Source of the DNA: Kluyveromyces lactis
Taxonomy: Eukaryota > Ascomycota > Saccharomycetes > Saccharomycetales > Saccharomycetaceae
Direction of reading: 5' to 3'
NCBI RefSeq assembly: GCF_000002515.2
Contig: NC_006037.1
Location: 806,001 to 870,000 of the forward strand
Length of the DNA stretch: 64,000 nucleotides
The notes beneath the pieces were generated by a model that ran no database searches, had not been told where the DNA came from, and saw nothing but the letters and a program-made list of their open reading frames with translations. The translations under genes and the position numbers were made by a program. Numbering within the stretch: position 1 is the first letter of the stretch; the number at the start of each line of letters is the position of its first letter. This document shows positions 1 through 64,000 of the stretch, one piece after another.

Positions 1-123
1 CTTTTATAAAAAGGCATAAACCTTTATTAACACTTCACTGAACACCACAACCACACTTTTAAATCTCCAAACGGCATCAGAACAATAATAAAACAGTACC
101 GAATAAAATAATTGACGCATACA

Positions 124-531
124 ATGTCTTCTCATCACCATCCAGCAGAACCTGAAACAGGTATGTGTTCTATGGATATGACCTTCAATTGGAACACTGA
201 AAACGTTTGCGTTGTATTCAAATCATGGTCAATCAATTCCCATTCTCAATTGTTGTTCTCATGCCTTGCCATCTTCCTGCTCTCATATGGGTACGAATAC
301 CTAAAACACCACATCCGTCTCGTCAACCAAAACCTTTCAGGTACTTTATCTAGACGTAACAGAGTGCAATCGTCGTTATGGTACGGTCTTCAATATTCCA
401 TCTCGATTTTATTAATGCTTATCTATATGACTTACAACGGATATTTGATCGCTGCTGTACTCTTAGGAGCAATGTTTGGTAATTTCCACTGGGCACAGTC
501 TCCAGCGGTGCAACTCTTACCTTGCCATTGA
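124..531 (+). CDS. CTR2: Low-affinity vacuolar copper transporter, Ctr family
   Basis: A 135-residue Ctr-type copper transporter. In S. cerevisiae Ctr2 sits in the vacuolar membrane and releases stored copper to the cytosol. Seen here: a His-rich N-terminus (HHH at residues 4-6), a Cys-Ser-Met-Asp-Met copper-binding cluster, a hydrophobic segment around LLFSCLAIFLLSYGYEYL, and a second hydrophobic stretch carrying the family MxxxM (MLIYM) and GxxxG (GAMFG) signatures. It ends in Cys-His like S. cerevisiae Ctr2. The start is the ATG at 124; the same frame is open upstream only from a TTG. It is shorter than the 189-residue S. cerevisiae protein, mainly at the N-terminus. FMO1 follows on the same strand, as in S. 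cerevisiae (YHR175W-YHR176W), which supports the call. An in-frame GTATGT near 161 has no matching branch point and lies in conserved coding sequence. Confidence 0.93.
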   Translation: MSSHHHPAEPETGMCSMDMTFNWNTENVCVVFKSWSINSHSQLLFSCLAIFLLSYGYEYLKHHIRLVNQNLSGTLSRRNRVQSSLWYGLQYSISILLMLIYMTYNGYLIAAVLLGAMFGNFHWAQSPAVQLLPCH

Positions 532-733
532 TCAAATCGGTGTCTTTGTCTGTCTTTCTGCGTTCTATACCTTCTATATATTTTGCAACCGTATATATAT
601 AATCAACACACTTTCCCCTTATATATCTGCACCTCTGTTGACTGACACTGATATGCCAAACTTAATCATTGTAAGGGATTTAGGAAGGACACCTGTGTTG
701 AAAGTTGCCAGCCTGCCCGTTAGTAGCTAAAGC

Positions 734-2005
734 ATGGTTTCAATTGGTATCATCGGTGCTGGACCTGCCGGTATCGCTGCTGCTAGAGTTCTGATTGCAA
801 ATGATAGATCGTATGATATAGATCTGTTCGAAACTAGTTCCAAAATCGGCGGTGTTTGGAACTACGACCCCCAATCTAATAATACTGCAATGTACGATGT
901 GCTAGAAACCAATTTATCCAGCCATCTAATGGCTTTTAAAGATTACCCATTTACTAATATCGATCCGAATATTAAGACATTCCCTGGAAGAGAACAAGTT
1001 CAACAGTATTTGGAATCCTATTACGATTCAACGGTTGCCAATTACTCAAAATTGGGACTTTTCACCGAAAAGAGGGTCATTTCATTGGAGAAAGTGGACT
1101 CACATTGGGAACTGAAAGCTGATTCCGATGATTCTACTTACATTTACGATTACATCGTGGTAGCTAATGGCCATTTCAACAAACCGTTCATTCCAACAGT
1201 ACCTGGATCATACCAATGGAAAAACCAGTCTCATTCCAAGAATTTCGTCAACTCTGAACACTACAGGGGACTAAACGTAGTTGTAGTAGGTAACGCAAGT
1301 TCAGCGACCGACATCGCGACCCAGATCAGTACCACTGCCTCGAAAGTTTACCATAGTGTGAAACCAGATTCCGAAACCAATTGGCCAGCAAATAGCATCA
1401 TTGAAGTCGTATCACAGATCCAATCCTTAGATGAACCCAATTCGAACACAGTTCATTTCATAGACGGCACTTCGATTCAGAATGTAGATCACATCATATG
1501 GGCGACAGGATTCCAATACGGTGTCCCGTTCCTTAAATCGTATCATTCAGATTTGTTTCGAAATCAATCGAACCGTTTGTACAACTTATGGGAACAAATA
1601 GTATACAAACCGGACCCAACAATATTCTTCTCACTCCTACCAAAAAACATCATCCCATTCCAATTGGCTGAGTTGCAAGCCTCTATCATCGATCTTGTCA
1701 TCCTGGGATCAATCACTAAGTCAGATATGGTTGACGCTGACAACGAGAGTATCACTTCCTCTGATTATCACTCTTTACCAACACCAAAGGATATAGAATA
1801 TTATCAGCATTTAGGATCAATTGTAGCCAGACATGGACCAGATTCCAAGTTCAAGCCACTAACATGGACCGATTCCTTAGTTCAAGAACGAATTTCGTCA
1901 TCGAAAGTGAAAGCAGAACGACAGAAACTACTAGTTCAATGGGCAATACACCAAAATTTACAAAACAAGCCTTACAGTATCCCACCAGATGATTTCACCG
2001 GTTGA
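734..2005 (+). CDS. FMO1: Flavin-containing monooxygenase (thiol oxidation)
   Basis: A 423-residue flavin monooxygenase matching yeast Fmo1 (432 residues). The family uses NADPH and O2 to oxidise thiols such as glutathione, which helps set the redox state needed for disulfide formation in the ER. Seen: the FAD-binding Rossmann motif GAGPAG at residues 8-13, an ETSSKIGGVWNY segment that normally follows it, a second dinucleotide site (VVVVGNASSATDIA, about residues 180-190) for NADPH, and the ATGFQYG motif near residue 258. There is no membrane segment. It follows CTR2 by about 200 bp and precedes STB5, as in S. cerevisiae except that YHR177W is missing between them. The 532-733 spacer holds no gene. 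Confidence 0.93.
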   Translation: MVSIGIIGAGPAGIAAARVLIANDRSYDIDLFETSSKIGGVWNYDPQSNNTAMYDVLETNLSSHLMAFKDYPFTNIDPNIKTFPGREQVQQYLESYYDSTVANYSKLGLFTEKRVISLEKVDSHWELKADSDDSTYIYDYIVVANGHFNKPFIPTVPGSYQWKNQSHSKNFVNSEHYRGLNVVVVGNASSATDIATQISTTASKVYHSVKPDSETNWPANSIIEVVSQIQSLDEPNSNTVHFIDGTSIQNVDHIIWATGFQYGVPFLKSYHSDLFRNQSNRLYNLWEQIVYKPDPTIFFSLLPKNIIPFQLAELQASIIDLVILGSITKSDMVDADNESITSSDYHSLPTPKDIEYYQHLGSIVARHGPDSKFKPLTWTDSLVQERISSSKVKAERQKLLVQWAIHQNLQNKPYSIPPDDFTG

Positions 2006-2252
2006 AAATTGAACCACTAAAGCTACAGCAAGAATCCTGCCCACACCATTGAGCCATGTCTCATCCTGTGTCTTTTCTCTTGTCGGTGTTATCTTGATCG
2101 AAAAATTCGTAATGAAAGTTGTTAAGATGCTATGAAATACATATACACACATCAAACCATATATAGACATAAAAATACATAGAACACAACGGTACATAGA
2201 GCGTAATAGCACTGCAATTGTGTGAGAAACTAGTGCCATATCAGTCGTCAAG

Positions 2253-4319
2253 ATGGGGACAGAAACGGATGGAGGAGGAGAGATTTCTGGTCCGAACAAG
2301 AAGGCATCGCATTCCTGTTCACGATGCAGACGGTTAAAGAAGAAATGCTCCAAGGATTTGTCGACGTGTACGAACTGTGCGAAGGCAAATGAGCCTTGTG
2401 ATTATCCTGGAAGGGCACCTCGTCGTAAGAGGAAAGAGATAGAAGAAGCGATGTTACTCGGAGAGTTGTCGAATGATAGAACGAAACGGGTTAAAAGTGG
2501 ACAGCAGCCCAATAAGAGCAATACGAAGCCGGAGATTGTTGCTACGGATGTGAGCCAGCGTGGCGGGAACGATATTATAGAGCCAGGGTTGAGAACTCCG
2601 CAACAGTCGTTAGTTTCAGCGAGTTCCGTGGCCTCGTTCTTGAATCTCTTGAATACGTTAAATCACACCAACGGATCAACGGTGAATGAGTCAAATATGC
2701 GAGAGGAAAATAGCAATATGCCACGTCCGGTGCAGCGAGTCCGTTCTCAGCACGGTGTCATGCCCGACAAGGTGAGTGACAGCTCCAAGGATGAGAGCAG
2801 AGCGGGCGAAGGTACCACTGCTGGTACAGGTAATGGAATCAAACAAGAACGCAGTGATGCGGTCGCATCGCATGCTGGACTCACAGAGCATGAGAGGCAC
2901 CGGTCTGAATCTACCCCCATTACCGCGTCTGCTATTCAGATTGAAGCTGTTTTGTCCGTGTTTAAAGGTGGGAGAACAACGCCAATGAAGATGCCGTTGA
3001 ACATCGAAAGACCTCTTTACGACCGTTTTATCGCTGCGTTCTTTAAACATAACCATAAATCGTACCCGTTGATGAACAAGATAGAGTTTTTGAATAAAGT
3101 GTCAACGATAAGAGATTTCAACAAGTTACCTGAAGAAGAGAGCAACGCCTTTGTGTTCCAGTTGCACATGATCATGGCTATTGGATGTACCACTTTACAA
3201 AGAGCAGGAATGTTAACATCGGAGGAAGAAGGGTTGAGTGAACATTTTGCATACTTGGCCATGAAAAACTTCTGTCCCGTGATGCATTTACAGAACCTTG
3301 AGACAATCAAGTGCTTATTACTATTGGGTATATATTCATTCTTCGAACCGAAGGGTGTTTCCTCTTGGACCATCAGTGGATTGATAATGAGACTATGCAT
3401 TGGATTTGGTTTGAACCGTGCATTAACACCTAAGAAATTGAAAACGATGTCAGTTATTGATGTAGAGATGAGATACAGAGCTTTTTGGGCATTCTATTCG
3501 TTCGAACGTCTAGTTGCGACATCCTTGGGTAGAATATCCTGCCTATCCGACGATGATATTAGCGTTCCACCACCAAGAGCTTTATTTGAAGAAGAGAAGG
3601 ACGATATAGAAGTCACCAACATGATGATAAGTTTAAGAAGAATCGGAGGGCGCATTTACAGGAAAGTGCATAGCGTCGGAGCTGCAAGAAGAAAGCTTAA
3701 TGCAGAAGAAAAGAAAAATGTGATAGATAAGTTACGCCAGGAATTGGATGAGTTGTACAAATTAGAGACTTTTAAGATTCACAGCGCCAAACAAGAAACA
3801 AACAATATAACGTTCCACCATTCAGATACATGGCTCTCCATGAGGTATTACCAACTACAGATCATGATTTATAGACCAAGTGCTTTGATACCAAAACCCG
3901 CGATGGATTCTCTAACTATTCTGGGGGATGCATGTCTCAAATCCTTGAAATACACCTATAACTTATACCAGAAAAAGTTATTACCGTTAAATTGGATCAC
4001 TTTGTTCCGTGTACTCACTATATGCAACACTATGCTCTATTGCTTATGCCAATGGTCCATCGATATCATTGAATCCAAGATCGAAATACACCAATGTATT
4101 GAAGTGCTTCGACACTTTGGTGCCAAATGGGTATTTGCAGCCAAATGCGCTGAAATTTTTTCAAGCATCATCAATACGATCTTGGATATCAGTTTGTCCA
4201 ACGGTAGAGTACCCAACATGGATAAATTGACCAGAGAACTATTTGGCGCCAGTAACGAATACCAAGAGATCTTGGATGAGAATAATGTCGATATTTCTTG
4301 GGTGGATAGTATCGTCTGA
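2253..4319 (+). CDS. STB5: Zn2Cys6 transcription factor Stb5
   Basis: A 688-residue fungal binuclear zinc-cluster activator. The six cysteines are at residues 22, 25, 32, 39, 42 and 49, in the C-x2-C-x6-C-x6-C-x2-C-x6-C pattern, followed by a basic linker (RAPRRKRKE). A low-complexity region runs to about residue 230. The fungal-specific middle homology domain follows (about 250-560), with the family segment MRYRAFWAFYSFERLVATSLGR. In S. cerevisiae Stb5 (743 residues) activates pentose-phosphate and NADPH-producing genes under oxidative stress and represses some glycolytic genes. Synteny (after FMO1, before tRNA-Thr and SVP26) matches YHR178W; OYE2 (YHR179W) is absent from the expected place. 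Target specificity is assigned by orthology, not seen in the sequence. Confidence 0.9.
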   Translation: MGTETDGGGEISGPNKKASHSCSRCRRLKKKCSKDLSTCTNCAKANEPCDYPGRAPRRKRKEIEEAMLLGELSNDRTKRVKSGQQPNKSNTKPEIVATDVSQRGGNDIIEPGLRTPQQSLVSASSVASFLNLLNTLNHTNGSTVNESNMREENSNMPRPVQRVRSQHGVMPDKVSDSSKDESRAGEGTTAGTGNGIKQERSDAVASHAGLTEHERHRSESTPITASAIQIEAVLSVFKGGRTTPMKMPLNIERPLYDRFIAAFFKHNHKSYPLMNKIEFLNKVSTIRDFNKLPEEESNAFVFQLHMIMAIGCTTLQRAGMLTSEEEGLSEHFAYLAMKNFCPVMHLQNLETIKCLLLLGIYSFFEPKGVSSWTISGLIMRLCIGFGLNRALTPKKLKTMSVIDVEMRYRAFWAFYSFERLVATSLGRISCLSDDDISVPPPRALFEEEKDDIEVTNMMISLRRIGGRIYRKVHSVGAARRKLNAEEKKNVIDKLRQELDELYKLETFKIHSAKQETNNITFHHSDTWLSMRYYQLQIMIYRPSALIPKPAMDSLTILGDACLKSLKYTYNLYQKKLLPLNWITLFRVLTICNTMLYCLCQWSIDIIESKIEIHQCIEVLRHFGAKWVFAAKCAEIFSSIINTILDISLSNGRVPNMDKLTRELFGASNEYQEILDENNVDISWVDSIV

Positions 4320-4511
4320 GGGGTGGTACGGTGGTATATAAAGATATAATAAAAAAGTGTGTATCTGATTAATGAATGTATTGATGTAAGTTTGCCATTG
4401 TGGTGGTAAAAGCAGAGAAAGCAGCAAAGAGCAGTATATGGTTAGTGAGCATGTGTGGTCTAATGATGCCATGATATATGGAGCACTTACATTTTAACCG
4501 CCTGTAAAGAT

Positions 4512-4583
4512 GCCTCCTTAGCTTAGTGGTAGAGCGTTGCACTTGTAATGCAAAGGTCGCTAGTTCAATTCTGGCAGGTGGCA
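4512..4583 (+). tRNA. tRNA-Thr (anticodon UGU)
   Basis: A 72-nt cloverleaf beginning GCCTCCTTAGCTTAG. The anticodon loop CTTGTAA reads TGT, and the T-loop is GTTCAATTC. The acceptor stem GCCTCCT pairs with AGGTGGC apart from one U-U mismatch, and the discriminator is A. It is near-identical to the S. cerevisiae tRNA-Thr(UGU) and lies in the corresponding interval between STB5 and SVP26. No intron. A six-T run at 4590-4595 is the likely Pol III terminator. Confidence 0.97.
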
Positions 4584-4966
4584 TTTATCTTTTTTATTAC
4601 TATAATTTAATCAATTATAACTATAATTCCTCACTGTACAAGAAACGCACTCAATTTTTTGAGTATTCACTACGCTAAACAACACATTACCTGCCCATTG
4701 GATACTGTGACCCCACTAACCACTCCTTCAGGCCAGCCACTTAGCTTAGAACTGTGCCACTCCTCTCTTTATTCTAAGACTAACACATGATCGCTGTATC
4801 CGGGTAAGACGTCTTTTCTCAACTTTCTACTAACAAAAAACCAAGATTCAATTTGAGCAACGGTACTAAACATGTAGGATACGACACATTTGGGGAAATT
4901 ACAGGTCTATATATCTGTATAGTGGTCCCATAGAAGGTCAATTAAGCCGCTGGTTCAAATCTGAAA
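4584..4966. other. Intergenic: tRNA-Thr 3' flank and SVP26 promoter
   Basis: No gene is seen in this 383-bp stretch. It holds the Pol III terminator (4590-4595), a small ACTCAA/TTGAGT hairpin at 4649-4664, a Reb1-type CCGGGTAA site around 4800-4807 and an isolated TACTAAC at 4828-4834. The TACTAAC has no convincing 5' splice site upstream, so I do not call an intron. Confidence 0.6.
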
Positions 4967-5647
4967 ATGATCATTCAACTTTTATCCTATGCGGGTACCG
5001 TCCTGGGGTTTATTTTCCTGACGTTATCCACAGCATCAGGATTGTATTATCTCAGTGAGTTAGTGGAAGAATACACTGAACCCACAAGAAGGTTGCTATA
5101 TCGAGCAATATACACTATAATCGGAATTTACGTGCTACTTCTATTATTCGATGGATTCCCATGGCTGCTAACGGCTTTTTCTATCTTTACCTACGTGGTA
5201 TATCTACAGAATATGAAACATTTCCCATATATCTCGTTGACGAACCCTACGTTAATGTTGAGTTGCGTACTAGTTCTTATAAATCATTACTTGTGGTTTA
5301 AATACTTCAATGATGTTGATATCCCACCTCAATTCAGGTTTGACCCTAACTATGTGCCAAGAAGACGTGCGTCTTTCGCGGAAGTGGCATCATTCTTTGG
5401 AATTTGTGTATGGTTTATTCCATTTGCATTGTTCGTGTCGTTATCCGCTGGAGAAAATGTGCTACCTACACACATTGAAAGGAAAAAGAACGAGGATGGC
5501 GATGGTGCCGAGAGTTCTAGAGGTGTGAGAAGAAGAGCTAAGGGTTTAGCCAAGATCGTCATCGATTACATTAGAGAATACTTCTATTCCATAGGCAAAC
5601 TATTTGGATTGAAGGATAGCAAGAAAGATGAAGGGTTGTTGCTTTGA
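4967..5647 (+). CDS. SVP26: ER-Golgi membrane cargo adaptor Svp26 (TEX261 family)
   Basis: A 226-residue polytopic membrane protein equivalent to Svp26 (228 residues). The family acts as an adaptor in the early secretory pathway that loads type II membrane proteins such as mannosyltransferases and Pho8 into COPII vesicles. Hydrophobic segments lie near residues 5-27, 45-78, 88-107 and 143-165. The tail is long, cytosolic and basic/acidic (KKNEDGDGAESSRGVRRRAK). The conserved block LTNPTLMLSCVLVLINHYLW and the FAEVASFFGICVWFIPFALF segment are typical of the family. The start is the ATG just upstream of the first hydrophobic segment. Location matches YHR181W. Confidence 0.93.
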   Translation: MIIQLLSYAGTVLGFIFLTLSTASGLYYLSELVEEYTEPTRRLLYRAIYTIIGIYVLLLLFDGFPWLLTAFSIFTYVVYLQNMKHFPYISLTNPTLMLSCVLVLINHYLWFKYFNDVDIPPQFRFDPNYVPRRRASFAEVASFFGICVWFIPFALFVSLSAGENVLPTHIERKKNEDGDGAESSRGVRRRAKGLAKIVIDYIREYFYSIGKLFGLKDSKKDEGLLL

Positions 5648-5859
5648 TAATATATATACACGTGTAATAAACCGTACATACTTGCATTCATAGTAGATGC
5701 ATGGCAATGCCCTGATGTGTTGTCAATCTATTGAAATCTTTCAAGAGTATTCGCTGAAAAAAGTCGATGACTTGCTTATTTAAGATACATTGGATACTAT
5801 TTACGAAACACGAACAACATTCCTCTCTGTAAGTGGTAGGCATCCCACACACCAAAGTA

Positions 5860-7809
5860 ATGGATTTAAGGTACACTTTTTGGAGCCCCGTAAGCACCGT
5901 GAGTGTTAATTCGTTATACGATGCGATTACACAAGATATACAATCGATAATGCGGCTTTCACAGTTCTTGAATCATTTGAATAATGTGTGGAACGCATCG
6001 CTGCTGTCGATGAAAAAGGCACCAGACCCTAAAGTAACTATAGTGGGGGAACAAGTGGTTGAGAAGATTACTGAGAGTTTGAAGTCGTACAAGGTTGATA
6101 CCACAAGTTTAGATCACTTGCTGAAACGGTATGAATCTTTACTAGGACAATGTAAAGAGAATAAGGGGAGGGATGCAAGCCTGATCAAGGAATTGAAACA
6201 ATGGAAAACGTTGAAATTAGAGATTCAAGACCAATCAGTGGTATATGACAAGGATAAAGATGACCATCATTGCCCTGTTGCTGGAGGAATACTGCAATTT
6301 CCAAGTCGAACCGTTATGTTTAAATTTTTGAGATGGCTTAAAGACGATATCAAGTATTCCAAACGGTTCATCCCGATCTCAAAGCTTCCCAATGAGTACT
6401 TCTCCGGCAAACAATTGATTGAATCCATTAGGAAACAGTATCCTGATAGCGTTGTTTCTTTGTACCAACAAGAAAAATTGGGCCAATGGTTCATGAGTGA
6501 AGGTTACATGGCTCATTATAACGATCTCCTCGGGGTGAGGAAAGCGTTCAGTTGTAACGGCTACTACTGCTGGAAAGAACTGGATCAGCAGAAATCTGTC
6601 AAGTACAACCTGGCAACGGTGAACGGATTAATTTGGGAACAATGGAGTAAATATACGATGCAAAAGTTACAGTTTGAAACGAACCATTTCAATCAGATGG
6701 ATCAATTAGCACAGCTGAGAGAAGAGCTAGTGCAAACAATGAAGCATTTCAACGGTACACTGGAGGATACATGGCACATTACAAGCAAGGAAAGTGTAAA
6801 ACCCAGCAGTGTAACGGTACAATCCATGTATGAGCAGAACATGGGCAGTATTGGTTTTTACGTGACATCGAACGAACCTATAATCAAGTACAATAGTGAG
6901 ACAACAAAGTTTGAAATGACTAGTCCAATACCTGATGATATTACAGGCAACTCCCTTCTACACAGGCTAATAGATGAGATTGAGATTGAGACTGAGGATC
7001 ACGTAGAGAACATCAAACGGTGTTGGATAACCGAATTTGATTTGATCAACTGGCATCGAATCAAGGAGGACCTATTGAGAAGATGGATGCGCGTTCAAAC
7101 TGGTGATAAAGATGACTACGCGAGTTTGAATTTGACACTGGAAAAGAAAGTTCTACTACTGAAGGGCTGGCTCATCGAATTGGATGATTCGATAATACCC
7201 AGTGAGATATGCGAGGAAAGCGTAAGGAATAACCAGAGCATACTTAAGAGTTTCCAAGGATCCGGAGATAACCTGAGAAAAGATCAAAACCGAATTAGAT
7301 GTATAGTGAGGATACTAAGACACTTGGCATGGTTGAAGGAGAAATCAGGAGAGGCACTGGATGACGTTTTGTCCGTCCCTTTGAAAATTCCCGTCACTCA
7401 CTATTTCATGAGATGTCAGCACCAAGTACCGAACAAAATCGGAGCATTTAAAGCACTCCTACTGCAATCAGTGGAGGAAGGGTTCCAGCAATGGTACCAA
7501 TTGATGGAGAGCACACCAACAGTACCTTCGGTACTGGTAGACGACACAAACCTAAGCCTACCACCCGGAGTCCTCACTGCCAGTGTTGCCGATACTGCTA
7601 CTGCTACTGCCCCTCCCCCTTCCCATCACGTGACCACGGATTTCATACCAAAACCGTTTAAAGCAAGCAGCAGTGGTAGCAATGCCAGCAGTACCACCAG
7701 CAGTACAGCCGGCAGCCATACTGCCACGACCACAGCTGACCCTCGAGAGAAACGTAGGAGTGGCACACCGTTGCTCCAAATCATGCCCGACGTGTCTTCT
7801 TCCACGTAG
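5860..7809 (+). CDS. RGD3: F-BAR/DEP/RhoGAP-type protein, Rgd3 orthologue
   Basis: A 649-residue protein at the position of S. cerevisiae YHR182W (Rgd3, an F-BAR and RhoGAP protein reported to act on Rho3). The N-terminal about 130 residues are helical and F-BAR-like (NHLNNVWNASLLSMKK). A DEP-like region at about 155-245 contains LGQWFMSEGYMAHYNDLLGV. Further helices follow, then a region at about 370-560 resembling RhoGAP (LLKGWLIELDDSIIPSEI aligns with the usual 'LLKLFLRELPEPLLP' helix). The tail is Ser/Thr/Pro-rich. I do not find the canonical arginine-finger motif GxxRxSG where RhoGAPs have it. The ATG at 5860 is the first in frame; a GTG lies nine codons upstream. Orthology rests mainly on synteny (between SVP26 and GND1). 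Confidence 0.78.
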   Translation: MDLRYTFWSPVSTVSVNSLYDAITQDIQSIMRLSQFLNHLNNVWNASLLSMKKAPDPKVTIVGEQVVEKITESLKSYKVDTTSLDHLLKRYESLLGQCKENKGRDASLIKELKQWKTLKLEIQDQSVVYDKDKDDHHCPVAGGILQFPSRTVMFKFLRWLKDDIKYSKRFIPISKLPNEYFSGKQLIESIRKQYPDSVVSLYQQEKLGQWFMSEGYMAHYNDLLGVRKAFSCNGYYCWKELDQQKSVKYNLATVNGLIWEQWSKYTMQKLQFETNHFNQMDQLAQLREELVQTMKHFNGTLEDTWHITSKESVKPSSVTVQSMYEQNMGSIGFYVTSNEPIIKYNSETTKFEMTSPIPDDITGNSLLHRLIDEIEIETEDHVENIKRCWITEFDLINWHRIKEDLLRRWMRVQTGDKDDYASLNLTLEKKVLLLKGWLIELDDSIIPSEICEESVRNNQSILKSFQGSGDNLRKDQNRIRCIVRILRHLAWLKEKSGEALDDVLSVPLKIPVTHYFMRCQHQVPNKIGAFKALLLQSVEEGFQQWYQLMESTPTVPSVLVDDTNLSLPPGVLTASVADTATATAPPPSHHVTTDFIPKPFKASSSGSNASSTTSSTAGSHTATTTADPREKRRSGTPLLQIMPDVSSST

Positions 7810-7826
7810 AGCAAACACCCAAAGGT

Positions 7827-7855
7827 TTTTCCGGACTTGTCACACCCGGAAAAAT
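7827..7855. repeat. Inverted repeat, 9-bp arms (RGD3 3' flank)
   Basis: TTTTTCCGG at 7827-7835 and its exact complement CCGGAAAAA at 7847-7855, with an 11-nt loop. It lies 18 bp after the RGD3 stop codon, so a transcript-end role is possible but not shown. Confidence 0.85.
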
Positions 7856-7911
7856 CAGCAAATCGAGAGCCACGATGAACAAATCCCGCAGTGAATGACC
7901 GGGGGAATCTC

Positions 7912-7937
7912 ATGGAACAACCTGGCAGATGTTCCAT
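7912..7937. repeat. Inverted repeat, 8-bp arms
   Basis: ATGGAACA (7912-7919) and TGTTCCAT (7930-7937), exact complements around a 10-nt loop, in the RGD3-GND1 spacer. Confidence 0.8.
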
Positions 7938-8007
7938 CGCAGAAGGGGAAAGGGCTGTAGGAAAAAGGACTTAAGATTGCGGACCCACCAATTCGGATTA
8001 GATCACG

Positions 8008-8025
8008 TCACGTCACGTGACGTGA
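8008..8025. promoter_or_regulatory. 18-bp palindrome: E-box flanked by two CRE half-sites
   Basis: TCACGTCACGTGACGTGA is a perfect 18-bp palindrome. Its centre is CACGTG (8014-8019), the Cbf1/Pho4-type bHLH site. Overlapping TGACGT/ACGTCA sequences on both sides resemble ATF/CREB (Sko1-type) sites. It lies about 950 bp upstream of GND1 and 200 bp after RGD3. Binding is inferred from the motif only. Confidence 0.65.
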
Positions 8026-8100
8026 TTTAATTCAACACCATACACACACTTACCAATCCATGTGTACTATCGTCGCTATATACAGGCTCTTACATAGACA

Positions 8101-8129
8101 TTGTACCACGTACGAAGTACGTGGTACAA
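8101..8129. repeat. Perfect hairpin, 13-bp arms, 3-nt loop
   Basis: TTGTACCACGTAC (8101-8113), loop GAA, GTACGTGGTACAA (8117-8129). Both arms match exactly and the loop is minimal, so a cruciform or a strong RNA hairpin could form. Confidence 0.92.
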
Positions 8130-8535
8130 CTGGACACCCAATAGCAGGAGTTGTCCTTTCGATGTATGTTCACGCTGCACTGCACTGCACTGCGGTTTGG
8201 CACAGCACCCAAATAACCGGAAAACCTCACTCTGTGACGGTCAGGTGAAAACCGCATCTGAAGCAGATGTCCCGACTGGGTAGGACTAAGAATTGATCTA
8301 TAGCTTGACAACACGGCTCAACGATGACTGTGTTGAACTATGCCGTTTAAACAATCGGGGTTCATTCATTCTTACCAATTGCACAGGTCTATTTCAATTT
8401 GGTTATTTGTAATAAATGTTCGAGCATGTCTATCTATACTTTAAAGGATGCAGCTTCCACTAGTGAAAGAGTTGATATATTTCTGCTAGATAGATAAGAT
8501 GATCTACTAAATAAGACTAGCTATAAGATCAGGTT

Positions 8536-8563
8536 TTAGATGGCAGCAATAGCTGCCATCTAA
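8536..8563. repeat. Perfect hairpin, 12-bp arms, 4-nt loop (first of three adjacent)
   Basis: TTAGATGGCAGC (8536-8547), loop AATA, GCTGCCATCTAA (8552-8563). The next inverted repeat begins at the following base. Confidence 0.92.
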
Positions 8564-8588
8564 TGGTTCAATATCGACCCTTGAACCA
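8564..8588. repeat. Perfect inverted repeat, 8-bp arms, 9-nt loop (second of three)
   Basis: TGGTTCAA (8564-8571) and TTGAACCA (8581-8588) flank a 9-nt loop, directly abutting the preceding hairpin. Confidence 0.88.
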
Positions 8589-8592
8589 ACGT

Positions 8593-8620
8593 ATGAAGCA
8601 TGGTTGGCACCATGCTTCAT
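8593..8620. repeat. Perfect hairpin, 12-bp arms, 4-nt loop (third of three)
   Basis: ATGAAGCATGGT (8593-8604), loop TGGC, ACCATGCTTCAT (8609-8620). It starts four bases after the second repeat and sits 70 bp upstream of the GND1 TATA element. A partial echo (GTGCTTCAT) follows at 8621-8629. Confidence 0.92.
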
Positions 8621-8689
8621 GTGCTTCATAATAACTTCCGCTTCTTGTTACTCAAAACCGGGAAAATTTTGAAAAAAAAATGGTTTTCA

Positions 8690-8697
8690 TATATAAA
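8690..8697 (+). promoter_or_regulatory. GND1 TATA element
   Basis: TATATAAA lies 263-270 bp upstream of the GND1 ATG, with no better TATA closer to the gene. If it is used, the leader would be roughly 150-200 nt and would include the short upstream ORF at 8741. Confidence 0.6.
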
Positions 8698-8959
8698 GGA
8701 ACAATTAATTCATATAGAGAACCTTCTTTCCTTGCTCAGGATGATTTTAATACACAGGTTTTATGTATTTAATTGACCCTCTAAGTTTTGTTTCAATTGG
8801 TGGTAGGAATTGAATTGAATTGAATCGACTAACGTACCTCTATTCTCTCTCTGTGTTGTGTTTTTTACCAGGAAAGAATTAACTGTTACTAATAGTCTTT
8901 TTGCTACATACAAGTTTCTATAACTAGACAAGCACACAAGAAGAAAACAAAAAAGAAAA

Positions 8960-10438
8960 ATGTCTGAACCTGCCGGTGATATTGGTTTGATTGGTTTGGC
9001 CGTTATGGGTCAAAACTTGATCTTGAACGCTGCTGACCACGGTTTCACTGTTGTTGCTTATAACAGAACAGTTTCTAAGGTTGATCATTTCTTAGCAAAC
9101 GAGGCAAAGGGTAAATCTATCATTGGTGCTCATTCTGTGGAAGAATTGTGCCGTAACTTGAAGAGACCAAGAAGAATCATTCTTTTGGTCAAGGCTGGTG
9201 ATGCTGTGGATGCTTTCATTCAACAATTGTTGCCATTTTTGGAAAAGGGAGACATTATCATCGATGGTGGTAACTCTCATTTCCCAGATTCTAACAGACG
9301 TTACGATGAATTGAAGGAAAAGGGAATCTACTTTGTTGGTTCTGGTGTTTCTGGTGGTGAAGAAGGTGCTCGTTACGGTCCTTCTTTGATGCCAGGTGGT
9401 GCCGAAGAAGCTTGGCCTCACATTAAGGACATCTTCCAATCTATTTCTGCCAAGTCTGACGGCGAACCATGTTGTGACTGGGTTGGTCCAGCTGGGTCTG
9501 GTCATTACGTGAAGATGGTCCACAACGGTATCGAATACGGTGACATGCAATTGATCACTGAAGCTTACGATATCATGAAGAGAATTGGTGGATTCACCGA
9601 TAAGGAAATCGGTGAAGTTTTCTCCCAATGGAACAAGGGTGTCTTGGATTCCTTCTTGGTTGAAATTACAAGAGACATTTTGCTGTACGACGATGTCGAT
9701 GGTACTCCTCTAGTGGAAAAGATCTTGGATTCAGCTGGTCAAAAGGGTACTGGTAAATGGACTGCCATTAACGCTTTGGATCTAGGTATGCCAGTTACTT
9801 TGATTGGTGAAGCCGTGTTCGCTCGTTGTTTGTCCTCTTTGAAGGACGAAAGAGTTAGAGCCTCCAAGTTGCTTCCAGGCCCTCAAATTCCAAAGGATGC
9901 CGTTAAGGAAAGACAACAATTCGTTGACGACTTGGAACAAGCTCTTTACGCTTCCAAGATCATCTCTTACGCTCAAGGTTTCATGTTGATCCGTGAAGCT
10001 GGTAAGACTTACGGCTGGAAGTTGAACAACCCTGCCATCGCTTTGATGTGGAGAGGTGGTTGTATCATCAGATCCGTTTTCTTGGGTGAAATTACAAAGG
10101 CTTATAGAGAAAACCCAGAATTGGAAAACTTATTATTCAACAAATTCTTCGCTGATGCCGTCGAAAAGGCTCAAAGCGGTTGGAGAAAGACTATTGGTTT
10201 GGCTGTTTCTTACGGTATCCCAACCCCAGCTTTCTCCACTGCTCTATCGTTCTACGATGGTTACAGATCTGAAAGATTGCCAGCTAACTTGCTACAAGCT
10301 CAACGTGATTACTTCGGTGCTCACACTTTCAGAGTCTTGCCAGAAGCTGCTTCCGAAAACTTGCCAGCTGACCAAAACATCCACATTAACTGGACCGGTA
10401 AAGGTGGTAACGTTTCAGCTTCCAGTTACCAAGCTTAA
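8960..10438 (+). CDS. GND1: 6-phosphogluconate dehydrogenase (decarboxylating)
   Basis: A 492-residue enzyme that oxidises 6-phosphogluconate to ribulose 5-phosphate plus CO2 and makes NADPH: the third step of the oxidative pentose-phosphate pathway, in the cytosol. It is nearly colinear with S. cerevisiae Gnd1 (489 residues). Seen: the NADP-binding motif GLAVMGQNL at the N-terminus, the substrate signature [19 protein letters not shown], the catalytic [13 protein letters not shown] block, and the C-terminal all-helical domain with its Gly-rich tail. Codon use is strongly biased towards highly expressed codons (GGT, TTG, AAG), unlike its neighbours. It stands for both GND1 (YHR183W) and GND2 (YGR256W), since MTM1 and RAD2 of the YGR track follow it. 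The upstream region is unusually long. Confidence 0.98.
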
Positions 10439-10910
10439 ACATAATATCATTATCAAACATCCATCACCTCTTATCCCGAAGACTATTTTATCTCTTTATT
10501 TGGTTTTTGTAACTTCCGCTAAACTACATACACAGATTAAATAAAATAACTATGGAACCATACGTGTCACGCTATTCAAGTTGCCCTGTTTCTAACTCCG
10601 AGCAACTTGGAAGAGCCTGCTGACTGTAGTATCGAATGGACGTTTTGTTCTTTTTGTGCAGGTGTTGTTATTTGCTGTCGCGCGTCAACGCCTGGAAACT
10701 GTGCGCTTGAAATAAACTCACATTTACCATTAATACACTCAAAGCGACATGTCACAAAAGTGATTGAGAAGCACATACTTATCCCTCCTTCCGAATTTCA
10801 TCAAAATAGAAGTAATTGGAGCTTACTTTACTACACATACCTCGTTAAGATCTAACAATTTAGAGACAGTGACAGATTCATTGCATACCGGAAAAAAGAG
10901 TTAAACTAAC
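10439..10910. other. Intergenic: GND1 3' flank and SSP1 promoter
   Basis: No gene in 472 bp. It contains an inverted repeat (CAAGTTGC 10577-10584 with GCAACTTG 10602-10609) on the GND1 side and an Ndt80-type element (10751-10759) on the SSP1 side. Confidence 0.65.
10751..10759 (+). promoter_or_regulatory. Mid-sporulation element (Ndt80-type) of SSP1
   Basis: GTCACAAAA fits the MSE consensus gNCRCAAAW, 152-160 bp upstream of the SSP1 ATG. SSP1 is an Ndt80-driven middle meiotic gene in S. cerevisiae, so motif and gene function agree. Confidence 0.6.
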
Positions 10911-12611
10911 ATGGAAGAGCCAGATGAAGTAGATGAGTATAGTTACTCTGAGTTGGACCGTCCACAGTACCCTACACCAAAGGTTATAGATTCGAAAAAG
11001 ATCTATGAACGGCTAAAGAGTAAAGTACAGTTTTGGAAACATCAGGATGTAGACGGATCCTCTTTCAATACGATGGATAAGAGACAACAGGAGCTCTGGA
11101 AATTGATAAGAGATAGTCCCTTGAAATTCAATCAAAATAACGGTGCTCCCGAATCAAAAGAGGCCCATGCTAGTCCCTTACAACCAATTGGGGAAAGTGC
11201 CAATACTTTCCTTACCGATAACGATAAAGATGTTAACGTTGGCGATCAGTTCATAAAAGTATCTCCAATGAAGATTACAGCTCTAGACCAATCGCCATTA
11301 TTTGAGGTGCACTCTACCACGAAGGAACTGACAGGACCATCGCCACCTGTTCTAGTGGAAAGGTTAACGGATAAGTTGCATTTTAAGAAGGTCGGGTTGA
11401 AAAGGATTCAGGATCGACTTGGAAAGATTGCTGATTCCAAGGAAAATGTTGCCAGGAATTATAATAAGTTGGCATCAGAAATCACAGCATGGTGCTCTTT
11501 GTGCCTAGAGAGAGATTCAGAGTTAGATTTGTTAACTGATTTACAACAGGTGTTGGCAGCGGATAAGAAGTCAGAACAGACAATGACCAGGCTCTTCATG
11601 ATGATAAATGCTAAGTTAGAATACGTCGCTAAACGTGAAGAGAACATGTTACAGGAACGTAAGGATATGAACGCTTTGACAAAGAAATACGATGCGTTGA
11701 GGGTTAGGAAGGGAGATCAAAGTATGGAAACTCAATACCTGAAAGAAAACTTGCAAAGGAAAAGAACTTCTCTTCAGCAGCTGACAGAGCAGTACTATGA
11801 ATCGCTAAGTAAAATATTGCGCGAAGAGTTCACAAGAGCGTGTTTTACCATATATGAGATGGGATCTGAATTGAAAGATGTTACCAGAGATTTCTCTCTA
11901 CAAAGTATTGAGCTTTTGAAGAATGGCAATGACAGTGACTATATCGATGGTTTCTTAGAAGATGTAAGAAAGCTAAGAGCTGATAAGCAATGGAACAAGC
12001 TATCAATGCAAGAGAAAAATAACCCTAATAAATTGGCAGAATTGGTGGGTAACCTTTACAATGGCCAGGACTCATTATTGAGAATAGCTTCAAATAAAGT
12101 CCCAATAAAATTCTCACCGTTGCCCTTGCATGAAAATGCTTCGACCAGTACTTTAGATCCACAGCATTTCAAAGCAAGTGAGGGACTTGATCTATCAATG
12201 TCTCAATATGGCACTGACAAATACAATGACATTACCACAAATAAATTCATGTTAAAGAAGCCTTTGTTTACAGATGTTAGGCCCGTTTCACAGCAGCCCT
12301 TGCAAACGTTGCAGAATTTGAGAGCGCCAGTTTCAAGCCATGGGGCTACTGGTAGTGCAGGTGGAGGTGCCACCCGGCAGCGAAATTTAGCTAGCAATAT
12401 TGCCAACAATTACCCATACCAACGAGGACCATCACTTGTTAGATCTAAAGCAGAACCCAACGGTTTGAGAAATGAAATAATATCTGAAAATGTGTCCGCG
12501 GAATCCATAGCTGATGCTGATGATAAAGAAGTGGTTATCAAGTTTGGTCATGATTTAACTAATTCATTTATAGAGGCGGACCAACTCTTAGCCACCAATG
12601 CTTGGGATTGA
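10911..12611 (+). CDS. SSP1: Sporulation leading-edge protein Ssp1
   Basis: A 566-residue protein (S. cerevisiae Ssp1: 571) at the YHR184W position directly after GND1. In S. cerevisiae Ssp1 is meiosis-specific and forms, with Ady3 and Don1, the ring at the mouth of the growing prospore membrane. Seen: an N-terminal acidic stretch, a PTPKVIDSKKIYERLKSKVQ segment, a predominantly helical, coiled-coil-like middle (about residues 155-370, rich in Lys/Glu/Leu) and a low-complexity C-terminus with a Gly-rich patch (TGSAGGGA). No enzyme motif. The family evolves fast, so the call rests on length, architecture, synteny and the upstream MSE. Confidence 0.82.
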   Translation: MEEPDEVDEYSYSELDRPQYPTPKVIDSKKIYERLKSKVQFWKHQDVDGSSFNTMDKRQQELWKLIRDSPLKFNQNNGAPESKEAHASPLQPIGESANTFLTDNDKDVNVGDQFIKVSPMKITALDQSPLFEVHSTTKELTGPSPPVLVERLTDKLHFKKVGLKRIQDRLGKIADSKENVARNYNKLASEITAWCSLCLERDSELDLLTDLQQVLAADKKSEQTMTRLFMMINAKLEYVAKREENMLQERKDMNALTKKYDALRVRKGDQSMETQYLKENLQRKRTSLQQLTEQYYESLSKILREEFTRACFTIYEMGSELKDVTRDFSLQSIELLKNGNDSDYIDGFLEDVRKLRADKQWNKLSMQEKNNPNKLAELVGNLYNGQDSLLRIASNKVPIKFSPLPLHENASTSTLDPQHFKASEGLDLSMSQYGTDKYNDITTNKFMLKKPLFTDVRPVSQQPLQTLQNLRAPVSSHGATGSAGGGATRQRNLASNIANNYPYQRGPSLVRSKAEPNGLRNEIISENVSAESIADADDKEVVIKFGHDLTNSFIEADQLLATNAWD

Positions 12612-12751
12612 TTTCTTATACAAGTGTAAGGTATCTATCCAGAATGTAAGTTTAATGGTAAATATACAAAGTACAGTTTAGAATGTCCTGGCCATTCAAT
12701 GACTGATTTCATTAACGATGATGAGAGCAAACGGGATAAAAATGTTAGAGA

Positions 12752-13852
12752 CTAAACAGCGAAGAGCCTCTTCGAGAGTTCGTACGTGGAAATCATTATT
12801 GCACAACTAGGTGCAATCTTCATAACTCTAGGTATCAGGCCTGTATATAATGCACCATAACCTTCCGTTTGCTTGATATTGTACAAAAATTTGAACATGC
12901 CTCTGGCAGATACTCTTTTCTTTGGTGATACAAGCGTGTTCCGTTGCTTATTCTCTATATCCATGGTGATCTGCATTCGCGTTTTTCCTACGTCAAAAGG
13001 ATGGGTCAATAAAGCCGCACTTGAGCCACTGACACTTCCACCGATAAAACTGTTGATGAAGAAATCCCAGTTGGGGCTCAAGTTCCACCGCAGACACTGT
13101 TCACTGAAGTCTATCCAAAAATTCTTCTTGTAAAACTCGTAAGATCCCCAGTATATGGCACTGAAGGGGACATCTCTCCATAGTGTAATTTCAAGACCTT
13201 TGAACAAAACTTTATAGCCTCCTGATCGAATTTCGTTTCTTGTCTCTTTCAATAGGTCTTTAAACATCATTTGAGTCGTAGTATCTTTCCTAGATCTCGG
13301 TATACTCTGTAATCTTGTCTTTATGAGCTCTAACGGAGCCACCGTGGTAGCAGCAACCATTCTAGCAGTGGCACCGCAGAATAAGGGGTTTAAACTAGGG
13401 TATGAATCTCTCATCGGAGAATGATCTCTGAACATTTCATAACCAGAGAAATATACCACATTCGCCGGAATAGCCATCAGAAGCGTTATACTTAGACCTC
13501 TCCAAAGCGTCGCTAGTCCCTCCACCTCAGAGATCTTGGTGAAAGCTTCCCATGTACTGTTAAATCGTAATGCACTGTTCTTACACTGAATATCTTGGAA
13601 ACACACATCTTGCCAGAAGATCTTCGGCGAATTCTTGTTAGCCACCACATGATCATATATTACCTCAGTACCTACGGATCCCTTCAACTCTGATGCAGCA
13701 CCGCATGAACAATCGGGCAACATCACCTGCTGCTGCAACCGAATCCGAACTACGTCCATAGGAGTTAAAAAAAAGGACGTCAAGAAAGAGCCCGCACATG
13801 CACTGAGCATCCGCTCCTTCATGATAGCTGTCGAGCTCCGATCGCCAGACAT
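12752..13852 (-). CDS. MTM1: Mitochondrial carrier Mtm1
   Basis: A 366-residue mitochondrial solute carrier with the three-repeat architecture. Signature motifs PMDVVRIR, PLELIKTR and PFDVGKTR (PxDxxKR type) start each odd-numbered helix. It has the extended loop after the first motif typical of Mtm1/SLC25A39-like carriers, including a Cys-x-Cys pair (PDCSCGA). In S. cerevisiae (YGR257C) Mtm1 lies in the inner membrane and is needed for Sod2 metallation and iron homeostasis; pyridoxal 5'-phosphate transport has been proposed, and human SLC25A39 is linked to glutathione import. It is convergent with SSP1 (140-bp spacer). Position after the GND gene matches the YGR track. Confidence 0.93.
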   Translation of the reverse strand: MSGDRSSTAIMKERMLSACAGSFLTSFFLTPMDVVRIRLQQQVMLPDCSCGAASELKGSVGTEVIYDHVVANKNSPKIFWQDVCFQDIQCKNSALRFNSTWEAFTKISEVEGLATLWRGLSITLLMAIPANVVYFSGYEMFRDHSPMRDSYPSLNPLFCGATARMVAATTVAPLELIKTRLQSIPRSRKDTTTQMMFKDLLKETRNEIRSGGYKVLFKGLEITLWRDVPFSAIYWGSYEFYKKNFWIDFSEQCLRWNLSPNWDFFINSFIGGSVSGSSAALLTHPFDVGKTRMQITMDIENKQRNTLVSPKKRVSARGMFKFLYNIKQTEGYGALYTGLIPRVMKIAPSCAIMISTYELSKRLFAV

Positions 13853-14160
13853 TACTCTTCACTTTTCTCTCTTAAATTAACGCTTTAGAAACCCCTTTAA
13901 CTAGTCGGGATGACTGAAGATTTATCAGCAACGGTGTGTATCTTTAAATCATTTTGAATTATTTTAATTCTTTCTAGTTTAAAGGACTTTTCATTTCTTT
14001 TACATTATCAACACTTTTTCAATATATTAGAACAATAAGAATGTGACACCGGTAGTGACAGCGTGAAGTCCAGCAATATTAATATTGAATTTCCTGCTCT
14101 GATGGTCCTCGGTTCTTATGGGAATTTTTTTTCTCTTACCTTATACAGATAAACACATAT
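13853..14160. other. Intergenic: MTM1 promoter and ADY1 3' flank
   Basis: No gene in 308 bp. AT-rich, with a 14-bp palindrome CAATATTAATATTG at 14074-14087 and a GAATTA/TAATTC hairpin near 13955. Nothing else stands out. Confidence 0.6.
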
Positions 14161-14970
14161 CTAGTGGTATAGTTTATTAATTAGTGCTGTAATTCTTTTT
14201 TGTTGAAGAAATATTATTTCGACGGAGTTTGTAAGGGCAATGCCATCGTCAAGGTCGTTGTCAAATTCGTCTTCTTCCCAGAATTCAGAATCATCCGAAA
14301 TACTGAAACAGTTTGTATGAGTCATCTGTTCCGACTCTTCGAAATATATTGGTAAGTTTTCCATCCACCTCTCGACCTTTTCACCGTGTGGCATATTCTT
14401 TGCCTGCCTTGGATTGAAATAAGATGGGAATCCCGTCACTATTGGCACCGAAGAATGTGGTGAGCAATTATTGAACCCACTTGAGTTGAATACAAGCATC
14501 GAAGTGTTAATGTTATCTGCTCTTGGTGGTAATTGTGGAGCGTTTTGTTGTTCCGGAGGCTGGTGACGGACAGGAGATGACGAATAATAATTGTGCTGTT
14601 GCAGTTGCATTTGATATTGTTTCTGACTTTGTAACTGCAATTCTTCATATTCAGGTGGTAATGAATGGAAACTGACGTCTGGGTTCCTGTTACCACTGTT
14701 ATTTGATTGATAGAAATGTTGATTGTATGGAGATTGGCTTGGAAGTTGAATCATTTGTGGACCAGTGTCACAAGAAGTATCCATCGAATCTAAGAAATTC
14801 AAATCTTGTACGTTGGTCTTGTATCTAATACGTCCTTTGTTCCTTACATCTGCTCGTTCAAGGGTCATTCTGGTTCTAGTACGTTTTGTTGGTGACTTGG
14901 TTGGTATATGTTTATTGAGAATCGTACTATTCACCCCCAATGGTTTTTGTGTACCCATAGCTTCCATCAT
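14161..14970 (-). CDS. ADY1: Prospore formation protein, probable Ady1/Pfs1
   Basis: A 269-residue low-complexity protein in the slot of S. cerevisiae YHR185C (ADY1/PFS1, 237 residues), between the SSP1 and KOG1 positions. The S. cerevisiae protein is meiosis-specific and is needed to form prospore membranes at all spindle poles. Seen: a basic N-terminus (SPTKRTRTRMTLERADVRNK), a Gln/Asn/Pro-rich middle, a conserved-looking patch MPHGEKVERWMENLPIYFEE and an acidic segment (SEFWEEDEFDNDLDDG). No domain is recognised. Two consecutive Met codons open the frame. An Ndt80-type element sits 114-122 bp upstream. Identification depends on synteny and the promoter motif, so the symbol is probable rather than certain. 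Confidence 0.68.
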   Translation of the reverse strand: MMEAMGTQKPLGVNSTILNKHIPTKSPTKRTRTRMTLERADVRNKGRIRYKTNVQDLNFLDSMDTSCDTGPQMIQLPSQSPYNQHFYQSNNSGNRNPDVSFHSLPPEYEELQLQSQKQYQMQLQQHNYYSSSPVRHQPPEQQNAPQLPPRADNINTSMLVFNSSGFNNCSPHSSVPIVTGFPSYFNPRQAKNMPHGEKVERWMENLPIYFEESEQMTHTNCFSISDDSEFWEEDEFDNDLDDGIALTNSVEIIFLQQKRITALINKLYH

Positions 14971-15083
14971 ATATTATTGAAACCAGTCTCGATGAGCAGT
15001 GCAGGATGCGTTAACGATTGTATCTACAGTATATAGCTGGATATATTTCTTTGTATGGGGAGTGGCATGCATGTTGTTTTACT

Positions 15084-15092
15084 GTCACAAAT
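15084..15092 (+). promoter_or_regulatory. Mid-sporulation element (Ndt80-type) upstream of ADY1
   Basis: GTCACAAAT fits gNCRCAAAW and lies 114-122 bp upstream of the ADY1 start, on the opposite strand to the gene; MSEs work in either orientation. Confidence 0.5.
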
Positions 15093-15146
15093 TCTATAAA
15101 GTAAATGTTTCTAACGACAGCAATAGAAAGTAAACCAAGATTGAAC

Positions 15147-15163
15147 GTGCGTCACTGACGCAC
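15147..15163. repeat. 17-bp palindrome in ADY1 promoter / RAD2 3' flank
   Basis: GTGCGTCA, one central C, TGACGCAC. Flanking AGATT (left) and AATCT (right) extend the symmetry with a bulge. It could be a bZIP-type site or part of the RAD2 transcript end. Confidence 0.7.
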
Positions 15164-15243
15164 AATCTCTGGAGATCATCAGTTATCCATTGAATTTTTG
15201 TATATATAATCTTATACTACATAATGTATAGAGAACAAGGTCC

Positions 15244-18200
15244 TCATTCGGTTCTTCTCTTCTTTAATTTAGAAGTTGCTGTTTCGATTCTTTTTCCTAA
15301 TTTGTACTGCTTATCCTGTTGCAAGTACTGCACTGGGAAAAATTCATTGATCCGTTTTTGCACCCCTGTTGCTTTACGTTTGTTCAAGTCTCGAATCAAA
15401 GGAATTAGTACTTCATCTGATTTTGCCTTATCCCATCCGATTGTTTGTTGCAAGAATGACCGTAACTTATCCAAATCTGGAGACCCCCACACAAATTTAG
15501 TCTTATCCGCGTCGACTGTGGGGTGGATATAGGCATCATATACAGCTTCACTGGGGAAGTTGTCATCCAAGATGATTTCATTACTAACCAACCTTTTTCT
15601 CAATTGCTTTTGGAAAGCAGTTTCCCCTTCTAGCTTTTGCTTATCAAATTGACCTTCGTTGTACCACTTGGCAAACTCTTTAAGAGATCCGAATTCGGCT
15701 AAAATCTCTACTCCCATTACAGGTCCTATACCTCTAAGGCCAGGGGTATAATCACTTCCTAGTAGTTGTGCTAATTGTATCAATTTATCCCTATCAAGAC
15801 CAAGTTTTTGATCAAACAAATCTAAACTATAATATTCGACATAGTTCTTCTCTTGAAACATATTCTTGTAAACATGAGTACCCCCAAACAAGAAAACATC
15901 ACTATCATCCGTAATAACACCATCTACTAGTTTCAACTGTAATAAAGTTGCACATTGAGCTTCTGCTTCCATTGGTGCCGTGATGTACGGTATACCAAAC
16001 CGTGATAAAAGACTCTGAATTTCATGAATCATCTCTATGGTGACTTCATCCGCATCCCTCTTATCCTTCTTCTGCTGCTCAAAGAGTTCATCTTCTAAAA
16101 ATGCAGTGTTCACCAAGTTTGGATTCAAAGTAGATTTGAAGTGGTTGTAGTCTTCTTGTTCCCTCGTTAGTTGCTCAGCTAGGCGTTCTTCTTCATCTTC
16201 ATAAAAGTCGTAGTCTAAAATAGGAAGTTGTTCACGAGTAGCTGCAGATTCGGATTCAACCAAGTTATCTGAGTCTGAATCGTTACCTTCAGAAATCCTA
16301 CTGGAGGTACTGTCTTTTGTGGTTGAAAAACCTTTCCCAGAAGGAGATTTCTGTTCGTTCAAATCTCGTTTAGAGACTTCAATTACGGCATCATCTTCAA
16401 CTTCATCTTCATTATCATCCCGCTCTAATTGATCTAAGTCTATCAGTTCTGGATGGTGATAGCCAATTCTATTTTTAACCAGCTCCTGTGCAGCTTCACC
16501 AGTCAAGATCCCGTACTGATCTTCAGGTCTTACATCACTCTTCTCCCTATCTGCGACGAAAGAGCTGCTCGAATATGGGTTTCTATTGGCGGTGGAGGAG
16601 AACCACGCTGGAACTTCCTGAGCCTGTTTCTCTTGAGTATCAGTTGATGTCGGAGCAGTTTCCCCTGGCTCTGATTTTTCGTTGTCTTCAAACGCCTTAC
16701 CTCTCATACTCAATGAAAAAGAGAATTCCGGTATCTTACTGACAATTGAATCAAGATTTTGCTGGGACACCTTATGGTCAATTATTGGAATGGCACTAGG
16801 TTTTTCCACTATCGAAGAAACAGTGTTATCATTCGATGGTCTATGCGCAGCTGAATTAGAAGGCCCGCCTTCAGAATTACTAATAACGGTTGGTTTGAAG
16901 TTGACGTCTTCGAACTCTCCATCTGACTCTGATTCCGTGCTTTCGATGTTTACCTCCACCTGTGGTATGATATTTTTTTGAACCGGTAACTCTTTTTGTC
17001 TTCTTTGATATTCTGACATCGCTTTTGTCTCTTTCAACAACATCGCATAGTCATCTTCGTTACTATCGTTATCGTCTTCCTTTTCGACATTATTAACGGC
17101 AGGATGGTCATTTGTTCCGTCGTCCTCATCTTCGTCGAGTAAATGTGACGTACTAGGTGCAAGGTCAGGTCTCTTATCAAAAAACGATTGACTTCCACCT
17201 TGTGTCTTAGTTGTTGATAAGCGAGGCAACAAAGAAGCGTTCATCGAATAATCCAGTTGTTTTTTCTTGGGTTTTGGTTTGGTATCAACTTCTTCCCAAT
17301 CTAGCTGGCTCGCATCCTCTTCTTCGTCTTCATCTAACTTTATTGCCTTAGTGGATTCTGACCCATCGTTACCCGTAAGACTTAGAGCCCATCCGTTATC
17401 TGTACGTATCAAGGCATATTTCCGATCCCTTTGTCCAGATACTCTGTTGACGACTTCGTCGTCTAATTTTGAAGCACCGCCATCGTGCATTCCAGTTACA
17501 TTCATTAATTTCTGTGTAAAGAAGTTCCTTCTTTTAACCATTTCAATCTGGAACTTTGAAAACTCCATACTATCTGAGAAGACATGTTCTAACTGTTCCT
17601 TTGTATAACCCAATCTCAATCTGGATTTCAACCTTAAGGCTGAAAGAATCAAATACTGAGTTGATTTCGGTAATTCATCGAATTCTTTTGAAGCTGGATT
17701 GATGGAATCCAAATCTATACCATCTAAGTCATCGATTTGTTCCATAACGGTCTTATAATCGTCAGTGTCAGTAATTCTTAGATCATCTTTTTCATATGAG
17801 AACCCTTTAATCTCCGGTAAATGGTACTCATCGTGAGGATAAAAAAACGATCCAGTCTCTGAGCCTGTCTGGCCATTTTCATCCGGTGACTGCTTCTTCT
17901 TTTTTGGTGAAGACTCTTTATCTGTCTGTGACTGGTGGATTTGCCTTGCAAGTAACCGTCTAGCAGTAGCATTGGCAGTATCTCTTTTCCCCTGTCTTCT
18001 CTCTTTCCTCTCACGGATTGTATTTAGCTTCAACACAGGAACACCGCCATCAAAGACGAACACAGGTTTAATCCCGTAGTATAACAACTTACATATTCTT
18101 CTGAAAAAACCTATGATATGGGCGTTTCTCAAGGCATCACCTTCCTTATTTCTCATCGCTTTAAGAAACTGATAAATCCAAATGGAGGCATCGACTGCCA

Positions 18201-18279
18201 TTCTCCTCTCATTGAGGGACTCTAACCGAACCGGTTTAGCCACAGGCGACACTATATCCCATAATGAATGAACACCCAT
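15244..18279 (-). CDS. RAD2: Nucleotide-excision-repair endonuclease Rad2 (XPG)
   Basis: A 1011-residue structure-specific nuclease (S. cerevisiae Rad2: 1031) that makes the 3' incision in nucleotide excision repair. The N (XPG-N) domain is residues 1-100 with catalytic acidic residues Asp30 and Asp77. A long acidic spacer (about 110-740) is the region known to contact TFIIH and RPA. The I (XPG-I) domain begins near 745, with the MEAEAQC motif at 770-776 (Glu771, Glu773) and the ITDDSDVFLFG motif. A helix-hairpin-helix follows (LLGSDYTPGLRGIGP). The C-terminal QKRINEFF matches a PCNA-interacting box. Position matches YGR258C. Confidence 0.97.
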   Translation of the reverse strand: MGVHSLWDIVSPVAKPVRLESLNERRMAVDASIWIYQFLKAMRNKEGDALRNAHIIGFFRRICKLLYYGIKPVFVFDGGVPVLKLNTIRERKERRQGKRDTANATARRLLARQIHQSQTDKESSPKKKKQSPDENGQTGSETGSFFYPHDEYHLPEIKGFSYEKDDLRITDTDDYKTVMEQIDDLDGIDLDSINPASKEFDELPKSTQYLILSALRLKSRLRLGYTKEQLEHVFSDSMEFSKFQIEMVKRRNFFTQKLMNVTGMHDGGASKLDDEVVNRVSGQRDRKYALIRTDNGWALSLTGNDGSESTKAIKLDEDEEEDASQLDWEEVDTKPKPKKKQLDYSMNASLLPRLSTTKTQGGSQSFFDKRPDLAPSTSHLLDEDEDDGTNDHPAVNNVEKEDDNDSNEDDYAMLLKETKAMSEYQRRQKELPVQKNIIPQVEVNIESTESESDGEFEDVNFKPTVISNSEGGPSNSAAHRPSNDNTVSSIVEKPSAIPIIDHKVSQQNLDSIVSKIPEFSFSLSMRGKAFEDNEKSEPGETAPTSTDTQEKQAQEVPAWFSSTANRNPYSSSSFVADREKSDVRPEDQYGILTGEAAQELVKNRIGYHHPELIDLDQLERDDNEDEVEDDAVIEVSKRDLNEQKSPSGKGFSTTKDSTSSRISEGNDSDSDNLVESESAATREQLPILDYDFYEDEEERLAEQLTREQEDYNHFKSTLNPNLVNTAFLEDELFEQQKKDKRDADEVTIEMIHEIQSLLSRFGIPYITAPMEAEAQCATLLQLKLVDGVITDDSDVFLFGGTHVYKNMFQEKNYVEYYSLDLFDQKLGLDRDKLIQLAQLLGSDYTPGLRGIGPVMGVEILAEFGSLKEFAKWYNEGQFDKQKLEGETAFQKQLRKRLVSNEIILDDNFPSEAVYDAYIHPTVDADKTKFVWGSPDLDKLRSFLQQTIGWDKAKSDEVLIPLIRDLNKRKATGVQKRINEFFPVQYLQQDKQYKLGKRIETATSKLKKRRTE

Positions 18280-19573
18280 GGATTATTGACTGGAGCTGGT
18301 GCATGTGGAGGTCGCCAGTCAGTACCTGCTGTAAGATGAGTTGAAGACTGCAACAGTTCTTTACACTTAATGCATAAAGGCAAATGTATGGCTTATAAAT
18401 AGAGACTAATTTGTGTCCGGGTAATGAATAATGCTAATATCACGTGAGACCCGCCAACCCCAAAGTCAAAAAAAATTATATCAGAAGCGTAACTAAGCCC
18501 CTCAAGCGGCAGTAAGTAAAACCATACTTCACAGCATTATCTGATAGACTCCGGGAGCTTCAAATGCTGTTCCCCTTGAAAATGGGATACTAATTCCATC
18601 TATGTCGCGCGTCAGCGTCAGTTTTAATTTTTGAAAATTTTTTTTTTCGAAAAATTAATTTGAAAAACAAACTGAAAATTTGAATGAACAAAGAAAACGG
18701 CAACAATCAGGTGCTGACGCTAGACAAGGGAAGATGTTCAACAGAGAAGACGGACCTGGCGCAGTACGTTACTGGTACTGAAACTTAGCGTACTACACAA
18801 TGTAAAGTCGACCATTCTTCTGATACCACTGGAAAGATTTAAAAGATTTTTTTAAGTGGAGAACTACTTATCACAAGTCATACCTCTATGAAAGCCGAGT
18901 TCTTAGAGGTCACTGTTTTTTCCCGAAACTTAACAGATTTTTCTCGGTTCTGGATGAATGTTAGAAACACTGATGTGTGGTATCTGTAGTGGCTGGCTAA
19001 TACTGCTCCCGATTTCTTCTGGGTGTCCCTGTAGGGAAAGGATATCGTTTAGCAAAAAAAAAAAGAGGAAGTTACTTACCGATTTCCGGACCAAGATACA
19101 AAGGGCTAGAATTGTTAGCATAATTATCATTATATTTTTATATGTAGAGATATATGCCAGTGAATGACTTGAGGTAACTTACAGAGGGGTAGTTGCAATC
19201 CGGGATACCTTATCTGTCTCAGACCCAACCAGAGTCATTATATCATCTGGGAACTAAAAAAACAAATTCACAAGATTGGGCACGATATCTATTGTAGCAC
19301 ATAAAACGTATAAATACGAGGTCTATTCTCCATCTGCGTCCGATTCAAAATATATGACCAGACAAACTTCTAATATAAATGTATATAAAGTACCCATAAT
19401 TAATATTCTCTCATTTCCAGTTTTTTTTTCCTTTTCCTTTGAAATTTTCATTTCTTTTCAATTCAAGAGAAATATTAAAAGTTGAGCCATCATTCCATTA
19501 AAGACTTAATTAAACCTTTAAACATTTACAAGCTTTAAACCGGTATTCAGAATAATAAAGGAAACAGTAAGTA
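18280..19573. other. Long divergent intergenic region RAD2-TNA1
   Basis: No gene is supported in these 1294 bp; the longest open frames (about 66-69 codons) overlap on opposite strands and show no family features. Present: a Reb1-type CCGGGTAAT (about 18417-18425) and an E-box TCACGTGA (about 18440-18447) on the RAD2 side, an A/T-rich tract around 18625-18690, an ACCTCTA/TAGAGGT inverted repeat around 18881-18910, and a TATAAATA (19309-19316) on the TNA1 side. Confidence 0.6.
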
Positions 19574-21106
19574 ATGGCAGTTATTTCAGTGCGTGGGCTT
19601 GATGCCGTCGTGTCTAAGGATGAATCGTTGGGGGAGGAAGTTGTAGAGGGGAATATTGATGCTTGTAAGGAATCAGTGAGGTCTCATGAGCATGATGACA
19701 ATGCCAGTTACGATGAACCACCAAGCTTGACTCATCCGATGGAGTCACGTGTTGTGAGGAAAATGGATTTATACTTGGTTCCCTTGATGTGTATGCTATA
19801 TTTCTTGTCCAATTTGGATAAGTCTAACATTGGTAACGCTGAAGTCGCTGGTCTCTCTGAGTCTTTGAATTTAACAGGTAACCAGTACGGTAACTGTGTG
19901 ACTGTGTTCTATGCGACGTATATCTTCTTTGATCCAATTGGTGCTAACTTGTTGAAAATTATTGGGCCCAAGTATATGATGACCGGATGTTTGATTTGCT
20001 TTGGTGCCATTTCTTTGGGGACAGCTTGGGTAAAAGATTATGGACATTTACTCTTGGTTAGAGTTCTATTGGGAGCATTTGAGGCCACCATTTATCCATC
20101 AATTAACATGTATTTGTCAATCTGCTATCGTCGTGAACAGTATGCGATTAGATTCGCATGGGTTTTCTTTGCTGCATGTATATCTTCCTCGTTTGGTGGG
20201 TTGATCTCGTACGGTTGTTCAAAGATTAATGGTTCTTTGAATGCTTGGCAATACATTTATATTGTGGAAGGTTGTATCTCACTTGGATTTGCACCATTCT
20301 ATGCCTTGGGTTTGGCCAATAACTTGGAGGAGTCTTGGTTCTGGACCGCGGAAGAGAGACAGTATATCGTGGACCGTTATGAAACGATGTCCACTTTCAA
20401 CCCGGCAGATAAATTTGAATGGAGCCAAGTATGGTTGGCTGTCAAAGATTTAAAGACGTGGGTTTCCGCAGTGGCATTGTTCTGTATCGATATGACTGCG
20501 TTTGGGTTGACCGTTTTCATGCCCATTATTATCACCTCGATGGGGTTCTCCAGTGTCAATGCTCAGTTGATGACTGTGCCCGTTTATTTCTTAACAGCTA
20601 TCACGTTTTTCGCTTGTGCTTATGTTTCGGATAGAATAAGAATAAGATCACCTTTCATCGTCGGTGCTTGTATCTCATGTGCCACTGGACTTGCCATCGT
20701 GTTAGGAAGTGATGTTCATGGTGTTAGATTGTTTGGTATCTTTGTGCTTGCCCTTGGGATCTACGTTAACGCTTCTATGAATTGTTTATGGTTAAGCGGT
20801 AACAACGGTAACTACTTCAAGAGAGCCACGGCGTTAGGAATTAACTTGTTTGTTGGGTCCTCTTCTGGTCTTGTCTCTGGTCAAATCTTCAGAGCTGAAG
20901 ATAAGCCAAGGTATGCTTTGGGTCTAGCAATTTGTCTCGGTCTACAAGTGTTCGCAGCGATGCTAACGGTGGTTCAGTACTACATGTACCGTCGTTTGAA
21001 CAAGCAAAAGCAAGCTTTAATCAAACGCTGTGAAGAACTTGATGAACCAATTCCTCATGATGAGCACTTATCCGATATGAACCCTCAATTCAAATATATG
21101 TACTAA
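19574..21106 (+). CDS. TNA1: High-affinity nicotinic acid permease
   Basis: A 510-residue major facilitator of the anion:cation symporter (allantoate permease) group, closely matching S. cerevisiae Tna1 (YGR260W, 534 residues), the plasma-membrane nicotinic acid permease feeding NAD+ salvage. About 12 hydrophobic segments follow a charged N-terminal tail. Diagnostic stretches include MCMLYFLSNLDKSNIGNAE in TM1, the INMYLSICYRREQYAIRFAW block and KRATALGINLF near TM10-11. The C-terminus NPQFKYMY is nearly the S. cerevisiae ending. It converges on KOG1. An 11-nt poly-C run (21109-21119) begins two bases after its stop codon. Confidence 0.94.
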   Translation: MAVISVRGLDAVVSKDESLGEEVVEGNIDACKESVRSHEHDDNASYDEPPSLTHPMESRVVRKMDLYLVPLMCMLYFLSNLDKSNIGNAEVAGLSESLNLTGNQYGNCVTVFYATYIFFDPIGANLLKIIGPKYMMTGCLICFGAISLGTAWVKDYGHLLLVRVLLGAFEATIYPSINMYLSICYRREQYAIRFAWVFFAACISSSFGGLISYGCSKINGSLNAWQYIYIVEGCISLGFAPFYALGLANNLEESWFWTAEERQYIVDRYETMSTFNPADKFEWSQVWLAVKDLKTWVSAVALFCIDMTAFGLTVFMPIIITSMGFSSVNAQLMTVPVYFLTAITFFACAYVSDRIRIRSPFIVGACISCATGLAIVLGSDVHGVRLFGIFVLALGIYVNASMNCLWLSGNNGNYFKRATALGINLFVGSSSGLVSGQIFRAEDKPRYALGLAICLGLQVFAAMLTVVQYYMYRRLNKQKQALIKRCEELDEPIPHDEHLSDMNPQFKYMY

Positions 21107-21263
21107 TACCCCCCCCCCCACCTTCTTAGTCAGAGTCAAAAATTAAAACAAAGAACTTCGAACGGTTTCCTTATCTGAACTTACAACATTGTATTTTATT
21201 AGTATTAGGTTTGTATTAATGTATAAATTAAAGATTACACGACTTTTTATTGTGGCCTTTTTT

Positions 21264-24200
21264 CTAGTAGTACATATAGTCTCTTCTATTATCAAGGCAT
21301 TCATAAATATTGAATGTTGTATCATGAGAATTATTTGCCGTTAACATCATCCGGTGTGGATGGAATGCCATAGTGGAAATGAAAGGCGATGATCTTGCAC
21401 CAGTAGTCATCCCACTAATTGGTCCTGAATGAGAGGAACCGTGATTCTTAAAGGTGCGTAACAAATCTCCAGATGTTGTCCATAATTTGATTTCTTTCGT
21501 CCCAGTTGCTATAATTGAAGCGTGTTCGTGTACTTGCATACTTGTCATGGTACTGCCTAGCTTCTTCCCTGGTTCACCTTCATCAGTGAACGTGCAAACA
21601 GGTTTATCAGCTCTGATGTCCCATAGGGCAACAACCCCATTGTTTGTGCCGCTGACTAGTTCACGGTAACCACCTCTTTGAAGGTGGATATTGTTCACCC
21701 ATGACCCAACAGGACTGTTATCACTTTTTGGCGTTTTCCAAAGCCTGATCATTGAATCTCTGGGATCCATACGTCTGTCATACACCCGAATAGAGCCATC
21801 GGAGTAACCTGCAACAAAAATGTTTCCAGAAAACTGGTCAGAAGTTAAAGATGTGATTAAAGAGCTTGATTTCGCCGGTATATCCACTTCCACAGACTCC
21901 GTAAGCGCATCCCAGATACGAATTATTTTCACATCACCAGTGACTAGTAATGAACCTCTGCTCTGTTGCCATTCAGTTAATAGGCCTGTAGACCTAGGAG
22001 TCAATAGCAAATCTGTTAATCCTCTCCAAGAAGAAATCATAAATAGATCTTCAGTGTCATGGAAATCTTTGTAGATATTTACAATACCGTCTGAAGAGCC
22101 TGCCAATAACAACGGTGTGTCGTCGTCATTTAAAAACTTCATGTCGGTGATTTTCGTACCGAATGGATTGCCATTAGAGAATCGAGATAATTTTTCTTGA
22201 GTAGACCAATCATATATGGTAATATTGTCTCTATCGTCACTTGCCGCAATATAATTGTCAAATTGAGTGAATAAGAGTATCTTTGGTTGCGTCTTGTTGT
22301 CAAAAGTCACTATCTTGTGTGACCAGTCACCATATAGTGCCAGTTCTTTCTGTGACTGAGTTTCTTGGATGATTGCCTCATTTCTGTTTCTTTTCCATTC
22401 ACGAGCGGTAAATTCAATGCTACCAGGTTCATCTGCCTCCTGTTTTTTCATTTGTGGTTCTTGGAAGTATTCACTACAATAGTTGAGGAAACAGCTTTCC
22501 AACGGTAAAGTCAAGGGTGTATCTCTCTTCCTATACATTGCGGGGAAAGCCCTAGGACTTGTCCCATATTCGATCCCCATTAAAGAAAGACCTTGTGCCA
22601 TTTTTCCATTCCCACTACTAGTGCTCTCATGATCGGAGTATGAATCTTGGTCATTAGCAAATCCAAGTGCCTTCAGAATTGAATTCATAGAGAATACACG
22701 CCTGTCACTGACAGTATCGTTTCGGTAATGGTCATGTTTACCATTACTCAAACTTGCTGGTCTTCTTATTGCTGGTAATTTATTTGGGGAGGTGAAACCT
22801 TTGACGTTAACAACGCTTCTCTTCAAAATGTATTGTTCCATTTCTTTCACCATTTCAGCCAACTTACTGTGTTCATTTAGCTTAATGAGGATGTAATCTA
22901 CTACATCTCCTGCAAGTTCTCTATTTTCGACAAATGGGTCTTCAGAAGAAATTAATAACGCTTTCCACACGGTATTGAATATGGAACCATGACCAACTGA
23001 AGTAGGATTTCTTGAGTCGTCTTCATGGCCATTCGTTTCTAGCGCAACTATTTCTGTGCTGATTTCAGTGAAAGCAATTACAGTGAAAAATTCGATATAC
23101 CTTTCTACAACTTGAGATAAAAAGATGATCAATTCCTTCCGTACCATTGGACTACCATCGTTGACTAGCGAAAGGGTTGTGATAATGGTCTTAATCTCAA
23201 ATTGTTTGAGGTTGCGTAAATTAATACTTTGCAATTGACTCATTGATGTTTGGACTTGTTGGGATTGTTGCTGAATTTGATAGTATTGTTGCTGTATGTG
23301 ATGCGTACTATTCTGTTGATTTCCCTGTTGCTGCTGCTGCTGCTGGTTTTGTTGAGATTGCAAAAGCTGCAGCTGCGCTTGGAATTGTTGTAATTGTTGC
23401 TGAAATTCTTGTTGGAGTTTCAAGATAATGTTAACATCGTCTTCTTCAGAAAGGAAGTACTTGATTGCTAATAACGCAGCACATCTGATCTCTGGAATTG
23501 GATCTTTTAAAGACTCTATGATTGTATTCATATTTTCATTTTCGAGGCATAATGTCTTATGCAATGGATTGTGAATGTATAACTGACCAAGTAAAATGAT
23601 ACACCACTGTCTTAATAACGGAACTTCAGAATTTTCGATAAAGAAGCATAACTTGTTTACTAATTCAGTGCTGAAACAGTGTTTTTGACCAAGGGGGAAA
23701 TCGCGAACAAAGCACGATAGGACAAATGCTGCCATTGCCTTTTGTTCATCTGTAGTATTATTGTTAGATAATAACGTCGCGTTATTATATGCTTGCTGCT
23801 GCTGCTGCTGTTGATACATCTGGTACCTCTGTGTTGAAGAACTTGCAGGTACATTCATAGTCAAGGGACTTCCAGCACTACTGACACTATGTCCTCTTGG
23901 GACACCAAACTCAGGTACAAGCATCTTTACAAAGTATTGGTATCCACGCTCCTTTATAAGTTCTGTTTGGGTATTTTTATAGTCAATAGAAAAAATTCTA
24001 GCCCAAATGAACACTAGAATTGGTTTCAACTCATGGGCAGGACTTTGTAGCAGTTTGGAAACATAAGGGAATATCCCAATTGAAAGTGATAGGTATACAG
24101 CCCATGGTCCAAGATCAAGAAATCTAGATAGCAGTACCAAAGTCCTAACACGATGGACTTGTGATAAGAGAACCTGTAGTACTATGGGGAGCTGCTCAGG

Positions 24201-25784
24201 TGGATGTCTTGAATTAGCCCCATATTTCACCCATAAATCAAATGCGGTTAAATTTTGCTCAAAAAATTTCGTAAATTGTTGCTGTTGTTGTTGAGAGGTA
24301 GTCGGGTGCGAGGCTGAATTACCGCTGGAGGTATGTGCTGTTGAACTAAAGTTTACCAATGACATGGAGCTCAGGTTTCCAATAGTATTTTTCGATTGCA
24401 GCCCGTCATTGGTTTCATTGCCTTCGTTTGGTTGGCTTATAAACTGTGATTCAGGGAAGTTTGAATTCTTTGCATTAGCATGAGCACTTTCCAGAAGTTT
24501 GGTCAATACTTCGTCGATTGCTAGATCCCACGATCTCCACATTGGATGATCAGCAATTGAGTCTGGTAACTCTGGGTCTGATACTGGATGACAATTGTAC
24601 CAAGGCATTATTCTTTTGGCGAGTAAAAAGTTACGAAATAATGCCGCGACCATGAGGTCATGTCTGAATAGCTTCTTAAATAGTGCTCTTGGTAATGATG
24701 TCCATGCAATGGTATCTGTAATAGCAGTAAATATCCAATTCAATTCACCAAGGGGAGTCCTACGCTCAGACAATTTCCCCGGTATCGTAATGTTAGGCAT
24801 TTCATTCACACCCGTCTCTTTTCTTCTAGGATCGTTATCTTGGAAGAACACGGAATATTTGGTGTCTTTCAAAGGAGATTGCATTAGAAACACCTTAACA
24901 GATATTTCTATTGGATTCGTTAGACAACAGGTGAAAAAATCTGCGGGTAATTCAGGGTTCATGGGCAATAATTCGTTGTTTGCACATGACGCTAATTGCA
25001 CACATTCAGTGTATGCTTCTGTAGGTGAAGGTGATGCCATATCATGATTGCCTTCTCTATCGTCTCTCAATCTCTTTTGAACAAACTTTTTAAAGTTGGA
25101 TACAATGTTACCAGCACTATTGCAATCCCAGACATATATACAAGGGGCTCCTAGCCAAGTTTGTAAATCATATAATGAAACCGGGATATACTGAGTATAT
25201 CCACGGTTGAAAACCCAGATTTCTCCAGATGGTGTTGGTTGTGGTACACCATGACCGTTATAATGGAACAGAATTCTTTCGTCTTTCGAAGCCCTTCTCA
25301 ATGAATTACAGAAGCGTTTCACATCTTCCACACAGGGATCTAAGCTCTGTTTATAACGAGTACGTAGTGATAGCGTCTCGTATTGACTCTGTAAGTTCTT
25401 TCCTATTTGTTCAATAGCTTTCTTAGAATCCTGAAATGCAAGGGGATCAACCCATGATTCAAGTCTTGCACATGGCTGAGTCTTAGTCACATCAGGAGGA
25501 TCCACTCCCAAATTCAAACATAGTAATAATGCTGCTGCAACTGTCTTCTGCCTGTCCTTAACTATTTTCCAATCAGGAATTGGCTGGTAATATCCATCCT
25601 TATCCTCTTGCTTCACTTCCTCAGGAACTGGATTCCCATTGGTTCGATGCCTCTTATCATCGTAATAAAATATAAAATTGCTAGCATGCGCCTCCAAGAG
25701 TTTCTCACTTGAATACTGCTCTTCAAACCCATGTCTAGTCTCAGTATTAAGCCGTGTCAAAGGCTGTGGGCCGTAAACAACCAT
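21264..25784 (-). CDS. KOG1: TORC1 subunit Kog1 (Raptor)
   Basis: A 1506-residue Raptor orthologue (S. cerevisiae Kog1: 1557). It presents substrates to the Tor kinase in TORC1 at the vacuole. The N-terminal caspase-like RNC domain (about 20-380) contains LFHYNGHGVPQPTPSGEIWV and the CNSAG motif. Armadillo/HEAT repeats fill about 420-900, interrupted by poly-Gln tracts (near 505, 655 and 820-850). Seven WD40 repeats form the last about 400 residues (TGDVKIIRIWDALTESVEVD). The start is the ATG giving MVVYGPQPL, which aligns with the S. cerevisiae N-terminus; a GTG eight codons upstream is not needed. YHR186C position. Confidence 0.97.
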   Translation of the reverse strand: MVVYGPQPLTRLNTETRHGFEEQYSSEKLLEAHASNFIFYYDDKRHRTNGNPVPEEVKQEDKDGYYQPIPDWKIVKDRQKTVAAALLLCLNLGVDPPDVTKTQPCARLESWVDPLAFQDSKKAIEQIGKNLQSQYETLSLRTRYKQSLDPCVEDVKRFCNSLRRASKDERILFHYNGHGVPQPTPSGEIWVFNRGYTQYIPVSLYDLQTWLGAPCIYVWDCNSAGNIVSNFKKFVQKRLRDDREGNHDMASPSPTEAYTECVQLASCANNELLPMNPELPADFFTCCLTNPIEISVKVFLMQSPLKDTKYSVFFQDNDPRRKETGVNEMPNITIPGKLSERRTPLGELNWIFTAITDTIAWTSLPRALFKKLFRHDLMVAALFRNFLLAKRIMPWYNCHPVSDPELPDSIADHPMWRSWDLAIDEVLTKLLESAHANAKNSNFPESQFISQPNEGNETNDGLQSKNTIGNLSSMSLVNFSSTAHTSSGNSASHPTTSQQQQQQFTKFFEQNLTAFDLWVKYGANSRHPPEQLPIVLQVLLSQVHRVRTLVLLSRFLDLGPWAVYLSLSIGIFPYVSKLLQSPAHELKPILVFIWARIFSIDYKNTQTELIKERGYQYFVKMLVPEFGVPRGHSVSSAGSPLTMNVPASSSTQRYQMYQQQQQQQAYNNATLLSNNNTTDEQKAMAAFVLSCFVRDFPLGQKHCFSTELVNKLCFFIENSEVPLLRQWCIILLGQLYIHNPLHKTLCLENENMNTIIESLKDPIPEIRCAALLAIKYFLSEEDDVNIILKLQQEFQQQLQQFQAQLQLLQSQQNQQQQQQQGNQQNSTHHIQQQYYQIQQQSQQVQTSMSQLQSINLRNLKQFEIKTIITTLSLVNDGSPMVRKELIIFLSQVVERYIEFFTVIAFTEISTEIVALETNGHEDDSRNPTSVGHGSIFNTVWKALLISSEDPFVENRELAGDVVDYILIKLNEHSKLAEMVKEMEQYILKRSVVNVKGFTSPNKLPAIRRPASLSNGKHDHYRNDTVSDRRVFSMNSILKALGFANDQDSYSDHESTSSGNGKMAQGLSLMGIEYGTSPRAFPAMYRKRDTPLTLPLESCFLNYCSEYFQEPQMKKQEADEPGSIEFTAREWKRNRNEAIIQETQSQKELALYGDWSHKIVTFDNKTQPKILLFTQFDNYIAASDDRDNITIYDWSTQEKLSRFSNGNPFGTKITDMKFLNDDDTPLLLAGSSDGIVNIYKDFHDTEDLFMISSWRGLTDLLLTPRSTGLLTEWQQSRGSLLVTGDVKIIRIWDALTESVEVDIPAKSSSLITSLTSDQFSGNIFVAGYSDGSIRVYDRRMDPRDSMIRLWKTPKSDNSPVGSWVNNIHLQRGGYRELVSGTNNGVVALWDIRADKPVCTFTDEGEPGKKLGSTMTSMQVHEHASIIATGTKEIKLWTTSGDLLRTFKNHGSSHSGPISGMTTGARSSPFISTMAFHPHRMMLTANNSHDTTFNIYECLDNRRDYMYY

Positions 25785-26036
25785 TGCTTCAGGATTGGTT
25801 CTATTCACAACTGGTTCTGATAAAAGTGGCAGTACCGGTCGATTCTGACAAAATTTAAACGCAGAAAATCGTACAAATAGTAATTACCTAACTGCTAGTC
25901 AATGAAGACTCGCTAAATTGACTTCAAACCCACTAAATGCTCTTCAAAAACCTTATCTTTCCAATCATTCCACACTTACTGACCAGTATCTGTATATGAG
26001 CTTACAGTATTTTTACGCAAACACTTTGAGTATATT

Positions 26037-26065
26037 GTTACCCGAATATTTTATATCAGGGTAAC
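26037..26065. promoter_or_regulatory. Paired inverted Reb1-type sites
   Basis: GTTACCC (26037-26043, followed by GA, so TTACCCG is complete) and GGGTAAC (26059-26065) are inverted with 15 bp between them. The left half matches the Reb1 consensus TTACCCG; the right half has A in place of C before GGGTAA. Confidence 0.5.
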
Positions 26066-26287
26066 GTTGGGAAGATATCCAATAAAGTTATATCAACCAC
26101 TTCAATACCCCCTCGATTGTAACCCAGATATTTAATAACCACAGTTTATCTAACTTTTACTGGTTTGCGCTTTCAAGTGCACTAAATGGGACCGTTATTG
26201 GATACTTTTATGTGTTTTTATTTTGATCTACGTTATAAATATGCAATTTCACATACCAAATGCTTGGTGAAATATTCACTTTGACAG

Positions 26288-26300
26288 GCGATGAGATGAG
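26288..26300 (+). promoter_or_regulatory. PAC box upstream of ELP5
   Basis: GCGATGAGATGAG is an exact PAC element (Dot6/Tod6-bound, typical of ribosome-biogenesis and Pol I/III genes), 130-142 bp upstream of the ELP5 ATG and about 500 bp from KOG1. Confidence 0.7.
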
Positions 26301-26429
26301 ATAAGATCAAGGTTCATGCGGGGAACTAGTACTTATGAGTAGCCTGTTTTCATCTATTTCGACTGTTACAGCATTCTTTCAGGGTATCTGATCTATCACG
26401 AATATACTGCGTGCTCTTTATTCTCTGAG

Positions 26430-27317
26430 ATGGCTTCTACTAATAATAATCCCAAAGTTCTATTGAAGAGGACGTTCTCACTGAAGGAACAATCTTCGCT
26501 AATACTATGTACCGATACGATGGCACAAAGCAGCCGATTTGTGGTTGAGGAATTCCTAGATAACATACCAGACGAAATGCCGATCGTTTTCGTATCATTT
26601 GAGACTCCAAATAGACCGAAATATGCACGCCAATTCATAGATGCGTCGGGGAAAACCACCCAGCAACTAGTTGCAGCATTACAACCATACCTACCGCAGC
26701 CACAGGAACAAGCTCCTAAGATGCATTTAGTGATCTTTGATACATTCAATTATATCGGTTCTGAAAGCTTGACACAATTCATATCTACCATTGCATCGCC
26801 ATTTGTGACAATATTGGCTACATATCATCAGTCGATACCAGCCTGGCGTCCAGCAGAACTCCAGAACTATCCAACTGCGATCCAACTCTTGCAATTTATT
26901 GCTAATACGGTTATAGAAGTTACTCCGAAGACTTCCATAGACGAGGACGATTTGGATGCAGATTTAAGTAGATTTGTGATACCCAAGAACTTGAACAATC
27001 CCACATATTATATCACTCTAACGAACAAGCGAAAGTCCGGTAGGGCTATCAAGAATAAGTTCTTAATCAATTCGAAAACACATGATTATGAATATGTGAT
27101 AGAGAAACAAGAACCAGTAACGGACGAAAGTCCAGAAATGTTTGAGGGTTTAACAACATTCAACTTGAACACTTCGGAGAAACAGAAGCTGGCAAAAGAC
27201 CAAGTGGAATTGCCATATCTTGAAGCTCAATCTTTCAACAGTGGTGGTGCAATTGTGTATGAGTTTGAAAAGGATGATGATTATGACGAAGAAGACCCGT
27301 ACGAAGATCCGTTCTGA
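26430..27317 (+). CDS. ELP5: Elongator subunit Elp5 (Iki1)
   Basis: A 295-residue orthologue of Elp5/Iki1 (309 residues, YHR187W). Elp4-Elp5-Elp6 form a RecA-like hexameric ring that works with Elp1-3 to modify wobble uridines in tRNA. Seen: a RecA-like core without a usable P-loop, as expected (strands such as HLVIFDTFNYIG and FVTILATYHQS), the segment FNLNTSEKQKLAKDQVELPY, and an acidic C-terminal tail (YEFEKDDDYDEEDPYEDPF) conserved in position in the family. It is divergent from KOG1 and convergent with GPI16, as in S. cerevisiae. Confidence 0.92.
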   Translation: MASTNNNPKVLLKRTFSLKEQSSLILCTDTMAQSSRFVVEEFLDNIPDEMPIVFVSFETPNRPKYARQFIDASGKTTQQLVAALQPYLPQPQEQAPKMHLVIFDTFNYIGSESLTQFISTIASPFVTILATYHQSIPAWRPAELQNYPTAIQLLQFIANTVIEVTPKTSIDEDDLDADLSRFVIPKNLNNPTYYITLTNKRKSGRAIKNKFLINSKTHDYEYVIEKQEPVTDESPEMFEGLTTFNLNTSEKQKLAKDQVELPYLEAQSFNSGGAIVYEFEKDDDYDEEDPYEDPF

Positions 27318-27454
27318 TCGCTAGAGTCTCGGGTTATTCTAGTTTCATTTAATTCTTTCTCGTGGTTGAGATTATCACAATTACATAGGAATTGTCTGTC
27401 TACTCTATATGTTCTATGTACTCATATAAGTGTACGCTTTGACAATCTGAAATG

Positions 27455-29386
27455 CTATTCATATTTAGCGCTTTTGATAATCTTGTTTTTATTTCCCTGT
27501 AGCATGTTTACAATCTTTGCTTTGACGCGCAACAGCTTTGCTCTAGGACCTGTCGATGCAAGTATCTTATCAGCTTCTTCCAGGGTTATCAGTTGCTTAG
27601 AAATTAGGTTGAATAGAGTACCAAAAGCTAGACCCATGACAGTAGATGTCAGAATGATGACATTGTAAGGCATACTGAAATCAGGAGTGGATAGAGATAA
27701 GAGTAAGGAGGATGTTCTGGCTTCATAACGTTCTGGTGTAAGTACTGCAGCAACAGCAGCTTCGATCTCAAAACCATGGTTGGCATCAGGGGGATATTCT
27801 GCATATTTAAGCAAGGATTTATCGAACTGGAATGATATAGCGAATGCAGTGTTAGGCGGGATAATCATTGCCCTTTCCAAATGTGTCGGTCTCTCACGAT
27901 CTCTTGCCGGGGAATAGAAGGTAGATTTTACTACTGAATCTAGAGTTAGTTCAGGATCATCACTCTCTATGGCTAAGGAGGACAAGTATACTCCCATGAA
28001 CCAAGGCAAGGATTCAAAATAAACTAATTCCACAGCTTCGTTGGAAGGATTACGAAATACTGATCTTAACCCGCCACGGTCTTGGCCATAACCAGTGAGA
28101 GCTCTGGAAACGTATATTGGAGTCTTTTTGGAGGGTAGTACACTCTTAGAGTCTGTCGTTTCCAAGCGAACATCATGTGGTTTGTTATTGTTGAGATCGA
28201 AACAGTTGTCGTCGGTTGCAAAATATGATTCGTCGACCTGTATCATAACGTCCCAATGTGAGGGAACGTGAACACATATTTTTGAGCTTTGTTCGCCAAG
28301 CAAGCTGCCTCCACGGATTTTCTTACCAAATAGTTTTGAGATGCTGAAACTAACTTCTTTGCTTTGAGGTAACGGGAAACATTGGAACGCGTCGTGTGGT
28401 CTATTCGTGTCACAACGAAGTTCGTCGCCTGGTAAAGGCTTCGGAATTGGTCTGTCAGCTCTGGCCAAAGCATTTGGTACGTTGACCACTGTTTCGATAA
28501 ATTCTTCCATAACAAAGTGGCAATTGGCAGTTGATTCGTCACAAACAGTATTGACATCAATCGACAGACTGTGCCAATTTGAATCAAAGATCTTGTGGCC
28601 ATCTAACAAAGAGGAGATACCAGATTTCCCTCTTGTTGGTAAAAGTTTTACAAATGGGGTCAAATTTTCAGTACAAACCGGTTCGTTGGCTAAAGTTGCT
28701 CTCATGAGGTAAAGATGGTTGCTTTGATTCAGTAGTGGGATCGCTTCGTCTTCTTTCGGTAAGAATGATGATACCGGAAACGTCGTCTTTGAAGTGTCAA
28801 TGAAATTGATGGAAGCACAGAACAATCCACTTAACGAATTGGCCAACGTTATCCATGATTTCAACGCTTCTTCCTTCGATGGTGCTTCCACAATAGCCCA
28901 TAATTCCACACCTGTTCCTCCAGATTTCAACCCGTTGTGTGGAAGCTGGCCCCATTCTTGTGAATCCCATAGCCCATGTGTAAATCTCAAGTGTAACTGT
29001 CTGGTATTAGTCTGTGACATAATGGGCCCAACGGGCTTCGGGAAAACTGTGTGATGAGAGTATTCACTGGATTCGTGCTGGTCTCTATCTATACCAAATG
29101 GCTCTGATTGCATATAGAACTGAAAACTTGCAAGCAAAAAGTTGTTAGGCAAGGGAGTTAGATCCAGATGCTCTCGAAAATTATACTCAATAGGATGCTC
29201 TAGTGAAAGAAACTTCGAGGACTGTGTTATTCTCGATGATTCCCCAGGCTCTGCATTCCAGCTTTCATCTATAACATCTTGCTGAACTGATTCTGTTTCG
29301 TTGTCAACTGGATTAACTTCAAAGTCTACTTCAGCCGTCACGATGGCTGCTAGAAGCAAAACTGGAATCCAATTTTGTAACCTCAT
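27455..29386 (-). CDS. GPI16: GPI transamidase subunit Gpi16 (PIG-T)
   Basis: A 643-residue PIG-T orthologue (S. cerevisiae Gpi16: 610, YHR188C), part of the ER complex that attaches GPI anchors to proteins. Seen: a cleavable-type signal peptide (residues 1 to about 19, WIPVLLLAAIVTAEV), a large luminal domain, the conserved block REHLDLTPLPNNFLLASFQF, the motif RPTHLERAMIIPPN, and a single C-terminal transmembrane helix (about 575-597, VIILTSTVMGLAFGTLF) followed by a short basic cytosolic tail. It is divergent from HSH155; the junction is where synteny switches from the S. cerevisiae chromosome VIII block to the chromosome XIII block. Confidence 0.96.
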   Translation of the reverse strand: MRLQNWIPVLLLAAIVTAEVDFEVNPVDNETESVQQDVIDESWNAEPGESSRITQSSKFLSLEHPIEYNFREHLDLTPLPNNFLLASFQFYMQSEPFGIDRDQHESSEYSHHTVFPKPVGPIMSQTNTRQLHLRFTHGLWDSQEWGQLPHNGLKSGGTGVELWAIVEAPSKEEALKSWITLANSLSGLFCASINFIDTSKTTFPVSSFLPKEDEAIPLLNQSNHLYLMRATLANEPVCTENLTPFVKLLPTRGKSGISSLLDGHKIFDSNWHSLSIDVNTVCDESTANCHFVMEEFIETVVNVPNALARADRPIPKPLPGDELRCDTNRPHDAFQCFPLPQSKEVSFSISKLFGKKIRGGSLLGEQSSKICVHVPSHWDVMIQVDESYFATDDNCFDLNNNKPHDVRLETTDSKSVLPSKKTPIYVSRALTGYGQDRGGLRSVFRNPSNEAVELVYFESLPWFMGVYLSSLAIESDDPELTLDSVVKSTFYSPARDRERPTHLERAMIIPPNTAFAISFQFDKSLLKYAEYPPDANHGFEIEAAVAAVLTPERYEARTSSLLLSLSTPDFSMPYNVIILTSTVMGLAFGTLFNLISKQLITLEEADKILASTGPRAKLLRVKAKIVNMLQGNKNKIIKSAKYE

Positions 29387-29652
29387 GCGGTATGGACCCA
29401 GAGTATAATACTTTTCTAAAAGTTAGGCTATTTTCTGGCCTCTTAACTAAACTATCCTCTTTTCTCTGTTGAGAAGTATCGTTCTTTGTTTTGTATATGT
29501 GTTTATAATTAAAGATTCGAGTTACAACTTAGTAACAATTTTGATGTCAAGAACCTTTGAATCAAAAGGAAGAAAGGTATAACTGAAAGGCAAGCACCAA
29601 TCAGGATCTTTATTGCTATTGCCGAGTTTGGTATTAAACAGCTGTACTTAAA

Positions 29653-32517
29653 ATGGAAGCTATCAAGTTCGAAAAGTCGGGCCAGCGACATTCTCTTACA
29701 GGACAATACACTGCTCCCAGAGCCATATTGGAATCGACTGTAGGGAAAGATGAGGGGGATGATGAGTTGACAGCCAACCAGAAGCAACGAAGCTTGTATA
29801 ATAAACAGTCTGATTATCATAAGAGAAGGTTCCTTAGGAATTTGGATGAAGAAGTGGATGAAGAGCAAGTGAAAGATGTGAAAAGAAGGAAAACCGATAA
29901 GGATGGTGATAAGGAAGAGGAAAGTGGCGGTGGATATACGATGCCCAAGACTTCGCAGCATATTATAACTGAGCTCTCGGAAGAGATGGTTACTGAAGTT
30001 CCAGGGGTACGTAATCTTCAGTTCTTTAAGCCTTCAGACAGACAACATTTCGCAATTTTGTTTGATGAAAGGTCTCCAGAAGATATGACTGAAGAGGAAA
30101 GGAAACAGAAACAGGTTTTAAAATTGGTACTTAAGGTGAAAAATGGGTTACCAAGCTCTAGGAAAATAGCTCTCAGAGCACTCACTCAAAAGGCACCCTC
30201 TTTCGGGGCACCATTGTTATTTGATTCGATCTTGCCCATTCTTCTCGATAAAACACTTGAAGATGAAGAGCATCAACTAATGTTGAAACTTATGGATAGA
30301 ATTCTTTTCCAGCTCCAGGATTTGGTAAAACCATATACACATAAGCTCCTAATAGTATTATGTCCTATGCTTATAGATCCTGTGCCCTTGACTAGATCTA
30401 CAGGTAGAGATATTATAACTACTTTGGCAAAAGCCGTGGGACTACCGACAATGATATACACAATGAGACCAGATCTCGACCATGAGGATGAGTATGTGCG
30501 AAACACGACGGCGAGAGCAATGGCCGTTGTATCGAAAGCCTTCGGGGTAAGTCAAACAATACCATTCCTACGATTGGTTTGTAGATCGAAAAAGAGCTGG
30601 AAGGCAAGACATACTGGGATAAAGATAATTCAGCAAATTGCTATTTTAGTAGGGATTGGTAGCTTACCATACCTCGACGATCTTATCGCATGTATAGAGA
30701 AGGGATTTCAAGATGAACATCCTCCAGTGAGAATCATAGCCGCTCAAACAGTGTCATCATTGGCACAAAGCTGCCAGCCATATGGTATTGAGCGCTTTAA
30801 TCCGGTCCTCGAACCACTTTGGAGAGGTGTTAAACAAAACAGGGGAAGAGAACTAGCTGCATTTTTGAAGGCTCTAGGATTTCTCATTCCGTTGATGGAT
30901 CCCGAATATGCGTCGTATTACGCTGAAGAAGTGATGAAGATTGTAAAGAGAGAATTCAATTCACCGAACGAAGATATGAAGAAAACGGTTCTATTTGTTA
31001 TACAAAAGCTTTCCGTGACTGAAGGTGTAACACCTCAGTATCTGAGAAAAGAGCTAGCAGCAGAGTTTTTCAAACAATTTTGGGTTCGTAGATCGGCTTT
31101 GGATCGTCAACTCAACAACATAGTAACATTTACTACTGTTTTATTGGCTAATAAGACTGGAGCTGCATTCACGCTTGAAAAGCTTATATATCCATTAAAG
31201 GATGAATCTGAACCGTTCAGAACAATGGGTGCACATGCAGTTAACAGAGTTGTGAAAGCATTAGGAATGACAGATGTTGATGAAAGGCTTGAAGCGAGGT
31301 TGCTTGATGCTTTACTTATTGCATTCCAAGATCAAACGAATGGTGAGAGAATTGTCTACAGATCTATTGGAACTGTCGCCAAATCTTTGAATACCAGAAT
31401 GAAACCGTATATTTCGCCGGTGTCAAGTATTATTCTAGAACATTTGAAACACAAAAAACCTTTGGTTAGAACACATGCGGCGAGTTTATGTGCCCTCTTG
31501 ATCCCGGTTTTCAAACACTGTGAAGAAACAGCTCTTATCAATAAATTCAACATTATCCTTTTTGAATCGTTAGGCGAAGTTTATCCAGAGGTGTTAGCTG
31601 CAATCATTTCCGCAATGGACAAAGCTGCTGCACAGATAAGGCTAACTGACTTACAACCACCTCCGAATCAAATTTTACTATCATTGACACCAATTTTGAG
31701 AAACAACCATCCTTTAGTCCAGGAATCTACTGTTAAACTTGTTGGAAGAATTGCCAGGCGTGGGCCTGAATATGTTTCTCCTAAAGAATGGATGCGCATT
31801 TGTTCTGAGCTTTTGGAAATGTTAAAAAGTCCTGTGAAGTCCATCAGGGTGGCAGCGAACAGAACATTTGGATATATTGCCAAAGCGATAGGACCTCAGG
31901 ATGTTTTGGTAACGTTGTTAAATAATTTGAAGGTGCAAGAACGTCAACTTCGTGTTAACACCTCTATTGCAATTGGTATCGTTGCTAAGACATGTGGGCC
32001 ATTTGTTGTCATACCTGCATTGATGAATGAATACAGAACACCTGACACAAACGTACAGAACGGTATTTTAAAGGCACTTGCCTTTATTTTAGAATACATT
32101 GGTCCCATGTCTAAGGATTACATTTATCCACTTATACCGTTGTTGCAGGATGCTCTAACAGATAGGGACTTGGTTCATCGACAAACTGCAGCAACCTGCA
32201 TAAAGCATTTAGCTTTCAATTGTGCAGGAAGAGGATTAGAGGACGCGTTCATCCATTGCATGAATTTATTATTGCCAAACGTCTTTGAAACTTCACCTCA
32301 TGTTATTTCCAGAATCCTAGAGGGGCTAGAAGGACTAAGAATGGCTCTAGGACCAGGTGTTTCTATGAATTATGCCTGGGGAGGTTTATTTCATCCTGCT
32401 AAGAATGTTCGGAACGCATATTGGAAACTATATAACGGAGCATACGTCGCTCAACCAGATGCTTTGGTTCCGTACTACCCTGTCAATGAGGTAGAAGAGC
32501 TTAACTTGTTATTATAA
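29653..32517 (+). CDS. HSH155: U2 snRNP SF3b subunit Hsh155 (SF3B1)
   Basis: A 954-residue SF3B1 orthologue (S. cerevisiae Hsh155: 971, YMR288W). It clamps the U2-branch-site duplex during spliceosome assembly. The N-terminus (1 to about 110) is charged and unstructured; the rest is a HEAT-repeat superhelix. Highly conserved stretches include KSWKARHTGIKIIQQIAI, LLNNLKVQERQLRVNTSIAI and FETSPHVISRILEGLEGLR. Residues equivalent to human His662 and Lys666 are present (His320, Lys324), while the human Lys700 position is proline (Pro358 in DEHPPVR). The start is the first ATG, well placed after the divergent promoter. Confidence 0.97.
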   Translation: MEAIKFEKSGQRHSLTGQYTAPRAILESTVGKDEGDDELTANQKQRSLYNKQSDYHKRRFLRNLDEEVDEEQVKDVKRRKTDKDGDKEEESGGGYTMPKTSQHIITELSEEMVTEVPGVRNLQFFKPSDRQHFAILFDERSPEDMTEEERKQKQVLKLVLKVKNGLPSSRKIALRALTQKAPSFGAPLLFDSILPILLDKTLEDEEHQLMLKLMDRILFQLQDLVKPYTHKLLIVLCPMLIDPVPLTRSTGRDIITTLAKAVGLPTMIYTMRPDLDHEDEYVRNTTARAMAVVSKAFGVSQTIPFLRLVCRSKKSWKARHTGIKIIQQIAILVGIGSLPYLDDLIACIEKGFQDEHPPVRIIAAQTVSSLAQSCQPYGIERFNPVLEPLWRGVKQNRGRELAAFLKALGFLIPLMDPEYASYYAEEVMKIVKREFNSPNEDMKKTVLFVIQKLSVTEGVTPQYLRKELAAEFFKQFWVRRSALDRQLNNIVTFTTVLLANKTGAAFTLEKLIYPLKDESEPFRTMGAHAVNRVVKALGMTDVDERLEARLLDALLIAFQDQTNGERIVYRSIGTVAKSLNTRMKPYISPVSSIILEHLKHKKPLVRTHAASLCALLIPVFKHCEETALINKFNIILFESLGEVYPEVLAAIISAMDKAAAQIRLTDLQPPPNQILLSLTPILRNNHPLVQESTVKLVGRIARRGPEYVSPKEWMRICSELLEMLKSPVKSIRVAANRTFGYIAKAIGPQDVLVTLLNNLKVQERQLRVNTSIAIGIVAKTCGPFVVIPALMNEYRTPDTNVQNGILKALAFILEYIGPMSKDYIYPLIPLLQDALTDRDLVHRQTAATCIKHLAFNCAGRGLEDAFIHCMNLLLPNVFETSPHVISRILEGLEGLRMALGPGVSMNYAWGGLFHPAKNVRNAYWKLYNGAYVAQPDALVPYYPVNEVEELNLLL

Positions 32518-32591
32518 CTAGAAAATTGCAGTAATTATTATGTAGTTAAAAATTAAAGATTCTATTGGTTTTAAACTAAGTTAGTGATCTC

Positions 32592-34970
32592 TCAAGGATC
32601 GGAAGAAGTAGAACTCCTGTCGTCTTCCTCACCTTCTTCAATATCATCGGTATCATCACTTTCATCGCTGCTTGATTCTTCTAATTGGGCAACATCAGAT
32701 TCCGTTTCTGATTCTTCCTCTATAACGATCTTCGTTTTCTTCGGTTTCTCTGGGATATCTGCAAAGAATTCATCCAAACTTTGTAGTTTGTAAGTTTTCC
32801 CTTTTGAGGATGTGAAAGTTTTTGGCTCTGGACTTGATGATTTGCTGGATATTGGCGAGGAGGCCTTAGGTTGCTGGTAATTAGCCCTAGTCCTACTAGC
32901 GAAGAAAGTATTAGATGAAATGCTAGATTTATTCTTCATGAAATTGTTAGTTTCAACAGGCGTTCTGTCCACCTCAGGTACTTCGGTTGACCACTGGGGA
33001 ACCTTTAATGAATTCAATACTTCTGGGGAAAGCTCAAGGTGTGCAAGGTCACTTGCTTTATCTCCGTAAGTGAATAGTGACAAAGCTGGCCATGGTTTTG
33101 CAGCTTGCAATAACAAGGTCAGTATTTCAAACCTTTCGTGTGAGAACAATGAACTCAAGGACCTAACTTTATCTCTTATATCAAAATCGTCATCAAACTT
33201 TGCGAGGTACATAACAGCATCATATAAGTGGGCTATCCTTGATTGCTCAAAATCATAATCTGACTCACATCTATCGATATCAAATGAAAGAAGTTTGGCA
33301 GCCAAAATCAATATCTGTAGTCTTGCTTCCGTGGACTCATCAGCAAATTTAGGAATTAATTTTCTCAATACATCAGGAACTATCCTTGGTTCGACATGTA
33401 TGTATTCACCAAAGAGCCATATGATGCCAGCTTTTGCATAAGCTGATAAATTATCTGTTTCTGTGATGATTTGTGATAATTTGAGCATAACTGATAAGTT
33501 CTTCGAGGGATTAATTTGAATTAAATGGCGTATCACATTGACATACTCACTGGTAACCTCGCTGTCGGTCAAATTATCATTCTCCATGAAACTGAGTAGC
33601 CATTTCATGATGTGAGCTGAAAATGCATTGGAGTTATGAGCACACACAACCAAAGTACTTAGTGCTTTCTTGACAATAGCAGGATCACGATACGTTGTGA
33701 TATAGTACTTCAATTCGTGTATGATATCCTTGACGTTCTTATCTGTAATTAAAAGGGATATTATAGTTAGTTTGTATGATCCAACGATAGGGTCATCATC
33801 TGCTGTCGGTAGGAAACTCCTGTATAATGAAGCAAATGCTTCTGGGTCAATTGATGCATAATAAGCAATCATCTGTACTATAATACAGCGGTTTTCAGTG
33901 GAACTTAGCTGAAGTGCCTTGACTAGACAGTGTGGCATACCAAACTCTCTAAATTTGGATAACGGAGCCAACATGAAAAGTGCTCTTGACACGCTGATAA
34001 TCACAGATGCATTAGATGAAAATAACAAGGGTTTCAAAGAAGTTAAGAATAGGTCGAGGTCTGGATCGATAATAAGGTCATTTGCTTCTAGAAACCACGA
34101 GTCGACCAATTCAGGAGTTTCCGGCAACGGAGTCTCACTTCGATCTTCCCTATTAACAAACACTGGTCTCTTGATAAAGTGTTTAGAATACCGAATGAAC
34201 ATTTCAACCAATAAGGATTGAGCCCAGTGCGACAAAGAAGGTAACACGGCACAATATCTGCGGAAATGACCGTGTAAAAGATCCAATCTATCGGGCAGGC
34301 AATTCTGCAAGACCACCAAAGTACAAGATATCACCAATGGATCAGGATCAGCTAAAAGTTCTTGTAACAATGGCACCAGATCGTGTCTCCTTACGTCGTC
34401 TTCTTCGTCATGGCTCTTAGAATCCTGGAATAGCTTGAATAGAGTCATAGCAGAAGTGGCACGAACTAATGGGCTTGCATCTGAAACACATTTCTTCACC
34501 GATTGTAACGTTATAGGATATAAAGATGCAACATTGATATCTGATAAAGCTTTCAAAGCAAGAGCTTTCGCCTCGGGATCTCTATCCTGTAAATTCTTCT
34601 GAATGGTATTAACGGACAACAAAGCTACATTCGGATCGGATTCAGCGAAACGTAATAAGTATATACACACCATACGCTTAACTTTAACATCTTCCGAACT
34701 GATATTCTTCAAAATGTCGGCAAACATAGATTTCAAATCAACCGTTGGATCGTTCGTTGCCATCAAAGACATAACTCTTTTCATTGCATCTTTAACTTCA
34801 CGCGAGTTCCTGGAACTTAAAAGACGAGTCAACGCTTCTGGATCAATAGATTTAGAGTATTGTGTATATGACGATTCACCGATCCTGGAAGAGGCAACTG
34901 CCGCTGCTCCGAATGTAAGATCTCTTGCAGATTGCAATACTGATGTGATGCGTTGTATTGAATCGACCAT
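32592..34970 (-). CDS. APL6: AP-3 adaptor complex beta subunit Apl6
   Basis: A 792-residue beta3-adaptin (S. cerevisiae Apl6: 809, YGR261C). AP-3 carries cargo such as alkaline phosphatase and Vam3 from the Golgi directly to the vacuole. The N-terminal adaptin trunk of armadillo-like repeats covers about 30-590 (for example VKRMVCIYLLRFAESDPNVA and MTLFKLFQDS). A flexible hinge follows, ending in an extremely acidic/serine stretch (EESSSDESDDTDDIEEGEED). The start is the ATG giving MVDSIQRITSVL; the frame continues upstream only to a TTG. It converges with HSH155 (74-bp spacer) and is divergent from tRNA-Lys and ABZ2. Confidence 0.94.
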   Translation of the reverse strand: MVDSIQRITSVLQSARDLTFGAAAVASSRIGESSYTQYSKSIDPEALTRLLSSRNSREVKDAMKRVMSLMATNDPTVDLKSMFADILKNISSEDVKVKRMVCIYLLRFAESDPNVALLSVNTIQKNLQDRDPEAKALALKALSDINVASLYPITLQSVKKCVSDASPLVRATSAMTLFKLFQDSKSHDEEDDVRRHDLVPLLQELLADPDPLVISCTLVVLQNCLPDRLDLLHGHFRRYCAVLPSLSHWAQSLLVEMFIRYSKHFIKRPVFVNREDRSETPLPETPELVDSWFLEANDLIIDPDLDLFLTSLKPLLFSSNASVIISVSRALFMLAPLSKFREFGMPHCLVKALQLSSTENRCIIVQMIAYYASIDPEAFASLYRSFLPTADDDPIVGSYKLTIISLLITDKNVKDIIHELKYYITTYRDPAIVKKALSTLVVCAHNSNAFSAHIMKWLLSFMENDNLTDSEVTSEYVNVIRHLIQINPSKNLSVMLKLSQIITETDNLSAYAKAGIIWLFGEYIHVEPRIVPDVLRKLIPKFADESTEARLQILILAAKLLSFDIDRCESDYDFEQSRIAHLYDAVMYLAKFDDDFDIRDKVRSLSSLFSHERFEILTLLLQAAKPWPALSLFTYGDKASDLAHLELSPEVLNSLKVPQWSTEVPEVDRTPVETNNFMKNKSSISSNTFFASRTRANYQQPKASSPISSKSSSPEPKTFTSSKGKTYKLQSLDEFFADIPEKPKKTKIVIEEESETESDVAQLEESSSDESDDTDDIEEGEEDDRSSTSSDP

Positions 34971-35220
34971 TTTGTCCGTCCAATTGGGATACAGCAACCA
35001 GAAAAAAAGAGAACTTAAATGCAAGTACTCAACAAGAAACCTGATGCCTGGTATTTTAATCTATCCGATCGTACGCAGAATAACGTCCAATGGCATACAA
35101 AAAGTATTCTTTTCTACAAGAACTACTTGTAAGAATACATACTTGGTTATTTACCTAGTTAATTCGATTTGAAAGTGGTAAAAAATGAAAATATGAGACC
35201 CTGATAATTGGGAAAAAGAA

Positions 35221-35293
35221 AGCCCTGCGGGGGGCTCGAACCCCCAACCTTGTGATTAAGAGTCACACGCGCTACCGATTGCGCCAGCAAGGC
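35221..35293 (-). tRNA. tRNA-Lys (anticodon CUU)
   Basis: A 73-nt cloverleaf on the minus strand beginning GCCTTGCTGGCGCAATCGG. The anticodon loop ACTCTTAAT gives CTT, the T-loop is GTTCGAGCC, and the acceptor stem GCCTTGC pairs with GCAGGGC. It closely resembles S. cerevisiae tRNA-Lys(CUU). No intron. A five-T run on the transcribed strand follows immediately (35217 down to 35213) and can serve as the Pol III terminator. Confidence 0.97.
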
Positions 35294-35882
35294 CTATTTC
35301 TTGGGAATTGGCGTTTATCAAGCCAGTAGTACTTGTCTTTAAAGAGCTGTGACCTCCATCCTCACATCATCACATCATCAGGTCACGTGCATGTCTTTAG
35401 GAGTGATTACAACAGCAGCAACATCGGTAATATACAGTCAGCAGGAAAGCTTCCCTCCTGACATGCTGCCAGGATGCTTCTAACTATGCCCAAATCCTTG
35501 GTTTCTGCACCAAAATTGTTTCTGCGCACCGGTTTTACACGGAGCTGCAATGTCTCTCAAGGAAGGACCATTGCATGCGTCTATTCGCATATGTTTATCC
35601 TGTTGTGAACGGTGAGTTCTTGGTGAGACGCACTGTGGCCCATCGGTTTGCTGGCATGTGGTGTTTGTCGCATTTTAGAAAAGACGCGAGAAACAAAATG
35701 GAATGGGAAACGAACAGGAAACAAGTGGGAAATACTATGGAAAAAATAAACTAAATATCACGTGATTTATATGAGTGCATCTTGTGGTTATAAGGGCCAA
35801 CCTCATCGAAGTATGTATCCAACATCATACGTAAACATAGTTGACAGTGGCAAGTCAGCTGTACGGAAGCCAGTTACCAGAT
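35294..35882. other. Intergenic: tRNA-Lys 5' flank and ABZ2 promoter
   Basis: 589 bp with no gene. It holds CATCA-rich sequence near 35360-35382, an E-box GTCACGTG (about 35382-35389), and a palindromic ATCACGTGAT at 35757-35766, 117-126 bp upstream of the ABZ2 ATG. A GTATGT at 35811 lacks any branch point before the ABZ2 start and is not called as an intron. Confidence 0.6.
35757..35766. promoter_or_regulatory. Cbf1/Pho4-type palindrome upstream of ABZ2
   Basis: ATCACGTGAT is a perfect 10-bp palindrome around CACGTG, 117-126 bp before the ABZ2 start. It is the extended RTCACRTG form favoured by Cbf1. Binding is inferred. Confidence 0.5.
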
Positions 35883-37100
35883 ATGCCGAGTGGAGAATTG
35901 AATGATGCTGCTTTGGCTGCTATAAAGGAGAAGATAGGTCAAGATACCATTGAACAGAATTTCAATATTTCATCACAGGATTTCCAGATCCTAGCAACGA
36001 TCAGGTACGACCCTCATTTCACACATGTATTTGAACCCGATGGCAACGATTCTGTTGAATATGATCACTGTTTATCTCAGCTTGACCCTCAATTGACTAG
36101 TCTTATGGATAGTTCTAGTTTCTTGCAGAGTGATGACAGTGGAAGTTTAGGGAATGGGCTGTTGGATTATCTTGACAGTTCAAGCGTGAATTCTAGTCCG
36201 ATTTCAGAGGGGTTTGAGTTCAACGCTAGTAGTGCTATCCAAAGAGATCCCGTTTTCCAATCGTTGTATGGTACCAATTACTCACACACTCAACAGGGAG
36301 AAGCGACCGTCGATGATGTTGATATATGGAGCATATATTATGACAGATTTTTCTTGTTGGGAGAACACTATAAGAGGTTGAAATTGGCTTTGGCATTTTT
36401 CCAATGGAAACTAGCACTCACTCCCAGGATGCTCTTGACCCAATTGATTCATTCTTTACCGATTCAAGAGTCTTTGTCCATTGAGGATAAGATGAAAGCA
36501 CTTTTGTCGGCAAGTACTCCATATAAGATGAGGGTCCTGGTGAATAAAGATGGTACCATGAAGATCGAGGCACATGAACTGCCGCAATTTCTCACAACAT
36601 GTCCCTCTACTCATGAATATTTAGTGCAAAACTTACTTTCAGGGTATCTGGACCATGCACCTACTTGGGACGTGTATATCAACCCGGAACCCATTGTGGT
36701 ATCGCCGTTCACTACTTTCAAAACTACAAAAAGAGACCATTACAACAAAGCAAGAGAAAACATGGAAGTCTTGAAACTTAGCGTTCAAGATCCAAGACCA
36801 AAATCTGAAGTGTTGGTGTATAATGACTTGTATCAGTTGATGGAGGGGTCCATCACAAATGTCGCTGTAAAATCGAAGCCAACTGAAAACTCAAACGCCT
36901 TCAGATACACTACGCCGTACTTATCATCGGGATGTCTATGCGGCGTCACCAGGTATTTCTTGCTCAGGAAAGGTTTGTTGCAAGAGGACTCCATAGATGT
37001 AAGAGATCTGTCTGTGGGTGATGAGATCTTGCTGTTCAATGGTATCATCGGTTGTGTTAAAGGTGTCATTAGAAACTCTGTGGATTTTTCGAATACCTAA
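35883..37100 (+). CDS. ABZ2: Aminodeoxychorismate lyase (p-aminobenzoate synthesis)
   Basis: A 405-residue fold-type IV PLP enzyme matching Abz2 (YMR289W, 374 residues). It converts 4-amino-4-deoxychorismate to p-aminobenzoate and pyruvate, supplying folate synthesis. Seen: the FKTTKRDHYNKAR segment, with Lys280 as the likely Schiff-base lysine; EVLVYNDLYQLMEGSITNVA, with the conserved Glu; and PYLSSGCLCGVTRYFLL near the C-terminus. The N-terminal about 130 residues are Ser-rich and poorly conserved. The ATG at 35883 is the first in frame (a TTG lies 14 codons upstream). It is convergent with BUD32. FOL2 in this window feeds the same end product. Confidence 0.92.
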   Translation: MPSGELNDAALAAIKEKIGQDTIEQNFNISSQDFQILATIRYDPHFTHVFEPDGNDSVEYDHCLSQLDPQLTSLMDSSSFLQSDDSGSLGNGLLDYLDSSSVNSSPISEGFEFNASSAIQRDPVFQSLYGTNYSHTQQGEATVDDVDIWSIYYDRFFLLGEHYKRLKLALAFFQWKLALTPRMLLTQLIHSLPIQESLSIEDKMKALLSASTPYKMRVLVNKDGTMKIEAHELPQFLTTCPSTHEYLVQNLLSGYLDHAPTWDVYINPEPIVVSPFTTFKTTKRDHYNKARENMEVLKLSVQDPRPKSEVLVYNDLYQLMEGSITNVAVKSKPTENSNAFRYTTPYLSSGCLCGVTRYFLLRKGLLQEDSIDVRDLSVGDEILLFNGIIGCVKGVIRNSVDFSNT

Positions 37101-37146
37101 ATTCAAATGTGAATCTATATGAACTTTACGTAAACTTGTAACATAT

Positions 37147-38244
<1,098 letters not shown>

Positions 38245-40578
38245 TTACACTTGTTTGCCGGAGTGCTTACTTCTCCACTTCTCGACATCCTTTTCATCGA
38301 TACGGCTGAATAAGTATTCGGCCTTGTTAATGTTATGGCCAGGTCTGATAGGTAGGTTGAAGTGATCGTCGATACGCAGAGCTGGAGCATTTAGCATTCT
38401 GTAGATGATTTCCGAAGTCTCTGGAATGAATGGAGACATGATAGATGCGACAGTGTAGATAATGTTTAATGCAACACCAACAACGGCATCAGACTTAGCA
38501 GGTTCTTGAGCGAATAAAGAGTTATCCAATTTGTTGTCCTGTAAAAATTGGTTACCACGAGCGGATAAAGTCATTGCGATTTCCAAACCACGTCTCAAGT
38601 GCACTTTCTCCATATTGTCCACGTAATTAGTTAGAATTTCATCTATATCCTTTTTCAATTGTGCGTAACCTGGTAGGTTGTCAACGTTGAAGTCTGGCAC
38701 GACACCGTTGTATTTTGCGTTGACGAATTTCACTACTCTGTTCACGAAGTTACCCAAGTTTGCTAGAAGTTCGCTATTGTTTCTAGCAGCAAAGTCACTC
38801 CAAGAGAATTGGGAATCAGAAGTTTCTGGCCTTACAGAAATCAAATAGTATCTCCATACACTAGGTGACAAACCAATTTCTTGTGCGTTGTTACCGAAGA
38901 CACCGATACTTCTGGATTTGGAGAATTTACCACCTTCATATTGTAAATATTCTGTGGTATTCAAATGATGCAACATGGTCCAGTCATCACCGGTACCCAG
39001 TTGAGAACCTGGGAAAATAACAGTGTGGAATGGGACATTATCTTTACCCATGAATTGATATAGATCAATGTTGTTAGGATTCTTCCACCATTGTTCCCAT
39101 TTGTTAGTGTAATTGGCGGTGATAGAAACGTAACCAATACAGGCATCGAACCAAACGTATAACACTTTCTCCTTATAGTTTTCAAGTGGCACTGGAGTAC
39201 CCCAAACCAAATCTCTGGTAATACAACGAGGATGAAGACCTTCCTTCAACCAAGATTGAGTGATAGTCTTAGAATTCTTGGACCAATTACCCTTAGAAGA
39301 GGCTTCATCGACCCATTTCTTGATTTCTGGTTCCAGCTTATCCAACGACATGAAGATATGGTCGGAATCACGTGGTTCAGGAACACCGTCATCTAGCTTA
39401 CAACGAGGGTCAATCAATTCGAATGGGTTCAACAAAGCACCACACTTATCACATTGATCACCACGAGCGTCTTCGTAACCACATTTTGGACATGTACCTT
39501 CCACATATCTATCAGCTAAGTAACCCTTGTGAGCTGGGCAGTACAACTGTTTCATTGTCTGCTCTTCCAAAAAGCCTCTATCATATAACTTCATGAAAAT
39601 GTCTTGAGCAATGGCAGTTTGCTTTTCGGTAGTGGTTCTACCGAAATAATCAAATCCGATTTGGAACCATTTGTAAACGTCAGAATGAACCTTATGGTAT
39701 TTGTCACATAATTCACGAGGTGTGACACCATCTTCCAAAGCCTTGGTCTCAGTTGCTGTACCGTATTCATCGGTACCACAGATGTATAGTGCGTTGTAGT
39801 TTCTACCCTTGGCGAAACGAGAATAAATATCAGCAGATAAAACACTACCGACAATGTTACCCAAATGTGGTACGTTGTTGACGTATGGCAAAGCAGACGT
39901 AATCAAAATATTACGTTCTCCCTCCTTTGGCAAAATTTCAGCATCCTGAGACTTCATCAAATGCTCTTGTGACACATTTACCGCACCTGTGTGCTTATAA
40001 TCAGTTGAAGAACGGACGATCTTCGTCTTGGCCAATTTCAAAGCTTCTTGTAGTCTCTCCGGCAAAGAAGTGATTCTCGCCTCAACAGCAGCAGGGTCTA
40101 AAGCGTATGTGTTTGCAAAAATAACAATTCTAGTGGCAGACAAAGGTTCCTCGACGCTTGTTAAATAATTATCCAACGATTTCTGCACCGCTTCAGCAAG
40201 ATGTTCTTTGATCGGATCTTTATGCGAAGCGAATGCTTCCAAAGAAGATACAGCGAAATTGTACTCGTTAGATTCTTCCTCTTCAAAATCGTTCAAAACA
40301 TATCTCAAGATAGCATTAGCATCGAATAAACGGAACCCAGTGGAATCAATGACCAACTGTGGGATGAGAACATCCTTGTTCTCTTCCAATTTCAAATTTC
40401 CAGATGATAGAAGAGCATAAGCTAATTTGATATTGTTGGCCAACTGTAAAGCGGAAGTGTGACCTTTGGACTGGTCAAAAGAAATATGAGATGATGCCAT
40501 AGCTAGGCTGATGGGTCTTAGTGTATCAGTGGCCCTCTTAGTGGTAAATCTGTCGCCATTTCTTCGAATGTTAGTCAT
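38245..40578 (-). CDS. MES1: Methionyl-tRNA synthetase
   Basis: A 777-residue class I aminoacyl-tRNA synthetase charging tRNA-Met (S. cerevisiae cytosolic Mes1: 751, YGR264C). An N-terminal GST-like domain, which binds Arc1 in S. cerevisiae, comes before the catalytic core. HLGN (238-241) is the HIGH motif. A Cys-knuckle zinc region reads CPAHKGYL...CPKCGYE...CDKCG. KFSKS is the KMSKS motif. The C-terminal anticodon-binding helices end in SKHSGKQV. The first ATG adds 26 residues before MASSHISFDQSK, the sequence that aligns with the S. cerevisiae start. The second ATG, at 40500, would give 751 residues, exactly the S. cerevisiae length. The extension is basic and hydroxyl-rich; both starts are plausible. 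Confidence 0.95.
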   Translation of the reverse strand: MTNIRRNGDRFTTKRATDTLRPISLAMASSHISFDQSKGHTSALQLANNIKLAYALLSSGNLKLEENKDVLIPQLVIDSTGFRLFDANAILRYVLNDFEEEESNEYNFAVSSLEAFASHKDPIKEHLAEAVQKSLDNYLTSVEEPLSATRIVIFANTYALDPAAVEARITSLPERLQEALKLAKTKIVRSSTDYKHTGAVNVSQEHLMKSQDAEILPKEGERNILITSALPYVNNVPHLGNIVGSVLSADIYSRFAKGRNYNALYICGTDEYGTATETKALEDGVTPRELCDKYHKVHSDVYKWFQIGFDYFGRTTTEKQTAIAQDIFMKLYDRGFLEEQTMKQLYCPAHKGYLADRYVEGTCPKCGYEDARGDQCDKCGALLNPFELIDPRCKLDDGVPEPRDSDHIFMSLDKLEPEIKKWVDEASSKGNWSKNSKTITQSWLKEGLHPRCITRDLVWGTPVPLENYKEKVLYVWFDACIGYVSITANYTNKWEQWWKNPNNIDLYQFMGKDNVPFHTVIFPGSQLGTGDDWTMLHHLNTTEYLQYEGGKFSKSRSIGVFGNNAQEIGLSPSVWRYYLISVRPETSDSQFSWSDFAARNNSELLANLGNFVNRVVKFVNAKYNGVVPDFNVDNLPGYAQLKKDIDEILTNYVDNMEKVHLRRGLEIAMTLSARGNQFLQDNKLDNSLFAQEPAKSDAVVGVALNIIYTVASIMSPFIPETSEIIYRMLNAPALRIDDHFNLPIRPGHNINKAEYLFSRIDEKDVEKWRSKHSGKQV

Positions 40579-41035
40579 CGTTCAATATACAGAAAGATAT
40601 CACGCTTCAAAAATTTTCAGTTTCATTGATTTGACTGCTTTTCGATAAATGTGTCGAAAGACAGAATAAGGTGGTACAGGGAAGATAAGACAGGACAATG
40701 AAGCAGCACCCTTCTGGTTGATGTTGAAGCTTGGGAATTGAAGGTGATTTTTTGTGCTGGACTCTGAATTTACTACGTACTAAATAATTCTATTTAATAT
40801 TTGGTGTCAAGTTTTGTGTATTTCGTTTCGTCAAACTTTTTAAATTGAAAGAGTACTTTAGACTGTCAAAGTTCCTTCTATGCTTAAAAAGGTTCAAAAA
40901 ATATACGGATGCAGGTAGTTATTAACCATGATGCTAATTCCTGTAAGTATTTATACAGTTTTCTATATTCATACAAAAAATAATAATAGTAACAAAAGTA
41001 ATAGAAGGTTGGTATGCGAGTTTCCTTTCAAATTT
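40579..41035. other. Intergenic: MES1 promoter and HAS1 3' flank
   Basis: 457 bp with no supported gene and no strong motif. Confidence 0.55.
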
Positions 41036-42529
41036 TCAATCCTTGGTTCTTCTTTTCTTGGTGGCTGGGGTCTTCCCACTAGCACCGATTGTAATGTTGA
41101 CCTTTGGAGGCACAGGGAATCCGTACGATTTAGCGACCTTGGCTAGATCAAGTTTATCTATCTGATATACCGTTTTTAAGGAATGGGATGCATATGCTTG
41201 TAGATAAGATCTGTAACCATCCTTAGCAATTTGATGTAAGTAATAGTTCGATTTGATCAGTTTTTCCAATTGTGCTTGTACGTTAGCGATCTTATTAGTG
41301 GGGAATTCGTATTCGTTCAATGGGACCTTAGCAGCCTTCAAATACCTTAGGAATCCTAATTCGGTTGGGGTCAAGAACATCAAAGATTTACCTTTACCCT
41401 TGGTACCTCTTGCAGTTCTTCCTACTCTATGAATATAGTCTCTTGGATCATCTGGAGGATCAAATTGGATGATCCAATCTACCGCTGGGATATCCAAACC
41501 TCTTGCTGCCACATCGGTACACACTAGAATACCACGTTCAGCGTTACAGAATTCGAAGAAAGTGTTTGTTCTCTTCTGTTGCTTTTGCTTACCGTGCAAT
41601 TCCAACACTGGTAAATCGATATAGTTCAAAAGTTCGGCGTAGTACTTCACAGAATTACATGACGATAAGAAAACAATGACTTTCTTCTTTTGGTTTCTCT
41701 TCAAGAACGAGAACAATAGTAGGAATCTCTTATCGCTCTCGCAAACAACGTAACCTTGTTCTAACCCATCTGCCGTTGAAGTATCCTTCTCAGAATCCAC
41801 GTTAATGAACAAGGGACCTGGTCTCAAAGAGATACGCGCCAAATCCTCAACCTTAGTGGTCTGTGTAGCAGAGAAAAGCATCGATTGTCTATCCTCGTTT
41901 GGTAAGATCTTGATAATCTGTCTCATTTCATCTTCGAACCCAATTTCCAAGATACGATCCGCTTCATCGATGACAAGAGCCTTCAAGTTCTTAAAGATGA
42001 AGCCCTTAGTGTTTTGTAAATGATCCAACAAACGACCTGGAGTAGCAATCAAGATGTTAACACCTTTCATTAACTTATCCGCTTCTTGTCTACGGTTTGC
42101 ACCTCCAATGACAATACCAAAAGTTTGACTGTGGAATTCCATCAATTCACGAGCAACACCAAAGATTTGCAACGCTAATTCTCTCGTAGGAGTAATCACA
42201 ATGACACCGGTACCATTTCTTGGCTTGAATTTCAAAGAATGTAACATCTCGATAGCTGGAATCAAAAATGCCAAAGTCTTACCTGAACCGGTCTTGGCAG
42301 CACCCAACACATCCTTCCCTGCCAAAAGAGGAGGAATGGTACGAGTCTGAACAGCAGTCATCTGCGTGAAGCCCATCTTACCGATAGCCTTCATGGTACC
42401 ATCACTAAGCTTCAAATCACTAAAAGAACCCTCTACTTCACCAGTAGTAGCAGTGTCCTTGACTACAGTTTCGGTTTCCGCATGGTCTTGTTCAGACTCA
42501 GCGTCTCTGACACGTTTGTTACCTGCCAT
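41036..42529 (-). CDS. HAS1: DEAD-box RNA helicase Has1
   Basis: A 497-residue DEAD-box ATPase (S. cerevisiae Has1: 505, YMR290C), needed in the nucleolus for 40S and 60S ribosome assembly, including release of U14 snoRNA. Motifs in order: Q motif (GFTQMTAVQ), Walker A AKTGSGKT (78-85), [21 protein letters not shown] ([10 protein letters not shown]), SAT (LFSATQT), ARGLD and HRVGRTARG. The lysine-rich C-terminus ([11 protein letters not shown]) fits nucleolar targeting. The start is the ATG giving MAGNKRVRD. Its promoter has the expected PAC and RRPE elements. Confidence 0.97.
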
Positions 42530-42549
42530 AATTGAAATCACTTTACCTT

Positions 42550-42560
42550 GGGGGGGGGGG
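42550..42560 (-). repeat. 11-nt poly-C run in the HAS1 leader
   Basis: Eleven consecutive G on the + strand, read as C11 on the HAS1 strand, 21-31 nt upstream of the HAS1 ATG and probably inside its 5' UTR. A length-variable mononucleotide tract is likely. Confidence 0.8.
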
Positions 42561-42631
42561 ACTGATACTAGAATAATAGACTAATACAACAGAGAAGGCA
42601 GGATATTTATACAAGAACTTCCGTTCTTCAT

Positions 42632-42670
42632 CATCTCATCTCATCTCATCTCTGTAGCTCATCTCATCGC
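42632..42670 (-). promoter_or_regulatory. PAC box with expanded GATGAG repeats (HAS1)
   Basis: On the HAS1 strand, GCGATGAGATGAG (42670-42658) is an exact PAC box. Four further copies of the 5-bp unit AGATG follow (CATCT x4 on the + strand, 42632-42651). PAC elements control ribosome-biogenesis genes, consistent with HAS1. It lies 103-141 bp upstream of the ATG. Confidence 0.8.
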
Positions 42671-42686
42671 ATTGAATCTTTTGAAC

Positions 42687-42699
42687 AAAAATTTTTTCT
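42687..42699 (-). promoter_or_regulatory. RRPE-like element (HAS1)
   Basis: AGAAAAAATTTTT on the HAS1 strand resembles the ribosomal RNA processing element (TGAAAAATTTT, Stb3-bound). It lies 17 bp distal to the PAC box, the usual PAC/RRPE arrangement of Ribi genes. Confidence 0.6.
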
Positions 42700-42715
42700 G
42701 AAAAAGAAATTGATG

Positions 42716-42725
42716 GTCACGTGAC
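42716..42725. promoter_or_regulatory. CACGTG palindrome between HAS1 and YGR266W orthologue
   Basis: GTCACGTGAC is a perfect 10-bp palindrome of the Cbf1/Pho4 type in the 691-bp divergent region (42530-43220). Apart from the HAS1 elements listed, I see no other gene or motif in that region. Confidence 0.5.
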
Positions 42726-43220
42726 TCAAGAGCAGAACCAGCTGAAGACATATGTGCTATATACTAGTTCACTGGAGCACTGCAACACTTCGTGGTATCT
42801 TAAGAAGTGTAGAAACACTATATACAACCTTTAAACCACTTCTGGCCTCATAGATCACACAGGAACCCCTCTTTTAAGGCTTAAAAGCAACATTCGAGAC
42901 CCTTTGCTCTCGAGATTACAACATTTTGCACTGATTTTTGCACCGAAATATGGCTGAAAGCATTGAAATGGAAAAAGTTAATTTTGGAAAATGATTCGAT
43001 GCTTTAAAGTATGCACCTTGGTACAAATAGGAAATAACTGTTATTCATACAAGTTTAACACTTTTATACACGTTTATATTTGTTTGTACCATTCAGATTT
43101 TTCAAGTCTAACACCAGACAATAGGATATCGAAAGAATTTGTGTTAAAAGTCATCAGTAGGGCCTTTTTCGTTTTCTTTCCCTTATTTATTTGCTTTCTA
43201 TATTTATTTTGCATTTTGTC

Positions 43221-45305
43221 ATGTCCGATGCTTCCACCTGGTTCAATGAAGTGGATCCCCGTGAATTATACGCTGATAAGGTCATTGGGTGCGATGGGTG
43301 CGGTGATTCTCCGTTAAATGGGAAAAAAGATGGGATTGTTTGTGGTCCGATATTACGTCTCATAAACGTTGATTATGAAAAGAATTTGTACCGTGGGTCG
43401 ATGCTTATCGTTACCAAGGGTGAAGTTGCTGAGCCAAAAGTTGAATTTCAAGTTGGCCAGAGTGAGGAGAAGAATTTAGGGTCTGAATCCAAGCATCCTA
43501 ATTTGGAAACGGGCCAATTTGTTGCGACGAAATTTTATTCGGAGTCTGATTACAGCTTCTATCGTTATGCGATTGAGATCGAGCTTGATTCTGTGGAACG
43601 TATGTGTAAGTATTCCATTGATGGTAAATTGGAACCTCAGTATAGGTTTTTCATCCCAAGCCAAACTACCAATTTTAACACAATTTCCGTGTCCTGTAAT
43701 GGGTTTTCCTTGTCTGTTGATACTACCAAGTTCAAAGGGTCTATGTGGTACGATATCTTGAGGAAACATGCAAACGTCCATTATCATGTCATTTTAGGTG
43801 GTGGTGACCAGATTTATTCTGATTCCATCAAACTTTATTGTGAGAGCTTCCAAAACTGGCTGAAAACTAGCGACCCGATCAAGAAATATTCTACGAAATG
43901 TTCCCCGGAGATGAGATCTGACATGGACCAGTTTTATTTGAAAGAATATTTGGAATGGTTCGGGTACGGCCATTGGAAGGGGTCTACTGAAAATTCAAGG
44001 ACCACCCAGAGATGTTTCCCAATTGCAATGTCGACTATCCCATCTATTAACATGTTTGATGACCACGATATCATCGACGGGTACGGTTCTTACTCTCATA
44101 AATTCATGTTTACTGACGTTTTCAAATCCGTTGGTAAATCCGCGTACAAGTACTACATGTTATTCCAGCATCATACCTCTATTGAGGAACCTGAAGCATA
44201 TAACAAGGAAAAATGTTGGGTGATTGGCGCTCAGCCAGGTGCGTACATCGGCGAAAAATCCCATTCCGTTTATACTAGACTCGGCCCCACCATGGCTGTT
44301 CTTGGTATCGATTGTAGAACTGAACGTAAATTGACCGAGATCTGTTCCAAGAAAACCTACGATATCCTTTTTGATAAGTTGGCACAAGATGCGAAACTGG
44401 GCAAATTAGACCATCTTTTACTCATGCTCGGTGTTCCAATCGCTTATCCCAGATTAGTTTGGTTGGAGTACATCTTCTCCAGCAAGTTCCTCTTCATCTT
44501 CAAATGGTTATCGAAGAAGGGGATCCTTGCCAAGGGCTTGGTGAATGAGTTTAATGGGGACGTCGAGCTATTGGACGATTTGAACGACCATTGGTGTGCG
44601 CATTACCATAAGAAGGAGAGAAACTATCTCTTGGCTAGATTACAAGACTTCTCAGCCAAGCAAGGGATCAGAGTTACCATCCTTTCTGGTGATGTCCACT
44701 TGGCCTCTGTCGGTAGATTCAAATCCAAGGTTCATACCCACCATATCACTTCTGCGAAAGTCGATCAAGACAAAAAAGTCTTGAACGAACCTGAAAAGGA
44801 CGTCAGATTGATGTTGAACGTCATTTCAAGTGCTGTGGTAAACACACCACCACCAGACCAAATGGCCAAGTTGCTACAAAAAAGAGTGAAGAACCATCAT
44901 TTCGATGCAAGCACGGACGAGGATTCGGTGCCAATCTTCACCACTGACGTCGATGGCGAAAATCGTTCCAGTAACGCCTTCATGAACCGTAGAAACTGGT
45001 CCGATATCATACCTGTCACGACGGTCCTCAAGAACAAATATCTAAACGACCAATACAAATTTGAAATCGGTGATAAGATAGTCCCTGGAAGAGTCGGAAT
45101 CAAGACCCAAATTGACGAAAAGACTAATATTGGCCACATCCCATATCCAGTTACCGAAAAGGGTATTATTGCAACAATTCATATTGAAAAGGATACCAGT
45201 TCTGCAGAATCAGAAACGGTAGGTTACACAATTCCAATCCCAGAACTACAAGCCACTGAAGAAAACCTCTCCCATGCAGGTATCAAGCATTTAGATCTAG
45301 CATAA
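43221..45305 (+). CDS. PhoD-like metallophosphatase-fold protein, YGR266W orthologue
   Basis: A 694-residue protein matching S. cerevisiae YGR266W (701 residues), which is reported at the mitochondrial outer membrane and plasma membrane but has no known reaction. The PhoD-like metallophosphatase signature is visible: GGGDQIYSD (193-201), FDDHDIIDG with Asp280, Asp281, His282 and Asp283, LGIDCRTERK, and LSGDVHLAS with Asp491 and His493. A Cys-rich start (IGCDGCGDSP) may bind metal. A hydrophobic patch (SSKFLFIFKWLSKK) is too short to call a membrane span with confidence. The start is the ATG giving MSDASTW; an upstream TTG is in frame. Substrate unknown. Confidence 0.88.
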   Translation: MSDASTWFNEVDPRELYADKVIGCDGCGDSPLNGKKDGIVCGPILRLINVDYEKNLYRGSMLIVTKGEVAEPKVEFQVGQSEEKNLGSESKHPNLETGQFVATKFYSESDYSFYRYAIEIELDSVERMCKYSIDGKLEPQYRFFIPSQTTNFNTISVSCNGFSLSVDTTKFKGSMWYDILRKHANVHYHVILGGGDQIYSDSIKLYCESFQNWLKTSDPIKKYSTKCSPEMRSDMDQFYLKEYLEWFGYGHWKGSTENSRTTQRCFPIAMSTIPSINMFDDHDIIDGYGSYSHKFMFTDVFKSVGKSAYKYYMLFQHHTSIEEPEAYNKEKCWVIGAQPGAYIGEKSHSVYTRLGPTMAVLGIDCRTERKLTEICSKKTYDILFDKLAQDAKLGKLDHLLLMLGVPIAYPRLVWLEYIFSSKFLFIFKWLSKKGILAKGLVNEFNGDVELLDDLNDHWCAHYHKKERNYLLARLQDFSAKQGIRVTILSGDVHLASVGRFKSKVHTHHITSAKVDQDKKVLNEPEKDVRLMLNVISSAVVNTPPPDQMAKLLQKRVKNHHFDASTDEDSVPIFTTDVDGENRSSNAFMNRRNWSDIIPVTTVLKNKYLNDQYKFEIGDKIVPGRVGIKTQIDEKTNIGHIPYPVTEKGIIATIHIEKDTSSAESETVGYTIPIPELQATEENLSHAGIKHLDLA

Positions 45306-45951
45306 AACGAAAGCTTTCTCCCCACCTTAGAAAAAAAGAAAACTGATAGTGCCCAAACTTTTAACATTTGTAACGTATAATTGTAATACTTAATATCAAT
45401 CAATATCTATTTAACACCCTATATGACTATCTGACCTGACAGATTGGAAAGATCTGACAGACACTTCCCTCCGGATTAATTTCTCTTCTTTTTGACAGCG
45501 TATTATCGGAAAAACTCCTCAATTCAACTTCGTCTCCACAATTGAAAAACCGGGACAGAAATACCCGTACAACGGTTCTCAAAAAGGTAAATAAAAGGAA
45601 AAATAGAGAGAAAAAGAAAGAAAATCTAATAGTGGAACCTGCAGAACAACCTGATTCACTTTTTTTCGTTTTTTTCCGGAACAATGTGGTGCGTTTCCTT
45701 AAGCTAAAGAAATGTCAACTTATATATATATAAAGAAATGCTGCTTCGGTGAATATTTATTGCTAAAGAACTGTTCCTGGGGTTTATCTCTTGTCTGGAA
45801 AGTTGTCCAGTCTCCATACGTAGGAGTTATCATCAACATACTATAGCTTCAACAGATAGGAGATACTGAGAAAGAGTAGGATAGTAAGATAGAAAGTTTA
45901 AACGATAAAAAGAGACTGGTTCTTCCTTTGCATAAAAAAATCCGGAGAAAT
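45306..45951. other. Intergenic: YGR266W-orthologue 3' flank and TDA1 promoter
   Basis: 646 bp without a supported gene. CTGACAGA occurs twice near 45438 and 45455, a (TA)n tract runs at about 45721-45731, and A-rich/T-rich blocks lie at 45590-45675. The small open frames here are lysine-rich translations of A-tracts. Confidence 0.55.
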
Positions 45952-47625
45952 ATGTCTATAGCAACTTCTGATTATTCACGAATTGATGATAAGGTTTGGC
46001 CAACTGCCAACCGCACTGGTCCCAAGGAGGATCCGTCCAAATACCATTGTACGTATGTGACGAAAAAAGTGGCTCTTGGTGATGGCCATTTCAGCGTGGT
46101 GAAGGAATGTATGAATACAATGACTGGAGATAGATATGCTATGAAACTGGTTCACAAGTCGTTGGTTATGGATAAATTACAGTTGATCCAGAGGGAAGTG
46201 AGTGTTTTGAAGAGAGTAAGTTCATTGATTAGGGAACTCGAGACTTTAAATCAGAAAGTAGCAGGTTCTGGTAGTAATCATGGTGATGTTTTCGAGGGTC
46301 ATCATCACGTTTTGCAACTATTCGATTTCTTTGAGACTTCGAAGAGTATCGTTTTGGTGACGCAGCTATGTGAGTCGGAGGATTTGTACGATAAGATTTT
46401 AAATGCGGGTCATTTGGATCTAGAGACTCAAGTGAAACCGTTTACTGCGTGCTTGTTGAGTGCTTTGCAATTTTTGCACGGTAATGGGATCATTCATCGT
46501 GATCTTAAGGCTGAAAACGTTCTCTTTAGGTTGAAGACCAAGACGAACATGATTGAATTACCTAGGGATGATGCTATGTACGATAAATCGGCTCACGATT
46601 TGATTTTGGCAGATTTTGGTTTGGCTATAAGTACGGAAACTGGTAGTAAAGAGTTTGTCGGAACAATCTCATATTTGGCTCCGGAACTCGTGGCCTGTAA
46701 GAATAGTGGTAAACAGTCTAGTATCCAGAATGGTAGGTTAAAACCATATGGGACAGGTGTAGACGTGTGGGCTCTCGGTGTTCTATGTTATTTCATGGCA
46801 TGTGGGTATATGCCGTTTGATTGTGAAACTGACGCGGAAACTATGGAATATATCGCCAATAGTGATTATTACATGGATGAGGATATGTCCAAAGATGATA
46901 AATATAAACAATTTTGGTCGTTTTTGGAGAAATGTTTCGAGGTGGATATGGATAAAAGAGCTTCTGCGGACGAGTTAAGTGCACATTCGTTCGTATGTCC
47001 GCAATATTTCCCAAACAAGTCACCTACTCCAATTATCGACTCACCAAGGGCACCTGCTCTTAGGGTTTCAAAATCTTCGACTTCTTTGCATAGTCTTGAA
47101 CCACCTTCAAGATCAGCTAGTACTGTTTCCCTAAATCTGAATGAGCCCATGAAACGTTCTGATTCCAGAGAAGTCAATCTAAACAGAATCAGGGAGACGT
47201 TACGTAAAACATTATCGATGACATCAATAAAGAGGGAACCTAATGTGCTGCTAAATGTGCCAAGTGGTAGTAATTCAGCCAATTTCAACAGAGCCAGCTC
47301 TACGTTGAAGTTAGAACCCGAGCCACCAAATGTTGCATTGATGAACGGATGTCTATGCGCTACTCCAGAGTCGTGCTCAAATTTCACCACATCCCCATCA
47401 ATGTCCAGAAATGGATCTAAGAATAACCTTCAAACGGCAATTGGATCATGGAATGAATCTAGCCTTTCGGGACTCAATTCAGGAGCAACTTTAGCCTTTG
47501 ACAGGAATTCCTTCGATTTTACCAAACTGAATAATACATCTTTATCGCCATCGGTACCAACGTCATCTTCTTCAAATGATGCAAGAAAAGATAAGATCGT
47601 TTTCCAACTCGGGGAAGATGACTGA
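45952..47625 (+). CDS. TDA1: Serine/threonine kinase Tda1
   Basis: A 557-residue protein kinase (S. cerevisiae Tda1: 586, YMR291W), a CAMK-type kinase tied to glucose signalling and to hexokinase 2 phosphorylation at Ser15 under low glucose. The kinase domain is about 35-345: Gly-rich loop (LGDGHFSVV), YAMKLVHKS lysine, HRDLKAEN with Asp184, DFG with Asp221, and SYLAPE in the activation segment. The domain carries an insert between the third and fourth strands (SSLIRELETLNQKVAGSGSN). The long C-terminal tail is Ser/Asn-rich and ends FQLGEDD. The start is the ATG at 45952; the frame opens upstream only from a TTG. Confidence 0.93.
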   Translation: MSIATSDYSRIDDKVWPTANRTGPKEDPSKYHCTYVTKKVALGDGHFSVVKECMNTMTGDRYAMKLVHKSLVMDKLQLIQREVSVLKRVSSLIRELETLNQKVAGSGSNHGDVFEGHHHVLQLFDFFETSKSIVLVTQLCESEDLYDKILNAGHLDLETQVKPFTACLLSALQFLHGNGIIHRDLKAENVLFRLKTKTNMIELPRDDAMYDKSAHDLILADFGLAISTETGSKEFVGTISYLAPELVACKNSGKQSSIQNGRLKPYGTGVDVWALGVLCYFMACGYMPFDCETDAETMEYIANSDYYMDEDMSKDDKYKQFWSFLEKCFEVDMDKRASADELSAHSFVCPQYFPNKSPTPIIDSPRAPALRVSKSSTSLHSLEPPSRSASTVSLNLNEPMKRSDSREVNLNRIRETLRKTLSMTSIKREPNVLLNVPSGSNSANFNRASSTLKLEPEPPNVALMNGCLCATPESCSNFTTSPSMSRNGSKNNLQTAIGSWNESSLSGLNSGATLAFDRNSFDFTKLNNTSLSPSVPTSSSSNDARKDKIVFQLGEDD

Positions 47626-48162
47626 AAACATTATGGATAGACTTTAAAACACTTGTGGTTCCGTATAACAATCTCAATATTATTATCTTTATACATATAG
47701 GCGTTAAAATTAGAATTAAATATAGAAGTTGAAGCAATACTGGGCTGGCAGTAATCTTACAGATATTTTTTCCGGTTCAAGAGGAGAGTACGAAATAAAA
47801 CAAGGTGTAACGAGCGTTGAAAGCTCTTGATGGAAACAAATTAAATTGGTAATTGATGTTTCATGAAGTTGAATGCATGTAAACTGAGTAAAAAAAAAAT
47901 TGAAATGAATCTCTATAAGGTGTGTGATGAGGAAAAGTTTTGCTCGTGCCTGTGCCTTGCACAAGTATGCGTATAACTTGAAAAGCTGGTACCTTATAAT
48001 GCGAGTAGTAATTATTATTGGATGTTCTATTATCTTTCCATTCCTCTTGCTGTTGAAACAATTAAAAAACCGGTATCGTATTGTATCTCTTATGCTTGTA
48101 GATAATCAAAGTCAAAAAAAAATTTTTAAAGGTAGCTTAAAACCAGGTCTAATGATGAATCA
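47626..48162. other. Intergenic, convergent TDA1/FOL2
   Basis: 537 bp between two converging genes. One open frame (47927-48295, + strand) encodes a hydrophobic stretch but runs antisense into FOL2 and is not supported as a gene. Otherwise AT-rich 3' flanks. Confidence 0.55.
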
Positions 48163-48900
48163 TCAGTACCTTCTGCCCAAAAGGTTTAAGAATTCTTCTC
48201 TTGTCTTGTGTGATTCTCGCAAGTATCCCAACATACAAGAAGTGACAGTGGAAGAACCAGTTTTTTGGACACCACGAGACACCATACACATATGAGTAGC
48301 CTCGATGACCACAGCGACACCTCTAGGTTTCAAGATATCACTCAAAGCCATAGCAATTTGCTTCGTTAAACGTTCTTGTACTTGGAAACGTCTAGCGTAC
48401 ATCTCTGCTAAACGAGCCAATTTCGATAAACCCAACACCTTCTTATTAGGAATGTATCCAATATGAACTTTACCGAAAAATGGCACCAAATGATGCTCGC
48501 ACAAAGAGAAGATCTCAATGTCACGAACAATAACCATCTCGTCATGATCTTCCTCGAACACAGCATTCTTAATCACATCGTTCATGATATTATCCTGATA
48601 GCCTTTAGTGAAATACAACATCGCTTTAGCGTACCGTGTAGGGGTATCCAGTAAACCCTCACGTTCGGTATCCTCACCGAGCTCACTCAAAATAGTCTTA
48701 ACCGCATCTGCAATACGACCAACCCGTTTTTGTTCTTCTTCATCCGTTTCCTCTGCTCTTTCACGAGCACCAATACTAGGCCATGATAAACCGTCTTTTT
48801 CCACAGTAGGATTTAAGGTATAAGGCGAAGCTGGACGAATGTTCAAAGGAGTAGCACGTCTTTCAATCTGAGAGACGTGCGAGATATGTTTGTTTTCCAT
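48163..48900 (-). CDS. FOL2: GTP cyclohydrolase I
   Basis: A 245-residue enzyme (S. cerevisiae Fol2: 243, YGR267C) converting GTP to dihydroneopterin triphosphate, the first step of folate synthesis. Zinc ligands are visible: Cys134 and His137 in [10 protein letters not shown], and Cys205 in [11 protein letters not shown]. The [21 protein letters not shown] and [13 protein letters not shown] segments are family signatures. The N-terminal about 50 residues are variable, as in other fungi. In the leader region ATGGGTTAC occurs twice, 14 bp apart (48921-48929 and 48935-48943). Confidence 0.98.
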
Positions 48901-49405
48901 TATTGAATATAGCTAGCTGTATGGGTTACCTGATATGGGTTACTAATCCATGCAAAAGAAAGACCCTATAAATATGTGATACTGGTCAGACAACGGGACT
49001 TGTTGAGAGAAGCCGACAGAAGGAGACACGTACGCACAAACTAACACACAAAACGACAAACTTTCACTGAATTATCCAATCAGTTAAAGCTTGAAAGAGC
49101 CAACCCAAAATCGAAAACTTTACAATGGAACAAATGCATATGGTACGCTTTATACCTCTTGTTTCCTATAACTCGAACTCATCGAAATTTTTCACTTTTT
49201 GTCATACAAGGAAAAAAAGTAAAACTGTGGAAACACCGTACCATGAGAAGCAGCAATTAGACATGACTAGTTACTCTATCATGTGCTACCTCAGCCAGTA
49301 CCCTGCTATTGAATGTTGTTAATGGACAAACATGAAATGAATAGAAATTAATTATGTACAATTTTACTTAAACAGTGTAGAGTTTGGGCGAATCAGATGA
49401 TCAAA
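48901..49405. other. Intergenic: FOL2 promoter and HUA1 3' flank
   Basis: 505 bp. Apart from the ATGGGTTAC direct repeat near FOL2, nothing stands out. A 65-codon frame at 49125-49322 has no recognisable features and is not called. Confidence 0.55.
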
Positions 49406-49999
49406 CTAGTAGGTTGGTCCAGTAAGAATCCTGCCAAGACCGTAGCATACGGGACACGGTTCTTTATCCAAGAAGAATCGTACCCTACCAGTCCCATTGC
49501 AATTGTTACACATCATGCCTCCTATGCGACTGTCACCGGGACGCACAACGATAGGTGCTGAGTTTATGACGAAATTCTGTGGTGGCATCGTGACATTAGA
49601 GTATACGAACGCAGGTCTTGGCCCTGCACTTGGACGTGGTGGTTGTGCAGGTGGGGGTTTGTAGAATTTCGACCAACATTTCTTACATTTTTGTTGAGTC
49701 TTGATCTTGGTGCCAGTGTTCCCGCATTTTTTACAATAATATCCTGGAGGGTACGTCCAGGGTAGTTTCTTATTGCCAGTACTGGTACTGGTACTGCTTG
49801 AAAAGGTACTAGTGGAATGATGGTACGCTGGTATGGCATTGCTTGGCCGGGGCGGTCTTGCTGGTGGTTGTGTTGGACGTGGTGGAGGGTTTGGTGGGAG
49901 CTGCTGCTGCTGCTGCGAAGCAGCAGCAGTATCTTGTCTCAGCACTTCATCATACGACGGAAGATGCTCATCTGGCTGTATATCTGATTCTGATTTCAT
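49406..49999 (-). CDS. HUA1: Zinc-finger protein Hua1
   Basis: A 197-residue orthologue of Hua1 (198 residues, YGR268C), a cytoplasmic protein linked to actin-patch assembly. Layout: an LPSYDEV motif (14-20; LPxY is a variant PY motif of the kind bound by Rsp5 WW domains), an Ala/Gln then Pro-rich region (NPPPRPTQPPARPPRP), a first zinc-binding cluster (YYCKKCG...KCKKCW), a second Pro-rich linker, and a second DnaJ-like cluster MCNNCNGTGR...CPVCYGLG at the C-terminus. A GCT/CAG hairpin encodes the AAASQQQQQ stretch. A related gene lies immediately upstream in tandem. Confidence 0.95.
   Translation of the reverse strand: MKSESDIQPDEHLPSYDEVLRQDTAAASQQQQQLPPNPPPRPTQPPARPPRPSNAIPAYHHSTSTFSSSTSTSTGNKKLPWTYPPGYYCKKCGNTGTKIKTQQKCKKCWSKFYKPPPAQPPRPSAGPRPAFVYSNVTMPPQNFVINSAPIVVRPGDSRIGGMMCNNCNGTGRVRFFLDKEPCPVCYGLGRILTGPTY
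49907..49929. repeat. Self-complementary GCT/CAG repeat hairpin inside HUA1
   Basis: CTGCTGCTGC (49907-49916), GAA, GCAGCAGCAG (49920-49929). On the HUA1 strand this gives an Ala3 run and the start of a Gln5 run from complementary triplet tracts. Trinucleotide tracts of this type are prone to length change. Confidence 0.85.
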
Positions 50000-50552
50000 T
50001 GAAGTATTCTCAAAGTGACTGGTTCTCTGATCTCTGTTCTTTACTGATCCCGATCCCGTTCTCCATACACTTTTCTTTGACTAAATATATGTCCCTTATA
50101 TATCTTGATCTTTTATATATACGTGATTTATTTGGCAGATGCACCTAAAATGAGGAAACCCTATAGCACGACGGCTGCAATGTGGACGAATCCCGATCCT
50201 AAACTGGGCTTTTAGCCATTGATAACTACTGGATGCAGCCAGTGAGTAACTGCGGACTTACAGACAAGGGTCCACTCTTGCCAATGCTCCTACTAATGGT
50301 TCTAATGGGCATCAAAGTCAAAGCCTTGATCAGTTCATGTTACCCGGACCATATATACAAATATCCGGGTAACAAACTCATATCTCTGCTCTGGCGATCT
50401 CATACTACTGACAAAGGAATCTGTCATCAATCAACAGACACCTGAGAGAGACAAGCAACTTCATATGGTTAGGAGTATCTGACTATGGGCGTTGCAATGC
50501 TAATATAAATTAAATTATTTACCTGGGTGTACATGTTATGTAGAATCTCTTC
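50000..50552. other. HUA1 upstream region
   Basis: 553 bp between HUA1 and the HUA1-like gene, with no other gene seen. It contains the inverted Reb1-site pair at 50338-50374. The stretch around 50316-50348 is visibly homologous to 51270-51299 upstream of the HUA1-like gene, so the duplication included promoter sequence. Confidence 0.7.
50338..50374. promoter_or_regulatory. Inverted pair of Reb1-type sites, HUA1 promoter
   Basis: TGTTACCCGGA (50338-50348) and TCCGGGTAACA (50364-50374) are exact complements with 15 bp between. Each contains TTACCCG, the Reb1 core. The pair is about 340-375 bp upstream of the HUA1 ATG. Confidence 0.7.
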
Positions 50553-51008
50553 CTAATCCGTTGCATGGGCGGCATGGCTGGCATGGCTGGCATTGCTGAC
50601 ATGTTTACCCAAATGCTTTACTACAGCTACACCTAAGAGCACAACTGTGAGTATAAGACCACGTCTTGCTGGAAACTGCCTTCTATTGAATCTTGACCAA
50701 CATGTTCTACACCTGCGTTGCGTCCTGGTCTCTACACCGGTGTTCCCGCACCTTCTACAGTAATACCATGGAGGATACGTCCAGGGAAGCTGGTCGATAT
50801 CAGTACCGGTATTGCAGCTACTGGTAGTGGTGGAATTGGTGGCATTATTTGGTATATCATTGGACGCATCATTTGATTCGTCATTTGGTTCATCATTTGG
50901 TTCATCATTTGATGCCTCTTGATGCCGAGAAGCACCGGTAGACGAACCTTGTCCGACTGCTTCGTCATACGACGGAAGAATACCTGATTGTTTAACTGAC
51001 GCTGCCAT
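50553..51008 (-). CDS. HUA1-like tandem duplicate with putative membrane tail
   Basis: A 151-residue intact frame directly upstream of HUA1 on the same strand. It shares the ILPSYDEAVGQ motif near the N-terminus (HUA1: HLPSYDEVLRQ) and the core LPWTYPPWYYCRRCGNTG...CRTCWSRF (HUA1: LPWTYPPGYYCKKCGNTG...CKKCWSKF), so one zinc cluster is kept. The Pro-rich spacer is replaced by a repetitive acidic run (NDEPNDEPNDESNDAS). The second DnaJ-like zinc finger is missing; instead there is a short hydrophobic segment GLILTVVLLGVAVV flanked by Arg and Lys, then a His/Ala/Ser tail from a 9-bp repeat (SHASHAAHATD). It may be a tail-anchored protein. The ATG at 51008 is the first in frame. There is no counterpart in the S. 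cerevisiae HUA1 region. Function unknown. Confidence 0.8.
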   Translation of the reverse strand: MAASVKQSGILPSYDEAVGQGSSTGASRHQEASNDEPNDEPNDESNDASNDIPNNATNSTTTSSCNTGTDIDQLPWTYPPWYYCRRCGNTGVETRTQRRCRTCWSRFNRRQFPARRGLILTVVLLGVAVVKHLGKHVSNASHASHAAHATD

Positions 51009-51289
51009 TATAGAATGTTGGGTCACGTGCCTAACAGCCAACGGCTCCTTCCAACCTTTCTTCCATGCATCTAGTTAGACATCTGGCTTATGCGTGTCTT
51101 ATATATCCATGACTCGTCTAGCAGATGAGTGAACCATCATATCCACGCAATAACATGCAAATCCACGGCTCTAAGGTGGAAAAAGGAACCCTAAATGGTG
51201 TATAGTAATGGTGGCTTCAAGGGTATAAACCATTGGACTTAATAGCAACGGCCGGTAAATTTGCTGATTCAAAGCCTCGAACGATTTTC

Positions 51290-51319
51290 GTTACCCGGAA
51301 AACACAATGACCGGGTAAC
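51290..51319. promoter_or_regulatory. Inverted pair of Reb1-type sites, HUA1-like/GOT1 promoter
   Basis: GTTACCCGG (51290-51298) and CCGGGTAAC (51311-51319) are exact complements with a 12-bp spacer. The left flank TCAAAGCCTCGA (51269-51280) matches TCAAAGCCTTGA (50318-50329) beside the HUA1 pair, showing common origin. Confidence 0.7.
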
Positions 51320-51335
51320 ACTTCACGTCTTTTCA

Positions 51336-51375
51336 GTCCAGAAGCCCAATCGCGAAAAGCGATGGGCTTCTGGAC
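51336..51375. repeat. Large hairpin: 17 bp with one bulge, 5-nt loop
   Basis: GTCCAGAAGCCCA (51336-51348) pairs exactly with TGGGCTTCTGGAC (51363-51375). Inside it TCGC (51350-51353) pairs with GCGA (51359-51362) around loop GAAAA; A51349 is a single bulged base. It lies 104-143 bp upstream of the GOT1 ATG. Confidence 0.9.
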
Positions 51376-51478
51376 GAGCGCAGTAAATATGTGCACATTA
51401 ACGCATCAAGATAGGCACTGTTTGCCTCTCTATATATGCTCATAGTATTTGATATACACGCAACAATAGCACATAACA

Positions 51479-52089
51479 ATGAGTAGTTGGCTATCGGAGT
51501 CACAGCGTATGTTAAACCATGTATGCGTTTACTATTATTTTTGGTTTCCCTTTACTAACATTTGTTATTTGAGATCGGCCAGTAAACTCATGCGAACATA
51601 AGGGAAATAGAAAGACGGATTGTTCAATCCGTCTTTCTATCTCACTTTTGTTACAGTACTTGCCAAAATCTTGAAATCCCACTTATCTCCCCAGAATTCG
51701 GTGCTGTGTTCACGTTCGGTGGATGTTTGTTCTTCCTTTTTGGTATCTTCACCTTCTTCGATAGAGCACTATTGGCTGTTGGGAACATCTTGTTCCTACT
51801 CGGCGTGCTGCTGATGATAGGCCCACACAAGACTCTCAAATTCTTCACTAGACCGACAAAGAGACGTGGGACCTTGTTTCTCGTGTTTGGGATATTCATG
51901 ATCTTATGTAAGTGGACGTTCCTTGGGTTCATCATCGAATCGTTAGGTATAGTCGGTCTATTCGGCGACTTTTTCGGCGTGATCCTCCAATTGCTGAGGT
52001 CCATTCCTATAATCGGACCAGTACTGTCTCACCCTACCATTGCACCAGTCCTAGACCGTATAGCTGGTGTGTCAGTGCTTCCTGTGTGA
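51479..52089 (+). CDS. GOT1: Golgi vesicle-transport protein Got1 (two exons)
   Basis: Exon 1 is 51479-51506 and exon 2 is 51695-52089; splicing gives 140 residues (S. cerevisiae Got1: 138, YMR292W, also with an intron near its 5' end). Exon 1 encodes MSSWLSESQ plus one base; the junction codon CAA and exon 2 restore [10 protein letters not shown], matching the family. About four membrane segments follow ([58 protein letters not shown] and [18 protein letters not shown]). The end [10 protein letters not shown] is near-identical to S. cerevisiae. Got1 acts in ER-Golgi and early Golgi membrane traffic. The intron (51507-51694, 188 nt) has GTATGT at 51507, TACTAAC at 51553-51559 and a CAG 3' end at 51692-51694. 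Confidence 0.93.
51607..51640 (+). repeat. Perfect 16-bp hairpin (2-nt loop) within the GOT1 intron
   Basis: ATAGAAAGACGGATTG (51607-51622), TT, CAATCCGTCTTTCTAT (51625-51640). It sits between the branch point (A51558) and the 3' splice site (51694), folding out 34 nt and burying two AG dinucleotides. Confidence 0.93.
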
Positions 52090-52457
52090 TGTGTGAGTGT
52101 GTGTATCTATATATATATGAGCTGTATTCGGGAATGGTTACCCTGTCCAAAATATGTCGATTACCCTACCTGAATATACCTCTAAATAAACAAAACCAAA
52201 AAGCTCCCAGAACCAGTTTAAGTTGTGTTCAGAGATTTATAACGATAATATACGGCATTAAACACAGCTTTTAAGGATCAAATTGGCGTTTTGGGCCATT
52301 AGACAAGCCAATTGGGTTAGGTTCGATTGTTATTCATTAAATCAGAGACTTTGTGGGGTGAATTTTGTGTGTCTCTGTCGCATTCTTTTTGATTTCTACA
52401 GTTCCGAAACTGCAAAATAAGAAAAGCCTTTTAGAAGTTTAGATCAAAGGAATCAAA
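52090..52457. other. Intergenic GOT1-YTA7
   Basis: 368 bp. A short (TA)n at about 52110-52119 and an AATTGGC/GCCAATT inverted repeat around 52282-52314. No gene. Confidence 0.55.
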
Positions 52458-55400
52458 ATGACGCTCCATAGCAAGAGCGGTGACGATGAATCTGGCACTC
52501 ATACTGAGTTTTACGATGATAATGGGATTGCTCATACCACACCGAGGCTGCTGAAAAAAGTTAACTACGCAGAGATTGAGAATGGTTACGATTATATCGA
52601 GGAATCTGATACGAATTCTGGAGGAACAGCCGCCGTTGGTGCTAACTATTCAGATACCGGTACTGGTAGGCGTCGTGGTAGGCGTCCCGGTCAGAGGAAC
52701 AAGAGGGTTCGTGATGATGACGACGATGATGACGTTTCGTTCCACGAGGAAGATGTAGACGATGATGACGATGACGACGACGATGTTGATGACGGCGATG
52801 AGTATATCGACCCAGCAGATGATCGCAAACGGATAGCGAGAAGAAGAGATAAAAATTTCATTGTCAAGGACGATGAGGATGGATCTGATGGGAATGAAGA
52901 TTATAGTATCAAGGAAGAGGATCTGGATGAAGATGAAGATGATGGAGATGAGGATGAAGAGGATGACGATGGTACTGTGAGACGTGGAAGAAGACCAAAA
53001 CGGTCTGCAGCAAGAAGTACGCGTAGGGAACAGCCTCCTCGGAAGTTAAGGCCGCATAGAACCAGATCGTCTCGTGTTGTAGATGACGATGAAGACGACG
53101 ATGATACGGTAGGTAGCGGTCGTCATAGATCGGCAAGTGCACGTACTAGAGAAGCGCTTACACTTGAGGACGAAATTAGAGAATTACAGGAGGACAGTCC
53201 TATCAGAGAGAAAAGGTCTTTGAGAGAACGTACAAAACCAGTAAATTACACGATCCCACCACCTTTGTCTGAAAATCAAATTGGTGCTATGGAAGCTACT
53301 TCGGTGCCAGGAATACCTCCAGGAACACTTCCATACCAATCATCCGTTTATCAGTCCCCAAGAGGTAAACGTGGTTTACATTCGGGTCAAAGTTTTGGAC
53401 CTATTAGAAGGTTATTCCCTACCGGTGGTCCATTTGGTGGAAACGATGTTACGGCGATATTTGGTAAAAACGTTCAATTCTACAACTCTAATCCAAACGC
53501 TCTAAACGAACAGTCAAACAAATTTTTGGATTCTGATTCATCCGATGACGAAATCTTAGCTTTGGGTATGAAACCGAAACCAAAGGATCCATCAAAACAA
53601 AAGAAGAAAAAGAAACCGGAAATTGCAGATTTGGACCCACTTGGTGTCGATATGAACATTAATTTTGATGATGTCGGTGGTCTAGATAACTACATTGACC
53701 AATTAAAGGAGATGGTGGCATTGCCATTGTTGTACCCAGAACTTTATCAAAACTTCAATATTACTCCACCTCGTGGTGTCTTGTTCCATGGCCCACCAGG
53801 TACAGGTAAGACTTTGATGGCTAGAGCATTGGCCGCAAGTTGCTCAAATGAGAAGAGAAAGATCACTTTCTTCATGAGGAAGGGTGCTGACATTCTTTCC
53901 AAATGGGTTGGTGAAGCTGAAAGACAATTAAGGTTATTGTTTGAAGAAGCAAAGAAACATCAACCGGCAATCATTTTCTTTGATGAAATTGATGGGTTGG
54001 CTCCAGTTAGATCTTCCAAACAGGAACAAATCCATGCCAGTATCGTGTCGACAATGTTGGCATTGATGGATGGTATGGATAATAGAGGTCAGATTATTAT
54101 AATCGGTGCTACGAATAGACCAGATGCAGTGGATCCTGCTTTAAGAAGACCAGGTAGATTTGACCGTGAGTTCTATTTCCCTCTACCAGACTTGAAGGCT
54201 AGAGATAAAATTTTGCATATTCACACCAAGAAATGGAATCCACCTATTTCAGATCAATTTATTTCAAAGCTAGCCTCCTTAACTAAAGGATACGGTGGTG
54301 CTGACTTAAGAGCACTTTGTACAGAAGCATCTTTGATCAGTATCCAAAGAAAGTTTCCACAAATCTATAAAAGTGAAGAAAAGCTAAAGATTGATCCTAA
54401 ATCAGTTAGAGTCAAGGCTAGAGACTTCATGCTTGCACTAGAAAAGATTGTACCATCATCTGCTAGAGCTACTGGCTCTACAGCGCAGCCTTTACCAAAA
54501 TATGTTGAACCGCTCCTCGCTCAACAATTTATTAACGTCAAGGATCAGCTCAACTTACTACTACCCAAGCAAAGCACAAAATTGAAATCGGGTTCCTCCA
54601 TTATTCAATATTACTTAGAAAATGAGGATCTTGAGGATTCTGATGACGAAGAAGGTACTGGATTCGATAAGCATGAATTTTTAAAACTTATCAAGAAATC
54701 TCGTGTCTGCAAACCGAAACTTTTGATCACAGGCCCGCCCGGTAACGGGTTACAATATATCGCTTCCGCCACACTACACTTTTTGGAAGATTACAATATT
54801 CAAATGCTTGACATTCCTACCTTGGTATCGGAGAGTAGTAGAACGATGGAAGCAGCACTTGTACAAACATTCGCGGAGGCTAAGAAGCGTCAACCCTCTG
54901 TAATTTGCATACCAAACTTAGAATTATGGCTCCAAGCCTGTCCCCAAAGTTGTCTCATCACTTTAACCACTCTTTTCAGATCATTGCAGAGTAATGAAAA
55001 CGTGGTTTTACTAGCTATCGCTGACGGCTTATCTCGCGCTGAAATTGAGGACGGTCCACTTGCAATGTTTTCCTTTGGGCCCAACATAGTGAACATTAAC
55101 GAACCCTCCCCTCATCAAAGGTTTATGTATTTCAAAACCGTAGCTGATCTTATTAAGATGAAACCGACTCAATACATTGAATCGAGGAAAAGGAAGAAGC
55201 CACTTCCAAAATTACCTGTCGTCGAAACCTCACAGGAAATAGATGAGAATGGCAGACTTTTAACAGAAGAGGAGAAATTGAGACTGGAATTGAAAAAGTT
55301 CCAACACCAAGACATGAAATTAAAGAACACCTTGAAAATAAAGCTTTCTGGTTTAATGGATCTTTTCAAGAATCGTTACAAGAGGTTCAGGAAACCTCCT

Positions 55401-56417
55401 ATTGATGATACGTTCTTGATTCACTTATTTGAGCCTGAAACCTTTGCTGCCAACCAAGGCTGGCAACCTGCTTATGTAAAGGACGGCGATATGATTCTCG
55501 AAGTTGCTACTGGTAGAAAATTCTATAACATGGATTTGGATATTATCGAAGAGAGATTATGGAATGGTTATTACTCTGAGCCGAAACAATTCCTAAAAGA
55601 TATCGAGTTGATTTATCTTGATGCTACCACATCAGCGGACAGAGAAAGAGTAATAAAGGCATCTGAAATGTTTGCTAATGCACAAGTCGGCATCGAAGAT
55701 ATCTCGCAACCAGAATTTGTTGCAGAATGCAAAGCCACACGCCAAAGAGAACTTCTAAGACAAGAATTATTTATAAAGGAAAAAAGTGAACGAGTGGATA
55801 AGGAACAACAAATACTTTTGCAGAACAATCCAACTCAAACTGATTCGATCGCTACAGTTGAACTAACTACCGCCTCAGGAAACCAAGTGCAGTCTCAGGC
55901 TCAATTAGATGCGGGTACACTAGATCTAGGTGAAACGTCTCAAGTAGAGCCATTCACAACACAGCCTGTGAACTTTGGAACCAATGATGCTGATTTGGCA
56001 AAAACGGACACTGTTCAAGATTATTCGGAGAGCAGGCTTACCAATGCGGAAAATGGCTTTGCTCAGACTAGTCACAATAATTCGCATTTAACTGTTGATA
56101 CTGAAGATGCAACTAATAAGGAGCAGGAAAAGCAACCACCGAGCGTCACTGAAGCTGAAGTAGAACCAGAAGCTCAATCAGAACCAGAACCAGAGTCAGA
56201 ACCAGAGTCAGAATTAGAACCAGAACCAGAATTCGTCTACGATGAATCTAGAGCTCTCTCTTTGATCTCTGCTCTGGAAAAAAATACACAAAACTTCACA
56301 GTAGAGAAACTAGAAGAAGTTTATGCATCCATAGCCAACGTCATCTGGAACAATAGACTTTCATGGGACAAAACGGATGCTCTCGATCAGTTAGAAGGGC
56401 TTATCAAGACTTTATAA
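52458..56417 (+). CDS. YTA7: AAA+ ATPase with bromodomain Yta7 (ATAD2)
   Basis: A 1319-residue chromatin ATPase (S. cerevisiae Yta7: 1379, YGR270W) that disassembles nucleosomes, lowers H3 occupancy and acts as a boundary factor at histone genes and silent chromatin. The N-terminus (1 to about 260) alternates Asp/Glu runs with basic RRGRRP patches. AAA1 is active: Walker A GPPGTGKT (445-452), Walker B IIFFDEID (Asp509, Glu510) and the RRPGRFDREF arginine-finger helix. AAA2 is degenerate (ITGPPGNGLQ near 757, lacking the Lys-Thr). The bromodomain-like region is about 960-1090. A Glu/Pro repeat (EPEPESEPESELEPEPEF) lies near the C-terminus. Confidence 0.97.
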   Translation: MTLHSKSGDDESGTHTEFYDDNGIAHTTPRLLKKVNYAEIENGYDYIEESDTNSGGTAAVGANYSDTGTGRRRGRRPGQRNKRVRDDDDDDDVSFHEEDVDDDDDDDDDVDDGDEYIDPADDRKRIARRRDKNFIVKDDEDGSDGNEDYSIKEEDLDEDEDDGDEDEEDDDGTVRRGRRPKRSAARSTRREQPPRKLRPHRTRSSRVVDDDEDDDDTVGSGRHRSASARTREALTLEDEIRELQEDSPIREKRSLRERTKPVNYTIPPPLSENQIGAMEATSVPGIPPGTLPYQSSVYQSPRGKRGLHSGQSFGPIRRLFPTGGPFGGNDVTAIFGKNVQFYNSNPNALNEQSNKFLDSDSSDDEILALGMKPKPKDPSKQKKKKKPEIADLDPLGVDMNINFDDVGGLDNYIDQLKEMVALPLLYPELYQNFNITPPRGVLFHGPPGTGKTLMARALAASCSNEKRKITFFMRKGADILSKWVGEAERQLRLLFEEAKKHQPAIIFFDEIDGLAPVRSSKQEQIHASIVSTMLALMDGMDNRGQIIIIGATNRPDAVDPALRRPGRFDREFYFPLPDLKARDKILHIHTKKWNPPISDQFISKLASLTKGYGGADLRALCTEASLISIQRKFPQIYKSEEKLKIDPKSVRVKARDFMLALEKIVPSSARATGSTAQPLPKYVEPLLAQQFINVKDQLNLLLPKQSTKLKSGSSIIQYYLENEDLEDSDDEEGTGFDKHEFLKLIKKSRVCKPKLLITGPPGNGLQYIASATLHFLEDYNIQMLDIPTLVSESSRTMEAALVQTFAEAKKRQPSVICIPNLELWLQACPQSCLITLTTLFRSLQSNENVVLLAIADGLSRAEIEDGPLAMFSFGPNIVNINEPSPHQRFMYFKTVADLIKMKPTQYIESRKRKKPLPKLPVVETSQEIDENGRLLTEEEKLRLELKKFQHQDMKLKNTLKIKLSGLMDLFKNRYKRFRKPPIDDTFLIHLFEPETFAANQGWQPAYVKDGDMILEVATGRKFYNMDLDIIEERLWNGYYSEPKQFLKDIELIYLDATTSADRERVIKASEMFANAQVGIEDISQPEFVAECKATRQRELLRQELFIKEKSERVDKEQQILLQNNPTQTDSIATVELTTASGNQVQSQAQLDAGTLDLGETSQVEPFTTQPVNFGTNDADLAKTDTVQDYSESRLTNAENGFAQTSHNNSHLTVDTEDATNKEQEKQPPSVTEAEVEPEAQSEPEPESEPESELEPEPEFVYDESRALSLISALEKNTQNFTVEKLEEVYASIANVIWNNRLSWDKTDALDQLEGLIKTL

Positions 56418-56466
56418 AAGAATTTCTGTTTATAGAATTATGGATTTTAACTAAACTTCAACTCAT

Positions 56467-57876
56467 TTAACTATTTACAAGTGCATCAATTTCAGAACAG
56501 GCATCTAACAACTCGTAATCATTACCGTGTTGAGAGAATACTTGAATACCAAATGCGTGCCCTGCCGGTACAGTCATTGTTGGAAGCCCACATAATGACA
56601 TGGGCATTGTGAATATGTCATTTATGTATGTATTCAAAGGGTTTTTATTCTCCTCGCTCACAACTTCATCATAGGTAGTAGGAAATGAAGTTGAGGTTAG
56701 GGACAACATGATATCAACGCCGTCTTTATTAACAGAGTTCCCACTTAACACATTTGGGAACCTGAAAGCCCGATCAAAGTCATTTATTAGTTGGACTCTT
56801 AGCTTTTGAGCTTTAATGTAGTTGTTCTTAAAGGACTCTGAGCATAAGTTGTAATTTCCCAAGATGATTCTGTTTTGAACTTCCGGTCCGAATGCCGACC
56901 TTGTTGGTGTAAATAAAGTACCATCTTCAACATCGGATTCTGCTCTATAACCGTACCGGACACCATCATATCTGGAAAGATTAGACACTGCCTCGGCAGG
57001 AGACAACGTGTAATAAATAGATAGTGCATTTTTCACTGATGGAATTGACACAGGATATACCTCATGCCCTTTCTTCATTAAACGTTTAATGATCGCCGTC
57101 ATGGCAGCTCTAAATTCAGCAGGAACACTTTCCTGAGAAAATTCTTCCGGTATACCTATTCTTAAAGTCTTTCTCTTGGTTGTCAATGAAGTAAACTTGT
57201 GTCTCAATTCCTCGCTTAACGAAGTTGGATCTTTCTTGTCATGCTTATCTAACAACGAGAAGACCCTATCAATCATAGACAAATCGTTCGCAAATACCCC
57301 TACCGTATCCAAGCTCTGAGCATACGATATAACTCCATGCCTTGAGAGCCTACCATACGACGGCTTGAATCCAAAAGTTGAAGTGTATGAGGCTGGTAAC
57401 CTTACGGACCCACCTGTGTCAGTTCCTAATGCAAAATCAACAACTCCGGATGCTACTGCAGCAGCAGATCCAGATGACGAACCACCTGCGATAACTCGAT
57501 CCTTGTGATCAAAGAGCGGGTTGAATGTTGGCCCAAAATGAGAATGTATCCCAGCAGAACCCATACCGAATTCATCCATGTTGGCTTTACCAGCTATCAC
57601 CGTTCCTGCTTCTAGCAATAACGAAACAACGGTGGCATCAAAAGGCGACATATAGCCATCTAAAATCTTAGAGGCACATGTAGAAGGCATATTCTTGGTG
57701 GCTATATTGTCCTTAATGGCGGCCAGGGTATAATTCAACGGTTTATCTGCGGTAGTGTTCTTATCTATTGATTCCAATTGCGACGATGCTCTCTCATTAA
57801 CATATGTGAAAACATTGTAGCGACTTTGAATCTCCGGTATCTGCTGGAGCCTCGAAAGTGCCGTCTTGATAGACAT
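56467..57876 (-). CDS. HER2: Mitochondrial glutamyl-tRNA(Gln) amidotransferase subunit A
   Basis: A 469-residue GatA-type amidase (S. cerevisiae Her2/Gta1/Qrs1: 464, YMR293C). With Gtf1 (GatF) and Pet112 (GatB) it converts Glu-tRNA(Gln) to Gln-tRNA(Gln) in mitochondria, releasing ammonia from glutamine. The Ser-cisSer-Lys triad is visible: Lys55 (AAIKDNIAT), Ser133 (GGSSSGSAAA) and Ser157 (GTDTGGSVRLPAS). The start is the ATG giving MSIKTALSRLQQ; upstream codons in the same frame open only from a TTG and cross the divergent promoter. It converges with YTA7 (49-bp spacer). Confidence 0.96.
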   Translation of the reverse strand: MSIKTALSRLQQIPEIQSRYNVFTYVNERASSQLESIDKNTTADKPLNYTLAAIKDNIATKNMPSTCASKILDGYMSPFDATVVSLLLEAGTVIAGKANMDEFGMGSAGIHSHFGPTFNPLFDHKDRVIAGGSSSGSAAAVASGVVDFALGTDTGGSVRLPASYTSTFGFKPSYGRLSRHGVISYAQSLDTVGVFANDLSMIDRVFSLLDKHDKKDPTSLSEELRHKFTSLTTKRKTLRIGIPEEFSQESVPAEFRAAMTAIIKRLMKKGHEVYPVSIPSVKNALSIYYTLSPAEAVSNLSRYDGVRYGYRAESDVEDGTLFTPTRSAFGPEVQNRIILGNYNLCSESFKNNYIKAQKLRVQLINDFDRAFRFPNVLSGNSVNKDGVDIMLSLTSTSFPTTYDEVVSEENKNPLNTYINDIFTMPMSLCGLPTMTVPAGHAFGIQVFSQHGNDYELLDACSEIDALVNS

Positions 57877-57995
57877 GATCAGTAGCGAGTGTGTATGGTC
57901 AATTAAAAGAGAATTAGAGTAAGTCACTCCATTTTCACTTCCCAATGTAATATATTGTAGTGTATTGATTGAAAAGAACTAAATTCGATTCTAAG

Positions 57996-58013
57996 GTTTC
58001 ATATCTATGAAAC
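57996..58013. repeat. Small perfect hairpin in the HER2-JNM1 promoter
   Basis: GTTTCATA (57996-58003), TC, TATGAAAC (58006-58013): 8-bp arms and a 2-nt loop in the 234-bp divergent region, 98-115 bp before JNM1. Confidence 0.8.
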
Positions 58014-58110
58014 TTATTAACTATTGAACAGTTAAAGATCACAACCCGATTAGGGACCGATATATGGGACATACTAGCGCACATTCATAACTAGAGACCG
58101 GGAATAACTC

Positions 58111-59193
58111 ATGGCTGTTGAAATAATCGATCTATCTACTGAGGTGGAACAATTAGGGTTACAAGGCGATACAGGGAAAGAAGTGTATGAGACCAGTGAT
58201 GTTGAAGAAACACCAGACCAAGTAGTGATTACCGAGGCAAATGAAGATATAATTGAGGAGGAAATACCTAAGGTTCAAGAGAATAACGAAAGGTTCGAGC
58301 ATTCTGTGCTAAGTTCGGAGGATACCGATTTTTCAGGAAAACTATACGCACTGCCGACGTATAATATCAGACATATAAATGAAACAAGAAGGCAGAGGCT
58401 GGCAAGGATACGGAGGGAGCTCCTTGAGATAGAGCAGGATTCCGAGGAGGATGGTTCCTCAAACGAATTACAGAACTTGAAGCAATTGTATGAAACGTTG
58501 GCTCAGTCTACGGAAAGTACAATGGAAAACATACAAAGCCAATTGGTCATAGCATCAGACGAGGATACAGAAAATGAGGTTACACTTCCAAACATCAGGA
58601 TAGAAATCAACCAATTGAAGCAGCTGGAGGATATTGAGCATAAGATTTCCATATTGGAGTCACAAATCGGACCCTCGAATACGAATAAATCGATAACGTC
58701 AATCATCAATGAACTTCACAGAGAGATTAATATCCTCAAGTTGGATGAACCGACGTTGACTGGATTCCAAAATAAAATGAAAGAGATAAGTGATCAGTAT
58801 GACCAGTCGATCATCGGAAGGAGAGCTCAGAAAGACCCAAATCTATCTACTGATATCGAAAGGAAGTTAAAATCTACAGAATCTAAGGTCAATGACATTT
58901 ACGATAAGTATAACATCTTAAACAAGTACTCGGAAGTGATTCCACAAATCACAGAACGTGTACAGTCGCTAAACGTTCTACATACCTCTGTGAATGACAT
59001 GAACGATACGGTATCTGAGATTAACGATCATATGTCTTCAGTTCATTCTCAGATCGAAAAATGGTCATCGCTCTTAGAATCCACGTCACGACAGCTTACC
59101 GACAGAGAACAATCCTTCAAGCGGACTAGGCATCAACTAGAGTTACAGCTCAACGATCTAGAGGTGAGAATAGGTAAATTGAGTGGCCAATAG
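58111..59193 (+). CDS. JNM1: Dynactin subunit Jnm1 (p50 dynamitin)
   Basis: A 360-residue protein (S. cerevisiae Jnm1: 373, YMR294W), the yeast dynamitin-like subunit of dynactin, needed for dynein-driven nuclear migration to the bud. The first about 75 residues are acidic; a FSGKLYALPTYNIRHINET segment follows. The rest is largely heptad-like coiled coil (about 90-355), including ELHREINILKLDEPTLTGFQ. No enzymatic motif, as expected. It is divergent from HER2 and in tandem with SLH1. Confidence 0.9.
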   Translation: MAVEIIDLSTEVEQLGLQGDTGKEVYETSDVEETPDQVVITEANEDIIEEEIPKVQENNERFEHSVLSSEDTDFSGKLYALPTYNIRHINETRRQRLARIRRELLEIEQDSEEDGSSNELQNLKQLYETLAQSTESTMENIQSQLVIASDEDTENEVTLPNIRIEINQLKQLEDIEHKISILESQIGPSNTNKSITSIINELHREINILKLDEPTLTGFQNKMKEISDQYDQSIIGRRAQKDPNLSTDIERKLKSTESKVNDIYDKYNILNKYSEVIPQITERVQSLNVLHTSVNDMNDTVSEINDHMSSVHSQIEKWSSLLESTSRQLTDREQSFKRTRHQLELQLNDLEVRIGKLSGQ

Positions 59194-59243
59194 CGTTTCT
59201 ATGGATAGTTAATACTAGTAGTCAGTAGCCTTTTTTTTTATAG

Positions 59244-59256
59244 CTCATCTCTTCGC
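59244..59256 (-). promoter_or_regulatory. PAC-like element upstream of SLH1
   Basis: CTCATCTCTTCGC on the + strand reads GCGAAGAGATGAG, one mismatch from the PAC box, 166-178 bp upstream of the SLH1 ATG. Weak evidence on its own. Confidence 0.4.
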
Positions 59257-59421
59257 ATTGTTAAAAGTGCACAAGAATCATAATTCGTAATCTTTAGCAA
59301 AGAACACCTTTTAAGTTGACTTTAACACAAGAAGATCAACGTAAAGCCCATATTGGAAAACCGTTACAGTCGTTATACTGTAGTTTGGCTATAGGGTTGA
59401 TAATATTAATCTTTGTACAGG

Positions 59422-62400
59422 ATGAGTACGACTTATTCAGTCCATTCCGTGGGCTCTTATATGAAGGCGATGGAAGTAATGGTTTCAGCAGCTCAGGCAT
59501 TCCCTCATCTAGATACAAGCACAATCCCTAAGGTCGATGAGGAATTGAAGAAGGGTACTAAGCGTAGTGATAATAGAAATAAATTGTTGGTAACTTCTCA
59601 GGATAGGAATGAATGGGATGATATATTTGAAGAGTTTGCAAACCTTTCATCTGATAACTTACAATCGTTGATTACATCCAATCATTCAGCTTCTAATGCA
59701 CAAGCACAAGTATACAAAGAGCTATTCAGACTACTTGATAATGTTGATTCTGATTTCCCTCGAGATCAACTACTACAGCAGTTGATCGAGTTGTTGAGGA
59801 ACAATGAAAATACTGGAACTGCGGACCAAGATCTCTTCGATTACCTAGGTGCTGAAAACATCGAGCTGATATCGTTTCTAATTGAGAATCAAGAGATATT
59901 GAAACACACTCCGATTGAACATATGTCTAATTCGGATACTTACGAGGGAAACCGATTCATGACCGAAGAGGACATGAGAAGACAAGTCCTCAAGAATAGG
60001 GAAAAAGGTAAAAACGCTAAATTGGCTACTGCACAAAGAAAAGTAAAGTATCCACATGTCTTTAGACAGTCGGAGGATGCTGGATCGTCAATGCTTTCTT
60101 TTGCAGGTCAAAAATTTGCATTACCAGCTGGAAGCATGAGATATACTTTCCAAACACATGAAGAGATAACAATTCCATGCGCTGTACCGAAAAGAAAATT
60201 CGATATTCCATTGGTCAAAGTCAGTGATTTGGATGAATACTGCCGTAAAGTATTCGAGTATGATTATTTGAATAAGGTACAGTCCTTGGTTTACCCGGTA
60301 GCGTACAATACAAATGGTAACATGTTGATCTGCGCTCCAACTGGTGCAGGTAAAACCGATATTGCTTTATTGACTATATTAAATACAATCAAACAATTCT
60401 CCGTCATAAATGAAGAAGGCGGGTTTGACATTGAATATGATGATTTCAAAATTATCTACGTGGCTCCACTTAAGGCTTTAGCAGCTGAAATCACTGACAA
60501 GTTTGCTCGTAAGCTATCCGTGTTTGATGTCAAGGTTCGTGAACTTACAGGTGATATGCAACTAACGAAGCGAGAGATTCTTGAAACTCAAGTCATTGTT
60601 ACAACACCTGAAAAATGGGATGTGGTCACACGTAAAGCAAGTGGTGACAATGACCTTACTTCAAAGGTGAAATTATTAATTTTAGACGAAGTTCATTTAT
60701 TACATGAAGATAGAGGGTCAGTCATTGAAAGTTTGGTGGCACGTACTTTAAGACAGGTAGAAAGTTCGCAGACCATGATCCGTATCTTAGGTTTATCTGC
60801 TACCTTACCGAATTTCGTAGATGTTGCTGATTTCTTAGGTGTAAACAGGAATGTCGGGATGTTCTATTTCGACCAGTCTTTTAGGCCCAAAGCGTTAGAA
60901 CAACATTTGATTGGTTGCAGAGGAAAAGCAGGAAGTAAGCAATGTAGAGAAAATACCGATAAAGTTGCCTACGAGAAGGCCGTAGAAATGATGAAACTTG
61001 GTAATCAAGTGATGATCTTTGTGCATTCAAGAAAGGATACTGTAAAAACTGCCAGAACACTTATAAGTATGGCAAGAGACAATTATGAGATGGATTTATT
61101 CACAAGTAACGATGCTTCCGTAACAATATTTCAAAAGGAACTTTCCAAACATAAAGATAAAGATCTTAAGGAGTTATTCCAATCAGGGTTTGGTGTTCAC
61201 CACGCCGGTATGTCACGTTCAGATCGTAATATAACAGAAAAAATGTTCAAAAGCGGAGCCGTAAATGTACTTGTTTGTACAGCTACATTAGCTTGGGGTG
61301 TCAATTTACCTGCTGATTGTGTCATTATCAAGGGAACCCAGGTTTATGACTCCAAGAAAGGTGGTTACACTGATCTTGGAATTTCAGATGTTATTCAGAT
61401 CTTCGGTCGTGCTGGTAGACCAGGGTTTGGTTCTGATTATGGTACTGCTTACTTATGTACTTCAAACGACCGTTTAGATCATTATGTCGACCTAATCACG
61501 CAACAACATCCTATTGAATCAAGACTAGGTGCTAAGGTTGTCGACAACTTGAATGCCGAAATATCTCTTGGAACAGTCACGAACGTTGAGGAAGGTGTGA
61601 AGTGGTTAGGATATACTTACATGTTTGTCAGGATGAAACAGAATCCTTTTACTTATGGTATTGATTGGGAAGAGATCCGAAATGATCCGCAATTGTACGA
61701 GAAGAGAAGACAAATCATCATAACAGCCGCCCGTCGTCTACATTCTCTACAAATGATTGTTTTCGATGAAGTTTCAATGCATTTCATTCCAAAGGATTTG
61801 GGAAGAATTGCTTCCGAGTTTTATTTACTTAATGAGTCTGTCGAAATCTTTAACCAAGTTGCTAATCCAAGGGCTACTGAAGCAGATGTGTTAGCCATGA
61901 TTAGTATGAGCAGCGAATTCGATTCCATCAAGTTCAGAGAAGAAGAATCTAATGAATTAAATAAACTTCTTGACTGTGCCGTTGAATGTCAGATTTCTGG
62001 GGACGTCGACAGTTCACCTGGTAAGACAAATATTCTTCTACAAGCGTATGTTTCTCAAAGCAGAATTAATGACTCTGCACTAAATTCAGATGCAAATTAC
62101 ATTGCTCAGAATTCTGCAAGAATATGTAGGGCATTACTTCTAATTGGTATTAATAGAAGATGGGGCACGTTTTCAAAAGTTATGCTAGATATATGCAAGT
62201 CCATCGAAAAGAGAATGTGGGCATTTGATCATCCATTATGTCAATTTGACTTACCAGATACGATATTGAGGAACATCAAGGCAAAGAACCCCAGTATGGA
62301 AATGCTCTTAGATATGGACGCTGCCGAGTTAGCAGATCTTGTTCACAACCAAAAGATGGGTGGGAAGTTATATCGTATAATATCTCGTTTCCCAAGAGTA

Positions 62401-64000
62401 GACATAGACGCAGAGATTTTCCCGATAACAACAAATGTGATGAGGGTCCATATATCATTATTACCAAACTTTGAATGGGATTATCATGTACACGGCGATG
62501 CTCAATTCTTCTGGGTATTTGTGGAAGAATCCAATCAATCGAGTATTTTACATTTCGAGAAGTTCATATTAAACAAGAGGCAACTAAGTAATCCACACGA
62601 AATGGATTTCATGATTCCATTATCAGACCCACTGCCACCTCAAGTTATTGTCAAAGTTGTATCAGATACTTGGATCGGCTGTGAAAGCGCTCATACTATT
62701 TCTTTCCAGCACTTAATTAGACCTCACAATGAAACTTTACAAACAAGGTTACAAAAACTTAATCCGCTACCAACCTCTGCTTTGAAAAACCCATTGGTCG
62801 AGTCTATTTATCCCTTCAAATATTTCAATCCAATGCAAACAATGGTGTTCCATACATTATACCATTCCAACGTCAGTACGTTTGTTGGTTCCCCTACGGG
62901 GTCAGGTAAAACCGTCGTGGCAGAATTGGCCATTTGGCATGCATTCAGGGACTATCCTGGTAGTAAGGTTGTATATATCGCACCAATGAAGGCACTTGTG
63001 AGGGAAAGAGTGAATGATTGGAGAAAAAGAATCACTCCTGTCACTGGTGATAGGATAGTTGAATTGACTGGTGATTCCGTACCTGATCCTCAGGACATTA
63101 AAGATGCAACCATTGTCATTACAACACCAGAAAAGTTTGATGGTATTTCTCGTAACTGGCAAACCCGTAAGTTTGTGCAAAACGTTTCGTTGATCATTAT
63201 GGATGAAATTCACTTACTTGCAAGTGATCGTGGTCCTATCTTAGAAATGATTGTAAGTCGTATGAATTATGTTTCCTCACAAACGAAAAAACCTATTAGA
63301 TTGTTGGGTATGTCAACCGCTGTTTCAAATGCCTTTGATATGGCAAGCTGGTTAGGTGTTAAAGGAAATGGGTTGTATAATTTTCCCTCCAGTGTTCGTC
63401 CTGTGCCCCTAAAGATGTATATCGATGGATTCCCAGATAACCTAAACTTCTGTCCTTTAATGAAAACGATGAATAAGCCGGCTTTCATGGCCATTAAACA
63501 GCACTCACCGGAAAAACCTGTTCTACTATTTGTTGCCTCTCGTCGTCAAACTAGATTAACAGCTTTAGACCTAATTCATCTCTGTGGTATGGAAGACAAC
63601 CCACGTAGATTCTTACACATAGACGATGAAGAAGAATTGCAGTATTATATTTCCAAAGTATCAGATGATACTTTAAAATTATCTCTTCAATTCGGCATTG
63701 GCTTACATCATGCTGGTTTGATAGAAAGCGATAGAGCAATCTCGCATGAACTCTTCCTAAGAAGTAAAATACAAATTCTCGTTGCTACTTCAACTTTAGC
63801 TTGGGGTGTTAACCTTCCTGCCCATTTAGTCATCATTAAAGGTACACAATTTTTCGATGCAAAGATCGAAGGTTACAGAGATATGGACTTAACAGATATA
63901 TTGCAAATGATGGGTAGAGCAGGGAGACCCGCTTATGATACTTCAGGTACCGCTATTGTGTACACAAAGGAATCAAAAAAAATGTTCTACAAACATTTCC
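59422..64000 (+). CDS. SLH1: Ski2-like RNA helicase Slh1 (5' part, runs off window)
   Basis: The first about 1526 codons of a Brr2/ASCC3-type double-cassette helicase (S. cerevisiae Slh1/Rqt2: 1967 residues, YGR271W), the ATPase of the RQT complex that splits collided ribosomes in quality control. It opens MSTTYSVHSVGSYMKAMEVM, aligning with the S. cerevisiae N-terminus; the start is ATG 59422. Cassette 1: APTGAGKT (305-312), DEVH (422-425), GLSATLPN and QIFGRAGRPGFG. A Sec63-like region follows. Cassette 2: SPTGSGKT (1157-1164), DEIH (1261-1264), GMSTAVSN and QMMGRAGRPAYD. The frame is open to the last base, so the second Sec63-like domain lies outside. Confidence 0.96.
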   Translation, partial: MSTTYSVHSVGSYMKAMEVMVSAAQAFPHLDTSTIPKVDEELKKGTKRSDNRNKLLVTSQDRNEWDDIFEEFANLSSDNLQSLITSNHSASNAQAQVYKELFRLLDNVDSDFPRDQLLQQLIELLRNNENTGTADQDLFDYLGAENIELISFLIENQEILKHTPIEHMSNSDTYEGNRFMTEEDMRRQVLKNREKGKNAKLATAQRKVKYPHVFRQSEDAGSSMLSFAGQKFALPAGSMRYTFQTHEEITIPCAVPKRKFDIPLVKVSDLDEYCRKVFEYDYLNKVQSLVYPVAYNTNGNMLICAPTGAGKTDIALLTILNTIKQFSVINEEGGFDIEYDDFKIIYVAPLKALAAEITDKFARKLSVFDVKVRELTGDMQLTKREILETQVIVTTPEKWDVVTRKASGDNDLTSKVKLLILDEVHLLHEDRGSVIESLVARTLRQVESSQTMIRILGLSATLPNFVDVADFLGVNRNVGMFYFDQSFRPKALEQHLIGCRGKAGSKQCRENTDKVAYEKAVEMMKLGNQVMIFVHSRKDTVKTARTLISMARDNYEMDLFTSNDASVTIFQKELSKHKDKDLKELFQSGFGVHHAGMSRSDRNITEKMFKSGAVNVLVCTATLAWGVNLPADCVIIKGTQVYDSKKGGYTDLGISDVIQIFGRAGRPGFGSDYGTAYLCTSNDRLDHYVDLITQQHPIESRLGAKVVDNLNAEISLGTVTNVEEGVKWLGYTYMFVRMKQNPFTYGIDWEEIRNDPQLYEKRRQIIITAARRLHSLQMIVFDEVSMHFIPKDLGRIASEFYLLNESVEIFNQVANPRATEADVLAMISMSSEFDSIKFREEESNELNKLLDCAVECQISGDVDSSPGKTNILLQAYVSQSRINDSALNSDANYIAQNSARICRALLLIGINRRWGTFSKVMLDICKSIEKRMWAFDHPLCQFDLPDTILRNIKAKNPSMEMLLDMDAAELADLVHNQKMGGKLYRIISRFPRVDIDAEIFPITTNVMRVHISLLPNFEWDYHVHGDAQFFWVFVEESNQSSILHFEKFILNKRQLSNPHEMDFMIPLSDPLPPQVIVKVVSDTWIGCESAHTISFQHLIRPHNETLQTRLQKLNPLPTSALKNPLVESIYPFKYFNPMQTMVFHTLYHSNVSTFVGSPTGSGKTVVAELAIWHAFRDYPGSKVVYIAPMKALVRERVNDWRKRITPVTGDRIVELTGDSVPDPQDIKDATIVITTPEKFDGISRNWQTRKFVQNVSLIIMDEIHLLASDRGPILEMIVSRMNYVSSQTKKPIRLLGMSTAVSNAFDMASWLGVKGNGLYNFPSSVRPVPLKMYIDGFPDNLNFCPLMKTMNKPAFMAIKQHSPEKPVLLFVASRRQTRLTALDLIHLCGMEDNPRRFLHIDDEEELQYYISKVSDDTLKLSLQFGIGLHHAGLIESDRAISHELFLRSKIQILVATSTLAWGVNLPAHLVIIKGTQFFDAKIEGYRDMDLTDILQMMGRAGRPAYDTSGTAIVYTKESKKMFYKHF

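Follow-up and report, generated by a model that had tools for sequence, protein, structure and literature searches.

In the 64,000-nucleotide stretch of Kluyveromyces lactis DNA analysed here (the window), the gene at 50553..51008, hereafter DUP, is best explained as a frameshifted duplicate of the adjoining HUA1 whose product would act as a membrane-tethered adaptor of Rsp5 or as a competitor of Hua1, a reading drawn from sequence to which we assign a probability of roughly 0.4. Its parts differ in strength: an origin of DUP by duplication plus frameshift is highly probable, the odds that the protein, if expressed, associates with a membrane are about even, and a role as Rsp5 adaptor or competitor is proposed tentatively. 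The two genes are placed as follows:

50553..51008, minus strand: DUP, tandem HUA1 paralogue; intact open reading frame of 151 codons, from ATG to TAG
49406..49999, minus strand: HUA1, 197 aa; the two Cys clusters and the Pro-rich linkers are all present

Judged by its sequence, DUP arose from HUA1 by tandem duplication, as the first-pass annotation had proposed, and the event is an old one: LPSYDE is common to both, and across the first zinc cluster, (Q/K)LPWTYPP-x-YYC..CGNTG...C..CWS(R/K)F, BLASTP matched 22 of 37 residues as identical, with close alignment of the DNA around LPSYDE and LPWTYPP. HUA1 itself matched PF00684 with an E of 8.2e-06, weaker than Pfam's cut-off. In a tree built from 35 columns and 61 rows, which was weakly resolved and unsettled in its bootstrap, DUP and the HUA1 of this genome were grouped with a support of 99/85; the end branch of HUA1 had zero length, and that of DUP (with the database protein P0001) was long, at 2.01. 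Over the 36 codons of finger 1 (21 synonymous sites), comparison of the paralogues gave a dN of 0.21 and a dS of 1.6, the latter near saturation. Searches of the K. lactis genome (10,729,447 bases, 7 contigs) with the DUP or HUA1 protein as query, at thresholds of E<=0.001 and E<=10, revealed no third locus among the best-scoring candidates.

The duplicated unit probably took in upstream DNA as well, since matching inverted pairs of the heptamers TTACCCG and CGGGTAA, presumably Reb1-like, stand upstream of both genes, and the DNA around them aligned with a score of 35, compared with a maximum of 31 among 300 shuffles. Ten such heptamers occur in the window, 4 of which make up these two pairs, the sole ones of their kind:

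50340..50372, no strand assigned: inverted pair TTACCCG...CGGGTAA upstream of HUA1
51291..51318, no strand assigned: its counterpart upstream of DUP, likewise TTACCCG...CGGGTAA

Separately, a CACGTG box that we take to be Cbf1-like (GGTCACGTGC, at 51021-51030) lies at most 25 nt upstream of the DUP start codon. The neighbouring genes are:

45952-47625, plus strand: protein kinase gene (PF00069, E 8.6e-49)
48163-48900, minus strand: GTP cyclohydrolase I gene, FOL2-like (E 6e-76)
51479-52089, plus strand: spliced GOT1-like gene (Got1 family, E 3.4e-07 over the last 91 residues)
52458-56417, plus strand: AAA/bromodomain gene, 1319 aa, presumably YTA7-like

The intron of the GOT1-like gene (51507-51694, plus strand) carries a TACTAAC branch site at 51553, and the branch A is separated from the 3' splice site by 136 nt with six AGs within; a 15-bp hairpin (51607-51640) between the two sites may allow the splicing machinery to pass the early AGs.

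The HUA1 protein ends in ...CNNCNGTGRVRFFLDKEPCPVCYGLGRILTGPTY. A readable second, DnaJ-like finger was not found in the DUP protein, and translation of the 3' end in all frames uncovered it as an out-of-frame fossil, which the first-pass annotation had missed; the loss claimed by that annotation is supported, with the finger missing from the protein and legible in another frame:

50536..50601, minus strand: fossil of finger 2, which the old frame spells as CQQCQPCQPCRPCNGLGRDST and then a stop
50605..50607, minus strand: TAA immediately ahead of the fossil finger and in frame with it
50556..50618, minus strand: C-terminal tail of DUP, KHLGKHVSNASHASHAAHATD; from about VSNAS onward it is the old finger read in a shifted frame

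In a scan of the window in six frames (127,924 positions) with PCPVCYGLGRILT of HUA1, HUA1 itself scored 77, the fossil PCRPCNGLGRDST 40 and the next position 27; a position-specific matrix made from 46 distinct family segments gave 34.0 for HUA1, 19.5 for the fossil and 10.6 for the next position outside HUA1, and with a whole-domain HMM run on all frames of the window the fossil finger ranked only fourth (E 2.2). The linker that runs from finger 1 up to the first Cys of finger 2 measures 86 nt in DUP and 153 nt in HUA1, lengths that are unequal modulo 3, and finger 2 is therefore out of frame in DUP. The present frame of DUP is +1 relative to the fossil finger, and its TAG stop (50553-50555) shortly precedes the old one; the Cys spacing of the fossil is contracted. 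In ten codons of the old frame, a stretch picked for its likeness to HUA1 and hence with counts that are suggestive at most, there were 6 synonymous changes at 7.5 sites and 5 non-synonymous changes at 22.5 sites, and this mostly synonymous change suggests that finger 2 was retained for some time after the duplication and that the frameshift came later.

It had also been claimed that the finger was swapped for a new tail. This fails for the end of the tail, which is the finger's own DNA read in another frame, and could hold for the hydrophobic stretch, for which no DNA match in HUA1 could be demonstrated. Alignments of the DUP linker and tail DNA with HUA1 were no better than those of shuffled sequences, 262 of 1000 (local) and 207 of 1000 (global) of which scored as high. 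Codon adaptation over codons 110-151 was 0.598 in the current frame vs 0.591 and 0.523 in the other two, and 0.675 over codons 1-109 of DUP; the frame now in use does not stand out in the tail, a point against the preferred reading.

The landmarks named in the first-pass annotation (shared LPSYDE and zinc cluster, acidic repeat, hydrophobic span flanked by Arg and Lys, His/Ala/Ser tail) can all be seen in the open reading frame. Those ahead of the hydrophobic span, together with the PPWY motif that the annotation had missed, are:

50967..50978, minus strand: LPSY at residue 11, an LPxY-type PY motif that may bind Rsp5
50856..50912, minus strand: acidic tandem repeat SNDEPNDEPNDESNDASND where HUA1 has a Pro-rich linker; 4 residues shorter in the database protein P0002
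50763..50774, minus strand: PPWY, a PPxY-type PY motif directly before the zinc cluster
50700..50759, minus strand: first zinc cluster CRRC...CRTC, kept in DUP

The cluster has the form typical of the HUA1 family (CxxC-N-T-G...CxxCW), and in both genes a second PY-type motif stands immediately ahead of it, PPWY in DUP and PPGY in HUA1. An [LP]PxY motif was present within the first 80 residues of 79 of the 81 database proteins fetched, the exceptions being P0074 and P0079, and PPxY immediately ahead of the first CxxC in 10 of the 81, including P0001 and P0002. PxxP motifs number 0 in DUP vs 8 in HUA1. The AlphaFold2 model of DUP (25 sequences) had a mean pLDDT of 54, with the zinc-cluster block at 80-90.

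In tail-anchored proteins, one hydrophobic span lies no more than about 30 residues from the C-terminus; the candidate in DUP is 21 residues from the end:

50619..50660, minus strand: hydrophobic stretch GLILTVVLLGVAVV, 14 residues, candidate tail anchor

RRQFPARR stands before it and KHLGKH directly behind, the whole segment behind it containing two Lys, five His and one Asp, and its Kyte-Doolittle means are 3.18 over 13 residues, 2.93 over 14, 2.47 over 15 and 1.84 over 19. For comparison we took 441 stop-free segments, 44-129 codons long, from the six frames of the window, a set that may include real exons, and examined the final 44 residues of each: the 15-residue mean was reached by 13 of them and the 14-residue mean by 3, which is above chance and not extreme. 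Among 83 rows (81 database proteins, DUP and HUA1), a 15-residue mean above 2.4 was found only in DUP, P0001 and P0002, and the AlphaFold2 model places a helix at residues 118-133 with a pLDDT of about 50. Taken from sequence and model, the tail anchor suggested by the first-pass annotation is possible.

Comparison with other K. lactis records bears on the foremost rival, namely that DUP is a decaying relic which lost finger 2 by frameshift, its open reading frame being the shifted frame up to the next stop, its stretch without a role and its product unstable; we regard this as a serious, though not a probable, explanation. The loss of finger 2 and of the Pro-rich linkers, the long branch of DUP next to the zero-length one of HUA1, and the 13 of 441 segments of comparable hydrophobicity all fit such a relic, as do P0075 and P0077, two HUA1 homologues from single-member database entries, in which finger 2 is lost to shifted reading before the same finger, +1 too on our reading of the protein letters, and which have fairly hydrophobic ends (15-residue means of 1.30 and 2.09); their frameshifts may be sequence or assembly errors rather than real alleles. 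Against decay, finger 1 has a dN well under its dS between the paralogues, and the reading frame is uninterrupted in the window as well as in P0001 and P0002. Absence of the gene or stop codons in sister taxa, which the first-pass annotation had named as evidence against it, was not seen in one diverged K. lactis record, P0002.

In named K. lactis records, HUA1 is 98% identical (P0003) and DUP 91% (P0002). Between DUP and P0002, residues 1-34 showed 3 changes and 1 deletion and residues 35-72 4 changes and 4 deletions (7 of 67 aligned residues changed over 1-72), whereas 0 of 37 changed in residues 73-109 and 0 of 36 in residues 116-151, the stretch and tail (0 of 73 together); residues 110-115 held one change, at residue 114. 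As a neutral rate we assumed 4.6%, from the published 95.4% genome-wide identity of two K. lactis varieties (PMC6926475), with P0002 taken to represent the second variety. At this rate, 3.7 changes would be expected in residues 116-151 and 0 were seen (P(0) 0.024), and HUA1 showed 4 changes in 197 residues where 21 were expected; conversely, residues 1-72 of DUP changed at about the assumed rate (7 seen, 7.7 expected), as a relic would. Fisher tests gave P 0.024 for residues 73-151 and P 0.093 for residues 116-151, each against residues 1-72. These counts of protein changes, as distinct from dN/dS, hint at constraint on the stretch and tail.

P0001 differs from the DUP of the window by one residue, R to G in finger 1, and has 11 extra N-terminal residues (MAVRHVTQHSI); positions 51009-51041 of the window (minus strand) form an open frame starting with TTG, and the extension may represent a strain difference in start codon or the use of TTG by a gene caller. 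A profile search, which scored the 7,992 candidates with the most words in common, returned no DUP-like tail beyond K. lactis-like entries and no other named Kluyveromyces.

The preferred reading, a membrane-tethered adaptor or competitor, starts from the function of Hua1, whose Pro-rich part is taken by the SH3 domain of Hse1. In this account, an old tandem copy of HUA1 has lost its Pro-rich (PxxP) linkers and undergone a net frameshift ahead of the second, DnaJ-like Cys finger, whose remains are now read in the +1 frame as a His/Ala/Ser tail with the 14-residue hydrophobic stretch before it. The protein, if made, would be a tail-anchored one that enters the membrane after translation and keeps its N-terminal part in the cytosol, with the basic RRQFPARR before the stretch and the K/H-rich segment behind; its target could be the mitochondrial outer membrane or the ER. 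LPSY and PPWY would then be presented to the WW domains of Rsp5, and DUP would serve as a membrane-tethered Rsp5 adaptor or a Hua1 competitor, recruitment through SH3 domains being lost. According to a review, Hua1 carries PY motifs and serves Rsp5 as an adaptor, without which Rup1-Rsp5-Ubp2 is not linked to Hse1, a protein of ESCRT-0 (PMC9105457); this, together with the retained LPSY and PPWY, makes the role, which the first-pass annotation had also put forward, more plausible. Another source gives PPxY/LPxY as the preference of Rsp5 (PMC9892010). The stronger claim, that the frameshift turned the finger end of a duplicate of a soluble Rsp5/ESCRT adaptor into a selected membrane anchor replacing SH3-mediated recruitment, we consider unlikely.

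A working soluble paralogue, in which finger 1 and the PY motifs compete with Hua1 for Rsp5 and the tail is a degron or inert, would agree with the retention of finger 1 and both PY motifs and with the shortness of the stretch; the tail is, however, identical in P0002 while the N-terminal part varies, and we judge this explanation improbable. Far less credible is that a foreign membrane-anchor piece was acquired or that the gene fused to an unrelated one: no DNA match to the hydrophobic stretch could be demonstrated in HUA1, but the fossil HUA1 finger lies directly behind it, and any foreign insert is therefore small at most. A longer isoform in which splicing or programmed frameshifting restores the second finger would draw on a finger still spelled in the old frame with its own stop, but the TAA ahead of it, its contracted Cys spacing and a loose scan of the reading frame, which gave one motif resembling a donor (offset 38) and another resembling a branch site (offset 205), neither of them near the finger, leave this with almost no credence.

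If the tail of DUP is under selection, it would offer a legible case of a localisation mode changed by a frameshift after duplication, in a tractable yeast with population genomes (42 strains in the population figure of PMC9897184), and the network of Rsp5 adaptors would gain a member tethered to a membrane. As a relic, DUP would show the product of the shifted frame at this finger, like P0075 and P0077.

Compared with known systems, DUP resembles Hua1 (S. cerevisiae YGR268C and homologues) in its LPxY/PPxY motifs near the N-terminus, in a first zinc cluster after a PWxYP-type lead, and in its position near FOL2 and the YTA7-like AAA/bromodomain gene, a FOL2/HUA1/YTA7-like neighbourhood that we take to be syntenic with that of S. 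cerevisiae; unlike Hua1, it has neither PxxP motifs nor a readable second finger, and its C-terminus is newly hydrophobic. Tre1/2, Rcr1/2, Ear1, Ssh4 and Sna3 are membrane proteins, and DUP, like these and Bsd2, would join a membrane span to PY motifs; unlike them, its layout would be tail-anchored, and the likeness is drawn by features and not by sequence. The review lists all of them as PY adaptors of Rsp5 and describes Bsd2 as a membrane protein (PMC9105457). Like tail-anchored proteins such as Fis1 (PMC5214336), DUP has one hydrophobic stretch close to its C-terminus and a basic element after it, while differing from them in a stretch of 14 residues with the Lys, His and Asp counts given above behind it; in the Fis1 constructs described there, a charge of +3 behind the span lowered ER localisation, and at +4 specificity for mitochondria was complete. 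Finally, as in YBR196C-A, for which a de novo transmembrane segment from sequence not selected for it is reported (PMC7005711), the hydrophobic segment of DUP lies in newly exposed coding sequence; unlike that case, it belongs to an old duplicate, where it adjoins the shifted frame and is fused to a conserved adaptor module.
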